A DNA stretch of 64,000 nucleotides, taken from the NCBI RefSeq assembly GCF_022482905.1, contig NZ_JAKVOI010000001.1:1427958-1491957 (forward strand), given 5' to 3'. Positions within the stretch are counted from its first letter, which is position 1. Each line of letters opens with the position of its first letter. The notes beneath the pieces are model-generated. The model was given only the letters and a program-made list of their open reading frames with translations, searched no databases and had not been told where the DNA came from. The position numbers and the translations under genes are program-made. The stretch is from Clostridium sp. (GTDB lineage: Bacteria; Bacillota; Clostridia; Clostridiales; Clostridiaceae). Below, in pieces: positions 1-64,000 of this stretch.

Positions 1-25
1 GAATTATATAGTGTTTTTTGCCCAT
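1..25 (-). CDS. Start of an Elp3-like radical SAM protein (partial, cut by window edge)
   Basis: Only the first eight codons are present, reading MGKKHYII from an ATG at 25-23. A strong ribosome binding site (GGAGGTG, complement of 33-39) sits at normal spacing, just after the rnc stop. In clostridia rnc is commonly followed by a radical SAM protein of the Elp3/coproporphyrinogen-oxidase-like family whose N-terminus begins this way. The start and RBS are seen; the family call is from gene order and the few residues, so it is tentative. Confidence 0.55.
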
Positions 26-54
26 TTATTTTCACCTCCGGTAAAGTAACTTCT

Positions 55-765
55 TCAAAAATGCCGGTCATTACTTTTTATATTTGCAAGAGCCCTGTAT
101 GCAGCATCTTGTTCAGACTGCTTCTTGCTGTATCCAACTCCGCTTGCAAGTATATTGCTGTCTACAGCTACCTGAGTATAGAATTTTCTTCTATGGGGCG
201 GTCCTTCAAATTTAACCAGTTCATAATCTATGTCCACTTCTCCATTTTGCTGCAGGATTTCCTGAAGCCTGGTCTTATAGTCGAATACTATTTCATCCTT
301 TACAGCTTTCTCTATAATATCCTGAAAGTTTTTTATTATGAATTCATCAACTTTTTTATATCCATTATCTATATAAAAAGCCGCAATTATGGCTTCAACA
401 CAATCAGCAAGTATGGACATTCTTTCCCTTCCGCCTGTCATTTCCTCGCCTTTGCTCATCTTTATATACTTTCCTATGTTCCATTTCTTCGCTACCTCAT
501 AAAGTGACGTTTCACATACTATAAGTGATCTTTTCTTTGTAAGAACTCCTTCCTGCTCATCTCTATAGTTTAAAAACAGGTACTTTGATATGGCAAGCTG
601 AAGTACTGCATCTCCCAGAAATTCCAGACGTTCATTGAACTTTACAAACTTTTTCCCATTTGCATAGGAACTATGGGTAAGTGCCGTTTCAAGAACTTTT
701 TTATCCTTGAAATGGGCATCAAGCCTTTCTTCCAATTCTTCAATATTATTTGAAATACTCTCCAT
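55..765 (-). CDS. rnc: Ribonuclease III
   Basis: Double-strand-specific endoribonuclease that processes rRNA precursors and structured mRNAs in the cytoplasm. The 236-residue protein has the usual family length. The RNase III signature NERLEFLGD lies at residues 44-52, and the second acidic pair of the catalytic site is D121/E124 in DCVEAI. A C-terminal double-stranded RNA-binding domain covers roughly 160-230. The start is an ATG with AAGGAG a few bases upstream. It follows acpP, as is usual in firmicutes (plsX-acpP-rnc), and is separated from it by a probable terminator. Confidence 0.97.
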   Translation of the reverse strand: MESISNNIEELEERLDAHFKDKKVLETALTHSSYANGKKFVKFNERLEFLGDAVLQLAISKYLFLNYRDEQEGVLTKKRSLIVCETSLYEVAKKWNIGKYIKMSKGEEMTGGRERMSILADCVEAIIAAFYIDNGYKKVDEFIIKNFQDIIEKAVKDEIVFDYKTRLQEILQQNGEVDIDYELVKFEGPPHRRKFYTQVAVDSNILASGVGYSKKQSEQDAAYRALANIKSNDRHF

Positions 766-833
766 TTTTTCTCCTTCTGAAGTTTATTCCTCAGTCTGTT
801 CTTTCAAGAACAAATTCAAGAATAAACTGCATG

Positions 834-873
834 ATAAAAATAAATTTAAAGCCCCGCACTATAAAACGGGACT
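834..873 (-). terminator. Probable intrinsic terminator after acpP
   Basis: On the - strand a 7-bp stem (arms 867-873 and 850-856, one G-U pair) closes a ten-base AT-rich loop and is followed by a T-rich run. It lies immediately after the acpP stop, so it could attenuate transcription into rnc. Confidence 0.6.
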
Positions 874-880
874 TGCCTTT

Positions 881-1114
881 CTACTCCTCTGTATGAGCTT
901 TTATGTACTCAACTACATCCCCTACAGTAGATATTTTTTCTGCTTCCTCATCTGGTATTTCCAAATCAAATTCTGTCTCAAGAGCCATAATAAGTTCAAC
1001 TATATCAAGTGAATCCGCACCAAGATCATCCACAAAAGATGATTCCGTAGTTATTTCCTCTTCACCAATTCCAAGTTGTTCGGATATTATTTTTTGTATT
1101 TTTTCAAAAATCAT
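881..1114 (-). CDS. acpP: Acyl carrier protein
   Basis: Carries acyl chains on a phosphopantetheine arm during fatty acid synthesis. The 77-residue acidic protein has the [12 protein letters not shown] motif, whose serine is the phosphopantetheine site. The ATG at 1114 is chosen because a GGAGGT site (complement of 1121-1126) lies seven bases upstream; a further in-frame ATG at 1138 would translate through this RBS and is unlikely. It sits between plsX and rnc, the standard firmicute lipid-synthesis arrangement. Confidence 0.96.
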
Positions 1115-1251
1115 AATTCCACCTCCTAAAAAATTCATACATAAATAATATTACACAAATATCCCATAGCGTCAATATTAATTAACATCAAATTTATTAT
1201 AACAATTTATTTTACATTAATACATTTATATTATAACTTTTTTATATTATT

Positions 1252-2253
1252 CTATATGTTTCCAAACAGGCTCTCTATTTCAGACTTTATTTTATCTATA
1301 ACTGAATTTTCTATACATTGCTCAGCCTGGAAAATAGCATTCTTAAATGCCTTGACATTAGAACTTCCATGGGCTTTTACACATACTCCCTTTGACCCCA
1401 AAAATGCAGAACCTCCATACTCTGAATAATCAAATTTTGTCTTAAATTTCTTAAAGGTATTCTTCATAAGCAGGGCACCTATTTTTGCAGAGTACGACTT
1501 CATGATTTCTTCTTTCAACATCCCAGCTACATTCAATGAAACGCCTTCATACATCTTAAGTACAGTATTTCCGACAAATCCATCACATACCAGTATATCT
1601 ACATTTCCATCTGATATGTCTCTAGGTTCCACATTCCCAACAAAATTTAAATTTACATCCTTCAAAAGCTTGTATGCCGCCTTTGTAAGTTCATTTCCCT
1701 TTTCTTCTTCTATTCCTATATTAACAAGCCCTACAGATGGATTATTTATCTTGAGCACATTTTCAAAATATATTTTTCCCATCATTGCAAATTGAAGCAA
1801 ATATTGGGGTTTGCAGTCCACATTAGCTCCAGAATCTATAACCATGAAGTTTCCATTCCTGCCCGGCATTATAGGTGCGAGAGCAACCCTATCTATACCC
1901 CTAATTCTCCCGACTATCAACGTGGCACCAGTCATGAGAGCTCCTGTGCTTCCTGCAGATACAACTGCCTCAGCTTCACCTCTGGACACTATATTCAATG
2001 CCTTTACAAGACTTGAATCCTTTTTTTTCCGTACAGCCATAACGGGAGGCTCATTGGTGTCTATTATCTCTCTTGAATCAACAATGCTTATTTTATTTTT
2101 GTCATAGGTATATTTTTGAAGTTCCCGCATTACTTCCTCATGTCTGCCTGTTATCACGATTTGCATATCATGTTCCTTTAAAGCAGCAACTGCACCCCCT
2201 ACAGCTGCTGCTGGTGCGAAATCTCCCCCCATGCCATCTACAACTATTTTCAT
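1252..2253 (-). CDS. plsX: Phosphate acyltransferase PlsX
   Basis: Converts acyl-ACP to acyl-phosphate, the acyl donor for glycerol-3-phosphate acylation at the membrane. The 333 residues match the family throughout, from the N-terminal [10 protein letters not shown] motif to the GGSAFLG and HGSS motifs near the C-terminus. The order rpmF-plsX-acpP is typical. A terminator hairpin separates it from rpmF, so it may have its own promoter in the AT-rich 2254-2333 region. Confidence 0.97.
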
Positions 2254-2333
2254 CTACTCACATCCTCGTTAATTACACTTTGAGATCAAGATCATAATTA
2301 TATCATATAATATAATTTGGCTGATATAAAGTC

Positions 2334-2361
2334 AAAAAAAGAAAGTCTGACGACTTTCTTT
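2334..2361 (-). terminator. Intrinsic terminator after rpmF
   Basis: A perfect 7-bp stem (2341-2347 with 2352-2358), extended by A-T pairs and with a 4-base loop, is followed on the - strand by a run of seven T. It begins right after the rpmF stop codon. Confidence 0.8.
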
Positions 2362-2363
2362 AG

Positions 2364-2546
2364 CTATTTTTTAATTGAAACGACTTCCTTACCATCATAA
2401 TAACCACAACTCTTACAAACTCTATGAGCAAGTTTCATTTCATGGCATTGAGGACATTCTACAATTCCCGGCAACTTTAATTTAAATACCTGTGCCTTTC
2501 TAGCATCTCTTCTTCCTTTTGATGCCTTTCTAGCTGGACTCGTCAT
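2364..2546 (-). CDS. rpmF: 50S ribosomal protein L32
   Basis: Small large-subunit ribosomal protein. The 60 residues start with a basic [14 protein letters not shown] stretch and carry a zinc ribbon made of CPQC and CKSC, the zinc-binding form of L32. The start has a strong AAGGAGGTG site. It lies directly downstream of the YceD/DUF177 gene, the conserved yceD-rpmF pair. Confidence 0.96.
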
Positions 2547-2561
2547 AATAAAAACACCTCC

Positions 2562-3065
2562 TTAATTCGAAGAAAACATATTTTTCAATTTTGCCCATCT
2601 TGGATCAATTTCATCCTTACTACAATCACAGGTTGAATAATTTAAATTCGTACCACATTTCGGACACAATCCTCTGCAATCTTTTTTACAAAGCCTCTTT
2701 ATGGGCAGCATCAATATAATATTATTTTCTATAACTTCAGTAATATCTATATAATCATTGTCAATGAAAATAACGTCATCGCCTTCATCGACCGTTTTCC
2801 TGCCTGTAAAGTTTTCATTTATTTCAATCTTCATGGGATAAGAAAACTTCTCCAAGCATCTTGAACAGGTAAGTCCCAAAACTGTATTTACATTTCCCGT
2901 CAATACAAACAGATCCCCGACTTTTTTCAAAGTTCCTGAGAACCTGATGGGCTTCAAAATATCTATGTATTCACCGCCATCATAGAAACTGCTTTCCTCT
3001 AAAGTAATATCCAAATCCTTATCGAGAGTTTCATTGTCAAGCAAACTAGATACATCCAATTTCAT
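2562..3065 (-). CDS. YceD/DUF177 family protein
   Basis: Conserved partner of rpmF. In other bacteria YceD-family proteins have been tied to 23S rRNA accumulation; the exact activity here is not shown. The 167 residues include CSRCLEKF in the middle and a C-terminal CPKCGTNL plus CDC cluster, so a metal site is likely. The start at 3065 (MKLDVSSLL) has a GAGGTGAG site; an upstream in-frame start would read through that RBS. It is followed after about 15 bases by rpmF. Confidence 0.88.
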   Translation of the reverse strand: MKLDVSSLLDNETLDKDLDITLEESSFYDGGEYIDILKPIRFSGTLKKVGDLFVLTGNVNTVLGLTCSRCLEKFSYPMKIEINENFTGRKTVDEGDDVIFIDNDYIDITEVIENNIILMLPIKRLCKKDCRGLCPKCGTNLNYSTCDCSKDEIDPRWAKLKNMFSSN

Positions 3066-3143
3066 AATGCTCACCTCTAATAATAGCCACAATTCATTAT
3101 ATAGAGATGGGCATTAAAAGTCAAGATTTATTTAAGCTAGAAC

Positions 3144-4343
3144 TTATCTGCTGGATTCAACTATTCGTTGAGTATCTCTTGCTATCATGAGTTCCTCGTT
3201 GGTAGGTATGGCAAGAACTTTTACTTTTGAATCCGATGCGCTGATTTCAGCTGCTTCTCCTGCTATATTGTTCTTCTGTTTATCCAGCTTGACTCCAAGA
3301 TATGTAAGTCCCTCGCATATTTTAAGTCTTGCAGCTGAAGAATTTTCTCCTAAGCCTGCCGTAAACACTATGCAGTCAACTCCATTCAGTACTGCAGCAT
3401 AGGAACCAACTACAGATCTAACCCTGTAATAAAACAGTTCAAGGGCAAGTTTAGCTCTTTTATTTCCCTTATCCGCTTCAGCTTCAACATCCCTGAAATC
3501 ACTGCTTACTCCTGATATTCCCAATATTCCCGACTTCTTATTCATTAAATTATCAACCTCGTCCACAGACAAGCCAACGGATTTCTGCAGGAAAGGTACT
3601 ACAGCTGGATCTATATCACCGCACCTAGTTCCCATACATATACCGGCAAGTGGAGTAAATCCCATGCTGGTGTCGATGGATTTCCCGCCATCTACAGCAC
3701 ATATGCTTCCACCATTTCCAAGATGGCAGGTTATAATTTTAAGTGACTTTATGTCCTTGCCAAGCATTTTGGCTGCCTCGCCTGAAACAAATCTATGTGA
3801 AGTTCCATGAAAGCCATATTTCCTTACCCCGTATTTTTCATAAAGTTCATATGGTATGGCATAGGTATATGCATAATCTGGAAGAGTCTGATGAAATGCA
3901 GTATCAAATACAGCTATCATAGGCACATCCGGCATTAACTCCCTGCATGCATTTATTCCTATCAAATTAGGTCCGTTGTGAAGAGGAGCCAGCTTGATAC
4001 AATCCTCGATCACCTTTATGACATTATCATCTATAAGTACTGATTCAGCATATTTTTCTCCTCCATGAACCACTCTGTGTCCAACGGCCGATATTTCAGA
4101 CATGTCTTTAATTACCCCATGCTCCTTGTCTACGAGAGCATTGAGTACCAATTTTATGGCTACCTTATGATCTTCCATCGGTTGTTTGATTACATGTTTT
4201 TCTCCATTTACCTTATGTGTCAATATTGAACCTTCTATGCCTATTCTCTCCACAAGTCCTTTTGCAAGTACTCTTTCATCTTCCATATTTATCAATTGGT
4301 ATTTCAAAGATGAACTCCCACAGTTTATTACTAGAACCTTCAT
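3144..4343 (-). CDS. ackA: Acetate kinase
   Basis: Interconverts acetyl-phosphate + ADP and acetate + ATP, the ATP-forming step of acetate fermentation in the cytoplasm. The 399 residues have the family's N-terminal [13 protein letters not shown], the [10 protein letters not shown] active-site segment and the [11 protein letters not shown] phosphate-binding segment. It lies about 40 bases after pta, so the two form one operon. The RBS is AAGGAG. Confidence 0.98.
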
Positions 4344-4383
4344 AAATTAACTCTCCTTACTTTTATTTTCATACATGACAAAA

Positions 4384-5388
4384 TTATTTTTCTGCTGCCT
4401 GAGCCTGTACTGCAGTTACAGCAACAACATTTACTATATCATCTGAACTACATCCTCTAGACAAGTCATTTATAGGCTTTGCAAATCCCTGACATATAGG
4501 TCCTATAGCTTCTGCCTTTGCAAATCTCTGAACAAGCTTATAGCCTATATTACCAGACTGGAGTTCTGGAAATACAAGTACATTTGCCCTGCCTGCCACA
4601 GGACTACCTGGTGCCTTCAAATTTGCAACTTCCTCTACAAGCGATGCATCAAGCTGAAGTTCTCCATCTATCTTAAGTTCAGGGTTCATTTCCTTTGCAA
4701 GTTTTGTTGCATTTCTGACTTTATCTACAGTTTCATGCTGTGCACTGCCTTTGGTTGAAAATGAAAGCATGGCTATTTTAGGATCCATACCACATAATTC
4801 CTTGGCAGTCTTTGCAGTAGTTGCGGCTATTACTGCCAGCTGCTCTGTGGACGGATTAGGATTTACAGCACAGTCTGCAAACAAAAGCATTCCATGATCA
4901 CCGTATTCACAATTTGGAATTTCCATCATAAATATGCTGGAAACAACTGAAGTTCCGGGAGCAGTTTTTACAATCTGAAGACCTGGTCTTAAAAGATCCC
5001 CCGTAGTATGTATAGATCCGGAAACCAGTCCATCTGCTGCTCCAACCTTAACCATCATAGTTGCAAAATAAAGAGGATCTCTAACTATCTTGTTCGCCTT
5101 TTCAGGTGTCATACCTTTTTTCTTCCTTAGTTCATAAAATTCATTGGCATATGTTCTAAGGCACTCGGAAGTTTCAGGATCTTCAAGTTCAACCCCTGTC
5201 AGATCTACTCCCAATTTTTCAGCTTTTTCTCTTATTATATCCTTATTTCCAACCATTATTACATGTGCCAGTCCATTTTTAACTATTTTTTCACTGGCCT
5301 TGATATTCCTTTCTTCTTCTCCCTCTGCCAAAACAATCTTCTTCTTATCTGTTTTGGCTTTAGCCCATATTTGTTTCATCAATTCCAT
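4384..5388 (-). CDS. pta: Phosphate acetyltransferase
   Basis: Makes acetyl-phosphate and CoA from acetyl-CoA and phosphate. The 334-residue protein is the short, single-domain clostridial form with no N-terminal regulatory DRTGG part. Family motifs include VLAEGEEERN near the N-terminus and GPICQGFAKPINDLSRG near the C-terminus. The start at 5388 (MELMKQIW) has a GGGAG site; a longer in-frame start at 5472 would run through the promoter and is rejected. With ackA it forms the acetate operon. It is driven from a promoter whose -10 overlaps a palindrome. Confidence 0.97.
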   Translation of the reverse strand: MELMKQIWAKAKTDKKKIVLAEGEEERNIKASEKIVKNGLAHVIMVGNKDIIREKAEKLGVDLTGVELEDPETSECLRTYANEFYELRKKKGMTPEKANKIVRDPLYFATMMVKVGAADGLVSGSIHTTGDLLRPGLQIVKTAPGTSVVSSIFMMEIPNCEYGDHGMLLFADCAVNPNPSTEQLAVIAATTAKTAKELCGMDPKIAMLSFSTKGSAQHETVDKVRNATKLAKEMNPELKIDGELQLDASLVEEVANLKAPGSPVAGRANVLVFPELQSGNIGYKLVQRFAKAEAIGPICQGFAKPINDLSRGCSSDDIVNVVAVTAVQAQAAEK

Positions 5389-5405
5389 TTTCGTTTCTCC
5401 CTTCG

Positions 5406-5463
5406 ATATTAAAATTATATAATTATATATTTTAATATAATCATTTTTGAAACCAAATTTCAA
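5406..5463 (-). promoter_or_regulatory. Candidate pta-ackA promoter with overlapping palindrome
   Basis: On the - strand TTGAAA (complement of 5458-5463) and TATATT (complement of 5434-5439) are 18 bp apart, a good vegetative promoter. Ten-base inverted arms at 5406-5415 and 5429-5438 surround the transcription start and overlap the -10, as an operator or leader hairpin would. Confidence 0.5.
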
Positions 5464-5504
5464 TAAAAACAACTAAAATTTGAAATCCTTAATGGCATTT
5501 TTAG

Positions 5505-5539
5505 CTGTTATAATAATAAATTTAATCTGTTATAATAAT
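5505..5539 (+). promoter_or_regulatory. Tandem 13-bp repeats containing TATAAT upstream of tmcAL
   Basis: CTGTTATAATAAT occurs exactly twice, at 5505-5517 and 5527-5539, 22 bp apart. Each copy contains a consensus -10 hexamer (5509-5514 and 5531-5536), so this may be two tandem promoters for tmcAL. Confidence 0.45.
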
Positions 5540-5590
5540 TATACATTAAAAAATCAATTATTACAAAAAAAACAGGAGGATAACATAGTA

Positions 5591-6817
5591 ATGAGTATAA
5601 CTGGAATTATAGCAGAATATAATCCTTTTCACAATGGACATATATATCATATCAAAAATGCATCCCGATTGGCAAATTGTCATGGAATCATAGCTGTAAT
5701 AAGTGGTGATTTTGTTCAAAGGGGAACACCTTCCATAATCGATAAATGGAATAAAACAAGAATTGCACTTTTGAATGGAATTGATTTAGTAATAGAACTT
5801 CCTGTTCTATATAGTATATCTTCTGCAGAGTTTTTTGCCCATGGAGCAACAAGTCTTCTAAATTCTCTTGGAGTTGTGGACAATATTTGCTTTGGAAGTG
5901 AATGCACTGATATTCAAATACTGGATCTCATATCTCAGATTTTAGTGGATGAGCCACCGGAATTGAAGGCAAATATAAAAAATGAACTTATGACAGGTAA
6001 GTCTTATGCAGAAGCCAGAAGCAACTCCCTGATCACTCTTATACGCAAAAAATATAAATACACTTTATCTGATGATTTAAAATCAATACTGTCTTCCCCA
6101 AACAACATACTGGCTATAGAATATATAAAGAGCTTGAAAAAATTACATAGCTCCATGAGAGTATTTCCTATAGAAAGAATTGGAGAGAGTTACTGCAGTT
6201 CCAAAATAACGGAGAATTTTCCCAGTTCTTCTGCAATCAGAGAGTTTTTAAAATCAGGAAATGACATCAGTACAATTCGCAGAAACCTTCCCGATGATAC
6301 CTACAATCTTGTAAGCAGATTTCGCAGTCAAAATTATAATTTTTCCATGGAGGATTCCATTGTTCCATATCTAAAATATAAATGTTTTTTCAGTAAAAAT
6401 AACATGAATAACCTTCCTGATGTTTCTGAAGGCCTGGAAAACAGAATTTTTAGGGCAATAGAAAACAATTCCTCATACAATGACATAATACTCAGCTCAA
6501 AATCCAAAAGGTATGCCTATACAAGGATAAGCAGAATACTCTGTCAATTTTTTCTTGGATTTGAAAAATTCGATACAAAGGCTCTACGGGAAAAAGATTG
6601 TCCCTATGCCAGAGTTCTCGGCTTCAATAGAAAAGGCATGGAAATATTGAAAAAAGCTAAACATACCTCCTCCATACCCATTTACACTAAATTTCCCAAG
6701 AAACTAGATGAAATTTTGACCCTTGACCTGCTTGCCACAAAAGCATACAGCCTTTTGAATAGATATGTTGATTTTAATTCCGATTATAAAAAAGGACCTG
6801 TTATATTCAAAAATTGA
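5591..6817 (+). CDS. tmcAL: tRNA(Met) cytidine acetate ligase (TmcAL/YlbM)
   Basis: Family enzyme that uses acetate and ATP to acetylate the wobble cytidine of elongator tRNA-Met. The 408-residue protein opens with MSITGIIAEYNPFHNGH; HNGH at 14-17 is the nucleotidyltransferase HxGH-type motif. The start at 5591 has AGGAGGA ten bases upstream; upstream in-frame codons back to 5480 lack an RBS and cross the promoter. It is divergent from pta. A link to acetate is notable, since acetate is the substrate of this enzyme and the product of the neighbouring operon. Confidence 0.93.
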   Translation: MSITGIIAEYNPFHNGHIYHIKNASRLANCHGIIAVISGDFVQRGTPSIIDKWNKTRIALLNGIDLVIELPVLYSISSAEFFAHGATSLLNSLGVVDNICFGSECTDIQILDLISQILVDEPPELKANIKNELMTGKSYAEARSNSLITLIRKKYKYTLSDDLKSILSSPNNILAIEYIKSLKKLHSSMRVFPIERIGESYCSSKITENFPSSSAIREFLKSGNDISTIRRNLPDDTYNLVSRFRSQNYNFSMEDSIVPYLKYKCFFSKNNMNNLPDVSEGLENRIFRAIENNSSYNDIILSSKSKRYAYTRISRILCQFFLGFEKFDTKALREKDCPYARVLGFNRKGMEILKKAKHTSSIPIYTKFPKKLDEILTLDLLATKAYSLLNRYVDFNSDYKKGPVIFKN

Positions 6818-6924
6818 TGCATGATCTCCATGAATAATATCTACAGGAATAAGTTTAACTGATATTTAATATACTCTAATATATTTATATAAAATTCAGT
6901 TGACAAAAAGCAGGTGGGTTGTTC

Positions 6925-8100
6925 ATGGAAATATTATTTTATACTCTTCTAGTTGTAATAATAGTATTATTGTCTTTTCTTTTAAAAAACAGAAACTTGT
7001 TTATAACTATAGTATGTTCTATTTTTATAATACAGATAATACTTGCTCCCAAAATATGTATAGATGGCGCTATAAATGGAGCCGTACTTTTTTTCTACAA
7101 GGTATTTCCATCCTTGTTTTCTTTTTTGGTGGTTTCCAATATAATAATAAACTGTGACGGAATATCCATATACGCAAAATTATTCGGGAAAATACTGTGC
7201 CGGCCTTTGAGACTTCCAAACAGCTGCAGCTTTACACTTATTATAAGCATGCTGTGCGGATATCCTCTAGGTGCAAAGTACGCCTGTGACTTGTATGAAA
7301 ACAGATCAATAAATTATAATACACTTCAAAGGCTCCTAAATATTGCCTCGAATTCAAGCCCTCTTTTTATGCTTGGTTCTGTAGGAATTTCCATGTTTAA
7401 AAGTCCTTCTATAGGATACATATTTCTGCTTTCAAACTTAATATCATGTATGATTATGGGCATGATACTGCCGTCTTCACAGGATTATACAAATACTAAT
7501 TTCATAGAAAATTCATCATATCCACAGGATACTGCAATTGGTATATTCAAAAGCAGTATAGAAAATTCAATAAAAACCTGTCTTTCCATAGGGGGATTTA
7601 TTACTGCTTTTTCAGTTGTAAACAATATATTGAATCACAACTCCGTGTTTAATTTAATTACTATGAAGATTTCACATATTCTCGGTATTTCAAACAGCGT
7701 TGTGGCAGGTACACTGCTTGGAATAGTAGAGATGACAAATGGCTGCAATATAGTATCCGATTCGGCTGAAAATATTTACATAAAAATATTCCTGGTAAGC
7801 TTTTTATTTACATTCAGCGGTTTTTCCATAATATCTCAGGTATATTCCTTTACATATAAGTTCAAGGTTTCCATGAAAATATATACCCTGAGAAAAGTGC
7901 TTCATGGAATAATATGTTCCTTCATAAGTATAATAATGTTTAAAATATATGAGACTGCAGCTTCCAGGGAAATATTCTCCTACTACTATGTATCAATTGC
8001 AGATGGTAGTGGATTAAGCTGGCTCTTTATACTCATATTATTCATATTGGTATTCCCAATTGTAATATGTGGACTAAAAAAGCTATTTCATATTATTTAA
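6925..8100 (+). CDS. ylbJ: Sporulation integral membrane protein YlbJ
   Basis: Multi-pass membrane protein needed for spore development in Bacillus; it belongs to the nucleoside-recognition (Gate) domain group. The 391 residues are almost entirely hydrophobic segments, with conserved SCSFTLIISMLCGYPLGAK and SNSSPLFMLGSVG stretches. The ATG at 6925 is preferred over a TTG six bases earlier because of spacing from the GGTGGG site at 6913-6918. Its last 18 bases overlap the end of the convergent coiled-coil gene. The tmcAL-ylbJ-coaD-rsmD neighbourhood is conserved in firmicutes. Confidence 0.92.
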   Translation: MEILFYTLLVVIIVLLSFLLKNRNLFITIVCSIFIIQIILAPKICIDGAINGAVLFFYKVFPSLFSFLVVSNIIINCDGISIYAKLFGKILCRPLRLPNSCSFTLIISMLCGYPLGAKYACDLYENRSINYNTLQRLLNIASNSSPLFMLGSVGISMFKSPSIGYIFLLSNLISCMIMGMILPSSQDYTNTNFIENSSYPQDTAIGIFKSSIENSIKTCLSIGGFITAFSVVNNILNHNSVFNLITMKISHILGISNSVVAGTLLGIVEMTNGCNIVSDSAENIYIKIFLVSFLFTFSGFSIISQVYSFTYKFKVSMKIYTLRKVLHGIICSFISIIMFKIYETAASREIFSYYYVSIADGSGLSWLFILILFILVFPIVICGLKKLFHII

Positions 8101-8607
8101 CTCCTTTATATTCTCTTTTATAGAATCTGTATCCAACTTTATGTTTCCATCAAGATTATCTATAAATTGTTGAAACTCCATTTTTAAACTTGAAAGCATT
8201 TCCTTGCTCTTAAGATTTATTTCAACATCCAGCTGTTTCAATATATCATTTGCATAATCTCTTGCTCCAATACGTATAGCCTTTGCATTTTTTTTTGCAG
8301 ATGATATTATTTCTGCAGACTTTCTATTTGCCTCTTTTGTTATATCATGATTTTCTATTTGACGTCTCAGTATATTTAAATTCTCCCTTTTCATATTCTC
8401 AGCCTCCTGTATTGCATCGCTGAGTATTCTCTCTTTTTCTTCTACTACCCATTGTGCCTTTTTTAAATCGGCAGGAAGATAATTTACTATTTTATTTAGT
8501 ATATCCAATACTTCTTTTTTATTTACCATAACTTTTCCTGTCATAGGTACCTTAGCAGATGTTTCTATAATTTCCTCAAGATATTCTAACAACTTGATAG
8601 TTTCCAT
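8083..8607 (-). CDS. Conserved coiled-coil protein of unknown function
   Basis: The 174-residue soluble protein has a short N-terminal helical part and a long charged helix from about 65 to 150, rich in Glu, Lys and Ala. The pattern resembles the stalk subunits of ATP synthases or DivIVA-like proteins, and homologues are sometimes labelled 'ATPase' for that reason. No catalytic motif is visible. It follows coaD by 17 bases, so it is in the rsmD-coaD operon. Function unknown. Confidence 0.8.
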   Translation of the reverse strand: METIKLLEYLEEIIETSAKVPMTGKVMVNKKEVLDILNKIVNYLPADLKKAQWVVEEKERILSDAIQEAENMKRENLNILRRQIENHDITKEANRKSAEIISSAKKNAKAIRIGARDYANDILKQLDVEINLKSKEMLSSLKMEFQQFIDNLDGNIKLDTDSIKENIKELNNMK

Positions 8608-8624
8608 ACTCTCCCCCCTAAGGA

Positions 8625-9119
8625 TTAACTTTTTATATGATATTTATCAGTTCTTTTTATTATATCAGATATAATTTCATCTGGGACAAGTTCCTTAATG
8701 CATCCTCCAAATACTGCAACCTGTTTTACTGCCGAAGAACTCAAATATGAATTTACTGCACTGGTCATCATAAACACAGTTTCTATTTCAGGACAAAGTT
8801 TTTTATTCATGAGCGCCATTTGAAATTCATACTCAAAATCCGATACCGCCCTTAAACCTTTTACTATAACCCTGGCATCTCTTTGTTTCATAAAGTCTAT
8901 CAGAAGCCCGCTAAAACTGTCCACCTCCACATTTGGTATGTCACTTATAACTCTCTTTATCAAATTCACTCTCTCATCCCTGCTGAAGAGTCCTTTCTTG
9001 TCGGGGTTCACCAGAACTGTGACTATTAATTTGTCAAATATCTTAGCTGATCTTTTTATTATATCCAGATGTCCATTTGTAATTGGATCAAAACTCCCCG
9101 GATAAACTGCTGTATTCAC
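8625..9119 (-). CDS. coaD: Phosphopantetheine adenylyltransferase
   Basis: Fourth step of coenzyme A synthesis: 4'-phosphopantetheine + ATP to dephospho-CoA. The 164 residues show the [12 protein letters not shown] nucleotide-binding start (TNGH at 14-17) and the YLSSSAVKQ segment equivalent to the ISSTxVR motif. It begins four bases after rsmD ends, the common rsmD-coaD pair. Confidence 0.97.
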
Positions 9120-9123
9120 CTTA

Positions 9124-9687
9124 TTAATCCTCCCTGTTCTCTTTATAAATACATACGGTGGTTTTACCGTATTTTCTATGCTGATCTAAAACAATTGACT
9201 TACTGCCGTTGTATATTTCTTCACTGCTGTCAATTTTAGTCATTATAATACCATCTTCCATGAGCATGGAACTTTCATCAATTATTTCTATGGCTTTCGG
9301 AATCATGTCCTTTCTATAAGGTGGATCTATAAATATTATATCAAACTTTATATTTTTATCTGCAAGTTCTTTCAATGCCTCATAGGAATCCATATTCATG
9401 CATCTGCACTTTTCACCGAATTGCAGATTTTCAACATTCTGTTTCAAAAATGAAAAGGTTTCTCTGCTCTTATCCACCAAATAACAAAATTTTGATTCCC
9501 TGCTCACAGCTTCCAGTCCAAGACTTCCCGTACCTGCAAATACATCCAGGACTATTGAATCTCTTATTTTATTTTGAATTATACTGAACATTGCCTCCTT
9601 AACCCTATCCAGAGTAGGTCTTGTAACACCATATCCTTCTGGAGACAATAACTTTCTTCCTTTTGCAAGTCCTGCAATTATTCTCAT
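9124..9687 (-). CDS. rsmD: 16S rRNA (guanine(966)-N(2))-methyltransferase
   Basis: SAM-dependent methylation of G966 in 16S rRNA during small-subunit assembly. The 187 residues contain the SAM-binding [16 protein letters not shown] motif near 46 and the catalytic DPPY motif near 120. Normal family length; starts with [13 protein letters not shown], which is characteristic. It is the first gene of the rsmD-coaD-coiled-coil run, and a 116-base AT-rich gap separates it from recG. Confidence 0.95.
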
Positions 9688-9803
9688 TCCATACTTCCTC
9701 CTACAGTGTGATTTTACAATAATACATATAACATACTAATACTATGAATAATTACATAACATTTTAACATATATATAGTCCATACACAAAAGCCATATAA
9801 ATA

Positions 9804-11840
9804 TCAATTGAAACATATGTATTTTGAACTGCTCTTTATTTTATCCAATATTTCATTTTTGACCTGTATGTCATCATCCTTATTGCTCTTTACAAGCTTT
9901 CTTGCTTCATAATTGGCTGCTCTAAATATGTTTATATCCGACATGAAATCTGAAATAACAAGACCATCCTGACCATGCTGCCTAAATCCGAATACTTCCC
10001 CTGAGCCCCTTATTTTCAAATCCTGCTCCGATATAAAAAATCCGTCTGTGCTGCTTTTCATAATTTCCATTCTTTTTCTTATTATATCATTTTTTATATC
10101 TGCAATTAGAATACAATAGGATTTATACGTACCTCTTCCTACCCTTCCACGAAGTTGATGAAGTTGAGCAAGCCCGAATCTTTCTGCATTTTCTATTATA
10201 ATCAAAGAAGCATTTAAGACATTTATTCCTACTTCGATGACAGTTGTAGATATTATAACCTTTATTTCGCCGCTTTTAAATCTATTCATTACTTCCTCTT
10301 TGGTTTTTGGCGGCATCTTTCCGTATAATATCTCAACAGGTATATCTTGAAAATATTGATTCGTTAACTCTTTATACAGCTCTTTCACAGAAGTCAAATC
10401 CATATCCTCATTTTTATCTACCAGAGGACATACTAAATATACCTGCCGCCCTTTTCCTATTTCCTTTAATGCAAATTCATAGGCCTTATCTCTAAAAGGT
10501 TTGTCAATATACAAGGTCTCCACCTTCTTCCTGCCAGGCGGAAGCATATCTATATTGGATACATTCAAATCTCCATACAAGTATAGTGTAAGTGTTCTCG
10601 GGATAGGTGTGGCTGTCATAACCAGAATATCAGCATCTCTACCTTTGTTAAGCAGCTTATTCCTCTGCATAACTCCAAATCTGTGCTGCTCATCTGTAAC
10701 TATGATTCCAAGATTCTTGAAATCTACGTCATCCTCGATAAGAGCGTGAGTTCCTATTACAATATCCGTATCTCCATTTTTTACTTTCTGTTTTACAATA
10801 TCCTTGTCTTTCTTGGAGATACTTCCACATAGAATGTCTATATTTACTTCAAACTCTTCAAGTATATTTATAATTTCATCATAGTGCTGTCTTGCCAGTA
10901 TTTCTGTAGGTACCATAAGTACAGCCTGATACCCATTTTTAACTACATTGAAAATAGCTATCAACGCAACTATGGTTTTACCACTTCCTACATCCCCCTG
11001 AACCAGTCTATTCATTGGTATATCTCTTTTTTCATCTACAAGTATCTCTCTTATGACTTTATTTTGTGCCTCCGTAAGAGTGTATGGAAGTTTTTCTTTT
11101 AACCTGACGAGATCTTTTGAAATTTTGAATGCTATACCCCTTTTACTCCTATTATAGTATTCCTTTATCATCAAAATTTTCAGTGAATAGGTAAATAACT
11201 CCTGAAATTTAAGTCTCCTTCTGGCTTCTTTTAGATCTTCAGAATTTACAGGAGAGTGAATTACCCTCAAAGCTCTGTCAAGACTGCAGAGTCTGTATTT
11301 TTCTATTATTCCCTGCGGAAGATTTTCAGATATATCAATAGATTTAAGTATATTAGAAATCAATTTGATAAATAGGTTGCTTGTCAGTCCATCTCTTAGA
11401 GAATACACCGGCAATATCTTACCTTTGATTTCTGAACTTTCATAGTTTGTCATAAATGACGGATTTATTACATATAATTTCCCCCTGAACTCCTGAAACC
11501 TTCCAATTAAGATATATTCTAAATTTATTCTGAATTTTCTCTTCATATAGGGCTGGTTAAACCATTTCCCTGTAAAATTCCCCTTTTCATTTTCAAATAC
11601 AACCGTGGATATTATTTTTCCATTTTTGGTTCTTATATCTTTTCCAATTGACTTAACTCTGCATCTGAATACAACCTTGCTGCTTTTATAGTCTGCATCA
11701 TGTAAGGTTGATACATTTTTGTAGTCCCGTGGAAAATAGAGAAGCAGATCCAATATATTGAATATACAACATTTATTCAAACTTTTCAAAGTTTTTGGAC
11801 CAACCCCTTTCAAGGTTGATACATCATCATATACATTCAT
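9804..11840 (-). CDS. recG: ATP-dependent DNA helicase RecG
   Basis: Remodels stalled replication forks and Holliday junctions. The 678 residues hold an N-terminal OB-fold wedge domain (about 1-220), Walker A GDVGSGKT near 285, the DEQH box near 384 and a C-terminal helicase domain with QLRGRVGRG. It follows the FakA-like gene, with a terminator hairpin between them. Confidence 0.97.
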   Translation of the reverse strand: MNVYDDVSTLKGVGPKTLKSLNKCCIFNILDLLLYFPRDYKNVSTLHDADYKSSKVVFRCRVKSIGKDIRTKNGKIISTVVFENEKGNFTGKWFNQPYMKRKFRINLEYILIGRFQEFRGKLYVINPSFMTNYESSEIKGKILPVYSLRDGLTSNLFIKLISNILKSIDISENLPQGIIEKYRLCSLDRALRVIHSPVNSEDLKEARRRLKFQELFTYSLKILMIKEYYNRSKRGIAFKISKDLVRLKEKLPYTLTEAQNKVIREILVDEKRDIPMNRLVQGDVGSGKTIVALIAIFNVVKNGYQAVLMVPTEILARQHYDEIINILEEFEVNIDILCGSISKKDKDIVKQKVKNGDTDIVIGTHALIEDDVDFKNLGIIVTDEQHRFGVMQRNKLLNKGRDADILVMTATPIPRTLTLYLYGDLNVSNIDMLPPGRKKVETLYIDKPFRDKAYEFALKEIGKGRQVYLVCPLVDKNEDMDLTSVKELYKELTNQYFQDIPVEILYGKMPPKTKEEVMNRFKSGEIKVIISTTVIEVGINVLNASLIIIENAERFGLAQLHQLRGRVGRGTYKSYCILIADIKNDIIRKRMEIMKSSTDGFFISEQDLKIRGSGEVFGFRQHGQDGLVISDFMSDINIFRAANYEARKLVKSNKDDDIQVKNEILDKIKSSSKYICFN

Positions 11841-11877
11841 AAAACAACCAGTCCTTTTTTACCTTGATTACTATAAA

Positions 11878-11901
11878 CAAAAAAAGCCCTGGGGCTTTTT
11901 T
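11878..11901 (-). terminator. Intrinsic terminator after the FakA-like gene
   Basis: A GC-core stem flanked by A and T runs (AAAAAGCC pairing with GGCTTTTT, with a short loop) ends in seven T on the - strand. It begins at the stop codon of the upstream gene and ends before recG. Confidence 0.75.
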
Positions 11902-13547
11902 CATTCAACTGAAACTATAAAATAATACAGAGGCTGCTGCCCGTTATAGCATTGTACATCCATACTTGAATAAGTTCTTTCAACCTCTTCCGTAAATGCT
12001 TTAACTTTATTTAAATCACAATCTTTGCCGTAATATATGCTTATGAGGTCACTATTTTCACTCACCATACCGGCTATAATGTTCCTGCATACTTCAAACA
12101 TATCATTTCCGACCTGTACTATCCTTCCATCGACAATCCCAAGCATATCTCCTTTTTTAACAGATTTTCCATCTATCTCCGTGTCCCTTACAGCATAAGT
12201 TACTGAACCTGTAATTACATTATCTATAGATTCCTCCATTGCCTTTACATTGGCTTCCAAATCAAGATCGGAATTGAAGGCTGTAATAGCAGTTATGCCC
12301 TGGGGGATAGTTTTTGTAGGTATGACTTTTACGGTCTTTCCACTTATTTCTGAAGCCTGGTTGGCTGCCATAAATATATTTTTGTTATTTGGAAATATGA
12401 ATATATTCTCAGCATTTATTTTGTCTACAGCATTGAGAATATCCTGAGTACTTGGGTTCATAGTCTGCCCGCCCTCTATGACACAGTCAACCCCCAGATC
12501 CTCAAATATACTCTTAAAGCCTTCTCCCATGGCAACAGAAACAAATGCATATTTCTTGATTTCCTCAACATCCTCTACACCGATATCTTCAAGCTTATGT
12601 TCGGTTAAATCCTTTTCTATACCAAGTACATGCCTGTGCTCTTCTCTCATATTATCTATCTTTATTTTTGACAGTTCTCCTAATTTAACAGCCTGAGACA
12701 GCACCCATCCCGGATCATTGGTGTGTATATGAACCTTTATTATATCATCATCATCTACAACCACCATTGAATCTCCAACAGCAGAAAGTCTGCCTTTAAA
12801 TTCAGGTACATCAACACCTTTAGCATGTATGAGAAATTCAGTACAATACCCATACTTTATATCCTGTGTTTCCAGATTTTTAGCCGCAGGTTCTATCTTT
12901 TCATCTTTAAAGGCCTTTACTTCTGCATCTTCAATTCCATCTCTAAGTGCACCGTACATACCCTGAAGTATTATGAGGAGCCCCTTTCCTCCAGAATCTA
13001 CGACTTTTGCTTTCTTCAATACCGGAAGCATATCAGGTGTCTTATTTAATGTAACCTCGCACTGATCACATACTTCCTTCAAAAGCAGAGTTATATCCTT
13101 TTCTTTAGAATTCAAGGCACATTCGCCTGCTGACTTTATGATTGTAAGTATTGTACCCTCAGTCGGTCTCATAACAGCCTTGTAAGCAAATTTAGCTCCT
13201 TCATTTATGCTATTTGAAAACTCCTCAGAATTTGCTTCCACTTTACCTTGAAGTCCCTTTGCCATACCTCTAAATATTTGAGAAAGTATTACACCTGAAT
13301 TTCCTCTTGCCCCCATAAGTGCACCTTTTGCAAGCTGATTTGCTATGCGGCCCAGGGAGTCATTTCTCATATTTTTTATCTCCAATACAGCTGTTTTTAA
13401 CGTCATGGACATATTGCTACCCGTATCTCCATCTGGAACTGGAAAAACGTTTAGAGAATTTACAACATGTTTCTGCTCTTCTAAATAATTACAAGCATTC
13501 ACCACCATATTATAAAAACGATGTCCATCTATCTTTAAGTAATTCAT
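11901..13547 (-). CDS. DAK2 domain fatty acid kinase catalytic subunit-like (FakA/YloV)
   Basis: The family phosphorylates fatty acids bound to FakB (DegV) proteins for use in phospholipid synthesis. The 548 residues start with a DhaL-type kinase domain: NVFPVPDGDTGSNM near 33-46 supplies metal-binding aspartates, followed by GARGNSGVILSQ and GTILTI. The C-terminal half is the YloV-type domain. The start at 13547 has GGGAGGAA upstream, overlapping the end of the Asp23 gene, so the two are coupled. No FakB gene is in the window. Confidence 0.9.
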   Translation of the reverse strand: MNYLKIDGHRFYNMVVNACNYLEEQKHVVNSLNVFPVPDGDTGSNMSMTLKTAVLEIKNMRNDSLGRIANQLAKGALMGARGNSGVILSQIFRGMAKGLQGKVEANSEEFSNSINEGAKFAYKAVMRPTEGTILTIIKSAGECALNSKEKDITLLLKEVCDQCEVTLNKTPDMLPVLKKAKVVDSGGKGLLIILQGMYGALRDGIEDAEVKAFKDEKIEPAAKNLETQDIKYGYCTEFLIHAKGVDVPEFKGRLSAVGDSMVVVDDDDIIKVHIHTNDPGWVLSQAVKLGELSKIKIDNMREEHRHVLGIEKDLTEHKLEDIGVEDVEEIKKYAFVSVAMGEGFKSIFEDLGVDCVIEGGQTMNPSTQDILNAVDKINAENIFIFPNNKNIFMAANQASEISGKTVKVIPTKTIPQGITAITAFNSDLDLEANVKAMEESIDNVITGSVTYAVRDTEIDGKSVKKGDMLGIVDGRIVQVGNDMFEVCRNIIAGMVSENSDLISIYYGKDCDLNKVKAFTEEVERTYSSMDVQCYNGQQPLYYFIVSVE

Positions 13548-13563
13548 ATTTACAAATTCCTCC

Positions 13564-13920
13564 CTAGATTCTAACACCTTGAACATTTACCGTAATAGTT
13601 GAAACCTTAAGTCCTATATAGTTCTCTACATTGTACTTTGTCTTCTGTATTACATTATTGGCAATTACCGATATTTTGGTTCCATATTCAACCATTATAT
13701 ACAATTCTATTGAAAGCTCATTGTTTTTGGAACGAATTTTTACTCCCTTACTAAGGCTTTCACCTTTTATCAATTCCCAAAGGCCGTCTTTTGCATTTTT
13801 GGATGCCATACCAACTACACCATAACACTCCATAGTGGATATTCCAACTATATTGGCAACAGTCTCATCAGAATAATCCAATTTTCCCAATCCATTTTCT
13901 ATACTGCCTATCACTTTCAA
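13564..13920 (-). CDS. Asp23/Gls24 family envelope stress protein (YloU-like)
   Basis: A 118-residue protein of the Asp23 family, which is often membrane-tethered and connected with envelope stress. The VANIVGISTMECYGVVGMA segment is typical. It sits directly upstream of the DAK2 gene and divergent from rpmB, the conserved rpmB / yloU-yloV layout. The precise job is not known. Confidence 0.88.
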   Translation of the reverse strand: MKVIGSIENGLGKLDYSDETVANIVGISTMECYGVVGMASKNAKDGLWELIKGESLSKGVKIRSKNNELSIELYIMVEYGTKISVIANNVIQKTKYNVENYIGLKVSTITVNVQGVRI

Positions 13921-14135
13921 AACCTCCTTCTATAAAAAACAACTTTAAAATAATAAAGTATCAACATTTCCAAATTTTTTCTTAGTCGTAATCCATCCTG
14001 TATTTGCCTAAAATACCTGTTTCAAATATAGTATTACATAACATATTTTATATTAAATACAGTATTTATTCAAGAAAATATTGATCTTTGTAACTAAAAT
14101 CACTTTATATCACACAATTAAATTTTACTATATAC

Positions 14136-14165
14136 TTGCAAAAATTATTCATTTTGTGGTAAAAT
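14136..14165 (+). promoter_or_regulatory. Candidate rpmB promoter
   Basis: TTGCAA at 14136-14141 and TAAAAT at 14160-14165 are 18 bp apart and end 31 bp before the rpmB start codon. Nothing else notable is seen in the 13921-14196 gap. Confidence 0.45.
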
Positions 14166-14196
14166 AAATGATGTTTGAGTTGAGGAGGTGTTTGTA

Positions 14197-14388
14197 ATGT
14201 CAAGGAAATGTGATATATGTGGAAAAGAAGTTGTATTTGGTGTACAGTACAGCCATTCACACCGTCAGTCAAAAAGAAATTGGGCTCCAAATATAAGAAA
14301 AGTAAAGGCAATTGTTGATGGAACTCCCAAAAGAATTCATGTTTGTACAAGATGCCTTCGTTCAGGAAAAGTACAACGTGCAATATAG
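14197..14388 (+). CDS. rpmB: 50S ribosomal protein L28
   Basis: Large-subunit ribosomal protein of 63 residues, with the family pattern MSRKCDICGKEVVFG, the SHSHRQSKRNWAPN core and a C-terminal CTRCLRSGKV. The two CxxC pairs indicate the zinc-binding form. ATG at 14197 follows a strong GAGGAGGTG site; the codons before it in frame overlap that site. It is a monocistronic unit closed by a hairpin. Confidence 0.97.
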   Translation: MSRKCDICGKEVVFGVQYSHSHRQSKRNWAPNIRKVKAIVDGTPKRIHVCTRCLRSGKVQRAI

Positions 14389-14397
14389 AGAATAAAA

Positions 14398-14433
14398 AAT
14401 GCAGTTGTCAATCAGCAATTGCATTTTTATTTT
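14398..14433 (+). terminator. Intrinsic terminator after rpmB
   Basis: Nine-base arms at 14399-14407 and 14416-14424 (one G-U pair) with an 8-base loop are followed by TTTTATTTT. It separates rpmB from the convergent spoVM. Confidence 0.8.
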
Positions 14434-14448
14434 CTATCAATATGTTTT

Positions 14449-14526
14449 CTAGTTGTTCTTTTTCTTCCTGAACAACCTTAAGATAGCAGATAAAATACCT
14501 GGTAGTTTAACTGTAATAATTTTCAT
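14449..14526 (-). CDS. spoVM: Stage V sporulation protein M
   Basis: The 25-residue amphipathic peptide begins MKIITVKLPGILSAIL and ends RLFRKKKNN, matching SpoVM in the KLP segment, the central hydrophobic face and the basic FRK tail (Bacillus SpoVM is 26 residues). In Bacillus it embeds in the convex forespore membrane and anchors SpoIVA to start spore coat assembly. The start ATG (14526-14524) has an AGGGGG site at 14535-14540 that overlaps the stop of the preceding small gene. Its position between thiN and rpmB is the same as in Bacillus. Confidence 0.88.
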   Translation of the reverse strand: MKIITVKLPGILSAILRLFRKKKNN

Positions 14527-14538
14527 AAGATAATCCCC

Positions 14539-14709
14539 CTATCTATAATTTCCTATCAGACACCATCCACAATAAATAAGTAGTGCCCCACCGGCTATTA
14601 TCCATCCCCATATAGGGATAATAACTGTAAGTAAAAGACCTGCACCTATTGATAAAGTAATTAATCCTATTTTCTTTTTAGTTCTCCTTCTTAAAAACTT
14701 TTTTCCCAA
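14539..14709 (-). CDS. Small basic/hydrophobic membrane protein upstream of spoVM
   Basis: A 56-residue reading frame starts at TTG (14709-14707), with GAGGG about nine bases upstream. The first 14 residues are strongly basic (MGKKFLRRRTKKK); the rest is one long or two short membrane segments with a WGW turn, ending CLIGNYR. Its stop codon lies inside the RBS of spoVM, so translation is probably coupled. I do not recognise a family. It could help SpoVM insertion or be an unrelated small membrane protein. A non-AUG start lowers certainty. Confidence 0.6.
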   Translation of the reverse strand: MGKKFLRRRTKKKIGLITLSIGAGLLLTVIIPIWGWIIAGGALLIYCGWCLIGNYR

Positions 14710-14785
14710 TGCTATTATCCCTCAAAAATTACTTTATAACATTATATGCATACAGCTTTAGTTTTGTTACTATAAAAATTTAATT

Positions 14786-15421
14786 CTAGTCCCTGCTTCT
14801 AAATAATAAAATAAGTCCACTTTTAAACGATACACTTACTTCCCCATCCAGGAATTCATTTGATACAGTTCTGGAATCTCCCAATGTCAGATTATAGTTA
14901 TTAAGCTTATACTTTGCTCCTATTATATTCAGGTTCTCCACTATATCACAATATGCATAGAGTGAAAAAAGCTCTCCTCTTTTCCCTTTTATAATGCTGG
15001 ATTTATCCAGTATTTCTATTGAATTGTTTTCATCCTTTATATATGCCCTTATACCATGTTCCAGACTTTTTTTCAACATACCCATACTCCCCATGAAATG
15101 ATCCAGCCTACTTCCCGTACATCCTAAAAATGTTATTTCATCTGCATTCAATTCAACGGCCTTGCTGAATACAGCTTCTGTATCAGTGAAATTTTTTTTT
15201 GCAGGATATTCTGATATTACAGAACCTGAACTTTTAAAGAATTTCAGGGCTTCTGCACTTATGGAATCAAAATCTCCCATTAAATAATCAGGTTTAATAT
15301 TATATTTATAAAGACAGTTTCCACCGCCATCAGCACATATTAAAAATGAACTTGAACTGAGCTCATTTTCCAACAAAGCTTGAGATGGTGCATTTCCTCC
15401 TGATACTATTGTTACTTTCAT
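14786..15421 (-). CDS. thiN: Thiamine pyrophosphokinase
   Basis: Transfers pyrophosphate from ATP to thiamine to make the active cofactor. The 211 residues contain ICADGGGNCLYKYNIKPDYLMGDFDS and the LGCTGSRLDH segment, both typical. Its ATG overlaps the rpe stop by one base, so it is translationally coupled to rpe. Confidence 0.95.
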   Translation of the reverse strand: MKVTIVSGGNAPSQALLENELSSSSFLICADGGGNCLYKYNIKPDYLMGDFDSISAEALKFFKSSGSVISEYPAKKNFTDTEAVFSKAVELNADEITFLGCTGSRLDHFMGSMGMLKKSLEHGIRAYIKDENNSIEILDKSSIIKGKRGELFSLYAYCDIVENLNIIGAKYKLNNYNLTLGDSRTVSNEFLDGEVSVSFKSGLILLFRSRD

Positions 15422-16074
15422 TATTTGAGTTCACCTCTTAAAGCGGCCATATTTTCCTTTACCTTACCATCCCTGAACACTGCAGAACCTGCTACAATAA
15501 CGTTTGCACCGCTTTCCACAACCTTTTTTATATTTTTTATTCCTATTCCCCCGTCTACTTCTATCATCATATCCTCATTATGCTTCTGACTTAATTTTTT
15601 AATGCCGGCTATTTTATCATAGCAGTAGTCTATGTAATTTTGACCTCCAAAACCTGGATTTACAGACATTACAAGAACCATGTCCAAGTTTGGTATTATG
15701 TACTCTATGTTTTCTATCTTTGTAGCCGGATTCAGGGCTACTGCAGCTTTAACGCCAAAACTCTTTATATAATTTATTGTCCTGTCTATGTGCCTGTCCG
15801 CCTCAAAATGTACTGTTATAATATCAGCCCCGGCCTTCACAAAATCCTCAACATATCTTGAAGGCTCTTCTATCATAAGGTGTACATCGAAGGGGAGCCT
15901 GGTTATAGCTCTTATGGATTTAATTACAGGTATTCCAAAGGATATATTTGGTACAAACATTCCATCCATTACATCGATATGTACCATATCTGCTCCATAT
16001 TCATCTATTTTTTTTATGTCATCTCCCAATTTTGAAAAGTCCGCTGACAGTATTGAAGGTGCTATTTTTATCAT
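15421..16074 (-). CDS. rpe: Ribulose-phosphate 3-epimerase
   Basis: Interconverts ribulose-5-phosphate and xylulose-5-phosphate in the pentose phosphate pathway. The 217-residue TIM barrel has the family start MIKIAPSILSADFSKLGDD, HIDVMDGMFVPN (metal ligand and catalytic Asp) and MSVNPGFGGQ. It lies between rsgA and thiN, as in Bacillus. Confidence 0.97.
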   Translation of the reverse strand: MIKIAPSILSADFSKLGDDIKKIDEYGADMVHIDVMDGMFVPNISFGIPVIKSIRAITRLPFDVHLMIEEPSRYVEDFVKAGADIITVHFEADRHIDRTINYIKSFGVKAAVALNPATKIENIEYIIPNLDMVLVMSVNPGFGGQNYIDYCYDKIAGIKKLSQKHNEDMMIEVDGGIGIKNIKKVVESGANVIVAGSAVFRDGKVKENMAALRGELK

Positions 16075-16119
16075 AAGTTTTTCCCCCTGACAAAATTATT
16101 TTGTATAACATTATTACCT

Positions 16120-16989
16120 CTACCACTTATTTTTCCTGTTATTGTTTATCTCTTCTAAAATCTTTACATAAAATTCATATCTGTCTTTATGTACTGCGCC
16201 CTGTTGTACAAGCTCTTTCACAGCACAACCAGGTTCTTTATGATGAAGACAGCTTGAAAATTTACACTTTCCCAGGGCATCACTGAATTCTGGAAAACAA
16301 TATTGCAGTTCTTCCTCTTTTATGTCCTCCACTTTTAAAGATGAAAATCCAGGAGTATCTACCAGAAACCCATGGTCAATTTCTATCAACTCACTGTGCC
16401 TTGTAGTATGCTTCCCCTTTTTCAATTTATTGCTTATAACACCTGTTTCCATCAGTTTTTCACCTGCAATATGATTCAAAATAGTGGATTTTCCAACTCC
16501 TGAAGGTCCACACAGCACTGTTATCTCACTCTTCAGACGTTTACTCACTTCATCTATTCCGAATCCTTCTTTTGCTTTTAGAAACAAAATATCATAACCT
16601 GCACTTTTTACCATATCCACAATATAATTTTCCTTTACATGGGGATCCAGATCAACCTTGTTTATACAGACTGTAATCTTCAAATTACTGATTTCACAGT
16701 TTACAAGGAGCTTATTCAGAAGTTCCTCGTTTATTTCAGGGTTCTTAATTGCAAAAACCACCAGTGCCTGTGTCACATTCGCAACAGCAGGCCGGGATAT
16801 CTGCGTTTTTCTCTGATATATTCTTTCAATAACACCTGAAGTACCATCAAAATTTATATCAGCCTTATCACCAACCATTGGAGAAAGTCCATTATACCTG
16901 AACTTTCCCCTTGATTTGCATTCAATTATTCTATCTCCTGATTTTACATAATAAAAGCCTGCTATTCCTTTAATTATAGTTCCCTGCAT
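16120..16989 (-). CDS. rsgA: Ribosome small subunit-dependent GTPase A
   Basis: Late-stage 30S assembly GTPase. The 289 residues show an N-terminal OB-fold, a circularly permuted G domain (NKVD before GPSGVGKST, then DTPGFSS) and a C-terminal zinc knuckle with CxxxxxxHHKEPGC. The start at 16989 (MQGTIIKG) has GGAGAG upstream; a longer start at 17013 includes this site. It begins about 30 bases after prkC ends, in the conserved prpC-prkC-rsgA-rpe run. Confidence 0.96.
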
Positions 16990-17019
16990 AATCTCTCCAA
17001 TCAAATTTTTCATATATTC

Positions 17020-18849
17020 TCAATTGCCCGTCTTGGACTTATTGTTGTTTTGGTCTTTGGATGGTGGATTCTGGTTATTTCCATCATTGTCATTATCATT
17101 TTGATCCGAGTTATCTTTCCCGTCATTTTCTCCTTCACCATCCGGATTTTGCGGAGTAGACGGATTCGGCTTCTCCTCTACATAATTATAATATGTCAAA
17201 TTGACGGTAGTACCTTCTTTAACCTGTGACCCAACTGCACTTTGATATTTTACTATTCCATTCTTTGACTGATCTTTTGTATTCACAGCTGATTTTGTAT
17301 AGCTTATTCCTGCACTTGCCAGTATCGAAGCTGCTTCATCAACATTTTTACCAGTTACATCAGGTACGGTAATATACCTTTCCTTTGGTCCATTGCTTAC
17401 AACCAGATCTACGGAAGATCCTTCCTCCGCATTTGAGTCCGATTCGGGATTCTGTCTCATTATACAGCCGCTCTGGACATTGTCACTGTATTCATAACTT
17501 ACATTTCCTACTTTTAATCCACTGCGTTGTATAATATCCCTGGCTGTATTATAATCCACTCCCATAACATTAGGAACCGTGAGTTTCTCCTCGCCGCTGC
17601 TTACACTTACCCTCACTTCTGAATTCACTTTCACTTTAGTACCTGCCTCCGGCATGGCTTTTATTACAGTTCCCTCAGGCTTATCACTTTTTTCCTTGCT
17701 GACTACCACAAATTTCAGTTTTTTTGCTTCTACGGCTTCTTTTGCCTTGTCTTGCTTCATACCGACTATATTCGGAACAGTTGTCTCTGCTGAAGCGGCA
17801 TATTCCTTGCTGTAATAAAAATATCCGAGTATAGATACTATTACAATGGTCATCACTACTATAGCTGCTGCTAAAATTCTTCTTTTTTTCTTGGGATCAA
17901 GTCCTGTTTGGGGTTTAATATTTTCATGTTTTGGATAATCCGAATACTCCTGTTCTCTACTATTTACATCTATAGGATCCATTATCCTCGTCATGTCTTC
18001 TTCAAAATCGTCATCTATAATATTTGGTATTTCATTGTTCTGTATTTTTTTCAAATCCATAAGCATATCTGTCATAGTTTGATATCTTCTAATAGGTTCC
18101 TTCTCCACAGCTTTCAATATCAACTTGTTCAGGCTTTCAGGAATATTCTCATTCAGTTCCCTCGGTGGAACTACCGGTTCCTGTATATGCTTTAAAGCAA
18201 CGGAAACGGGGCTTTCTGCATCATATGGTACTTTTCCCGTAACCATTTCATACATTACAATCCCCAGTGAGTAAATATCCGTTCTAAAATCTACAAAACT
18301 TCCCTTTGCCTGTTCCGGTGAAAAATAGTGTGCCGATCCCATTATTTTGTTTGAATTGGTTATGGTTACAGAATTTGAAGCTTTGGCTATGCCAAAATCA
18401 GTTACTTTTACTATTCCATCCTCTGTAACAAGGATATTGTGGGGTTTTATATCTCTATGTATGATATTGTTCTTATGGGCACATTCCAGAGCTTTTGCTA
18501 TTTGAATGGATATTTCTACAGCTTCTCCCGGAACAATTTTCCCCTTTTCTCTGATAAACTGCTTCAAGGTTTTCCCTTTTACATACTCCATAACTATATA
18601 ATTTATATTGTTCTGACTTCCAACATCGTATATATTGACTATATTGTTGTTTGAAAGACTGGCAGCTGCAGTAGCTTCTCTTTTAAATTTTTCTACAAAT
18701 TCGCTGTCACTGGAGAACTGTTCTTTTAGTACTTTAACTGCCACGTTACGGTTTAAGAGGTGATCCTTTGACTTGTATACAATAGCCATTCCACCCTCGC
18801 CTATTTTCTCCAAAACTTCATATCTATTTCCCAGCATAGTCCCTATCAT
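17020..18849 (-). CDS. prkC: PASTA-domain Ser/Thr protein kinase
   Basis: Membrane kinase that senses peptidoglycan fragments; in Bacillus PrkC triggers spore germination. The kinase domain (about 10-270) has GEGGMA at 17-22, K39 and HRDIKPHN near 135. One membrane segment lies at about 325-346, then three PASTA domains (about 355-565) and a low-complexity Pro/Asn/Asp/Lys tail of about 40 residues. The start at 18849 has GGAGAG and overlaps the phosphatase gene by 26 bases. ATG at 18837 is an alternative. Confidence 0.95.
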   Translation of the reverse strand: MIGTMLGNRYEVLEKIGEGGMAIVYKSKDHLLNRNVAVKVLKEQFSSDSEFVEKFKREATAAASLSNNNIVNIYDVGSQNNINYIVMEYVKGKTLKQFIREKGKIVPGEAVEISIQIAKALECAHKNNIIHRDIKPHNILVTEDGIVKVTDFGIAKASNSVTITNSNKIMGSAHYFSPEQAKGSFVDFRTDIYSLGIVMYEMVTGKVPYDAESPVSVALKHIQEPVVPPRELNENIPESLNKLILKAVEKEPIRRYQTMTDMLMDLKKIQNNEIPNIIDDDFEEDMTRIMDPIDVNSREQEYSDYPKHENIKPQTGLDPKKKRRILAAAIVVMTIVIVSILGYFYYSKEYAASAETTVPNIVGMKQDKAKEAVEAKKLKFVVVSKEKSDKPEGTVIKAMPEAGTKVKVNSEVRVSVSSGEEKLTVPNVMGVDYNTARDIIQRSGLKVGNVSYEYSDNVQSGCIMRQNPESDSNAEEGSSVDLVVSNGPKERYITVPDVTGKNVDEAASILASAGISYTKSAVNTKDQSKNGIVKYQSAVGSQVKEGTTVNLTYYNYVEEKPNPSTPQNPDGEGENDGKDNSDQNDNDNDGNNQNPPSKDQNNNKSKTGN

Positions 18850-19573
18850 CTTTACACTCTCCTTCAAATACAATAACCGATATATTATCCCTTCCACCTT
18901 TAAGTTTACTCAATTCTATCAATTGTCTACAGGCATCATTGTTATTGTTATTTCCCATTATGATATCATACATTTCATTTAGTTCTACCTCATTAGATAA
19001 TCCATCAGTACACATCAGTACCTTATATACGTCTCTCAAATCTATTTTAAAGATGTCTGCTTCTACGGATAAGTTCGTACCCAAAGCTCTAGTTATTATA
19101 TTCTTGTTCGGATGTATAGCAGCTTCTTCTTCAGTTATGCTTCCTTCATCCAAAAGTTGTTGCACGAGAGAGTGATCTTTTGTAATTTTGGTTATACCAT
19201 TTTTCTTCAGAATATAGCATCCACTGTCTCCAACATTTGCTGTTACCATTTTATCTTCTTTTACGAGACACACCGTTATAGTTGTTCCCATTCCGGATAA
19301 TTTCTCATTCTGTTTTGACAATTGAAATATCTTTCTATTGGCCATATCTATTGCACATAATAGATGATCTTCCATGTCTTTTGAGTTGATATCTGCTGAT
19401 TTCATATAACAAATAGTAGTATCTACAGCAATTTTGCTTGCCACTTCTCCTGCATTGTGGCCTCCCATTCCATCAGCTATGACATATATGCTAAAATCAC
19501 TGCCTATATAGAAATTAAGGCTGTCTTCATTTAATTTTCTCACTTTTCCTACGTCTGACAAGATCCCCACCAT
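18824..19573 (-). CDS. prpC: PP2C-family protein serine/threonine phosphatase
   Basis: Metal-dependent phosphatase that reverses PrkC phosphorylation. The 249 residues have the PP2C motifs VIADGMGGHNAGE (metal-binding Asp), GMGTT, ANVGDSGCY, DHSLV, CTDGLSNEV and GRDNIS. The gene overlaps the start of prkC, the usual phosphatase-kinase coupling, and follows rlmN by 14 bases. Confidence 0.96.
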   Translation of the reverse strand: MVGILSDVGKVRKLNEDSLNFYIGSDFSIYVIADGMGGHNAGEVASKIAVDTTICYMKSADINSKDMEDHLLCAIDMANRKIFQLSKQNEKLSGMGTTITVCLVKEDKMVTANVGDSGCYILKKNGITKITKDHSLVQQLLDEGSITEEEAAIHPNKNIITRALGTNLSVEADIFKIDLRDVYKVLMCTDGLSNEVELNEMYDIIMGNNNNNDACRQLIELSKLKGGRDNISVIVFEGECKDDRDYAGK

Positions 19574-19587
19574 TTTCTACACCCTTT

Positions 19588-20625
19588 CTACTCCTTTTTC
19601 GATTCCAGGTAGCTTCTTCTAAGCTGTCCACAAGCTGCATCTATATCTGCTCCCATTTCTTTTCTTATAGTAGTCTCTATTCCATTCCTGGATAGCACAT
19701 TTGAAAATTTTTCTATATCCTTCCTGGAGGATTTTATATAATTTTTCTCTTTAACATCATTTATAGGTATCAGATTTACATGACAGAGAATTCCCTTTAA
19801 AATTTCAGAAAGTTCATCAGCATGTCTGTCGCTGTCATTTACACCTTTAACAAGTGCATACTCAAAAGAAACTCTTCTCCCAGTTTTTCCTATATAATAA
19901 CTGCAGGCCTCGATAATTTCTTCTATTGAATACTTATTGGCAACAGGCATCATCTGCTTTCTAAGATCGTCTTCCGGAGAATGCAGTGATATGGCAAGAG
20001 TTATCTGGAGGTTTTTCTCTGCCAGCTCAATTATTTTAGGTACTATGCCGCATGTGGAAAGTGTTATGTGTCTCTGCCCTATATTCAAGCTATAATCAGA
20101 GTTGACCACATCTATAAATCTTATAACATTGTCATAATTGTCAAGTGGTTCTCCACTTCCCATTAAAACAACATTTGATATTCTATCTTTTATAATTTTC
20201 TGTGATATCAAGATCTGTGCAATTATTTCTCCTGAAGACAGATTTCTTACCATACCATCTATAGTTGATGCGCAGAAACTACAGCCCATTCTACAGCCAA
20301 CCTGGGTGGAAACACATATTGAGTTTCCCCTGTTGTATTTCATTACAACAGTTTCTATGACATTCCCGTCCTCATATCTATATAAAAATTTAGTAGTATC
20401 CTTTTTACTGGATTCGTAGCAATTTAAAAGTTCCGGAATTCCTATATAAAAATTTTTCTTTAGAAGTTCCCTCAATGCTGTAGGTACATTTTTCATTTCA
20501 TCAAAACTCCATATATTGTTCTTATATATCCAATCCATTACCTGAGCTGCTCTGAACCCGCTTTGTTCATTTTTCTTCATCCATTTTTTAAGTTCATCTA
20601 TATTAAAATCTAAAATATTATACAT
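19588..20625 (-). CDS. rlmN: Dual-specificity 23S rRNA/tRNA adenine C2-methyltransferase RlmN
   Basis: Radical SAM enzyme methylating A2503 of 23S rRNA and A37 of some tRNAs. The iron-sulfur cysteines are C111, C115 and C118 in CRMGCSFC, and the second catalytic cysteine is in AACGQL near 334. The 345-residue length is normal. It sits between rsmB and prpC in one long operon. Confidence 0.97.
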
Positions 20626-20635
20626 AAAAATACAC

Positions 20636-21964
20636 CTAAATATTCTTTTTAATTTTCGCTATAAAAAATCCATCCATATTTTTGTCTGGAAGTATCGTAA
20701 CATATCCTTCATCATGGTAAATAACATTGTCTATACTCCCGAAATCAAGTTCTTCAACTGTAAATTCGGGATTGTTTCGAATAAACCAGTTTACATTTTC
20801 TTCATTCTCCAATTTATTCAGAGTACATGTAGAATATACAAGTTTACCACCTGTTTTCAGATATTTTGCTGAGTTTGAAAGTATCTTTTTCTGAATATCA
20901 GTTATGTTATTGAGCTGCAGTATATCTTTATTCCATTTGATTTCAGGTTTCTTTCTTATTATGCCAAGCCCTGAACATGGAACATCGGCAATAATCCTGT
21001 CTGCAATTTTTTCCATTTCTGGATTATATATTTCAGCATTCTGAAGGCTTGTTCTGACATTTTTTATTCCCAATCTATTCAAATTACCTTTTATGAGTTT
21101 TATCTTGCTGCTGTATATATCAAAGGCATAGATAGTACCTGTATTTTTCATCATTCCAGCCATATAGGAAGTCTTTCCTCCGGGAGCACTGCACATGTCA
21201 AGTACAATCATGCCTTTACCCGCATCTGTAGAAGCTGCAGCAAGCATTGCACTTTCGTCCTGAACAGAAATCATCCCTTCTTTGAAAAGAGTATTTTTCT
21301 CCAGGTTACTTCCTCTATTTATAATTATAGCATCTTTGCAAATTATTCCTTTTTCTAAATTATATCCGTTTTCTATAAGTTCATTCCACACTTTATCAAA
21401 ATTGGTCTTTAAATTGTTTATACCTACTGTTATTTTAGGAACAGCATTCAACCCACCGAGTATCCCCTCCACCATGTCTTTTCCATATTGTTCCACAAAG
21501 AGCTTTGTCATCCATGGTTCAAATGAATAATCAAAACACAATCTATCAATATAATTTTGTGTATTACAGTACTTTCCGTCTTTGTTTCTCAAATAATTTC
21601 TGAGAACTCCATTTACAAGCTTTGAAAATTTATTGGATCTCTTCTTTGACAATTCCACGGCTTCATTAACCACTGCAAATTCAGGTATCTTATCCAGATA
21701 CTTTATCTGGTAAATAGACATCCTCAATATATTCAATATAAAGTTGTCCATACTATTAAGACCATTTCTTAAAAAATGACCCAATATACTGTCAATGGTA
21801 AATTTATATTTCAATGTCCCGTAAACTATTTCTGTAACAAGCCCTCTATCCTTCAAACCTAGATTGCTTCTGTTCAATTTATTGTTCAAAGCTATATTTG
21901 AATACGCTCCCTTATATAATACATCTTCCAACGTCTCAACTGCAATAAGTCTTGCACTGTTCAT
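20636..21964 (-). CDS. rsmB: 16S rRNA (cytosine(967)-C(5))-methyltransferase
   Basis: Methylates C967 of 16S rRNA. The 442 residues consist of an N-terminal NusB-like helical domain (about 1-135) and a SAM methyltransferase with [18 protein letters not shown] (PC motif) and the catalytic STCTL cysteine. The start at 21964 ([12 protein letters not shown]) follows an AGAGGAG site that lies inside the longer in-frame extension. Confidence 0.96.
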
Positions 21965-21983
21965 ATTTTCTCCTCTGTACAAA

Positions 21984-22664
21984 TTAATTTCTATCTCTGC
22001 TTATAAATATAAGCCTGAGAAGATTTGCTATTGCTGTAAGAGCTGCAGCTACATAGGTCATGGCAGCAGCACTCAGTACACTTCTTGCTCCATCAAGTTC
22101 ATCTCCATATAATATGGCTTTGCTGTCCAGTATTCTCAGAGCCCTTCTGGATGCATTCAGTTCTACCGGCAGTGTTACTATCTGGAACAGTACAACAGCA
22201 GTAAATAATATTATTCCAAGATCAACAAGGCCTCTAATTCCAAACATGAAGCCCAGTATGAACAATATCCATGAAGCATTCGAGCCAAAGCTTGCTATGG
22301 GCACTATGCTGTTTCTTATAATCAATGGAATATATCTATTCTGATGCTGGATTGCATGACCGGTTTCATGTGCTGCAACACCTATGGAAGCAACTGAATT
22401 CCCGTAGTATACATCCTGTGACAGACGCATTACCCTCTTTCCAGGATCATAGTGATCTGTCAATCTTCCAGGTATTACTTCCACAGGTATATCATACAAT
22501 CCGCTTGAATCCAACAGGCTTCTTGCAACCTGTGCACCTGTATATCCGTTTCTGCTTCTGTATCCAGAATATTTATTGAAAGTAGCTGATACCTTGTACT
22601 GTGCATAGGCAGCAACTAAAAGTGCCGGTATCAATATAATAAAACTGCTGTCAAAAAACAACAT
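21984..22664 (-). CDS. Zinc-dependent membrane metallopeptidase (YugP-like)
   Basis: A 226-residue membrane protein of the neutral zinc metallopeptidase family. HETGH at 99-103 is the zinc site; hydrophobic segments flank it at about 5-22, 120-140, 145-170 and 205-222. It lies between fmt and rsmB in the operon. Substrate unknown. Confidence 0.9.
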   Translation of the reverse strand: MLFFDSSFIILIPALLVAAYAQYKVSATFNKYSGYRSRNGYTGAQVARSLLDSSGLYDIPVEVIPGRLTDHYDPGKRVMRLSQDVYYGNSVASIGVAAHETGHAIQHQNRYIPLIIRNSIVPIASFGSNASWILFILGFMFGIRGLVDLGIILFTAVVLFQIVTLPVELNASRRALRILDSKAILYGDELDGARSVLSAAAMTYVAAALTAIANLLRLIFISRDRN

Positions 22665-22689
22665 TACTATCTAACTCCTTCCCATATTA

Positions 22690-23622
22690 TTATTTCCCGA
22701 GTATCTTTTCCTCATCTATAGAATTTCCCCTTATATATTCGCCTACCTTCATAGTCCTTTTCCCGGGGAATTGAATTGTATCAACCAAAATTATTTTGTC
22801 CCTGCAGCATACTTTTATACCCTTTTCCGATGCTTCAACTATAAGTCCGGGCTGTCCTTTCGAATTCTCACCAGTCTCTTCAGCACTATATATTTTCATA
22901 TTTTTGCCTTCATATATTGTATATGCAACAGGCCATGGATTCAATCCCCTTATAAAATTTCTTATATCTTCCGCATTTGAATTCCAATCTATCCTCGCTA
23001 TATTCTTATTTAACATTTTAGCATATTTTGTAGTGGTTTCACCTTGTTTTTTCCTAACCACGGTTCCATTTTTAACACCCTCAAGCGTCTTGACAACAAG
23101 TTCAGCCCCATCTTCCATGAGAATATCATGAAGTTCTCCTGCGGTCATGTCTTCTGTAATTTTAACTGTGCTGCTAAGTAATATGTCACCTGTATCCACT
23201 CCTTCATCCATAAACATTGTTGTATTGCCCGTTTCATTTTCTCCATCTATTATGCACCAATTTATAGGTGCGGCTCCCCTGTACTTCGGCAAAAGCGAGG
23301 CATGAAGATTTATACAGCCATATTGCGGTATATCAAGCACCTGTCTGGTCAATATCTGTCCATAGGCAACTACAACTATAAAATCCGGGTTTATCTTATT
23401 CAATTCATTTATAAGGTTTATGTCACTTTTCAATTTCTCCGGCTGGTAAATTTTTATTCCGAAGGATAGAGCAGTCTGCTTTACCGGGGACTGCGAAAGT
23501 TTTTTTCCCCTTCCGCTGGGCCTATCCGGCTGGGTAAAAACTGCCTTTACATTATATTTTTCTATTAATTTTTTCAAAGTAGGTACTGCAAAATCTGGAG
23601 TTCCCATAAAGACTATATCCAT
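22690..23622 (-). CDS. fmt: Methionyl-tRNA formyltransferase
   Basis: Formylates initiator Met-tRNA using 10-formyl-THF. The 310 residues start with MDIVFMGTPDFAVP; the catalytic region NLHASLLPKYRGAAPINW lies near 105-122, and a C-terminal OB-fold follows. It is four bases downstream of def, the standard def-fmt pair. Confidence 0.97.
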   Translation of the reverse strand: MDIVFMGTPDFAVPTLKKLIEKYNVKAVFTQPDRPSGRGKKLSQSPVKQTALSFGIKIYQPEKLKSDINLINELNKINPDFIVVVAYGQILTRQVLDIPQYGCINLHASLLPKYRGAAPINWCIIDGENETGNTTMFMDEGVDTGDILLSSTVKITEDMTAGELHDILMEDGAELVVKTLEGVKNGTVVRKKQGETTTKYAKMLNKNIARIDWNSNAEDIRNFIRGLNPWPVAYTIYEGKNMKIYSAEETGENSKGQPGLIVEASEKGIKVCCRDKIILVDTIQFPGKRTMKVGEYIRGNSIDEEKILGK

Positions 23623-23625
23623 AAG

Positions 23626-24081
23626 TTATTTTACTCCTTCTGATTTCCTAATTCTATCTATGAACAAAATACCATCCAGATGATCTATTTCATGACAAAA
23701 TGCTCTTGCCAGAAGATCTTCCCCTTCTATTGTAATTTTTTCACCTTTTTCATTAAGCGCCTCTACTCTTACTTTCTTTGGTCTTTCAACTTCCTCCTGC
23801 CTTCCTGGAATACTCAAGCAGCCCTCTGAGTCAATATAACTCCCCTCTTTATATACTATTTCCGGATTTATAAGTTTTATTATTCCTTCTCCCACATCTA
23901 TTACTACAACTCTTTTCAATACACCTACCTGGGGAGCTGCAAGCCCTACTCCATTTGCAGCATAAAGGGTTTCCTCCATATCCTTCAACAATGTAATTAT
24001 TCTATCATTTATAACATCCACTTTTCTGCTTTTTTTCCTAAGTAAATCATCACCATATTTCACTATATTTCTTAATGCCAT
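23626..24081 (-). CDS. def: Peptide deformylase
   Basis: Removes the N-formyl group from new proteins. The 151 residues carry all three motifs: GVGLAAPQ at 44-51, EGCLS at 87-91 (metal-binding C89 region) and HEIDH at 130-134. It lies between priA and fmt. Confidence 0.97.
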
Positions 24082-24112
24082 TGTTAAATCTCCTCTCTAA
24101 AATTAAAACATG

Positions 24113-26320
24113 CTACAGTGTATTGTTTGGATTTAAATCTATACTGATCTTTACATCACCAGAGATGTCTTTATTTAAATTATACACTGTTTTTTTTATA
24201 TTTCTTGCTATATTTAAATCAATTTCACCTTTTATAATCAACTGCCATCTGAACATTTCCTTTATACGCGATATGACGCAGGGACATGGCCCAAGCACTT
24301 TAATTTTATCATTTTTTTCAAATACTTTTTTTAAATATATACCAACATTCTGTATATTTTTTATTAATATGTTTTCATCCTTGCTGCTCATATTTATAAG
24401 CAGTAGAGACGAGAAGGGCGGGTATTCCATTTTCTTTCTTATGCTCATCTCTTTTTCATAAAACTTGATATAATCATTGTCAGCAGCAAATTTTATGCTG
24501 TAATTGTCAGGACTATAGGTTTGAATTATTACCTTCCCTCTTTTTTGACCTCTTCCAGCTCTTCCCGATACTTGGGTTATAAGTTGATAGGTCCTTTCAG
24601 AAGATCTGAAGTCCGGCAGATTTAGTGAAAGATCTGCTGCTATAACTCCTACAAGAGTAACATTTTCAAAATCCAGACCTTTGGCCACCATTTGAGTCCC
24701 TATCAATATATCTGCCTTGTGCTCCTTAAATGAGTTATAAATATTTTCATAGGAATGTTTAAATCTCGTAGTATCAAAATCCATCCTTAAAACTCTGGCT
24801 TCGGGAAAACTTTCCTTTACAGACTGCTCTATCTTTTCTGTACCCACTCCAAAATATTTGACATATCTGCTTCCACATTTCGGACACACCCTTGGTACGT
24901 TCATCCTACTGCCGCAATAATGACAGACTAATTTTTTTATATCACGGTGATAGGTAAGTGATATATCACAGTTATTGCATTTGAATATATATCCACATTT
25001 CCTGCAGGATACAAATGTTGAAAATCCTCTTCTATTTAAGAACAGTATTATCTGTTCCCTCTTTTTCAGTCTGTCATGTATCAATTCATGGAGTTCTTTG
25101 CTGAATATTGACTTGTTGTTGTTTATCAGTTCCTGCCTCATGTCAACTATTTCTACCTCCGGCATGAACGCATTGTCCGCTCTGTTTTTTATTTCAATAA
25201 GTTCCATGTTTCCACTTTTACATCTGCTGTAAGTCTCTATGGAGGGTGTCGCAGAACCAAGTACCATCTTGCAGCCGCACTGTCTGCATATCATCTCCCC
25301 AACTTCCCTGGCATTGTATTTGGGATTGCTGTCGGATCTGTAGCTTTCCTCATGTTCCTCATCTATTATTATAAATCCGAGATTTTCAAATGGAAGGAAT
25401 ATTGCAGATCTGGCACCTATGGCTACTTTTACCTGACCCTTTTTAACCCTCATCCACTCGTCATATCTCTCTCCATCTGAAAGTCTGCTGTGAAATACAC
25501 TTATATTATTTCCAAAACGCCCCTTGAATCTTTCCACCATCTGAGGTGTAAGTGCTATTTCCGGTACCAGTACTATGCTTTCTCTGTTTTCAGAAATAGC
25601 TCTGTCCACAAGATTCATATATATTTCAGTTTTGCCGCTTCCCGTAACTCCATGGATTAAAAATATTCTGCTTCTGGAATTCAATATGTAATTGACTGCA
25701 TTCACCTGTTCCACATTAAGTTCTCTTCGCGAATATGTTCCATAGCTGCTGTCATCATATCTTTCAACAATTTTTTTTTGAGTGAATATAAATCCATGTT
25801 TAATCATAGTATTTACAGATGATAATGACAATCCATATTTTTTGCTCAATGAGTTTTTTGTATATTTTCCATCATCCCTACATAAAATATCATAAATCTC
25901 AGTATATGGATATTTTAAAAACTTCTCGGTTAAATTATTTCCCCTGTATAAAAGAGTCTGTTCTTTATTTTTTACTCCCTTTATTATACCTGTAGGTAGG
26001 AATACTTTTATACATTCTAGATAAGTACATAAATATCTATTTCTCATCTCTTCCATCAGTTCCAGATTTTTTTCTGTAAAAAGAGGAAACTCATCGCATA
26101 TTTCCAGAATCGATTTAATTCCCCTTTTAAACTTCATATTATCTATATTATCATATATTCTGACTACAAAACCGTCTATACTCTTATTTGAAATTCCAAA
26201 GGGAACCTTGACTCTGGTACCTATATGCACTGAATCTTTCATTTTATCAGGTACTTTATAAGTAAAAATTCTATCCAATTCCACAAAAGTATTATTTACA
26301 ATTATGCCTGCATAATTCAC
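24113..26320 (-). CDS. priA: Primosomal replication-restart helicase PriA
   Basis: Superfamily 2 helicase that reloads the replisome at stalled forks. The 735 residues include an N-terminal DNA-binding domain, GVTGSGKTE (Walker A), DEEHEESY, a zinc-binding cluster with CRKC, CNNC, CHYC and CPKC, and QVSGRAGRG. It is part of the coaBC-priA-def-fmt order. Confidence 0.97.
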   Translation of the reverse strand: MNYAGIIVNNTFVELDRIFTYKVPDKMKDSVHIGTRVKVPFGISNKSIDGFVVRIYDNIDNMKFKRGIKSILEICDEFPLFTEKNLELMEEMRNRYLCTYLECIKVFLPTGIIKGVKNKEQTLLYRGNNLTEKFLKYPYTEIYDILCRDDGKYTKNSLSKKYGLSLSSVNTMIKHGFIFTQKKIVERYDDSSYGTYSRRELNVEQVNAVNYILNSRSRIFLIHGVTGSGKTEIYMNLVDRAISENRESIVLVPEIALTPQMVERFKGRFGNNISVFHSRLSDGERYDEWMRVKKGQVKVAIGARSAIFLPFENLGFIIIDEEHEESYRSDSNPKYNAREVGEMICRQCGCKMVLGSATPSIETYSRCKSGNMELIEIKNRADNAFMPEVEIVDMRQELINNNKSIFSKELHELIHDRLKKREQIILFLNRRGFSTFVSCRKCGYIFKCNNCDISLTYHRDIKKLVCHYCGSRMNVPRVCPKCGSRYVKYFGVGTEKIEQSVKESFPEARVLRMDFDTTRFKHSYENIYNSFKEHKADILIGTQMVAKGLDFENVTLVGVIAADLSLNLPDFRSSERTYQLITQVSGRAGRGQKRGKVIIQTYSPDNYSIKFAADNDYIKFYEKEMSIRKKMEYPPFSSLLLINMSSKDENILIKNIQNVGIYLKKVFEKNDKIKVLGPCPCVISRIKEMFRWQLIIKGEIDLNIARNIKKTVYNLNKDISGDVKISIDLNPNNTL

Positions 26321-26349
26321 CTTATCACCTTTTTAACCTTATACATCAA

Positions 26350-26379
26350 ATAAGAGAGGTATTTTGCCAACCCCTCTTA
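26350..26379 (-). terminator. Stem-loop between coaBC and priA (weak terminator or spacer)
   Basis: Nine-base arms (26352-26360 with 26370-26378, one G-U pair) surround a 9-base loop and include the coaBC stop codon. The T run behind it is poor, so it may only slow transcription. Confidence 0.35.
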
Positions 26380-27570
26380 GTTACCGTCATTTATTATATC
26401 AAACAATCTCCTTGCAAGATTTCTCTTGCTCATCTTTACCAAATCCAGCTTTCTTCCATCTCTGGACAATATAACAACCTTATTGTCATCCGAGGCAAAA
26501 CCTGTATCATCATGTACTATATTATTTGCCACTATGTAATCCAGGTTCTTCTTTTCAAGTTTTCGGCCTGCATTTTCTATCAAATCATTGCTTTCTGCGG
26601 CAAATCCAACAAGAATCTGGTTTTTTTTCATTTCTCCGAGTTTTTTCAATATATCATTGTCCCTTACAAAATCGAGAGAAAGCTCATCGCCGCTCTTCTT
26701 TATCTTTTTTGTTGAATATACTTTGGGTTTATAATCAGATACTGCTGCTGCTTTAACAACTATATCCTGAAATTCAAAATTATTTACTACTGCTTCAAGC
26801 ATGTCGTTATTGGTAGTTACCTTTATAAATTTAATACCAAAGGGTACAGGTAAATTCGTAGGTCCTGAAACAAGTGTAACTTCAGCTCCCCTGTCTCTTG
26901 CCTCTTCAGCTATGGAATATCCCATTTTTCCCGAAGATCTGTTGGTTATATATCTTACAGGATCTATATTTGCAAGTGTAGGTCCTGCAGTCACAAGTAC
27001 TCTTTTCCCTCTCATGTCCTTCTTATCATAAAGCATGCTTTCTACAGCATCTGCTATAAATGCTGTATCGGCAAGCTTTCCTTCTCCTATATCACCACAG
27101 GCAAGTCTTCCACTTTGCGGTTTTATAAAATCATAACCAAGCTTTGACAACTTATTTATATTTTCCTGTACAATAGGATTTACATACATGTTTGTATTCA
27201 TAGCAGGTGCAAAAACTACTGGTGCCCTGGTTGCCATAATCGTAGTTGACAGGAGATCATCCGCTATCCCTGATGCAATTTTTCCTATTATATTTGCAGT
27301 AGCAGGTACGACAAGCATGAGATCGGCCCGTTTTGCCAAAGATATATGCTGTATCTCCCAGGCTTTGGGTTCACAAAACATATCCGTACTTACCATATTC
27401 TGGCTGATTGTCTGAAAACTCAGAGGTGCAACAAATTCGACAGCAGATTTTGTCATTATAACATGAATATCAATATTTCTTTTTTTCAATCTGCTCACTA
27501 CATCAAGAGCTTTATAAACAGCTATTCCTCCTGTTACGCCCATAACCACTGTCTTTTTATTTCCATTCAT
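26377..27570 (-). CDS. coaBC: Bifunctional phosphopantothenoylcysteine decarboxylase/phosphopantothenate-cysteine ligase
   Basis: Two successive coenzyme A steps. The 397 residues contain the flavin decarboxylase CoaC (about 1-185, with GGIAVYKALDV, VVPATANI and APAMNTNMY) fused to the CTP-dependent ligase CoaB (about 186-397, with VTAGPT, RSSGKMGYS and the AAVSDYKP segment). It overlaps the rpoZ stop by one base. Confidence 0.97.
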   Translation of the reverse strand: MNGNKKTVVMGVTGGIAVYKALDVVSRLKKRNIDIHVIMTKSAVEFVAPLSFQTISQNMVSTDMFCEPKAWEIQHISLAKRADLMLVVPATANIIGKIASGIADDLLSTTIMATRAPVVFAPAMNTNMYVNPIVQENINKLSKLGYDFIKPQSGRLACGDIGEGKLADTAFIADAVESMLYDKKDMRGKRVLVTAGPTLANIDPVRYITNRSSGKMGYSIAEEARDRGAEVTLVSGPTNLPVPFGIKFIKVTTNNDMLEAVVNNFEFQDIVVKAAAVSDYKPKVYSTKKIKKSGDELSLDFVRDNDILKKLGEMKKNQILVGFAAESNDLIENAGRKLEKKNLDYIVANNIVHDDTGFASDDNKVVILSRDGRKLDLVKMSKRNLARRLFDIINDGN

Positions 27571-27788
27571 TATTTTATACCTTCTCTTACACTTTCAAAA
27601 TGTATTAACCCTTTGTCAATTTCATTTATAGCTACAGTAACGGGCTTAGTGGAATCTAGCTTTACAAGCGGTTTTGCTCCATCTACCAATTGTCTTGCCC
27701 TTTTAGAAGCTACAGTAATTAAAGTATACCTGCTGTCAACTTTTTTCAATAAGTCTACTATAGATGGATTAATCATAGAATTATTCAT
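27570..27788 (-). CDS. rpoZ: DNA-directed RNA polymerase omega subunit
   Basis: Small assembly subunit of RNA polymerase. The 72 residues have the family core SRYTLITVASKRARQL and PVTVAINEI. Its start overlaps the end of gmk by 8 bases, and an AAGGAGGA site lies in the gmk C-terminal codons. Confidence 0.94.
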   Translation of the reverse strand: MNNSMINPSIVDLLKKVDSRYTLITVASKRARQLVDGAKPLVKLDSTKPVTVAINEIDKGLIHFESVREGIK

Positions 27789-28398
27789 TTGAAATATCCT
27801 CCTTAAACTTGAATATGTCGTCCTTCAATCTATATACTCTGCACTTTTCAGCCGTAATTATACTCTCAATTTTTTCTACTGCATTTTGTACGGTATCATT
27901 TATGACTGCATAATTGTACTTGGATATGTAATTTATTTCATTATATGCTGATTTAAATCTGATCATCAAGGATTCTGCAGTTTCGCTTCCCCTGTTTATT
28001 ATTCTGTGTTTGAGTTCATCCATGGAAGGTGGAAGTATAAATATAAAAATTCCATCCGGGTAGCTTTCTTTTACTTTAAGGGCTCCCTGTATGTCGATCT
28101 CAAGCAGTACATCTCTTCCCTGATTTATAGCTTCCAATACCTTGTCCTTAGGTGTACCGTAATAGTTGCCATAGACCTCAGCATATTCCAAAAAATCATT
28201 ATTTCCTATTTTACTTTCAAAGTCCTGTTTTGTCAAAAAATAATAATTTGTACCGTTTATTTCACCTTCCCTTGGATTTCTGGTAGTTGCTGAAATGGAG
28301 AGCCAGAAATCATTTTTTTTCAGCAGTGACTTACAGACAGTACCCTTTCCGGTACCTGAAGGTCCTGATATTATTATCAAAAGTCCATTTTTAGCCAT
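27781..28398 (-). CDS. gmk: Guanylate kinase
   Basis: GMP + ATP to GDP + ADP. The 205 residues have the P-loop GPSGTGKG at 12-19, the TTRNPREGEINGTNYYFL GMP-binding segment and the IDIQGALKVK segment. Its start overlaps the remA stop by one base. Confidence 0.97.
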   Translation of the reverse strand: MAKNGLLIIISGPSGTGKGTVCKSLLKKNDFWLSISATTRNPREGEINGTNYYFLTKQDFESKIGNNDFLEYAEVYGNYYGTPKDKVLEAINQGRDVLLEIDIQGALKVKESYPDGIFIFILPPSMDELKHRIINRGSETAESLMIRFKSAYNEINYISKYNYAVINDTVQNAVEKIESIITAEKCRVYRLKDDIFKFKEDISNE

Positions 28399-28676
28399 TA
28401 TTCCTCAACCTCTGCTATATCTTCTTCTACGTCCTTGTTGGATGATAATCTGTGTGCTACAGTTTCCGGCTGCACAGCAGATAATATTATATGATCACTG
28501 TCAGTTATTATAACCGCCCTTGTTCTTCTTCCATAAGTAGCATCTATAAGCATTCCCCTGTCGCGTGCCTCCTGTATTATTCTCTTTATCGGGGCGGATT
28601 CGGGACTTACTATAGCTACCAATCTATTAGCTGAAACAATATTTCCAAAACCTATATTTATTAATTTTATGCCCAT
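28398..28676 (-). CDS. remA: RemA-like extracellular matrix regulator (DUF370)
   Basis: DNA-binding regulator family; in Bacillus RemA activates biofilm matrix and osmoprotection genes. The 92 residues start [18 protein letters not shown] and keep [14 protein letters not shown]. In this operon position (yicC-remA-gmk-rpoZ) it is conserved across firmicutes. Its targets here are not visible. Confidence 0.92.
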
Positions 28677-28692
28677 ATTTTCCTCCTATACA

Positions 28693-29571
28693 TTATTCTA
28701 TGTTTTGAATTTGCTCTCTTATTTTTTCTATTTCGTTTTTTATGTTTAAAACAAATTCCGTTATTTTCAAGTTTGTGGATTTAGAAGCTATAGTGTTTGC
28801 CTCCCTATTCATTTCCTGTAATATAAAATCTAATTTTCTGCCAACAGGTTCATTCAACTCAAGTGTATCCCTGAATTGTTCCACATGACTTCCAAGTCTT
28901 ACAATCTCCTCGTCAATACAGGATTTATCTGCGAATATTGCAGCTTCCATTGCAATTCTGCTTTCATCTATATCGTATCCTTTAAGCAGTTCCTTTAATT
29001 TTTCATCCAATTTCTGTCTGAATTCGTCTACCAGAGTATATGATTTTTCACTTACGGCCCTTAAATATTTCAGAATAGAATCGCATTTTAAAGTAACGTT
29101 ATTCTTAAGCTTGATTCCCTCCTTCTCTCTCATACCAAGAAGCATATTCAGTGCTTCCCCGAGAGCTGGCTTCAATATGTTCCAGATTTCATCCAGATCC
29201 TCATCTTCCTGTTTTATTGTTATTACATCTGGGAATTTAGAAATAAGCCCTGCAGACAGCTCCTCTTTTATATTATACCTGTCTTTTATCTTTTTGAGAC
29301 ACTCAACATAGCTGTCTGCAAGATTTTCATCCAGTACCGCTTTAGTCGTCTTGTTTTCATAGTTGATTTGAGTAATAAATACATCTATTTTCCCTCTGTT
29401 TATCTTCTCCAGTATAAACTTTCTTATTTTGTCCTCAATAGGCATAAAACTTTTAGGCATTCTTATATTCAAATCACAGTACCTGTGATTGACAGTTTTC
29501 ATTTCTACCATAAAGCTCCTGTCAGGACTGTCTGCATTTCCCCTTCCAAATCCCGTCATACTTTTAATCAT
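28693..29571 (-). CDS. yicC: YicC family endoribonuclease-like protein
   Basis: YicC-family proteins have been reported as endoribonucleases. The 292 residues start MIKSMTGFGRGN, keep VNHRYCDL, a long helical middle and the C-terminal GRKLDFILQEMNREANT signature. The start at 29571 follows AAGGATG; the longer frame to 29607 includes it. It appears to be the first gene of the remA-gmk-rpoZ-coaBC-priA-def-fmt-rsmB-rlmN-prpC-prkC-rsgA-rpe-thiN run. Confidence 0.92.
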   Translation of the reverse strand: MIKSMTGFGRGNADSPDRSFMVEMKTVNHRYCDLNIRMPKSFMPIEDKIRKFILEKINRGKIDVFITQINYENKTTKAVLDENLADSYVECLKKIKDRYNIKEELSAGLISKFPDVITIKQEDEDLDEIWNILKPALGEALNMLLGMREKEGIKLKNNVTLKCDSILKYLRAVSEKSYTLVDEFRQKLDEKLKELLKGYDIDESRIAMEAAIFADKSCIDEEIVRLGSHVEQFRDTLELNEPVGRKLDFILQEMNREANTIASKSTNLKITEFVLNIKNEIEKIREQIQNIE

Positions 29572-29743
29572 TAAAATTTCATCCTTCCACATTACCTTAT
29601 AAGTCAATATTAATTATTATACGTTAATAGCAATTATAATTTCAAGAGATTTTGTACTATTAAATCATCTAGATTAAATACTGATTTAAAACGATTATAC
29701 CATAAAATATATGTTTTTATAAAATATTTTTCTAATCATCTAC

Positions 29744-29798
29744 AAAAATAGGATTTAATGCTGAAAACAAAATAATTTTAGCATCAAATCCTATTTTT
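29744..29798 (-). terminator. Intrinsic terminator after spoIVA
   Basis: Nineteen-base arms at 29744-29762 and 29780-29798 (one mismatch) close a 17-base AT loop, with A/T runs on both sides. It isolates spoIVA from yicC. Nothing else notable is seen in the 29572-29801 gap beyond AT-rich promoter-like sequence. Confidence 0.8.
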
Positions 29799-29801
29799 AG
29801 T

Positions 29802-31280
29802 TTAAAGTATTATACATATCAGCCCGCCGTTTCCTTCATTTATTATCTTCTGAAGAGTCTTCTGTATCTTAATTTGGACATCCTCAGGCATTTTATACAA
29901 TTTGTTCTGCAGCCCCTCTTTTACTAGTATTTCCAGAGACTTACCAAACATATTGCTCTGCCATATTTTTGAAGGATCACTTTCAAATTGCTCCAAAAGT
30001 GATTTTACCATTTCCTCGCTTTCCTTTTCTGTTCCCATTATAGGCGATATTTCCGTTTCTATATCCGCCCTTATAAAATGAAGTGAAGGTGCACTGGCCT
30101 TTAATTTCACCCCAAATCGGTTGCCCTGTTTGACTATCTGCGGCTCCTCCAGTTTCATTTCAGACAGCTGTGGTGCAACCAGTCCATATCCATTTTCCTT
30201 TACATCCTTTAAAGCATCCGCCACCTTGTCATACTCAACCTTTGCACCGTGCATATCAATTATTGCATTCAGGAGATCGCTCTCACTGTGAAGTTCCTCA
30301 TCGCATACTTCACTGAGTATTTTATAAAACAAATCCTTTTTAGGCTGAATTTCAATCCGCGACGTTCCTTCTCCCATGTTTATCTCTTTAATTGTAGATG
30401 TCCCTATAAATTCAACATCACTGAATCCATCTATTGACTTTTCTATATCCCTTACCTTGTATATGTTCTTGCACATGTCCCTGGCAAGATTTATAAAATC
30501 AACCTTAAGCCAATGCGAAAGATCCAATTTTTCTATCCATTCCGGAATATCTATGTTGATTTCCTTTATAGGAAATTCTTTTAGAATTCTCTGAAATACA
30601 TTTGTTATATCTTCATCCTGCATGTTCAGCACATCCATTATCTGCACCGGAACATCATACTTGTTCTCCATGGATCTTTTAATATCTATTGTATCAGGAT
30701 CATAGGGATGCTTTGAATTAAGTATTATTATAAATGGCTTGTTTATAGATTTGAGTTCATCAACAACTCTGGATTCAGGTTCCACATAATCTTCTCTTGA
30801 TATGTCGGCAATAGAACCATCCGTAGTTATCAAAAATCCTATAGTTGAATGTTCATTTATTACTTTTTTGGTGCCTATTTCGGCAGCTTCTTCAAATGGT
30901 ATCTCATGATCATACCAGGGAGTAGATACCATTTTGGCTTCTTCTCCCTCCTTGTATCCAAGTGACGTCTTAACAATGTATCCTACGCAGTCGACCATTC
31001 TCACCTTGAATTTTGTATTCTCGTTCAGGTTTATTTCCACCGCCTCATTAGGAATAAATTTAGGCTCCGTAGTGTGGATTGTTTTACCCGATGAACTCTG
31101 CGGCAATTCATCCTTGGCTCTCTGTTTCTTATAGGAATTATCCATGTTAGGCAGCACCATGAGTTCCATAAATCTCTTTATGAAAGTTGACTTGCCTGTT
31201 CTCACGGGTCCTACAACTCCTACATATATATCTCCCTGTGTCCTTTCAGCTATGTCCTTATATATATCAAAGTTATCCAA
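29802..31280 (-). CDS. spoIVA: Stage IV sporulation protein A
   Basis: ATPase that polymerises into the basement layer of the spore coat on the forespore surface, recruited by SpoVM. Starting at TTG (31280) the protein is 492 residues, the same length as Bacillus SpoIVA, with Walker A GPVRTGKST at 24-32 (K30). A GGGGGG site lies at normal spacing; the longer ATG at 31328 adds a non-family hydrophobic stretch through that site. The C-terminal GGLICIIL is the segment thought to contact SpoVM. A sporulation-sigma promoter is expected but was not clear. Confidence 0.95.
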   Translation of the reverse strand: MDNFDIYKDIAERTQGDIYVGVVGPVRTGKSTFIKRFMELMVLPNMDNSYKKQRAKDELPQSSSGKTIHTTEPKFIPNEAVEINLNENTKFKVRMVDCVGYIVKTSLGYKEGEEAKMVSTPWYDHEIPFEEAAEIGTKKVINEHSTIGFLITTDGSIADISREDYVEPESRVVDELKSINKPFIIILNSKHPYDPDTIDIKRSMENKYDVPVQIMDVLNMQDEDITNVFQRILKEFPIKEINIDIPEWIEKLDLSHWLKVDFINLARDMCKNIYKVRDIEKSIDGFSDVEFIGTSTIKEINMGEGTSRIEIQPKKDLFYKILSEVCDEELHSESDLLNAIIDMHGAKVEYDKVADALKDVKENGYGLVAPQLSEMKLEEPQIVKQGNRFGVKLKASAPSLHFIRADIETEISPIMGTEKESEEMVKSLLEQFESDPSKIWQSNMFGKSLEILVKEGLQNKLYKMPEDVQIKIQKTLQKIINEGNGGLICIIL

Positions 31281-31362
31281 AATATACCCCCCAAAATATA
31301 ATAATAACAATATATATATATTTAACATACTTGAATATTATTCTTATTGCTCACAAAAAATT

Positions 31363-32367
31363 TTAACTATTTTCATCTTTCTTATCTCTTGTCATAAGTT
31401 CATAAACAGCTTCCTCGGGAGCCTTTCCCTCAAAAAGCACTCTATACAGTGCATCTGTTATGGGCATCTGGATTCCAAGTTTATTCTTCAGGTTGTAAAA
31501 AGCCCTGCAGGCCCTTATACCTTCAACTACCATTCCTACCTCTTCAACAGCTTCTTCTTTGGACCTTCCCTGGCCTATAAGTATTCCAGCCCTTCTGTTC
31601 CTGCTGTGCATGCTGGTACATGTAACTATAAGATCTCCTATTCCTGTAAGTCCTGAAAATGTATCCTTCTTGCCACCAAGCTGCACTCCTATTCTTGTTA
31701 TTTCGCTTATTCCCCTAGTCATAAGTGCGGCTTTTGAATTGTCACCATATCCTATACCATCACATATTCCCGCCGCCAGAGCAATTATATTTTTAACTGC
31801 CCCACCTATTTCAACACCTACTATGTCTGGATTTGTATATACTCTGAATTTATCCATCATAAAAGTGTCCTGGACATCTTTTGCGGCTTCCATGTCTTTT
31901 GAAGATGCAACTATAGCCGTAGGTATAAATCTTGCCACTTCCTCAGCATGGCTCGGCCCCGAAAGTACAACTACTCTATTGTGTGGAAGTTCTTTTTCTA
32001 TTATCTGTGAAAGTCTGTTTCCACTTTTTTCATCAATGCCTTTGGCAATATTTATAATTATCTGATAATCTTTTGTATATTTCTTAATGCTTCTACACAT
32101 GTCTCCAATAACATGAGAAGGTACAGAAAGAACTATACCGCTGCTTACACTGACTGCATATTCCAGATCATTGGTAGCTTCTATTCCAGATGGAAGAAAT
32201 ATATCCTTCAAATACTTTATATTTTGTCTTGTTCTGTTAATATTATCAACCATGTCTTTATTTCTATCCCAGAGCAAAACTTCTTTTCCACTCGTTGACA
32301 GTATTAAAGAGAGCGCCGTTCCAAAACTTCCTGCTCCCAGAAAACATACACGATTTTTCAATATCAT
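31363..32367 (-). CDS. gpsA: NAD(P)H-dependent glycerol-3-phosphate dehydrogenase
   Basis: Makes sn-glycerol-3-phosphate from dihydroxyacetone phosphate for phospholipids. The 334 residues have the Rossmann motif [23 protein letters not shown], the catalytic [15 protein letters not shown] segment and [11 protein letters not shown]. Its start overlaps the der stop by four bases. Many clostridia have plsY between der and gpsA; it is absent here. Confidence 0.97.
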
Positions 32368-33680
32368 TCCTTCCTTTCCCTAAATTCAAGTTTTATTCCC
32401 GTACCTGTAAAGTCAAAATTTTCTCTAAGCTGATTTTCAAGATATCTACTATATGAAAAATGAACACATCCACTATCGTTTACGAAAAATACAAACGTAG
32501 GAGGTTTTACCCCAATTTCCGTAACGTAATAGATCTTAAGTCTCCTGGTTCCCATTACAGGTGGTTCTTTCATCATAATAGCCCTGTTTATCACATCATT
32601 CAGTATTCCCGTCTTGATCCGCTTGTTGTAATTGTCATAACATGTTTTTACTGTATCCAGAACCTTTCCAACTCTCTGTCCCGTTTTAGCAGATATAAAA
32701 ATATATGGAGCATAAGACATGAAGGATAGGCTTTTATCTATCATGTTCTTGAATTTATTCATGGTTTTTGTGTCCTTTTCTATAAGATCCCACTTGTTTA
32801 TTACAACCATTATGGATTTTCTCATTTCATGTGCATAGCCTATTATTTTTTCATCCTGGTCACTTATTTCCTGAGTGGCATCCAGCAACAGAATACATAC
32901 ATCAGCCCTTTCTATGGCAGTGTAGGTTCTTATAACACTGTATTTTTCGATTTCTTCTTTTACTTTGTTCTTCCTTCTTATACCTGCAGTATCTATTAGA
33001 ATGAATTTGTCTCCGTCCCTTTCAAGATAACTGTCCACAGCATCCCTCGTAGTACCTGGTATATCACTTACAATTACCCTTTCTTCTCCAAGCAGTTTAT
33101 TTATGAGTGAAGATTTTCCTACATTGGGTTTCCCTATGAAAGCTATCTTTATGTATTCATCATCTTGAGAATCGGTATTTTCATGTTTGAAGTATTTGAC
33201 TACCTCATCAAGCATATCTCCAAGTCCAAGTCCCTGTGAAGCCGATATGGCTATAGGATCACCTATACCCAGATTATAGAATTCATAAGCATTGTCCTCA
33301 AACTTGATATTATCTATTTTATTTACTGCAAGGACTATATTTTTCCCGCTTTTCCGCAGCATCTGGGCAACTTCTCTGTCTGCATCGGTAAGGCCTTCTT
33401 TTCCATCCACTATGAATATTATTACATCAGCTGTTTCTATGGCTATCTGTGCCTGCCTTCTCATCTGTGAAATAAGCATGTCGCTGCTTTCAGGCTCAAT
33501 TCCTCCAGTATCTATTATAGTAAAATTATATTTAAGCCATTCTGCTTCTGCATATACTCTGTCTCTTGTAACTCCAGGCTTATCTCCTACTATGGATATC
33601 CTCTTTCCTGCCAGCTTGTTAAATAGTGTGGATTTTCCTACATTCGGCCTTCCCACTATTGCTACTATCGGTTTTCCCAT
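32364..33680 (-). CDS. der: Ribosome-associated GTPase Der (EngA)
   Basis: 50S assembly GTPase with two tandem G domains. The 438 residues contain [11 protein letters not shown] near 9, NKID, then [11 protein letters not shown] near 180, [15 protein letters not shown] and a C-terminal KH-like domain. It overlaps gpsA by four bases and lies 19 bases after the DUF512 gene. Confidence 0.97.
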
Positions 33681-33699
33681 AACTCATTTCTCCTTTATA

Positions 33700-35040
33700 T
33701 TACAAAGTTGAATTTTCTATTATAATATCTACTAAATCCTCGCCGCTGTATTTGCATATACATATTTTCCTGCCAAGTTCATGTTCAAGCTCCTCTACTG
33801 TTATATCGTCCAAAAATACCCTTCTTTTATCCATGGCAATTTCATATCCCTTTCTGAGCATACATTCTGGAATAATTACATTCTCCCCCAAACTGCATCC
33901 TCCTAACTGTTTAATTATATCACATGCCGTAACAAGACCAGCTACAGTTATTGTACTTCCAAAAAAATTATTCACTATTCCTCTCACTTCTATAGAAATA
34001 TTATTATTTATTTTCATAATTTTATCCGCTGCACTTTTTATTTCGTTATAAGCAGATTTTCCTGTAATAAACGTAAAAGAACCCTTTAAATTAGAAGGGT
34101 AATTTTTAAGGTTTTCAAGACCAATATTTATATTATTTCTAAACAGCCGTATCATTCCAACGCCATCTTCCAATTGACTGAATCCATTATAAAAACTGGA
34201 ATCCGGAACGTCTCTTCCTGCAATAACATAAAATTCATCTGACATTTTGATAAAAGGTTGACCTATTTTAGAAATATACTTCTGCTGGAGAATATTCATC
34301 CTGTCAAGCTGCCTGACTGCGGAACACTTATCATATAATTTCATATTAAAGAGGCCCTTTCTGTATTTAGTAACTCCAACAGGTACCACCGCCACGTCTT
34401 TAATTTCGGGATATAATTTAAAAAGATCCTCAATTGTTTTCTCAAGCTTTTCATTGTCATTTATATCAGGACATAAGACTATCTGGCAATTCATTTTTAT
34501 ATGGGCGTCAGCAAGCTTTTTCAACCTATCATATAAATTGCCAGCGAATCTGTTGTTAAGCATTTTTACTCTCAATTCCGGATCAGTTGTATGTACAGAT
34601 ATATTTATGGGACTTATTTTATATTTAATTATCCTATCCATATCTGTTTCACTCATATTTGTAAGAGTAACAAAATTACCCTGAAGAAATGCAAGTCTCG
34701 AATCATCGTCTTTAAAGTACAGTGTTTCTCTCATTCCCTCTGGCAATTGATCTATAAAACAAAATATACACTTGTTATGGCAGCTTTTTGGTTTATCCAA
34801 TATAAAATCTTTGAATTCCAGGCCCAGATCCTCATCATATTCCTTGTCTATTTCAAGTGTCCATAACTCTCCGTCTTTTTTCTCTATTTCAACCTCTATG
34901 TAATCATCACTTATCAAGAATTTATAGTCTATTATATCTTCAACTTCTTTGTTGTTGACGGTTAAAAGTCTGTCTCCAACTTCTACGCCCATTTCCTCTG
35001 CTATACTGCCTTTTTTCACTGCAGATATTTCATTCTTCAT
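33700..35040 (-). CDS. DUF512 radical SAM-like protein with N-terminal PDZ domain
   Basis: The 446 residues begin with a PDZ-like domain (about 1-60), then a CHNKCIFCF cluster (CxxxCxxC) near 80 that should bind an iron-sulfur cluster, and a C-terminal DUF512 domain. The family is conserved upstream of der in clostridia. Its reaction is not established. The start at 35040 follows GGGAG. Confidence 0.9.
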   Translation of the reverse strand: MKNEISAVKKGSIAEEMGVEVGDRLLTVNNKEVEDIIDYKFLISDDYIEVEIEKKDGELWTLEIDKEYDEDLGLEFKDFILDKPKSCHNKCIFCFIDQLPEGMRETLYFKDDDSRLAFLQGNFVTLTNMSETDMDRIIKYKISPINISVHTTDPELRVKMLNNRFAGNLYDRLKKLADAHIKMNCQIVLCPDINDNEKLEKTIEDLFKLYPEIKDVAVVPVGVTKYRKGLFNMKLYDKCSAVRQLDRMNILQQKYISKIGQPFIKMSDEFYVIAGRDVPDSSFYNGFSQLEDGVGMIRLFRNNINIGLENLKNYPSNLKGSFTFITGKSAYNEIKSAADKIMKINNNISIEVRGIVNNFFGSTITVAGLVTACDIIKQLGGCSLGENVIIPECMLRKGYEIAMDKRRVFLDDITVEELEHELGRKICICKYSGEDLVDIIIENSTL

Positions 35041-35131
35041 TAGAAAAACTCCCAAATATAATTGTACTATTAGAATATATTAATATCAGTATTTAGTCAA
35101 ATAGGCTTGTATATAAATATGTAGAAAATAC

Positions 35132-36130
35132 TTAGAGAATCTTCATCAGTTTCATGATTATACTTGAAATAACAGCACATCCTGGTATGGTAAATATCCA
35201 TGTTACAAGTATATCCTTTGCTACAGTCCATCTTACTGCTGAAAATCTTTTTGATGCACCTACTCCCATTATCGCAGTAGTTATTATATGTGTCGTACTT
35301 ACGGGGGCATCAAACATAGTGGCTGTAAGGATTACGCTGGATGCACCCAGTTCAGCCGAAAACCCGCTTACAGGCGATATTTTGGCCATTTTCGATCCCA
35401 TGGTTTTGATTATCCTCTTTCCTCCAAGTGCTGTACCAAGTGCCATTGCAAGTGCACAGGTTATTTTTACCCATAGAGGCACCGAAAATTCTTTGATGAA
35501 GCCTGCGCTCATCAAAGTCATAGTTATAATTCCCATTGTCTTTTGAGCATCGTTTGCCCCATGATTTAAAGCTAAAAACATAGTAGATAATATCTCAGCT
35601 TTTGAAAATATCTTTCTTACGCTTGATGGTCTTGAATTAACCAGAAATGTGTTTATAATATTCATATAAATAAATCCTACTATAAATCCTATTATAGGTG
35701 ATAATATGAGCCATATTATTACCTTCCAAAAAAGATTTGACCAGTATACAATTAGAAATGAACTTTTATATACAACAGCTGCACCTATCAATCCCCCTAT
35801 AAGGGCATGTGAAGAACTGCTTGGTATTCCAAAATACCAGGTTATCAAATTCCATATTATAGCTCCAATCAATGCAGCTATAATTACTTTCTGGGTTATA
35901 TCATTTGGATGAACTATGCCACTTCCAACAGTCTCAGCAACTTTTACACTCATAAAAGCACCCGTAAAATTCAGTGCAGCAGAAATAACTATAGCTTGTT
36001 TCATAGATAGAACCCTGTTTGAAACCGAACAGGCTATAGCATTGGCACTATCATGGAATCCATTGATAACATCAAACACTACAGCTATTAAAACTATTAT
36101 AATAGTTAATATCAACGTATAACTAAGCAT
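35132..36130 (-). CDS. pit: PiT-family inorganic phosphate transporter
   Basis: Low-affinity cation-coupled phosphate permease. The 332 residues hold about ten membrane segments, with the two PiT repeats marked by NGFHDSANAIA near 24 and NHGANDAQKTMG near 195. The start overlaps the DUF47 gene by eight bases, so the accessory protein and the channel are co-translated. A promoter upstream of the DUF47 gene carries PhoP-like repeats in reverse orientation. Confidence 0.95.
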   Translation of the reverse strand: MLSYTLILTIIIVLIAVVFDVINGFHDSANAIACSVSNRVLSMKQAIVISAALNFTGAFMSVKVAETVGSGIVHPNDITQKVIIAALIGAIIWNLITWYFGIPSSSSHALIGGLIGAAVVYKSSFLIVYWSNLFWKVIIWLILSPIIGFIVGFIYMNIINTFLVNSRPSSVRKIFSKAEILSTMFLALNHGANDAQKTMGIITMTLMSAGFIKEFSVPLWVKITCALAMALGTALGGKRIIKTMGSKMAKISPVSGFSAELGASSVILTATMFDAPVSTTHIITTAIMGVGASKRFSAVRWTVAKDILVTWIFTIPGCAVISSIIMKLMKIL

Positions 36131-36746
36131 TTTTCATTACTACCCCTTCAACAATGTTGGCTATATCCTCACAAGAATCAAGTGTATCTTCAAGATATTG
36201 ATATATCTCCCTCCATTTTATGATGTCTATAACCTTCATATTACTTCTGAATATTTTCTTAATGGCCTCTCTTGAAATCACATCTCCTTTTTCCTCTATG
36301 CCGTTGACCTTTATTATCTTTTGCGAAAGCTTTTTTGTTGCCTTCATGCCTTTCAGTTCTTCCATTATAGTTATAATTTCACTGCAGCAGTTCAAAATCA
36401 TTCCTGCAAGCTTTTTTGCCTCATCGGTACAGACATCTACATTTAACATGACAAATCTGCTGGCGGTAGATTCTATAAGATCGATAATATCATCCATTCC
36501 CTTGGCTATACTGTAGATATCCTCCCTGTCAAAAGGGGTAATAAACGTCCTGTTTAACTCTTTTAAGATTTCATGCTGCTTTTTGTCGCCCTCATGCTCT
36601 ATATTTTTCAAATTCTCTATGTTTTGTTCAGCATCACCAAGATTATACAAAAAATCCACCAATAAATTAGCAGCCTTATAAGCTATATTGGCATCTTCTA
36701 TGAAAAGATTATAAAATTTATCTTCCTTAGGAGTAAAACTAAACAA
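36123..36746 (-). CDS. DUF47/PhoU-like Pit accessory protein
   Basis: The 207-residue helical protein of the DUF47 family is normally encoded next to pit and thought to regulate it in the way PhoU regulates Pst. Motifs include NIEHEGDKKQHEILKEL, TPFDREDIY and EEKGDVISREAI (metal-binding acidic residues). First gene of the two-gene operon. Confidence 0.92.
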   Translation of the reverse strand: MFSFTPKEDKFYNLFIEDANIAYKAANLLVDFLYNLGDAEQNIENLKNIEHEGDKKQHEILKELNRTFITPFDREDIYSIAKGMDDIIDLIESTASRFVMLNVDVCTDEAKKLAGMILNCCSEIITIMEELKGMKATKKLSQKIIKVNGIEEKGDVISREAIKKIFRSNMKVIDIIKWREIYQYLEDTLDSCEDIANIVEGVVMKNA

Positions 36747-36791
36747 TTATATTTCCTCCAATCATTGAAATATGCATAACTAACCTTATAA

Positions 36792-36833
36792 AGTATAACA
36801 TAAACTTAACAATATTGAAATATAAACTTAACA
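36792..36833 (-). promoter_or_regulatory. pit operon promoter with inverted-orientation PhoP-like repeats
   Basis: TATACT (complement of 36792-36797) is the likely -10. A 12-base direct repeat, ATAAACTTAACA on the + strand, occurs at 36800-36811 and 36822-36833, 22 bp apart; ATAAC at 36795-36799 keeps the 11-bp phase. The repeats lie in the -10/-35 region and face away from the gene, which suits a repressor site. Confidence 0.5.
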
Positions 36834-36848
36834 TACAAATATAGCTAA

Positions 36849-36890
36849 AAGAAGAGCTGCTGCAAAGTAAACTCTGCAGCAGCTCTTCTT
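36849..36890 (-). terminator. Intrinsic terminator after ugpC
   Basis: A perfect 16-bp stem (36849-36864 with 36875-36890) and 10-base loop begin four bases after the ugpC stop. Only a short T tract follows, but the stem is very strong. Confidence 0.8.
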
Positions 36891-36893
36891 AAT

Positions 36894-38000
36894 TTACAAA
36901 ACTGCTAATTGTGTTTTTTTGTCGAATATATGAATCTTGTCTGAATCAAAATATATTCTTATTTTATCCCCTGATCTGGCATTTACTATTCCTTCTACCC
37001 TACTTATAATACTGACATTGCCTCTAGATAAGTATACATAGCTTTCCGCCCCCATCAGTTCTGTCAGATCCACATTAAACTCCATTAAATGTTCATCTTC
37101 ACAACCATCCTGCTGAATTTTTATGTTTTCAGGCCTTATTCCAATTATCACGTCTTTATTAACAAGATCTTTCTTTTCTAGAAATTTTGCCGTGTCATCC
37201 TGCACATCTATCTTTCCGCCATCTCCAAACAAAGCTGCAAGTTTTCCATCTATATACCTCAGACCAGCATCAATAAAGTTCATCTGTGGACTTCCAATAA
37301 AACTTGCTACAAATACATTTACAGGATGATTGTATATTTCCTGTGGAGCATCAACCTGCTGAATAATACCATCTTTTATAACCACAATTCTGGTGCCAAG
37401 TGTCATTGCCTCCATCTGGTCATGGGTAACATATATAAAAGTCGTCTTCAGTTTCTTATAAAGCTTGGATATCTCCGCTCTCATCTGAACTCTTAATTTA
37501 GCATCCAAGTTTGACAGAGGTTCATCCATTAAAAATACTTTTGGATTTCTGACTATAGCCCTTCCCATGGCAACTCTCTGTCTTTGACCGCCTGAAAGTT
37601 CTTTGGGTCTTCTGCTCAACAAACCAGATATATCAAGTATTTCAGCTGCTTCTTTAACTTTTTCGTCTATTTTATGTTTTGGTACCTTCCTCATTTTAAG
37701 TCCAAAAGCCATATTGTTATACACGGTCATATGTGGATATAATGCATAATTCTGAAATACCATGGCAACATTTCTATCCTTGGGTGTCACTTCATTCACA
37801 AGTTCATCTTCTATATACAATTCCCCCTCCGTTATCTCTTCAAGTCCTGCAATCATTCTTAGCACTGTGGACTTACCACATCCTGAAGGTCCAACAAATA
37901 CTATAAATTCTTTATCTTCTATATCCAGATTAAAATCTTTAATTATATCAACACCGCCTGGATATACCTTACACACATGTTTTAAAGACAAACCTGCCAT
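36894..38000 (-). CDS. ugpC: ABC transporter ATPase for glycerol-3-phosphate (UgpC/MsmK type)
   Basis: Energises uptake through UgpAE. The 368 residues contain Walker A GPSGCGKS at 37-44, LSGGQRQRVAMGRA, Walker B VFLMDEPLSNLD and a C-terminal OB-type MalK regulatory domain with GIRPENI. It has an AGGAGGT site. As last gene of ugpAEBQC it closes the operon before a terminator. MsmK-type ATPases can serve several sugar importers, so specificity is inferred from neighbours. Confidence 0.9.
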   Translation of the reverse strand: MAGLSLKHVCKVYPGGVDIIKDFNLDIEDKEFIVFVGPSGCGKSTVLRMIAGLEEITEGELYIEDELVNEVTPKDRNVAMVFQNYALYPHMTVYNNMAFGLKMRKVPKHKIDEKVKEAAEILDISGLLSRRPKELSGGQRQRVAMGRAIVRNPKVFLMDEPLSNLDAKLRVQMRAEISKLYKKLKTTFIYVTHDQMEAMTLGTRIVVIKDGIIQQVDAPQEIYNHPVNVFVASFIGSPQMNFIDAGLRYIDGKLAALFGDGGKIDVQDDTAKFLEKKDLVNKDVIIGIRPENIKIQQDGCEDEHLMEFNVDLTELMGAESYVYLSRGNVSIISRVEGIVNARSGDKIRIYFDSDKIHIFDKKTQLAVL

Positions 38001-38034
38001 ATTTAATTATTACCTCCTAACTTGATATCTGCCA

Positions 38035-38739
38035 CTAAAGCAATTTTTCAAGTATATTAGGATAGTTTGTTATAATACCATCCACTTTCAGATTCATAAG
38101 TTTTCTCATGTCATCTACCTTGTTTACCGTATAGGTATTTATGAGTATGCCATTTTTTTTGATATCATTGACTATCTTCTCATTCATTACAAGGGAAAAC
38201 AGGGGATGAAGTGCATCTGCCCCCATTTTCTCTGCATATTCTTCCGGCTTATAAATTGGCGAACCATACAATAATCCTGTTTTTATACTGCCATCATACT
38301 CTTTTACCCTTTTCATGGAGTTGTGGTTGAAAGAAGATAATATCACATTACTTTCCATACTATACTTATATATTTTGTCTATTACATTTTTCTCAAGATT
38401 GTCATAATGAACAATATCATTTTTAAGCTCCAGATTTAAAAGCAACTTCTTATCTTTCATATAACTCAATATCTCATCCAAACTCGGGATTTTCTCGCCA
38501 CTTCCTGCATCAAGCTTTCTTATATATTCATAAGTACGGTCTTTTATAAATCCGGTTCCACTAGTAGTTCTATCCAGAGTTTCATCATGACAAACAACTA
38601 TAACACCATCTTTTGTTACATGAAGATCTGTTTCTATGCCATCTGCACCAGCTTCCACCGCTTTTCTAAAGGCCAGCATGGTATTTTCAGGATATACTCC
38701 ACTGAATCCCCTATGTGCAATATTCAAAGTTCTATTCAT
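38035..38739 (-). CDS. ugpQ: Glycerophosphodiester phosphodiesterase
   Basis: Hydrolyses deacylated phospholipids to glycerol-3-phosphate and an alcohol. The 234 residues have the GDPD start NIAHRGFSGVYPENT with catalytic HRG, GIETDLHVTKDGVIVVCHDE and a C-terminal INTYTVN. No signal peptide is visible, so it works in the cytoplasm on imported diesters, as in the E. coli ugp operon. It sits between ugpB and ugpC. Confidence 0.94.
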   Translation of the reverse strand: MNRTLNIAHRGFSGVYPENTMLAFRKAVEAGADGIETDLHVTKDGVIVVCHDETLDRTTSGTGFIKDRTYEYIRKLDAGSGEKIPSLDEILSYMKDKKLLLNLELKNDIVHYDNLEKNVIDKIYKYSMESNVILSSFNHNSMKRVKEYDGSIKTGLLYGSPIYKPEEYAEKMGADALHPLFSLVMNEKIVNDIKKNGILINTYTVNKVDDMRKLMNLKVDGIITNYPNILEKLL

Positions 38740-38754
38740 ACCTGGAATCCTCTC

Positions 38755-40104
38755 TTATTTTTTATTCTCTTGATTATATTTTTGAATGGCTGAATTTATG
38801 CTATCTGCAGAATTTTTTACAGTTTGTTCTGGAGACTGCTTGTTCTGGAGCATTTGTTCTATATTGGATTCAACTGTCTGCCTAGCTTCAGGAAATACCG
38901 ACATAAGTGCTCCTCTAGCTGTTTTAGGTGATGCATGAAGCTGTTCTATGGCAGTTTGAAATTGCGGCTTGTTCTTTAAATTGTCTTTCATGAGTTGTGA
39001 ATCATAGGCTTTTTGGGTTACAGGAAAATATCCTGTCTGTGTAGCCCAGTAAGCCTGTTCATCAGGTGATACCATATACTTTATAAATTCCCACGTTGCT
39101 TTTTCCTTTTCAGTATCCTTTGTATCAAGTGCCCATAAAGAGGCTCCTCCTATAGAAACGCCACCGTCTTTTACTCCATCAAAGGATGGTAAAAATGCAG
39201 TTCCAACCTGAAATCTGCCGCCAACACCACTTAATACAGCTGACAAATCTGCCGTAGACTCGATATACATGGCAGTCTTACCTGCTATAAAAGCATTTTC
39301 CGTATCATCTTCATTTCTTCCAAAATTGCCTGCATTGCCGGACTTCACTAGTTTCTGCCATTCATTCAATACCTTTAATCCTGCTCCATTTTTATCAAAT
39401 TCCACTGATGTTGGAGCTGCTTCTCTTCCATTTCCATTATCCGCATAGTTTTGTCCCTGTTTAACTATAAATTGTTCAAAAAACCAACCATATATGGCCA
39501 TTGCATATCCATACTGAGTAACTTTTCCCGATCCATCCTTTTTAGTCAGTTTCGCAGCTGCACTTTCAAGTTCCGAAAATGTCTTCGGCGGCTTGTTTGG
39601 ATCCAAACCTGCTGCTTTAAAGGCATCTTTATTATAATAAAGTATAGGTGTAGATGAATTGAACGGCATGGAATATAATTTGTTATTAACTGTATAATAA
39701 CCTGCTATATTGGGTTCCAGACTTGATACATCATACTTTTCATCATCTATAAAATCCTGCATCGGCTTGACCCACCCGCTGTCTATCATGAATCTTGTAC
39801 CTATATCATAGGTCTGCATTACATCAGGTCCATTTTTTGTCCTTTGCGCACTTTTCAATTTATTTATGGCATCATCGTATTTCCCCTGATATTGAGCATT
39901 AACCTTGATGTTCTTGTGGGAACCATTGAAGTCATTTACCATTTTCTGAAGTGCTTGTCCGTTTTTCCCTGACATGGAATGCCAGAAAGTTATTTCAACA
40001 GATTTATTACTATTTGACGTCTGCCCCCCACTACTGCCGCAGCCCGTCACCATACTTCCTGTCATCAATGCAGCTATCAGCAAACTTACAAATTTCTTTT
40101 TCAT
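38755..40104 (-). CDS. ugpB: Glycerol-3-phosphate-binding lipoprotein
   Basis: Extracellular solute-binding protein of the family 1 type. The 449 residues start with a lipoprotein signal peptide whose lipobox VTGC puts the lipidated cysteine at residue 22. The mature part begins with a Ser/Gly/Asn linker and then EITFWHSMSG, typical of UgpB-like proteins. Specificity for glycerol-3-phosphate is inferred from ugpQ and the candidate PhoP box of the operon. Confidence 0.9.
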   Translation of the reverse strand: MKKKFVSLLIAALMTGSMVTGCGSSGGQTSNSNKSVEITFWHSMSGKNGQALQKMVNDFNGSHKNIKVNAQYQGKYDDAINKLKSAQRTKNGPDVMQTYDIGTRFMIDSGWVKPMQDFIDDEKYDVSSLEPNIAGYYTVNNKLYSMPFNSSTPILYYNKDAFKAAGLDPNKPPKTFSELESAAAKLTKKDGSGKVTQYGYAMAIYGWFFEQFIVKQGQNYADNGNGREAAPTSVEFDKNGAGLKVLNEWQKLVKSGNAGNFGRNEDDTENAFIAGKTAMYIESTADLSAVLSGVGGRFQVGTAFLPSFDGVKDGGVSIGGASLWALDTKDTEKEKATWEFIKYMVSPDEQAYWATQTGYFPVTQKAYDSQLMKDNLKNKPQFQTAIEQLHASPKTARGALMSVFPEARQTVESNIEQMLQNKQSPEQTVKNSADSINSAIQKYNQENKK

Positions 40105-40132
40105 TATAATTCTCCTCTCAAAATTTATTATT

Positions 40133-40954
40133 TTAACCTTTTACTGATCCGGATGTCATTCCTTCTATCAGCTGTTTCTGACCAAATATAAAGATTATAA
40201 TTGAAGGCAACAATACCATGACAATACCTGCCATTATCAATCCGAATGACTTATTTTCAGAAAATTGCAACATACTTATCCCTATCTGAACAGTTCTTGA
40301 GTTATCTTTACTTGTCACAAGCAGCGGCCATAAATATTGATTCCATGTAATCAGGAATGTATAGACTCCAAGAGAACCTACCACTGGCCTTGACATCGGG
40401 AATACTATTCTGGTAAAAAACTTGAAATTGCTACAGCCATCTATTTTTGCAGCTTCCTGAAGTTCTTTTGGGAGTGTCAGATAATACTGTCTCATCATAA
40501 ATATTCCCATTGCAGCACTTAAATACGGAACAACAAGAGCCTTGTAACTGTCCAGCCATCCAAAGGAACCAACAGTAAGATAATTGGATATCATAATTGA
40601 TTCCGCCGGTATCATCATGGTTGCAAGTACAGCTATAAACAATATTTTCTTTCCCCTAAAATTGAAAAATGAAAATGCAAAAGCTGCTAAACATGATGTT
40701 ATAATCTGTCCTGCAGTAACTCCCAAAGACACAATAAAGCTATTGATTATAAATTTTATTATTGGAGCTGCATTCAGTGCATCCATGTAATTTTGGAAAT
40801 AAAGTCTTTTAGGTATTAATTTCGGTGGATATGAAAATATCTGATCAGGCGGCATAAGACTAATCGTTAACGCATATAAAATAGGTGCTATTGCCATCAG
40901 TCCAAATATTATATTCACAATATAAAGAATCGGTTTGTTTATGTTTCTTTTCAT
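40133..40954 (-). CDS. ugpE: ABC transporter permease UgpE
   Basis: Second membrane channel subunit of the ugp importer. The 273 residues have six membrane segments, and the EAA loop ELQEAAKIDGCSNFKFFTRIVFPMSRP, which contacts the ATPase, lies near 165-190. Located between ugpA and ugpB. Confidence 0.92.
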   Translation of the reverse strand: MKRNINKPILYIVNIIFGLMAIAPILYALTISLMPPDQIFSYPPKLIPKRLYFQNYMDALNAAPIIKFIINSFIVSLGVTAGQIITSCLAAFAFSFFNFRGKKILFIAVLATMMIPAESIMISNYLTVGSFGWLDSYKALVVPYLSAAMGIFMMRQYYLTLPKELQEAAKIDGCSNFKFFTRIVFPMSRPVVGSLGVYTFLITWNQYLWPLLVTSKDNSRTVQIGISMLQFSENKSFGLIMAGIVMVLLPSIIIFIFGQKQLIEGMTSGSVKG

Positions 40955-40985
40955 AAAATTTACCTTCCAACATATTATTTATTTT

Positions 40986-41906
40986 CTATTTATAAAATAC
41001 CTTTTTATTCTCATATCTGAATTGAAACAATGTTATTATCAGCATAAGTAAGAACAGAATTATTGATTCCGCACTTGCAGCACCGAATCTGTTATTGAAA
41101 AATGCGTCTCTATAAATAGAATACACAAGTACATTGGTAGCCTCACCAGGACCTCCCAACGTCATTATATTTATCTGCCCGAAAGTTTGAAATCCATTTA
41201 TAATATTTATAATCAATACAAAGAAAAGTGTCGGTGAAAGGCAGGGTATTATAACATTTTTCAAGCGCTGAAGATAACTTGCCCCATCTATAGATGCACT
41301 TTCCAGCAATTCCTTTGGAATATTTTTAAGTCCTGATGTTATAAATATAAAATTTATACAGCTGTTAAGCCATATGCCAACTATGGATACTGCCACAAAT
41401 CCCCAGAATGGACTTGTAAGCCATCCTATATTTCTTTTCAAAAGAAAATTTATCAGTCCTATACTTGGATTGAATAGAAGCATCCATATTATCGCCGCCG
41501 AAGCCGAAGAAACTGCCATGGGCATGGCATACATGGTGCTGAACAATCCCCTTAATTTCAGCCTGTTGTTACACACAAGTGCCAGCATGAATCCTATTAA
41601 TATAGATGGTATTGTAGTCACAATTACATATTTAAAAGTAACAATCATGCTATTGATAAAAGAAGGCGACTTGAGTAAATCAATGTAATTTGACAAACCT
41701 GCAAAGGAACTCATTTCTCCTTGTGCATTTGTATTGAATAAACTTAAATATATAGTCTTGAAAAATGGGAAATAAGTAAATCCAATAAATATTACAAGAC
41801 ATGGTGCAATATAAAAGTACGGTTCTACTGCACTTAGGATCTTCTTATTGTCAAAAGTTCTACTTCTAGTTGAATTTACCTTATCTACTGATTTTGATCC
41901 CTCCAT
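40986..41906 (-). CDS. ugpA: ABC transporter permease UgpA
   Basis: First membrane channel subunit of the importer. The 306 residues have six membrane segments after a basic cytoplasmic N-terminus of about 28 residues. The EAA loop (PKELLESASIDGASYLQRLK) lies near 215-235. It is the first gene of the ugp operon, with GGAGGT at its start and a candidate PhoP box and TATAAT -10 upstream. Confidence 0.92.
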   Translation of the reverse strand: MEGSKSVDKVNSTRSRTFDNKKILSAVEPYFYIAPCLVIFIGFTYFPFFKTIYLSLFNTNAQGEMSSFAGLSNYIDLLKSPSFINSMIVTFKYVIVTTIPSILIGFMLALVCNNRLKLRGLFSTMYAMPMAVSSASAAIIWMLLFNPSIGLINFLLKRNIGWLTSPFWGFVAVSIVGIWLNSCINFIFITSGLKNIPKELLESASIDGASYLQRLKNVIIPCLSPTLFFVLIINIINGFQTFGQINIMTLGGPGEATNVLVYSIYRDAFFNNRFGAASAESIILFLLMLIITLFQFRYENKKVFYK

Positions 41907-41938
41907 AATTAAATACCTCCGTTAATTTTTGCTTACAG

Positions 41939-41986
41939 ATTATATAGTACTATTTAAATATTAAATAAAATTTATATGCAGGTTAA
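41939..41986 (-). promoter_or_regulatory. Candidate PhoP box and -10 of the ugp operon
   Basis: On the - strand the pentamers TTAAC, ATAAA and TTAAT (complements of 41982-41986, 41971-41975 and 41960-41964) are spaced exactly 11 bp. They are followed after 15 bp by TATAAT (complement of 41939-41944). No -35 hexamer is evident, as expected for an activator-dependent promoter. Confidence 0.6.
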
Positions 41987-42011
41987 ATAAAATTTTACAT
42001 AGTACTTTTAT

Positions 42012-42062
42012 AAAAAAGGATTAGCTGAAGACAGTTTAAATTTGTCTTCAGCTAACCCCTTA
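42012..42062 (-). terminator. Intrinsic terminator after phoU
   Basis: A long stem (about 42017-42034 with 42044-42062, mostly perfect) with a 9-base loop is followed on the - strand by T-rich sequence. It ends the pst-phoU operon before the ugp promoter. Confidence 0.8.
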
Positions 42063-42080
42063 AAGTCATGAAATTGAAAC

Positions 42081-42737
42081 TTATTCATTTAAATCCTTTT
42101 GCTCCCCTGTTACTAGATATATAGTTCCTTCACATACATTTGTCACCCTATCTGCTATTCTTTCCAAATACTTGCATACAAATAAAAGCTGAGTCATCTG
42201 ATTGATCTTGCTGCCATCTTTTACCATAATCTTAAGCATTTCAGTAAACACATTTTTAAAAAGGGCATCTATTTTGTCATCCATATTACAAGCTTCGTAA
42301 GCCATCTTTACATCTCTTTTTACATAAGAATCCAGAGCTATTTTTATCATTTCATTCACTATTCTTGACATTTCCGGTATATCCACTAGCTCTTTTCCAT
42401 AATCCTCATCCTTCAGCCTGATGGTAACTTTAGCTATATCTACCGCATGATCTGCCATTCTTTCGAGATCCGTTACAAGCTTGGTAGTAGTAAATATTGT
42501 CCTTAAATCTATGGCCAGCGGCTGCTCCTTTGCAGTTAATTTTATACATTTGTCTTCTATTTCTCTCTGGAGGTCGTCAACCAAATCATCATTTTTTATA
42601 GTTTGTCTTGCTAGATCTTCATCATGATTTACCAGAGATTCTATACACTTATGAATTTGCTTTTCAACTATGCTTCCCATTCTCAATAAATCATTATGCA
42701 TTTCATCTAACGCATAATCAAAACCCATCCTTGTCAT
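42081..42737 (-). CDS. phoU: Phosphate signalling protein PhoU
   Basis: Helical protein that couples the Pst transporter to PhoR and restrains the Pho response when phosphate is plentiful. The 218 residues form two three-helix repeats with the E/D-rich metal motifs around DLERMADHAVDIAK and CKYLERIADRVTN. The ATG at 42737 suits the AGAGGAAG site better than the GTG/ATG codons just before it. Last gene of pstSCAB-phoU. Confidence 0.95.
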   Translation of the reverse strand: MTRMGFDYALDEMHNDLLRMGSIVEKQIHKCIESLVNHDEDLARQTIKNDDLVDDLQREIEDKCIKLTAKEQPLAIDLRTIFTTTKLVTDLERMADHAVDIAKVTIRLKDEDYGKELVDIPEMSRIVNEMIKIALDSYVKRDVKMAYEACNMDDKIDALFKNVFTEMLKIMVKDGSKINQMTQLLFVCKYLERIADRVTNVCEGTIYLVTGEQKDLNE

Positions 42738-42812
42738 AATCATCACTTCCTCTCATATTTTTATAATTATAACTGTAGTTACCATAATATTCAAGTTAAT
42801 TCTAATCCAATA

Positions 42813-43562
42813 TTAGCCAAATCTTCCAGTTATATAATCCTCCGTTCTCTTATCCTGCGGTTTATAAAATATATCTTCAGTTTTTCCATCTTCAACTATT
42901 TCTCCATTTAGGAAAAAAGCGGTATAATCCGATATTCTCCCTGCCTGCTGCATATTATGAGTTACGATTATGACAGTATACTTTTTCTTGAGCACATCCA
43001 TAAGCTCTTCTATTTTCAAGGTTGATATAGGGTCCAGGGCAGATGTTGGTTCATCCATCAGCAATACCTCGGGTTCCACAGCCAAAGTCCTGGCTATACA
43101 AACTCTTTGCTGTTGACCTCCGGACAATCCAAGGGCATTTCTGTCCAGTCTGTCTTTGACCTCATCCCATATAGCAGATCCTTTTAAACTATTTTCTACA
43201 ATTTCATCCAGTTTGCCTTTATTTTTTATTCCATGTATCCTTGGACCATAGGCAACATTGTCATATATTGACATTGGGAAAGGATTAGGACTTTGAAATA
43301 CCATACCAACTCTTTTTCTCAATTCTATTATATCATAATTCTCATATATATCTTTTTCATCAAATAAAACTTTTCCCTCTATTCTCACCGAACTTATAAG
43401 ATCATTCATTCTATTGAGAGTTCTTAAAAATGTTGACTTTCCACATCCTGAAGGTCCTATCAATGCTGTGACCGAATTTTTTTCCACATCCAGATTCACT
43501 TTTTTAAGAGCTTGAACACTCCCGTAATACAAATCCAAATCCTTAGTCTGTACTATATACAT
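42813..43562 (-). CDS. pstB: Phosphate ABC transporter ATPase PstB
   Basis: Powers high-affinity phosphate uptake. The 249 residues have GPSGCGKST at 36-44, [14 protein letters not shown], Walker [14 protein letters not shown] and the switch histidine in VIIVTHNM. It begins eleven bases after pstA ends. Confidence 0.97.
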
Positions 43563-43573
43563 CAGTTTCCTCC

Positions 43574-44461
43574 TTATCTTTTACCTGTATAGGATTCATA
43601 TATCTTTCTGCCCAGTATTCTGGCAAGAACATTGAACAACAGTACCATAACAACCAGTACAGCAGATGCTTTATTTGCAATCTGTGCTGCATCAGGTACC
43701 ATACCTTCGGAATTAAGCTTCCATATGTAAACTGCCAGTGTTTCTGCCGGTCTGAATAAACTAAAGGAAGAAGCACTATTTGTCAAACTTACAGTTGTAA
43801 AATTCAGTTTAGGCGCACTCATACCTGCAGTATAAAGAAGTGCTGCAGCTTCTCCGAAAATTCTACCTGCAGCAAGAATTATACCTGTTAGAATTTCAGG
43901 TATTGCAGATGGCAGAACTATCTTCCATATTGTCTGCCACCTCGTTGCACCAAGTCCGAGGCTTGCCTCCTTTACAGGTTTTGCAGCTTCTCTTATAGCA
44001 TTTTCACTAATACGTGTAAGAGATGGAAGATTCAGTACGGATATAGCCAATGCACCTGACAGAAGTGTAAATCCCCAATTTGTCATTCCTACAAATATCA
44101 GCAGACCAAATAGTCCGACTACTATGGAAGGAAGTGATGCCATAGTTTCTATACACAATCTTATTACATTCAATAAAATTCCTTCCTTGGCATACTCAGC
44201 CAAGTATATTCCAGCTCCCAGTCCGAAAGGTATACTTATTACAAGTGCTACAATCAACATATAAAAAGAATTGAAAAGCTGTGGTCCTATTCCTCCTCCA
44301 GCTTCACCAAATTTGGCATTACCAAATAAAAAGGATGGGCTGTAGAATCCTTTGCCTTTAAATAGTATATATGCTATTAAAGCCACTAAAAGCAATATAA
44401 CAAATCCAGATAATCCATATAAGATTCCAGTCCAAATTTTATCTTTAACTTTAGCATCCAC
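43574..44461 (-). CDS. pstA: Phosphate ABC transporter permease PstA
   Basis: Membrane channel subunit paired with PstC. The 295 residues have six membrane segments and an EAA loop ([20 protein letters not shown]) near 175-195. Its start overlaps the pstC stop by one base. Confidence 0.96.
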
Positions 44462-45354
44462 TATTTAACCTCACTCCTCTTTCCAATTATCCTGATTATG
44501 ATAATAAATATAAATGATATTATAAGCAATAGTAGCGCCAGAGACCATAATGCATCATTCCATGCAGTTCCCGATACGGTATTTCCCATATCCATGGTCA
44601 ATATACTCGTAAGTGTAGACGTAGGTCCCAAAAGATGGTTAGGGAATTTTATTGAATTACCAATTACCATCTGCACTGCAAGTGCTTCTCCAACGGCTCT
44701 TGCAAGTCCCAGTACTATCCCTGTAAATATACCATTTTTAGCTGAAGGCAGTATAACTTTGGATATAGTCTGCCACCTGGTAGCTCCTAGTCCATAAGAG
44801 CCTTCAAGATAACTTTTGGGTACAACTTTAACTGCATCGGCAGATATACTTGCAATAGTTGGAAGTATCATTATACTCAATACCAATATACCTGCCAGTA
44901 AACTGAATCCTATACCACCAAAATTCCATTTTAAAAATGGAATGAGTACGCTGAAACCTATCCAACCATATACAACAGAAGGTATTCCAACAAATAATTC
45001 CAATGCCGGCTGGAGTACCCTTGAACCAAATTTAGGAGATATGTAATGCATAAAAACAGCAAGTGCAACACCTACCGGTGCACTTATCAAAACTGCTCCA
45101 AGTGATACAAACGTAGAACCTGCAATAAATATAAGTGACCCAAGCTTTGGATTGTCGCCATCAGGATTCCACTGGGAACTGAACAGGAATTGAGTCAATG
45201 AATATTCATGTTTTATAAATGTATTCAATCCCTTTGATGCTATAAATACTATAATGGTAAGTGTTAAAATTATTATTGCAATCCCGCAAAATATTGAAAA
45301 TCCTCTTCCTATGTATTCATTTTTTAAACTTTTCCACAAAGATCTATTATTCAT
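44461..45354 (-). CDS. pstC: Phosphate ABC transporter permease PstC
   Basis: Membrane channel subunit. The 297 residues have six membrane segments and the EAA loop [20 protein letters not shown]. The ATG at 45354 follows a GAGG site at proper spacing; a TTG five codons upstream overlaps that site. A GC-rich hairpin lies between it and pstS. Confidence 0.96.
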   Translation of the reverse strand: MNNRSLWKSLKNEYIGRGFSIFCGIAIIILTLTIIVFIASKGLNTFIKHEYSLTQFLFSSQWNPDGDNPKLGSLIFIAGSTFVSLGAVLISAPVGVALAVFMHYISPKFGSRVLQPALELFVGIPSVVYGWIGFSVLIPFLKWNFGGIGFSLLAGILVLSIMILPTIASISADAVKVVPKSYLEGSYGLGATRWQTISKVILPSAKNGIFTGIVLGLARAVGEALAVQMVIGNSIKFPNHLLGPTSTLTSILTMDMGNTVSGTAWNDALWSLALLLLIISFIFIIIIRIIGKRSEVK

Positions 45355-45395
45355 TTTTATCAACCTCAAAATCAGACTTAACTAATAATTTGACA

Positions 45396-45418
45396 GCCGG
45401 GTATACAATTAACCCGGC
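45396..45418 (-). other. GC-rich stem-loop between pstS and pstC
   Basis: A perfect 7-bp stem GCCGGGT/ACCCGGC (45396-45402 with 45412-45418) with a 9-base loop lies in the 86-base pstS-pstC gap. There is no T run behind it, so it more likely protects the 3' end of a processed pstS mRNA or partly terminates, making PstS more abundant than the channel. Confidence 0.55.
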
Positions 45419-45440
45419 CGTTTAAAGCATTAAAATAATC

Positions 45441-46340
45441 TTACTGTGCTTTTATATCACTCATTGGAATATATCCAAGTTTAGTTATTGTTTCCTTATT
45501 TGCATCATCCAGTACATAATCTATAAATGCCTTTGAAATATCTTTGGCCTCTCCTTTGGTATACATATGTTCATAAGACCAGAATGGATATTTCCCACTT
45601 TCTATATTCTCATTGGTAGCTTCAACACCTTCTATTTTCAAAGGTTTAACATTTTGTTTAACAGCATCGGTCAAGTAAGACAGTGCAAGATAACTTATTG
45701 ATCCTTTAGTACCCTTTATTGCATTTTCTACATTACCATTTGAATCCTGTGTTGTTCCAAGTCCTTCTTTTTCATCTTTTCCACCCATTACAGTATCCTT
45801 GAATGTAGCTCTGGTACCTGATGATTTAGTTCTATTGATAACATTTATGGCTAAATCGTCGCCACCTACCTGTTTCCAGTTAGTTATCTCTCCTGTAAAT
45901 ATTTTTTGGATCTGATCTTTTGTAAGATTATCAACCTTAACTCCTGAATTGACTACTACTGCAAATCCTATTGCACATACTTTATGATCTACCAATTTTT
46001 TTGCGTCATCTGGTGACAATTTTGATTCTGCCGTAACATCAGAATTTCCTATATTGGCAGTTCCGTCTAGTGCAAGCTTTAATCCTGTACCACTTCCGCC
46101 GCCCTGTACGTTAACAGTAACACCTGAATTCTTTTCTGAAAAAGTTTTACCAAGCTGTTCTGCAAGTGGTTGAAGTGCTGTTGACCCTGCCAAGGTTATT
46201 GATCCTGATAATTTCTCAGATGTTGAGTTGTCCTTTTTTGAAGTACTTCCATCTCCAGTGGAACCACATCCTGCAAAAACTCCAACTGTCATTGCAACTG
46301 TCACAGCTGCCACAAGAGCTCTCAAGCTTCTTTTTTTCAT
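45441..46340 (-). CDS. pstS: Phosphate-binding lipoprotein PstS
   Basis: High-affinity extracellular phosphate-binding protein. The 299 residues start with a lipoprotein signal peptide (lipobox FAGC, cysteine 25), then GSTALQPLAE, the phosphate-contact NVQGGGSGTGLK, and NRTKSSGTRATF. The ATG at 46340 follows GAGGAGG; the earlier TTG overlaps that RBS. It is the first gene of the pst operon and lies 129 bases after phoR, with a candidate PhoP box in the gap. Confidence 0.96.
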   Translation of the reverse strand: MKKRSLRALVAAVTVAMTVGVFAGCGSTGDGSTSKKDNSTSEKLSGSITLAGSTALQPLAEQLGKTFSEKNSGVTVNVQGGGSGTGLKLALDGTANIGNSDVTAESKLSPDDAKKLVDHKVCAIGFAVVVNSGVKVDNLTKDQIQKIFTGEITNWKQVGGDDLAINVINRTKSSGTRATFKDTVMGGKDEKEGLGTTQDSNGNVENAIKGTKGSISYLALSYLTDAVKQNVKPLKIEGVEATNENIESGKYPFWSYEHMYTKGEAKDISKAFIDYVLDDANKETITKLGYIPMSDIKAQ

Positions 46341-46395
46341 AATTAGTGTAGACCTCCTCAAATTTGCTATATTTTACATAAACTCATTCTACATA

Positions 46396-46452
46396 AGTAT
46401 ATTATTCCACAAAAGTTAAGGTATTATTATTCTAATGTTAAATAAAATTAAC
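46396..46452 (-). promoter_or_regulatory. Candidate PhoP box and -10 of the pst operon
   Basis: On the - strand TTAAC, ATAAT and TTAAC (complements of 46437-46441, 46426-46430 and 46415-46419) are exactly 11 bp apart, with a further TTAAT ten bases upstream (46447-46451). TATACT (complement of 46396-46401) follows after 13 bp. No terminator is visible between phoR and this promoter, so some readthrough from phoPR is possible. Confidence 0.65.
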
Positions 46453-46468
46453 ACTAATATTTCAATAA

Positions 46469-48184
46469 TCAAGAACCCTCTTCAATTGGTATTCTAACTA
46501 TGAATTTACTTCCTTTTCCAATTTCACTCTCTACTTTTATACTACCGGCGAATCCCATAACTATATGTTTTACTATGGCAAGTCCCAGACCTGTTCCACC
46601 TTGGCTTCTGGATCTGGCCTTATCCACCCTGTAAAACCTTTCAAACAATCTTTCCTGATGTTCCTTTGATATGCCCACACCGTTGTCTTCAACCTCTATT
46701 ACACAAACTTCATCTTCAGAGCTTGCTGTTATTTTTACCTGTCCACCATTATCTGAATATTTTATTGCATTATCTACCAGATTTATCATCATCTGCTTGA
46801 ACTTATCTTTGTTGCCATAGATATAAAGTGATTTTGAAAACTCTGTAATTATCTTTATGTTTTTCTTTCTGGCTGCAGTATCTACAAGATAACATACACT
46901 CTTTATCTCAGAAACAACATCAATCTTCTCTACAATTCTATCTCTATTATTCTCTATATGTGAAAGAGTAAGAGTATCATCTATAAGTCTGGTAAGTCTA
47001 TCCGCCTCATCATTTATTATATCTATAAACTTGTTCTTATTTTCCGTATCATCCACATACCTCAAAGTTTCTGAAAATCCCTTTATAGAAGTAAGGGGCG
47101 TCTTCAACTCATGAGAAACATTAGCTACAAATTCCGACCTCATGTTCTCAAGTTTCTTTATGTCTGTTATATCCTGAACTACAGCCACTGTTCCAATTTT
47201 ATTTCTTGAATTATTTATTATATCCGCAGTCTTTATCCTTAAATTTCTTTCTCTTGGCCATATAATTTTTATCTCACGGTACTTGTTGTCATCATTTTTA
47301 AATACATTCTCCAGTTCAAAATCCCTTATGCTGTCCATTAAATTTCTGCCTATTATCTCTGAATTTATGCCAAAGATCTCTTCTGCATATGGATTTATCA
47401 TTATTATCCTGTAATTTGTATCTATGGCTATAACTCCACTATCCATACTTTTAAGTATGGCTTCCAGTTTGTTGTTCTGGTTTATGGAATCATTCAGTGT
47501 GGACTGCAGCCTTTCAGCCATGTTGTTAAAAGTATCCGCAAGCTTGCCAATTTCATCTTTTCTGTCTATCTTCACCCTTCTGTCTAAATTTCCATCTGCC
47601 ATACTTCTTGTTATCTCCTGAAGTTTTTTGACAGGTGCAACTAGCGAATGTGACAATCGCGTTATAAAAATTGAAGACAGGAGTATAGACAGTATCATTA
47701 CAAGAATATAATACTTATAATATGTCATTTCCAACCCCTTTATCATCTGCATGGTCATGGCACTTCTGACTATGTCTCCATCCCCTGTCATAGTGGCAAA
47801 ATAAAGGGTTTTCTTGTTTGTAGTAGCACTTACTCTCACATCATAACCTGTCCCATACTTTCTAGCATCTTCTATTTCTTTCCTGCTATTATGATTCTCG
47901 AGTTTTTTCCCATATTCCTCGGAATCACTTATTACATCCCCCTTTTTATCTATATATGTTCCCCTTAAAGTTGTATCTTTAAAATAGTTTTTAAAAATAG
48001 CACCTTTATTATTTTTATTGTCAGTTTTTCTCATGGCGTTTATTACCATTTGGTTGTTTATTTTTAAAGTCTGCTTCATATTCTGTATATATTCTTGATT
48101 CTCAATAGTCATAAATAAAACAGTCATAGTTATTAAACTGAGCATAAGTATGCCCAGCATTGACTTCATTAACTTTTTTTTCAT
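46469..48184 (-). CDS. phoR: Phosphate-regulon sensor histidine kinase PhoR
   Basis: Membrane kinase that phosphorylates PhoP during phosphate limitation. The 571 residues show a membrane segment (about 5-27), an extracellular sensor (about 28-153), a second segment (155-177), HAMP (178-230), PAS (about 240-335), HisKA with the phospho-acceptor His in VSHELKTPLTS near 358, and a HATPase domain with GQV, DNGVGI and GTGLGLAI. It starts ten bases after phoP ends. Confidence 0.93.
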   Translation of the reverse strand: MKKKLMKSMLGILMLSLITMTVLFMTIENQEYIQNMKQTLKINNQMVINAMRKTDNKNNKGAIFKNYFKDTTLRGTYIDKKGDVISDSEEYGKKLENHNSRKEIEDARKYGTGYDVRVSATTNKKTLYFATMTGDGDIVRSAMTMQMIKGLEMTYYKYYILVMILSILLSSIFITRLSHSLVAPVKKLQEITRSMADGNLDRRVKIDRKDEIGKLADTFNNMAERLQSTLNDSINQNNKLEAILKSMDSGVIAIDTNYRIIMINPYAEEIFGINSEIIGRNLMDSIRDFELENVFKNDDNKYREIKIIWPRERNLRIKTADIINNSRNKIGTVAVVQDITDIKKLENMRSEFVANVSHELKTPLTSIKGFSETLRYVDDTENKNKFIDIINDEADRLTRLIDDTLTLSHIENNRDRIVEKIDVVSEIKSVCYLVDTAARKKNIKIITEFSKSLYIYGNKDKFKQMMINLVDNAIKYSDNGGQVKITASSEDEVCVIEVEDNGVGISKEHQERLFERFYRVDKARSRSQGGTGLGLAIVKHIVMGFAGSIKVESEIGKGSKFIVRIPIEEGS

Positions 48185-48194
48185 AATATTATCA

Positions 48195-48890
48195 CTACTC
48201 TCCAGAATTAAATCTATATCCTATTCCACGAATAGTTTCAATAAATCTAGGTTTCTTGTCATCTTCTTCAATTTTCTGTCTCAAATGCCTTATATGCACA
48301 TCAACTGTTCTAGTTTCGCCTATATACTCATATCCCCAAACCCTGTCAAGAAGACAATCTCGTGTGACAACTCTCCCCTTGTTCTTTACAAGTATTTGCA
48401 GGAGTTCAAATTCCTTTAAAGTAAGTTCCACCTTCTTATCACTTCTTAAAATTTCATGCTTGTCAAAATTAATCTTTAAATCCCCAAACACATAGTAATT
48501 GTTATTATCATTGACATTTGTTCTTCTCAGAAGTGCCTTTACTCTCGCCACAAGCTCTCTTACAGAAAATGGCTTTGTAATATAATCATCCGCCCCAAGT
48601 TCCAATCCAAGCACCTTGTCAAATTCCTCACCCTTTGCAGTTATCATTATAATTGGAATTGATGATATTGAACTATCTTTTCTTATCTCCTTGCATACAT
48701 CATAACCATCCATTTCAGGCAGCATAACATCCAGCAATATCAGTTTAGGTCTTTCATCCCTGACCTTTTTTATAGCATCCAGCCCATCAGTTGAGGTTAT
48801 AACCTTATAGCCACTTTTTTCAAGATTAAACTTGATTAACTCACATATGTGTTCCTCGTCATCAACTACTAAAATTTTTTCTTCCGACAT
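48195..48890 (-). CDS. phoP: Phosphate-regulon response regulator PhoP
   Basis: OmpR-family regulator. The 231 residues contain a receiver domain (about 1-118; phospho-acceptor Asp in LILLDVMLPEMDG) and a winged-helix DNA-binding domain (about 132-230). The ATG at 48890 follows GGAGG. Assignment to phosphate rests on the adjacent pst operon and PhoR. It is the natural candidate for reading the 11-bp-spaced TTAAC repeats in this window. Confidence 0.93.
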   Translation of the reverse strand: MSEEKILVVDDEEHICELIKFNLEKSGYKVITSTDGLDAIKKVRDERPKLILLDVMLPEMDGYDVCKEIRKDSSISSIPIIMITAKGEEFDKVLGLELGADDYITKPFSVRELVARVKALLRRTNVNDNNNYYVFGDLKINFDKHEILRSDKKVELTLKEFELLQILVKNKGRVVTRDCLLDRVWGYEYIGETRTVDVHIRHLRQKIEEDDKKPRFIETIRGIGYRFNSGE

Positions 48891-48938
48891 AATTGCCTCC
48901 ATTTATATTAATTTATAAATTAGTTCTATACATATAGG

Positions 48939-49646
48939 TTAATTCAAATAAATAAATGAAAATAGTCTGCCGCACTTCTTGTTCTTTCTATATGAATACA
49001 ACTCATAATCAGTGCTGCAGTCCGTACATATATCTAAACAATTTATATTTTCATCTTTAATTCCCTCATACTCAAGCTGATACATAAGACATTTTTTTAA
49101 ATCCAGCTTATTACCTGCAAATATATTTTTTCCGCCATAAAAACTTGAATTTCCGAATTTATCTATTAATTCATCTCCAACAATATAGCAGCATACTCCT
49201 ATATGAGGACCTATACATACCATAATATCATTTGCATCACTATTATAATCTGTTTTGAACTTTTGAACAGCTTTCTTAAGTATGAGGCTGAGTGTTCCCC
49301 TCCATCCACTGTGCACAGCAGCAACAACTGAATTCTTCCTGTCATATAAAAGTACGGGAACACAGTCTGCATTAAATACACCTACTGCAGTATTTGCACC
49401 TGTTGTAAATATCCCATCTGCATCTTCTAATTTTCCATTATACACTATAAGCTTATCACCATGGACCTGATTCAAGTAGCCTATATTTTTCAAATCAAAC
49501 CATTTGCTCAGATTTTCTATATTTTGCCTTCCCGGAATTGTAGCCTTGTTAAAGTCCAAGTTGTTTTTAGCCGTTGAAAATACAGCCGTTGCTCCATCTA
49601 AATCCACTTTTATAAACTCATATCCTGCAATTGAAATAGTATCCAT
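48939..49646 (-). CDS. pgeF: Peptidoglycan editing factor PgeF (YfiH/laccase-domain family)
   Basis: The family corrects misplaced residues in peptidoglycan precursors and includes purine nucleosidase-like members. The 235 residues have FNADCVPVLL, AAVHSGWRGTLS and GPHIGVCCYIVGDEL, holding the conserved metal-binding Cys and His. The start at 49646 gives six-base spacing from GGAGG; the ATG at 49652 is too close. It lies 48 bases upstream of phoP and probably shares its transcript. Confidence 0.9.
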   Translation of the reverse strand: MDTISIAGYEFIKVDLDGATAVFSTAKNNLDFNKATIPGRQNIENLSKWFDLKNIGYLNQVHGDKLIVYNGKLEDADGIFTTGANTAVGVFNADCVPVLLYDRKNSVVAAVHSGWRGTLSLILKKAVQKFKTDYNSDANDIMVCIGPHIGVCCYIVGDELIDKFGNSSFYGGKNIFAGNKLDLKKCLMYQLEYEGIKDENINCLDICTDCSTDYELYSYRKNKKCGRLFSFIYLN

Positions 49647-49740
49647 GCCCATCCTCCAAATACAAAATAATTAATATTACACCATACATTTTAACATTGT
49701 TTATATATAAATTGAACTCCGTATATGTAACTTAAATTTA

Positions 49741-49756
49741 TTAACCTAAATTTAAC
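49741..49756 (-). promoter_or_regulatory. Possible PhoP half-sites upstream of pgeF-phoPR
   Basis: TTAAC occurs on the + strand at 49741-49745 and 49752-49756, 11 bp apart, facing away from pgeF as in the pit promoter. A third phased copy is not convincing. Could mark PhoP autoregulation or be chance in AT-rich DNA. Confidence 0.25.
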
Positions 49757-49770
49757 ACAGTCAAAGATAC

Positions 49771-49816
49771 AAAAGAGGGATACCTCAATATTCTACTTTT
49801 GAGATATCCCTCTTCT
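49771..49816 (-). terminator. Intrinsic terminator after the secreted phosphatase gene
   Basis: Sixteen-base arms at 49773-49788 and 49799-49814 (one G-U pair in RNA) close a 10-base loop, followed by TTTTG on the - strand. It separates the phosphatase from pgeF. Confidence 0.8.
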
Positions 49817-49834
49817 AGTTTAAAATACCTTCCG

Positions 49835-52800
49835 CTATTGTAATAGTTGATTAACAGTATTCTCTGAAATTGACCCTTCTCCTCCGAGAATGGTAATTTG
49901 ACTGGCAGAGCCAAGTTTTGAGTTAATATAATTTTTTGTATTACCGGAATCAATTCTTCCAATAAGTACAATGGGTGCCTTCTCCTTGCCCGCTGCTGAA
50001 GAACCACAGAGTGCATCTGCAAAATCACTTCCCGATGCAAAATAAATATTTGACAGATCATAGCTGTCATTAAATTTATTCAATACAGCAGTGTTTGTAG
50101 AATATCTGTCCGCTCCTGATATTCTCTCAGCCTTCAAACTCTTGACTATACTATCGCTTACGACGCCATTTCCTCCAATTACATATGATTTACTGCCATT
50201 TTCCGTTATATACTGCAGCACATCATTTTCTAGATGGCTTCCATCTACCAGAAGTATTGGACTTCCCGATAGAGCCGCATAAGATGATATTGTCAATCCA
50301 TCTGCAAAGCCTTTTCCTGAAGCTATGAATATCTGTGCAGGTTTTCCAATCTGTTTTGCAACTGCAAGTGAAGTGGCATATCTGTTTGCTCCAGATATTC
50401 TCTCTACACTTATTTTCATACTCTTTACAGCATTTGTCACTGAATTAGACACGACTCCGGTACCACCAATTATATAAACTTTTTTAACTTTCAGTCTCGA
50501 AAGTTCTGCCGATGTACTTTTATCCAGTGAGTTATTTGAAGTCAGCAGTATAGGTGCATTCAACTGCTTTGCAAATGGTGCTGCACTAAGTGCATCTGCA
50601 AAAGCCTTACCTGATACCAGTATTGCCGAATCTGCACTTGACCATTTGTTCTGTGATATTTTTGCCGAGGTTTCATATCTGTCTGATCCACCCAGTCTCA
50701 CCTGCTTCAGGGAAGTCAATTCTTTATCCGATATTATATAATCACTATTATGTGTTACATCAAAACTTATATAATTATCAGAAGCAACTTTTAAATTGTT
50801 TGCTATATTGCTGAAAGTATCGTTGGATTCATTGTAATAATATACATTCATATTATTTTTGTCTTTATCTTCAAGCCAGCTATTGTCAAGTTTAATCTTA
50901 ACTGTAGCTTTCCCAGGAAGTTCTCCATTATCTGCAAAAGATACTACAGTAACATCCGCATTATTTGTCTTCTGCTGAATTGCTTCCTTATTTGACGACT
51001 TGGAATCTTTAATTTTAGCTATATCAACTGTCATATCAACCGATTTAGTATCTGATATGTCATTTCCATTAAATGTCCATTCTATTCCATCTTCTGTGAA
51101 CACCAATTTTTTGTCGGTCCCCTTCACTGCATCAAATACATCTTTCTCCACTTTTTTATTGTCATCTACCTTTATAGTTACAGTTGCATTATCACTTGAT
51201 TTCTTTATTGCATTAACAACTGAATTTGTATTTGAGTTTGTTACATTAACTGATGAATTTGAACCACTACTTGAACTGCCACCACCTGATCCACCACCTG
51301 ATGAAGTTTTCTTAGTTATAGTATAGGTGTCTATAGCTTCCATTGTATCAGTTCTATACGTTGTTATTGTAAAGTTGTTGCTGTCCACTTTTACATCTGA
51401 AAATGTTGGGACATGATCCTGCCATTTTACAGCTTCATAGTAATTGTTCTGATTTGGTTCCTGCATTTCATAGTATTTACTTCCACTTGCAGAGTTTGCA
51501 GTTATATACAGAACCCCTTCCGGATTGGTAACCTTGCCGTCTTTTGCATCTTCCACATCAACTGCTTCTCCAGCCTTCATCTGGTATGTTCTCGTATAGC
51601 AGTGGTCATGTCCGTCCAGGACAACATCCACTCCAAGTTCCTCGAATACCTCAGGATGTGTAAGTCTTCTCTGCGCTATATCCTTGTCCGTCTCATGGTT
51701 TGCAGAACTGTAGATTGAATGGTGCATTGCCGCTATCTTCCATTTTACATTTGGATTCGCTGCTATCGCCTCTTTCATGAATGCCTTGTGGTCCTCTGCA
51801 TTAATGTCGTTGCTGTTCAGCATCATGAAAAGCGTATTTCCATATACATAGTAATAGTCATTTCCTGTTGTTCCATTACTTTTATCTTCCTCGAATCCGT
51901 TATTGGTGAATATACCATACTTGTCTGACATATTAGGAACATTGAAATGAGTTATGTGACCCGGTCCATATCCTTCGTGGTTACCCGGAATTGCTGCAAG
52001 TGGTATATTTTTTAGCTGCTCAGGTCTGAAGAACTGGTCGTATTCTCCTTCATTCTTGACTGTACTGCCTTCATCCAGAGATTCCTTACCGTTATTTACC
52101 TGATCTCCTATCGACATTATAAAGTCAGTGTCCTTGAATTTATCAAAAGCTTTATTCAGTGTATCAACCCATCCGTTTCCATCTTCAGTTATTTTGCCAC
52201 TGGCACCGATCTGAGGATCTCCTGCAAATAGAAAATTGAATCCCTTCGATATATCCTGTGTTGTATAGTCATTGACCGGACTCCAGTTGGTTCCGTCTCC
52301 TACACGGTATACATATGCAGTAGCCTGTTTAAGTCCCGTTACTGTTGCCTTGTTGGAAGTGTATCCTTCATTTCCCTCTGATTTCTTTCCCTTGAATGTC
52401 TTTGCCTTGTCTTCAGGAAACTGGCTTCCAGTCATGTCGGACTTCAGTGCAATCTGTACCTGTGGATCTGCAGTACCCTTTGAATACCATGCAAAATTTA
52501 CCTGTGATTGATCTGCTCCTGGTGCAAAAGTTACATCTTTAATATCTTTGTCAATTCCAGGTTCATCTGATGTTTTAGTTATAGTATAGGTATCGATGGC
52601 TTCCATTGTATCAGTTCTGTATGTTGTTATTGTAAAGTTGTTATCATCCACTTTTACATCAGAGAATGTTGGAACATGATCCTGCCATTTTACAGCTTCA
52701 TAGTAATTGTTCTGATTTGGTTCCTGCATTTCATAGTATTTACTTCCACTTGCAGAGTTTGCAGTTATATACAGAACCCCTTCCGGATTGGTAACCTTGC

Positions 52801-53977
52801 CGTCTTTTGCATCCTCAACATCAACTGCTTCTCCAGCCTTCATCTGGTATGTTCTCGTATAGCAGTGGTCATGTCCGTCCAGGACAACATCCACTCCAAG
52901 TTCCTCGAATACCTCAGGATGTGTAAGTCTTCTCTGCGCTATATCCTTGTCCGTCTCATGGTTTGCAGAACTGTAGATTGAATGGTGCATTGCCGCTATC
53001 TTCCATTTTACATTTGGATTCGCTGCTATCGCCTCTTTCATGAATGCCTTGTGGTCCTCTGCATTAATGTCGTTGCTGTTCAGCATCATGAAAAGCGTAT
53101 TTCCATATACATAGTAATAGTCATTTCCTGTTGTTCCATTACTTTTATCTTCCTCGAATCCGTTATTGGTGAATATGCCGTACTTGTCTGACATATTAGG
53201 AACATTGAAATGAGTTATGTGACCCGGTCCATATCCTTCGTGGTTACCCGGAATTGCTGCAAGTGGTATATTTTTTAGCTGCTCAGGTCTGAAGAACTGG
53301 TCGTATTCTCCTTCATTCTTGACTGCGCTGTTTTCATCCAGAGATTCCTTGCCGTTATTTACCTGATCTCCTATCGACATTATAAAATCCGTATCCTTGA
53401 ATTTATCAAAAGCTTTATTCAGTGTATCAACCCATCCGTTTCCATCTTCAGTTATTTTGCCACTGGCACCGATCTGAGGATCTCCTGCAAACAGAAAATT
53501 GAATCCCTTAGATATATCCTGTGTTGTATAGTCATTGACCGGACTCCAGTTAGTTCCGTCTCCTACACGGTATACATATGCAGTAGCCTGTTTAAGTCCC
53601 GTTACTGTTGCCTTGTTGGAGGTATATCCTTCATTTCCCTCTGATTTCTGTCCCTTGAAGGTCTTTGCCTTGTCTTCAGGAAACTGGCTTCCAGTCATGT
53701 CGGACTTCAGTGCAATCTGCACCTGTGGATCTGCATTACCCTTTGAATACCATGCAAAATTTACCTGTGATTGATCTGCTCCCGGTGCAAAGGTTACATC
53801 TTTAATATCTGGCTGAGTTCCTTCTTCTGCTGTTGCTGTAACTGACTGACTTGTAGAAGTATCATCATTTTCAGCTGCTTTTGTCGATATCGGCATTCCC
53901 AGTCCTGAAAATACAACTAGAGAACATAGCATGAATAACGCTATTTTTGACGTTGCTTTTTTGAGATATTGCATCAT
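49835..53977 (-). CDS. Secreted cell-wall-bound phosphatase with duplicated purple acid phosphatase-like domain
   Basis: The 1380-residue surface protein has a signal peptide (about 1-35, TKAA-type cleavage). Two near-identical units follow (about 57-470 and 478-891), each with an FN3-like purple acid phosphatase N-domain and a metallophosphatase core: FAGDPQIG, MSIGDQVNNG, IPGNHEGYG, AAMHHSIYSS and GHDHCYTRTY. After a Gly/Ser linker and a beta-rich domain (about 920-1075), three cell-wall-binding type 2 repeats run to the end (first one RLGGSDRYETS near 1094). No LPxTG. Probably releases phosphate from organic esters outside the cell; substrate not known. Confidence 0.9.
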   Translation of the reverse strand: MMQYLKKATSKIALFMLCSLVVFSGLGMPISTKAAENDDTSTSQSVTATAEEGTQPDIKDVTFAPGADQSQVNFAWYSKGNADPQVQIALKSDMTGSQFPEDKAKTFKGQKSEGNEGYTSNKATVTGLKQATAYVYRVGDGTNWSPVNDYTTQDISKGFNFLFAGDPQIGASGKITEDGNGWVDTLNKAFDKFKDTDFIMSIGDQVNNGKESLDENSAVKNEGEYDQFFRPEQLKNIPLAAIPGNHEGYGPGHITHFNVPNMSDKYGIFTNNGFEEDKSNGTTGNDYYYVYGNTLFMMLNSNDINAEDHKAFMKEAIAANPNVKWKIAAMHHSIYSSANHETDKDIAQRRLTHPEVFEELGVDVVLDGHDHCYTRTYQMKAGEAVDVEDAKDGKVTNPEGVLYITANSASGSKYYEMQEPNQNNYYEAVKWQDHVPTFSDVKVDDNNFTITTYRTDTMEAIDTYTITKTSDEPGIDKDIKDVTFAPGADQSQVNFAWYSKGTADPQVQIALKSDMTGSQFPEDKAKTFKGKKSEGNEGYTSNKATVTGLKQATAYVYRVGDGTNWSPVNDYTTQDISKGFNFLFAGDPQIGASGKITEDGNGWVDTLNKAFDKFKDTDFIMSIGDQVNNGKESLDEGSTVKNEGEYDQFFRPEQLKNIPLAAIPGNHEGYGPGHITHFNVPNMSDKYGIFTNNGFEEDKSNGTTGNDYYYVYGNTLFMMLNSNDINAEDHKAFMKEAIAANPNVKWKIAAMHHSIYSSANHETDKDIAQRRLTHPEVFEELGVDVVLDGHDHCYTRTYQMKAGEAVDVEDAKDGKVTNPEGVLYITANSASGSKYYEMQEPNQNNYYEAVKWQDHVPTFSDVKVDSNNFTITTYRTDTMEAIDTYTITKKTSSGGGSGGGSSSSGSNSSVNVTNSNTNSVVNAIKKSSDNATVTIKVDDNKKVEKDVFDAVKGTDKKLVFTEDGIEWTFNGNDISDTKSVDMTVDIAKIKDSKSSNKEAIQQKTNNADVTVVSFADNGELPGKATVKIKLDNSWLEDKDKNNMNVYYYNESNDTFSNIANNLKVASDNYISFDVTHNSDYIISDKELTSLKQVRLGGSDRYETSAKISQNKWSSADSAILVSGKAFADALSAAPFAKQLNAPILLTSNNSLDKSTSAELSRLKVKKVYIIGGTGVVSNSVTNAVKSMKISVERISGANRYATSLAVAKQIGKPAQIFIASGKGFADGLTISSYAALSGSPILLVDGSHLENDVLQYITENGSKSYVIGGNGVVSDSIVKSLKAERISGADRYSTNTAVLNKFNDSYDLSNIYFASGSDFADALCGSSAAGKEKAPIVLIGRIDSGNTKNYINSKLGSASQITILGGEGSISENTVNQLLQ
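51305..53830 (-). repeat. Tandem 1263-bp duplication inside the phosphatase gene
   Basis: About 1.24 kb at 51305-52550 recurs at 52568-53813 with a constant 1263-bp (421-codon) offset. Only scattered substitutions separate the copies, for example in the segments coding for LDEGSTVK versus LDENSAVK. Long identical blocks at the DNA level indicate a recent duplication or ongoing gene conversion. Confidence 0.9.
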
Positions 53978-54033
53978 GATGAACTTTCCTCCTAAAACAA
54001 TAATTTTATTAACAGTTCATTAATACATACACT

Positions 54034-54090
54034 ATTATATTAACAACTTTCATATTTCTATCTGTTATATTCATGTAAAGTCTATGTAAA
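54034..54090 (-). promoter_or_regulatory. Candidate PhoP box and -10 of the secreted phosphatase gene
   Basis: On the - strand TTTACAT, TTTACAT and ATAACAG (complements of 54084-54090, 54073-54079 and 54062-54068) are exactly 11 bp apart. TATAAT (complement of 54034-54039) lies 22 bp further on. This matches the TT(A/T)ACA every-11-bp layout of PhoP-activated promoters. Confidence 0.65.
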
Positions 54091-54110
54091 ATAATAATAA
54101 CATTTCATAT

Positions 54111-54164
54111 TTAACCTAGATTTTACACGCATTTTATAATTACATTTCATTTGCGTAATATAAT
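54111..54164 (+). promoter_or_regulatory. Candidate PhoP box and -10 of the YibE/F gene
   Basis: TTAAC (54111-54115), TTTAC (54122-54126) and TTTAT (54133-54137) are 11 bp apart on the + strand, with TATAAT at 54159-54164. The gap to the -10 (21 bp) mirrors that of the divergent phosphatase promoter. The third repeat is weak. Confidence 0.45.
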
Positions 54165-54214
54165 GGTGTGTATATCAAATTTCAGATAATTTCTATATTA
54201 TGATGGAGGTAATT

Positions 54215-55378
54215 ATGATTAAATCTTCAAAAACATTTCAAGTATTAATTTTTTCAGCAGCCGTAATATTATTCGGTATTTTTTTATACCATTTTAACAT
54301 GAGCCATCCCGTAACATATAATAAACAAAATGGGAAATCCTATATAAAATATGAAAAAGCTCAGGTTATATCCGTAAAAAACAATTCTCTAAAACAATTC
54401 ACACAATCAAAAGACATATATTTTGGGACTCAGAAAGTGCAAATTAAAATTCTTTCGGGGGAATACAAAGGAGATGTAGAAAACGTAACAAATTATTTAA
54501 GTGATACCCATAACGTATACCTAAAATCTGGAATGAAAGTAATTGTGGAAATTTCTACGGCTAATTCCGCCTCACATGGCATAACGATATACAATTACTA
54601 TAGAGCCCCTGTTCAATATGCATTCATTTTTATTTTTTTCACTTCTTTATGTATAATAGGCGGGAAAAAAGGCTTCAGATCTGTAATTGGGCTTGTATTT
54701 ACACTGTCATGTATCATATTTTTGTTTGTTCCAATGTTATACAGAGGATATTCACCAATTATGGCTTCAATTCTAATAATAGTTATAACAAGCTGTGTAA
54801 CATTGTTTTTGTTAAATAACTGGAGTCCAAAGACTTTGTCTGCCATACTTGGTACCATATCCGGAGTTGTTATCGCAGGAATAATTGAACTGGTCTCTGG
54901 CCACTTGGCTCATCTGACAGGGTTTAACTTTGCCGATGTAGAAACTTTGAACATGATTTCAAATGTATCAGGCATGAAAGTACACGAATTATTAACTGCC
55001 GGGATTTTAATAGCATCTCTTGGAGCAGTAATGGATCTCAGCATATCAATAGCCTCTTCTATACAAGAAATATATATATCAAATCCTAATATGAGCAAAA
55101 AAGAACTTTTCAAATCCGGAATGAATGTGGGAGGAGACATGATGGGCACAATGGCAAATACATTGATTCTAGCATTTGCAGGAGCATCACTTACCATGAT
55201 TATAATAATTTATTCCTACAATGTAAGCTATAATCAGCTTATTAACATGGATATGGTAAATTTAGAGATAATTCAAGGACTAACCGGAAGCATGGCGATA
55301 ATTTTTACAGTTCCCATTGTATCATTTATTTCATCAGAAATTATTACACGATTTTTGGGAAAATCCGATCAATCTTGA
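54215..55378 (+). CDS. YibE/F family multi-pass membrane protein
   Basis: The 387 residues have an N-terminal membrane anchor (about 5-27), an extracytoplasmic part to about 130, then about seven hydrophobic segments typical of YibE/F proteins, with conserved [14 protein letters not shown] and [20 protein letters not shown]. The start at 54215 follows GGAGG. Function is unknown. The gene is divergent from the phosphatase and its end overlaps the convergent chemoreceptor gene by 10 bases. Confidence 0.88.
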
Positions 55379-57501
55379 ACTTTAAATTGCTCGACAATGT
55401 CGATGAGTTTCTTTGCTTCATCGGCATTTTGGGCAGTTTTTAAAGATATATCCGAATTTTTTTCTTCTATTGAACTCATACTGCCGGATATGTTTATTAC
55501 TGCTTCAGTACATTTGCCTACAGAGTCCGTAATATTACTGATTATACTTGAAAATTCCTGCTGGGACAAATTTATATCATCTGTAAGATTACAAAATTTT
55601 TTTATAACCAATTCAATCTTTATACCTTCATCCTGATATTCTTTGCTCATTTCAATTATTTTTGAATAGTCCTTCATTACATTTTCCTCTATAAGCTGAA
55701 GTATATTTTTTGAAGAATCTATCAGTTCTCCCACCGCCGTCATTATATCCTTTATATTTACCTGTATATCATCTGCCATGCTCGAAGACTGGTCTGCAAG
55801 CTTTTTTACCTCCCCTGCAACTATCATAAATGCCCTTCCAGACTCTCCCGCCCTTGCAGCTTCGATATGTGCGTTTAAAGCAAGTATATTTGTCTTTTTT
55901 GAGACATTTCTAATTTCATTCAACATTTTAGATATATTGTTCACAACCTTTATAGTTTCCAGAGAACTTTTAAGTTTTTTACTCGATTCTGCATAACAGA
56001 TTTTCAAATCTCCTCTTGATTTTTCTATATTGTCTTTTATATAGACAGCCTTTTTATTCATTTCATCAGATAAACTCAATCCGGCACTAGCCTCATCAAC
56101 AGTCTTCTCCACCATATGTTTGACTAGATCTACTTTTTTACCTGCATTTTCAATAGCTGACAGTGTTTCTTCCATATTCGTCGTTATTTCATTGGACATA
56201 CTTGATACAGTTTCAATATTGGCCTGTGATTCTTGGAACATCTTATTCACGTAGTTGCTGGATTCCAGAGCAGTGCTGCTCTCTTTTTTAGCATATTTCA
56301 TCATATTGCCTATATTTTCCAACGCGGAATTGAGGTCACCTACCGTTTGACCAAATTCATCCCTGCTTTTTATATCTATTTTATATTCCAAATTAAATCC
56401 TGACAGTTCTTCAGCATATTTTCTAATTTTAACCAGAGGCTTTTTTATTTGTCCAGCTATAATTATGCCAATAAAAATTCCTATCAATATAAATATTATA
56501 GTAGCAGCTATCATCTTGTATTTAAGTATGTTTACAGACGCAAATATTTCCTCTTTAGCTATAGTAACTCCCAAATACCAGTTCATTTCCGGTATAGGAG
56601 CATAAGCCATAAGCATATATTTTCCATCTTCTTTATAATATCCGGAACCACTTTTACCCTGTATCATCTTTTTTTCAATATTTGATAGTTCTACAAGAGA
56701 TTTATCCTTTTCTGCATTTTTTATAGTATTATCTTTATTTAAAACCAGGGTCAAATTTTTATGTATTACCTTATTTCCTTTTTTATCGATTATAAAGCAA
56801 TACCCACTTGCACCAACCTTCATCTTCTGAACAAGTTTATTCAATTCTTCTGTACTTATATTTGAAAACAGAACTCCTACGACTTTATTACTATCATTTT
56901 TTATAGGAACCGCCACTGCTATTATCTGATCCCCATTAACATTAAAATATGGTCCATCAATTTTGGGTTTTCCCTGCAGCGCAGTTTTAAGATAATCCGA
57001 ATCGCTGCTATTCAAATCTATATTTGTTTTACCGCCGGTTTGCATATAAGTTAATCCTTTTAGATCCATTACATTAAGACTTAAATAATTTAATTCTTCA
57101 GCTCTCCTGGCTAAAACTGGAATTTGACTTTCAGGAGTCATTGATTTTATTTCAGGTCTGTTGGCTATTTCAACCATGGCTTTAATCTGCTGTTGCAGCA
57201 TTGAATTTATTAATTTAGATGAATCAACAGCTTTGTCTTGAAGAGACTGCTTTATATTTTGTTCCATAGCTGCATAAGAATTGCTATAAGATATTACTCC
57301 AATAACTCCACAAATAACTATTACCAGTAAGCCAATTTGTGCAATTATTTTTGTCCCCACACTATTCAAGATTGATAAACTAGGTAAATTTATTCTTTTT
57401 GCTATTCTTATTCTTCCCTCTATTCCTCTTAGCTTGGCAAATATTCTTTTTTTCATACCGTCAAACGTATGCAAAAACTCAAAGTTGAACTTTTTTTTCA
57501 T
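55369..57501 (-). CDS. Methyl-accepting chemotaxis protein
   Basis: The 710-residue chemoreceptor has a membrane segment at about 50-71, an extracellular double-Cache-like ligand domain (about 80-325, with [18 protein letters not shown]), a second segment near 328-350, HAMP (351-403) and a long coiled-coil signalling domain whose tip, including [16 protein letters not shown], lies near 540-575. A 49-residue basic N-terminal extension precedes the first membrane segment, which is unusual. It is 20 bases downstream of the EAL-CBS-GGDEF gene, so likely co-transcribed. Ligand unknown. Confidence 0.92.
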
Positions 57502-57521
57502 GTCGGCTCCTCCAAATTTTA

Positions 57522-59297
57522 TTAATTATAACACAAGCTGTCATGATTAATATTTAAGACAACATAACTGCTATTTTTGTTCTTTTTTGCTTTCTTCTTA
57601 ATCTTGCTCATATACACTCCAATTTCATCAATGTCTTTAAATCTACTGAAATTACCATACATACATCCTAGTGCTATGGACGTAAGTGGGAAAATATCTT
57701 TGTTGCCCTTTCGATCGAAGGATTCAATATACCCGTTGTTTTTATCTTTTTCATTAAAAAAATCCAATATTTTTAAATCAAACTCCGAAATTATATTTTT
57801 GCATAACTCATGACATATCTCACCCTGATTTTCTATTATACATACAAAATCATCCCCTCCGATATGTCCTACAAAACTATTATATATGCAAAACTTCTTA
57901 ATCTGTTCTTCTATAAGCCTGGCCGTAAATTTTAATACTTTATCTCCATTTTCAAAACCATAGGTATCATTATATGTTTTAAAGTTATTCAAATCTGCAT
58001 AGATTAAAAAAAAATTACTGTTGCAATTTATCATATTATCAATTGTCTTATTTATGATCTCATTTCCCGGTAGACCTGTTAACGGGTTGAGATTCTTGGC
58101 ATGATTTTTTTCAAACTCTATAGTATATTCAAGCAAGTTCTTAATTGTTACAATTCCATAGTATTTATTTTTCTTTGTAACTATAACATAATCATATATT
58201 TTTTTAGGATCTCTTTCCATTGCAACTCTTGACACATCACTTATATCAGTATAGTAATCAACTATAAGCGGTGAACAATCCATAATTAGTGATACCGGCC
58301 GCCTTAAAAAAACTGAAAGTCCGTATTGGGTAGCAAGTACATAATCAAGATTATGTTGCATAATCAGACCCACTGGATAACCATTTTTTTCAATACATGC
58401 CCCTGTAACACCTGAACTATCAAAAAACTTTTTCATGTCCCTGCCAGTAGCACTTAATGGAAATGCAGGATTTCTCTGTACAATATTTCCCACATAGTTC
58501 TTATCAAATTTATTGTTTTCTATCTTATTGTATTTGATTATTTTTTCTTTTACACTTTCAGAAATATCAAGGAATGTACCCGATGGTCTCTGAAGGAAAT
58601 AACCCTGGCCTGCAGTAATTCCTATACTTATAAGTTTCAGGAGTTCACTTTCGGTTTCAATTCCTTCTGCAATAACTTTCATATTCGTAGAATTGGCAAA
58701 TGATAAAAATGTCTTTACAAGTTCCTGCTTGAATGCATCTTTATCTATGTCTTTTATAAACGATATGTCAATTTTAATATAATGCGGCTTTGTCTCCATC
58801 AAAGTTTTAAGTCCTGAATAGCCTGTTCCCATATCGTCAATTGCAATTTTATAGCCTTGATTTACATAATTGTCCAGAGCCGTCTTGAAACTTTTATAAT
58901 CTTCTATAGCTGTTTTTTCCGTTATTTCAAAGATAATTGAATCCGGACACATATTGTTGTCTTTTAAAAAATCTTTGGTAAATCCACTTCTAAATCTTTC
59001 ATCTTTAAATATTTTAGGATCTACATTTATAAATAAAAACTTGTTTTTATCTATAATATTTGCCTTTTCAATAGCTTTAAGCCTGCACAGCAACTCAAGT
59101 TCCCATATTCTTCCGAAGCATTCAGCTGCTGAAAAAAGTTTTTCAGGCGAATGCAGTGGAGAGTTCTTCGGTCCTCTACTCAATGCCTCATATCCTATAA
59201 TTGATGCATCCTTAAGGGATACAATAGGTTGAAATACTGTATTAATGCTTTTATTATCCAGTATTTTTTCCAATTCATATTTATCACATAGATTCAT
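57522..59297 (-). CDS. EAL-CBS-GGDEF cyclic-di-GMP protein
   Basis: The 591-residue cytoplasmic protein has an EAL phosphodiesterase domain (about 18-250), a pair of CBS domains (about 265-395) and a GGDEF domain (about 415-565). EAL residues appear intact: [41 protein letters not shown] and GQGYFLQRP. The cyclase motif is GGDDF near 480, not consensus, so the cyclase may be weak or regulatory. CBS domains often bind adenine nucleotides. The start at 59297 follows GAGGTG. A PhoP-like box lies upstream and a chemoreceptor gene downstream. Confidence 0.92.
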
Positions 59298-59329
59298 CTG
59301 ATTCACCTCATATACCGACATCTGAAGAA

Positions 59330-59382
59330 AGTATACAATTGTTATGTTAAATACATAATAATTATCTGTTAAATTCAGTTAA
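59330..59382 (-). promoter_or_regulatory. Candidate PhoP box and -10 of the EAL-CBS-GGDEF/chemoreceptor operon
   Basis: On the - strand TTAAC, TTAAC, TTATT and TTAAC (complements of 59378-59382, 59368-59372, 59357-59361 and 59346-59350) have spacings of 10, 11 and 11 bp, the same as at pstS. TATACT (complement of 59330-59335) follows after 10 bp; pstS also has TATACT. Confidence 0.6.
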
Positions 59383-59487
59383 TAATTCAATAAGTTCTAC
59401 GTACAATCTATTAAATCCACTATATCTATTTTTATAATAAAAATACAGTTTTTTCCTATAAGATATAGTGACTGCTTGATTAACTAT

Positions 59488-59524
59488 AAAAAGTAGATGA
59501 CATATTATATATCATCTACTTTTT
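59488..59524 (-). terminator. Intrinsic terminator overlapping the end of nrdR
   Basis: A perfect 13-bp stem (59488-59500 with 59512-59524) and 11-base loop end in a T run on the - strand. The arm includes the last codons and stop of nrdR. Confidence 0.8.
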
Positions 59525-59971
59525 TGAAATAAGATTTTTAATTTCTTCCATAAATGTATTTATATCTTTAAACTGTCTATATACTGATGCAAATCTCACA
59601 TAGGAAACCTCATCAACATTCTTAAGTCTTTTCATAACCATTTCACCTATATCAGAAGAATTTATTTCAGTTATCATTTTATTATTTATACTTTTTTCAA
59701 TATCATCTACTATACCTTCAAGCTGTTGTCTGGAAACAGGTCTTTTCTGACAAGCTTTTATAAGTCCATTCAATATTTTATTTCTGTCAAAATATTCCCT
59801 GCCCATATTTTTCTTTATAACCAGTATCGGAATATCCTCAATTTTTTCATAAGTAGTATATCTTTTTTTACAATTGAGACATTCTCTTCTCCTTCTGATA
59901 GCTTTATTATCCTCCGTAGATCTTGAATCAATGACCTTGCTTTCCGGATATCCACAATAAGGGCATTTCAT
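59516..59971 (-). CDS. nrdR: Transcriptional repressor NrdR
   Basis: Represses ribonucleotide reductase genes in response to dATP/ATP. The 151 residues have a zinc ribbon (C3, C6, C31, C34) and an ATP-cone domain (about 49-139). Length is standard. It follows ymxH by 108 bases; no ribonucleotide reductase gene is in the window. Confidence 0.96.
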
Positions 59972-60079
59972 TTCATTTCACGTCCTTTATACCTATATAT
60001 GACTTATATTATACACTTTTTTGAATGCATTTTCATCAGGCTGCACACATATATAGATATACAATAAAAAATAATGTAT

Positions 60080-60355
60080 TTAAGTCAATGCATTTTCTGC
60101 ATCTACAAGGAGTACATCTATTCCTATTTTCTTTACATTATCCCATGGAAGTTCAAGATCATCATTTTTACCGAACCAGCTTATCTTGGCTGTCTGTGAC
60201 GGCAGTATCAAAGATAATATTCTGTTGTTTTCACAGTCTATTTTCAAATCCTTTATAAAACCCAGTTTTGCCCCCGTATTTATATCTATGACTTCCATAG
60301 ATCTCAAACTTGCCAGTGAATACAATGAGTTTTCCTCTGCAATATTATTCTCCAT
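60080..60355 (-). CDS. ymxH: YlmC/YmxH family PRC-barrel sporulation protein
   Basis: The 91-residue PRC-barrel protein contains SLRSMEVIDINTGAKLGFIKDL and ends with DVLLVD. YlmC/YmxH members are found mainly in spore formers next to sigG or sporulation genes, as here. The ATG at 60355 follows GGGGGTG; a GTG four codons upstream is part of that site. Role unknown. Confidence 0.88.
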   Translation of the reverse strand: MENNIAEENSLYSLASLRSMEVIDINTGAKLGFIKDLKIDCENNRILSLILPSQTAKISWFGKNDDLELPWDNVKKIGIDVLLVDAENALT

Positions 60356-60400
60356 ATATGTAGGCACCCCCTAATTAAATATAATCTAGTTATATTATAT

Positions 60401-61174
60401 TTATATATACTTTTTCATATGCCTTAAAGCAGTTTTTTCCAATCTGGATACTTGGGCCTGAGATATTCCTATCTCCTCCGCCACCTCCATCTGTGTTCTA
60501 CCATCAAAGAACCTGAGATTCAATATCAGTTTTTCCCTGTCATTTAATTTTTTCATAGCCTCCTTTATTGATATGTCTTCAAGCCAATTTTCATCTACAT
60601 TTTTCGTATCACTTATTTGATCCATGACATATATGGCATCTCCCCCGTCACGATATATTGGCTCGAAGAGCGAAACAGGATCCTGAATCGCATCCAGTGC
60701 AAACACCACTTCTTCTCTCGGCATATCAAGTTCCTTGGATATTTGTGATATTGTAGGTTCCTTGTTATTTTCCTTTACAAGCTTATCTCTTGCCTGAAGT
60801 GCCTTATAAGCTATATCTCTGAGGGATCTACTTACTCTTATGGAATTATTGTCCCTCAAATATCTCCTTATTTCACCTATAATCATGGGAACCGCATAGG
60901 TGGAAAACTTTACATTCTGCTTCAAATCAAAATTATCTATTGCCTTTATTAGCCCTACACATCCTACCTGAAAGAGATCATCAGCATTTTCACCCCTATT
61001 ATTGAATCTTTGTATTACGCTTAATACAAGTCTTAAATTTCCCTTAATGAACTTTTCTCTAGCTTCACAATCTCCATTTCTAGTCCTGGTCAAAAGTTCT
61101 TTCATTTCATTTTCCTTAAGAACTGGCAATTTTGACGTATTTACTCCACAAATTTCGACTTTGTTAATTATCAT
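60401..61174 (-). CDS. sigG: Sporulation sigma factor SigG
   Basis: Late forespore RNA polymerase sigma factor. The 257 residues have the SigG-type N-terminus MIINKVEICGVNTSKLPVL, region 2 with NADDLFQVGCVGLIKAIDNFD and region 4 with DGRTQMEVAEEIGISQAQVSRLEK. The start at 61174 lies after GGGG; an earlier start at 61198 overlaps it. It lies downstream of sigE, the standard spoIIGA-sigE-sigG order. Confidence 0.96.
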   Translation of the reverse strand: MIINKVEICGVNTSKLPVLKENEMKELLTRTRNGDCEAREKFIKGNLRLVLSVIQRFNNRGENADDLFQVGCVGLIKAIDNFDLKQNVKFSTYAVPMIIGEIRRYLRDNNSIRVSRSLRDIAYKALQARDKLVKENNKEPTISQISKELDMPREEVVFALDAIQDPVSLFEPIYRDGGDAIYVMDQISDTKNVDENWLEDISIKEAMKKLNDREKLILNLRFFDGRTQMEVAEEIGISQAQVSRLEKTALRHMKKYI

Positions 61175-61247
61175 GCAATCAGCCCCTTTAGAATACATAG
61201 CATTTTAAGTATTTACTAAGAAGCTGAATTTTATACCAAAGACAAGC

Positions 61248-61955
61248 TCATAACATTTTATTTATTTCTTTTTTTAAACGCTTTATTATTCTCTTTTCCA
61301 GTCTTGATATATAGGATTGGGATATACCAAGCATATCCGCCACTTCCTTTTGTGTCTTTTCTCTATAACCATTTAATCCAAATCTTAAATTAACTATTTT
61401 TCTTTCCCTCTCACTTAACTTTTCCATGGCTATTACAAGAAGTTGCTTGTCTACCTCATCTTCAATAAGGTCATAAACTATGTCATTTTCCGTGCCCAAT
61501 ATATCTGACAGCAGCAGCTCATTGCCATCCCAGTCTACATTCAGCGGCTCATAAAATGATATTTCGGCCTTTACTTTATTATTTCTTCTAAGGTACATTA
61601 ATATTTCATTTTCAATACATCTGGACGCATAAGTGGCAAGCTTTATTTTTTTATTTGGATCAAAAGTATTTACAGCCTTTATGAGACCTATTGTACCTAC
61701 AGATATCAAATCTTCTACATTTACACCCGTATTTTCAAATTTCCTGGCTATATACACAACAAGTCTTAGATTTCTTTCAATTAAAGTTGACCTTACTTTT
61801 TCATCACCATCCACCAACTTCAATACCAAATTCTGTTCTTCTTCTTTGGTAAGAGGAGGTGGAAGCACATCACTGCCTCCTATGTAGTAAAGATTCTTAA
61901 AAAATATTTTGAACTTTAACATCAATCTATTCAATATCACATCTATTTTAAACAT
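61248..61955 (-). CDS. sigE: Sporulation sigma factor SigE (pro-form)
   Basis: Early mother-cell sigma factor, made as an inactive precursor and cleaved by SpoIIGA. The 235 residues start with a hydrophobic/basic pro-sequence (about 1-28, [16 protein letters not shown]), then region 2 with [22 protein letters not shown] and region 4 with [24 protein letters not shown]. The start at 61955 follows GGAGGA. Confidence 0.97.
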
Positions 61956-62029
61956 AACCGATCCTCCATTAGCCCTAGTTTTTAATTCTATATCTTCATG
62001 CATACTTACTTTTTTACCAGCTGTTAATT

Positions 62030-62815
62030 TTAAATTACCCCTCTGGGCAACAATGCATGATAATCACTGAATTCACTTAATCTATCTTCACAAAAAGCTA
62101 TTATAGCCTCCCTGATTTCAACATTATCTCCTATGCCTATTTTTACTGCCTTTGGTTTAAATCCCCTAAGCCTTCCACATTTTCCATCTACAACCTTGTA
62201 GGGTATATAAAATTTGTCATAGCCTTCAATATCTATATTGCCAAGCATTGATTTTTCAACTATGATTACCGGAAGATTGGTTGCAGGTTCTTTTAATTCA
62301 TTTCCAGTATCTAAAAATGCCTTCACTCTTTTGCTCCCATTGTTTAATACAATATCTACATTGAATATCAAAGTGGTAAGTGTCTTCCTGTCCCTTATAA
62401 ATACCACCAGCCTGTCAATTACGATATATGCAATCATAATGGCAATTACAAGCCACTTGCATGAAAAATTGTCCGTATATTCCCCATAGATATTATATTG
62501 AATAAAAATACATATTCCTGCAAGAAGCATTGAATACATTACAAATATGGATAAGGCTTTTAAGTTAAAAACGATATTTCTTTTTCTAAAGGTTATTAAT
62601 ACTAAAATTGCAGCAGCCAGTATCTTAAAAGGCATTCTAGAAAATACCGATAATACAGGAAAAATCATTGTTATAACATATATTCCCCCCAGAAGAGATG
62701 ATAAAACCATATATCTAAATTTTACCATTATCCTAAGAGTTTTCGCTGTAATATACATAATAAAAAAATTTACTACTACATTTACAAAGATCAGTACATC
62801 AAGAAATACAATCAA
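62030..62815 (-). CDS. spoIIGA: Pro-sigma-E processing peptidase SpoIIGA
   Basis: Membrane aspartic protease that activates SigE after forespore signalling. The 261 residues have five membrane segments in the first 150 and a cytosolic protease domain with the catalytic aspartate in [11 protein letters not shown] near 166. The start codon is TTG (62815-62813), with GGGGAG upstream. It precedes sigE by about 75 bases. Confidence 0.93.
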
Positions 62816-62857
62816 ATATCCATCATCTCCCCATATTGCTCTCCAATATTTACCTCT

Positions 62858-62890
62858 ATTATATACTTATGTTCTTCAAAATTTTGTCAT
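62858..62890 (-). promoter_or_regulatory. Candidate spoIIG promoter with long spacer and Spo0A-like sites
   Basis: On the - strand ATGACA (complement of 62885-62890) and TATAAT (complement of 62858-62863) are 21 bp apart. Bacillus spoIIG is known for a similar long spacer with Spo0A boxes over the -35. TGACAAA and TGAAGAA, each one mismatch from TGNCGAA, lie 11 bp apart in this region. Confidence 0.5.
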
Positions 62891-63034
62891 TTTATAATGT
62901 CATATAATATTTTCATTTTCTATAATATGCCATAGTATTTAAATTTATACTTAATATAAGATTACATGGATACAAATGTATATAAAAAAAAAGAAATGTA
63001 ATTTTGATATGAAAATTTGACAACAATGAAAAAC

Positions 63035-63076
63035 AAATAGAGTCCATGTGCAATTGATTGCACATGGACTCTATTT
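63035..63076 (-). terminator. Intrinsic terminator after ftsZ
   Basis: A perfect 19-bp stem (63035-63053 with 63058-63076) with a 4-base loop begins right after the ftsZ stop codon. Downstream bases on the - strand are only moderately T-rich. Nothing further is recognised in 62891-63034 beyond AT-rich sequence and a TGTCAAA site (complement of 63016-63022). Confidence 0.85.
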
Positions 63077-63077
63077 A

Positions 63078-64000
63078 TTATCTGCCATTTCTCTGCTGTC
63101 TTCTGAGAAAGGCTGGTATTTCAAGATCGTCTTCATTTAAATCGTTGTAATCCGAAGTAGCTGCAGCCTCACTTTTTGCATCTGATCCATTTTTAAACCG
63201 TCTACCGCCGCTATTTACATCTTTTTTTAAATTGTTATCTGGCTTGATTTTTTCCTTGTCCTCTTCAAACCCTGTAGCTATTACTGTAATTCTTATTTCA
63301 TCTTTAATGTCCTCATCTATTACTGCTCCAAATATTATATTGGCATCCGGATCAGCAGCATCCTGAACAATTTCTGCAGCTTCATTAATTTCAAGTAATC
63401 CAAGATCCGAACCACCTGTTATATTTAGCAGGACTCCAGTAGCACCAACTATGGAAGTCTCAAGAAGGGGGCTTGATATAGCCTGTTTTGCGGCATCCTG
63501 TGCCCTATTGTCACCATTTCCCTTACCAACTCCCATGTGGGCAAGACCTCTATCCAGCATTATAGTTCTTACATCTGCAAAATCCAGATTTACGAGCCCC
63601 GGTATCGTTATAAGATCGGATATACCCTGTACGCCCTGTTTTAAAACATCATCTGCATATTTAAAAGACTCCATAAGCGTGGTCTTCTTGTCGACTATGG
63701 AGAGTAACCTCTCATTTGGAATTGTAACAAGGGTATCCACTCTATCCTTTAAATTTTTTATTCCCATTTCAGCATGTATCATTCTCTTCCTTCCTTCAAA
63801 AGGAAAAGGTTTTGTCACCACCCCTACAGTAAGTATTCCCATAGACTTGGCTGTCTCTGCAATTACAGGAGCTGCACCGGTTCCAGTTCCGCCGCCCATT
63901 CCTGCAGTTATAAAAACCATGTCTGCACCTTTTATTGCCTGAGCTATCTCATCCTTACTTTCATCGGCAGCTTTTTGCCCTATTTCAGGGTTTGCTCCAG
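63078..64000 (-). CDS. ftsZ: Cell division protein FtsZ (partial, N-terminus beyond window)
   Basis: Tubulin-like GTPase forming the division ring. The visible 306 codons include the tubulin signature [10 protein letters not shown] soon after the window edge, the T7-loop [11 protein letters not shown] and a C-terminal peptide [14 protein letters not shown] for FtsA/SepF binding. The frame stays open to base 64000 ([14 protein letters not shown]...), so the gene continues past the edge; the internal ATG at 63920 is not the start. It lies upstream of spoIIGA, the usual ftsZ-spoIIG order. Confidence 0.97.

Follow-up and report, generated by a model that had tools for sequence, protein, structure and literature searches.

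A PhoP-type box precedes the gene for a predicted cyclic-di-GMP phosphodiesterase in Clostridiaceae

The DNA analysed here (the window) is a stretch of 64,000 nucleotides from the 3.57-Mb single-contig genome of a clostridial species (NZ_JAKVOI010000001.1, positions 1,427,958 to 1,491,957), with a G+C content of 34.9% within the window. It contains an island composed of ugp, pstSCAB-phoU, a PnpS/PhoR kinase gene, phoP, pgeF, a phosphatase gene, a divergent yibE/F gene, a chemoreceptor gene and the gene for an EAL-CBS-GGDEF protein (below, the EAL gene). The kinase (46469..48184, minus strand) matches the NCBIfam PnpS profile at 410.9 bits (cut-off 400), and PhoP (48195..48902, minus strand) is an OmpR/PhoB-type response regulator by Pfam. 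The island phosphatase carries cell-wall-binding domains. The chemoreceptor (55369..57501, minus strand) has dCache, HAMP and MCP signal domains by Pfam; Clostridiaceae bacterium BL-3 (below, BL-3) and C. luticellarii share both this domain set and the gene order. The EAL gene (57522..59321, minus strand; 599 residues counted from 59321) encodes a predicted cyclic-di-GMP (c-di-GMP) phosphodiesterase, as judged from Pfam domains and catalytic residues. Next along, upstream of the EAL gene, lies nrdR, which is followed at 59491-59525 by an inverted repeat (AAGTAGATGA...TCATCTACTT) and a T run. By eye, this repeat looks like a terminator parting nrdR from the EAL promoter; a terminator scan with loops of up to 8 did not list it.

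The EAL gene is preceded by four phased pentamers and a −10 element. Specifically, the site reads TTAAC-10-TTAAC-11-TTATT-11-TTAAC-15-TATACT (start to start) on the minus strand from 59382 to 59330, with pentamers starting at 0, 10, 21 and 32, TATACT starting at 47, and 10 bp from the last pentamer to TATACT. Box 1 (TTAAC, 59378..59382), also found by matrix scan, is followed after 10 bp by box 2 (TTAAC, 59368..59372), the same first step as in pstS. Box 3 (59357..59361) is the weakest box; where the window species has TTATT, BL-3 and C. luticellarii have TTATC. Box 4 (TTAAC, 59346..59350) starts 15 bp before the −10 element (59330..59335). The 10-11-11 spacing and the 10-bp distance to TATACT described in an earlier note on this DNA are read directly from the sequence, with TTATT in third place and TTAAC in the other three. 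A PhoP-type Pho box of Gram-positive bacteria consists of three to four TTAAC-type pentamers with a period of 10–11 bp on the transcription strand, and the site has this layout, with three TTAAC and one TTATT in phase. The −10 element stands at +15, as in pstS and ugpA. There is no −35 element, the best candidate at 16–18 bp having 2/6 matches to TTGACA. The pstS and ugpA promoters of the window also lack a −35 element (2–3/6 matches), as expected where an activator takes its place. The −10 element ends 8 nt ahead of 59321, which makes the start of the open reading frame at that position doubtful; a probable ribosome-binding site, GAGGTG (59304..59309, minus strand), followed by ATG at 59297, fits better and probably marks the real start.

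The same layout is found in front of pstS and ugpA. The two reference sites of the window, both on the minus strand and both identified by template match and matrix, lie before pstS (46399..46451, with TAATAT as the in-register −10) and ugpA (41944..41996, first box degenerate). Using a template of 26 letters in the 0/10/21/32/47 layout, and taking the best match per upstream region, we found this layout in all 13 pstS promoters of the genus (23–26 of 26 letters), each with TATTAT or TAATAT in the −10 register, and in all six close ugpA genes (21–23 of 26 letters), which likewise have a TATTAT-like −10 at 47 and two of which have a degenerate first box. In other genera, a TTAAC pair at 22 bp stands upstream of 20/20 pstS matches (17 genomes, eight genera; 18 of the 20 were also read). 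The template layout equals that of the EAL site, which bears out the proposed likeness to pstS. Pentamer spacing agrees between the two ends of the island, as claimed; the −10 does not, because the TATACT of pstS lies 3 bp further on and TAATAT occupies the register. A further phased array, TTATT-10-TTTAC-11-TTTAC-11-ATAAC, was found by matrix scan before the secreted phosphatase gene (54064..54100, minus strand) and has no clear −10 in register. In BL-3, C. luticellarii and C. tyrobutyricum, repeats that by eye look similar precede the phosphatase gene.

A pooled pentamer matrix combined with a −10 matrix was trained on the 13 pstS and six ugpA sites, the window's own two included. In the window, the EAL site ranks third at 21.1 bits, behind pstS (29.0 bits) and ugpA (23.7 bits), both of which are in the training set. 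The next site, shifted readings aside, scores 16.2 bits and overlaps the EAL site on the opposite strand. In a sample of 40 spaced 20-kb stretches (800 kb, 22% of the genome, window left out), 1 of 1,594,880 positions reached 21.1 bits, consistent with the earlier suggestion that four phased pentamers next to a −10 are less likely than single pentamers to arise by chance. That one position (L132:8570, minus strand, 24.4 bits) is intergenic, and the next open reading frame of at least 100 aa on its strand is 4.2 kb off. At the sample rate, some four to five equally good positions would be expected genome-wide. Compared with its own dinucleotide shuffles, the EAL site has p = 0.003, the floor for 300 shuffles. 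Control promoters were taken from the window genome only, 360 with 250-nt and 358 with 260-nt upstreams; with the pooled matrix, 0/360 reach at least 20.3 bits and 8/360 at least 17.4 bits. The genome has ten GGDEF matches including the EAL gene, and seven of the other genes have no comparable site (best 14.9 bits).

The weight-matrix check gave a mixed result: the pooled box matrix recovers the site, and two full-length profile models do not. R1 (18 pstS and ugpA sites, 55 positions) lists the EAL site neither genome-wide, where 150 of 6,703 candidates were scored, nor in the window. R2 (15 Pho-like sites of several gene classes, EAL left out, 45 positions) does not list it among the 150 of 6,679 candidates scored genome-wide and gives it 6.9 bits in the window (E 3.3). 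Both models weight pst-like spacers and expect A at place 4 of box 3, where the site has T, which likely accounts for the miss. We retained the pooled box matrix, in which spacers play no part. Among the 150 candidates scored with each model, R1 matches pstS, ugpA, a PilZ gene and a set of small-RNA-like loci, and R2 matches the same plus, weakly, a DedA-like gene. By sequence alone the single site is suggestive; given the four to five equal positions expected genome-wide, it is conservation that makes it convincing.

Within the genus set of 13 genomes, the EAL gene is intact in the window species, BL-3, C. luticellarii, G009, G007, G003, G004 and G011, split over two contigs in G005, and broken in G006 and C. 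tyrobutyricum; no close match was found in G001 and G010. With 21.1 bits for the window species, the orthologue upstreams score 23.0 bits in BL-3, 24.4 in C. luticellarii, 20.3 in G007 and 17.4 in G009. The −10 at +15 is kept in these five species and in G006 and G005, and five of the seven promoters were tested and have only 2–3/6 matches to a −35 element. In G003, G004 and G011 the best-scoring stretch (16.0–17.4 bits) is a different AT-rich run, and a phased TTAAA-10-TTAAC-11-TTTAC with a poor fourth box is present (8.4 bits in G003). Three boxes are kept in G005 (10.6 bits); this score and that of MAG_CA253 (13.5 bits) are within the control range. Where the gene is broken, the promoter box is intact in G006 (17.4 bits), and in C. 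tyrobutyricum, by eye, boxes 1–3 remain and box 4 is lost together with the −10. Comparison of the window species with four relatives shows identity at 15–18 of 20 box positions versus 12–15 of 27 spacer positions, two of the four having been put in register by omitting one spacer base. When whole 250-nt upstreams are aligned, site included, those of G009, G007, G003, G011 and MAG_CA253 do not surpass the best of 60 shuffles; BL-3, C. luticellarii, G005 and C. tyrobutyricum do somewhat better.

The phased repeats extend beyond the genus. Matches to the EAL-CBS-GGDEF protein at E <= 1e-100 occur in 53 of 194 Clostridiaceae genomes and 15 of 46 genera. We collected 31 upstreams: 21 from genes outside the genus (eight genera, 21 of the 43 orthologue-bearing genomes), nine from the genus, and that of MAG_CA253. 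The broken copies of G006 and C. tyrobutyricum were left out, and the split gene of G005 was included through its 5' fragment. The upstreams were grouped, by our own choice of one per close cluster, into 20 lineages. A TTWAC pair 10 or 11 bp apart is present in 24/31 orthologues and 15/20 lineages, compared with 3/358 control promoters (3/145 in the AT-rich subset; Fisher p 1.6e-14 against that subset). With distances of 10, 11, 21, 22, 32 or 33 bp allowed, the counts are 28/31 orthologues and 18/20 lineages, compared with 6/358 controls (4/145 AT-rich); the pair is missing in G005, G015 and G096. Dinucleotide shuffles of the orthologue upstreams give a mean of 0.4 and a maximum of 3 of 20 lineages in 400 rounds. 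TTWAC was picked after the orthologue upstreams had been viewed, so the shuffles and the 358 controls carry more weight than the nominal p value. The phase itself stands out. A distance of 11 occurs in 14 lineages, and no other distance between 4 and 60 occurs in more than four; six off-phase distance pairs occur in 0–3 of 20 lineages, and 10/11 phasing gives the best three-box chain in 19/31 upstreams among seven spacings tried. The 20 upstreams have a median identity of 0.58 and a maximum of 0.67 in global alignment, which we judge to be near background for such AT-rich DNA. The strict pst/ugp matrix gives a moderate result, with 13/31 upstreams beating their own shuffles at p < 0.05, because it penalises TTTAC. 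The conservation check on the site has therefore come out in its favour, with phased repeats before EAL-CBS-GGDEF genes in nine GTDB genera.

The enzyme is most likely a c-di-GMP phosphodiesterase. EAL phosphodiesterases are recognised by an EAL motif together with the metal and catalytic residues E, N, E, E, DD, K, E and Q. Here 30/30 aligned orthologues keep the expected residue at all nine positions (E, N, E, E, D, D, K, E, Q), and the EAL domain aligns with solved EAL enzymes, which together make phosphodiesterase activity likely. One CBS domain is above the Pfam cut-off. Active diguanylate cyclases have a GG(D/E)EF motif, commonly though not universally with an inhibitory RxxD site five residues before it. 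In the GGDEF half, 100 residues match Pfam positions 5–108 of 161, and the motif is GGDDF in 29/30 orthologues and GGDDY in one, with an RxxD site in 0/30. This half may be regulatory or a weak cyclase.

The chemoreceptor gene starts 20 nt after the EAL gene, and 15 nt after it in BL-3 and C. luticellarii, where the phosphatase gene lies directly upstream of the pair. The chemoreceptor is a probable second gene of an EAL operon in these three species, in which the two would be co-transcribed. The shared operon proposed earlier is thus probable for the three and does not extend to the other five of the eight loci counted, which came from seven genomes of the genus and MAG_CA253. There the gene after the EAL gene is a YitT-type protein gene (G009, G007), an opposite-strand M56 peptidase-like gene (G003, G011) or an opposite-strand P-type-ATPase-like gene (MAG_CA253). 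On these grounds we rejected a constant pairing of chemoreceptor and enzyme. Flagellin genes are present in all 13 genomes of the genus, and a motility output is thus possible. A c-di-GMP-I riboswitch was considered as an output and dropped, none having been found in the window genome among 150 scored of 187 candidates; such riboswitches are present in 11/13 genomes of the genus.

Further PhoP-like sites were found elsewhere in the window genome and in its relatives. Third in the whole-genome R1 search (E 9.3e-4) is a site before a PilZ gene (G000:C1:994030-994482) that encodes a single-domain protein of 119 residues (Pfam 28.1 bits, cut-off 22.5). It has a degenerate first box, three good boxes (TTAAC, ATAAC, TTAAT) and TATCAT at +15, and its pooled-matrix score of 16.4 bits is reached by 11/360 control promoters. 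The genome contains four related PilZ genes. Before the second (819904), TTTAC/ATAAC-type repeats recur at 11 bp and are followed by TTTAAT 15 bp on, and its C. luticellarii counterpart shows the same arrangement; the two score 13.9 and 14.7 bits, mostly in the control range (19.0 bits in a shifted C. luticellarii reading); the other two PilZ genes, and relatives in G004 and G009, score 7.6 bits or less. PhoP binding at either PilZ site is a hypothesis built on these repeats.

A family of about nine dispersed short loci without a clear open reading frame was observed outside the window (94384, 309259, 362665, 363678, 366063, 2762925, 3045730 and 3420578, and a partial copy at 2322278); a locus of the family also lies in C. 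tyrobutyricum. Their promoter reads TTAAC-11-TTAAT-11-TTAAC-15-TAAAAT, and their body of about 95 nt contains ATAGTTCCCTAT (6/8 aligned) and a terminator-like AAGCA...TGCTTA plus T run. The family resembles a small RNA that is present in multiple copies and transcribed from a PhoP-type promoter. It is matched in 2/13 genomes of the genus, and an Rfam search of three loci, with E up to 1, found nothing that covers the element. In BL-3, PhoP-type boxes lie before an MGDG-synthase-family gene and a VTT/DedA-family gene (L039:11485, 24.9 bits; L039:12787, 24.3 bits), and in C. luticellarii before a gene like the former (L040:11540, 20.0 bits). The window genome has a weak box before a DedA-like gene (G000:C1:2625681; R2, E 0.31). 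It is plausible that the MGDG-synthase-family and DedA-like genes are phosphate-starvation genes. A PhoP-like site also precedes a gene for a HAD-like protein of 208 residues (G000:C1:2653148; R2, E 0.032; family assigned by eye).

The site is an ordinary promoter-site type in an unexpected, well-conserved place. The computational case for placing the EAL gene in the clostridial Pho regulon is strong, and beyond it we infer a mechanism. On exhaustion of phosphate, the PnpS/PhoR kinase would phosphorylate PhoP, and phosphorylated PhoP would bind the four TTAAC-type pentamers head to tail at their phase of 10–11 bp. Bound PhoP would recruit RNA polymerase to the −10, which has no −35 partner, and the gene so expressed would yield the EAL-CBS-GGDEF protein, a predicted phosphodiesterase. 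A resulting drop in c-di-GMP would favour swimming over surface life, and in three species the same message would probably encode the chemoreceptor. We consider it likely that this is an activating PhoP box through which phosphate starvation controls the predicted phosphodiesterase. On this evidence from sequence comparison, phosphate shortage probably changes swimming or sticking in a large clostridial family.

The alternative that survives best is that another regulator of the OmpR/PhoB family, and not PhoP, acts on the phased repeats. Direct repeats of 11-bp period are common to that family, and the response regulator of the island is best matched by the NCBIfam profile YycF and then by PhoB, with both under cut-off. 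The profile models built on pstS and ugpA miss the site, and box 3 departs from the pst pattern consistently in three species (TTATT, TTATC, TTATC). However, the pentamers, their steps and the −10 distance match pstS and ugpA, and in four species (the window species, BL-3, C. luticellarii and C. tyrobutyricum) the EAL gene has phosphatase and yibE/F genes as neighbours, in the window with phoPR and pst as well. We regard this alternative as unlikely. Less probable still is that PhoP binds but represses, or that ordinary promoters overlap here and use the repeats as −35-like elements. The boxes are overlapped by sigma-70-like pairs whose first hexamers are TTAACT and TTAACA, and a simple scan of 271 bp around the site, both strands included, counts six sigma-70-like pairs compared with 3.2 (sd 1.5) in shuffles. 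Nonetheless, the seven species that keep the −10 at +15, with poor −35 matches in the five tested, argue against it, as does the identity of the layout with that of pstS, which is activated in known Pho systems. That the pentamers are an accident of AT-rich DNA is very improbable, because even with four to five equally good positions expected genome-wide, the phased pair recurs in 15/20 lineages versus 3/358 controls and distance 11 stands out.

Returning to the activating PhoP box, we put forward tentatively a larger picture, in which the Clostridiaceae Pho regulon would have a built-in c-di-GMP branch. PhoP would directly drive the EAL-CBS-GGDEF phosphodiesterase, joined in some species by the chemoreceptor and in the window species by a PilZ receptor and about nine small RNAs, and phosphate starvation would reset motility via signal, receptor and sensor. 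To our knowledge, the inputs that raise or lower c-di-GMP have been identified for the most part in only a few clostridial species. Here phased repeats in nine GTDB genera connect one particular input, phosphate, with one particular enzyme, a link that lends itself to direct testing. Some relatives serve in industrial fermentations run under phosphate limitation, and attachment and motility are of consequence there. No report of a PhoP or phosphate link to c-di-GMP in clostridia was found among open-access titles and the beginnings of abstracts, a search that leaves most subscription journals uncovered.

The individual parts have counterparts in known systems. PhoP-activated promoters of Bacillus subtilis have TTAACA-type direct repeats of 11-bp period that replace the −35, similar to the phased repeats that stand in place of a −35 at the EAL site. 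The targets of B. subtilis PhoP are phosphate-scavenging and cell-wall genes, and we know of no c-di-GMP enzyme among them. In Clostridium acetobutylicum, PhoP-type repeats precede the pst operon of the PhoPR system, as PhoP-type repeats precede the EAL gene here; again, we know of no c-di-GMP target. In Vibrio cholerae, a member of another phylum, PhoB is reportedly a phosphate regulator tied to motility, biofilms and c-di-GMP, to go by the title of Pratt 2009. The closest likeness is with Pseudomonas fluorescens Pf0-1. There, rapA has a Pho box in its promoter to which PhoB binds, and at low phosphate the RapA phosphodiesterase lowers c-di-GMP and cells leave the surface (PMC3032545). Both systems thus have a Pho-box promoter before a c-di-GMP phosphodiesterase, here a predicted one. 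They differ in that P. fluorescens uses a proteobacterial PhoB and a RapA-LapD-LapG output, whereas the clostridial side has a PhoP-type box, an EAL-CBS-GGDEF enzyme and, sometimes, a chemoreceptor as the next gene. If the activating PhoP box is real, a Gram-positive lineage would have coupled c-di-GMP to phosphate starvation through an enzyme and a type of Pho box of its own, a parallel to PhoB-RapA.
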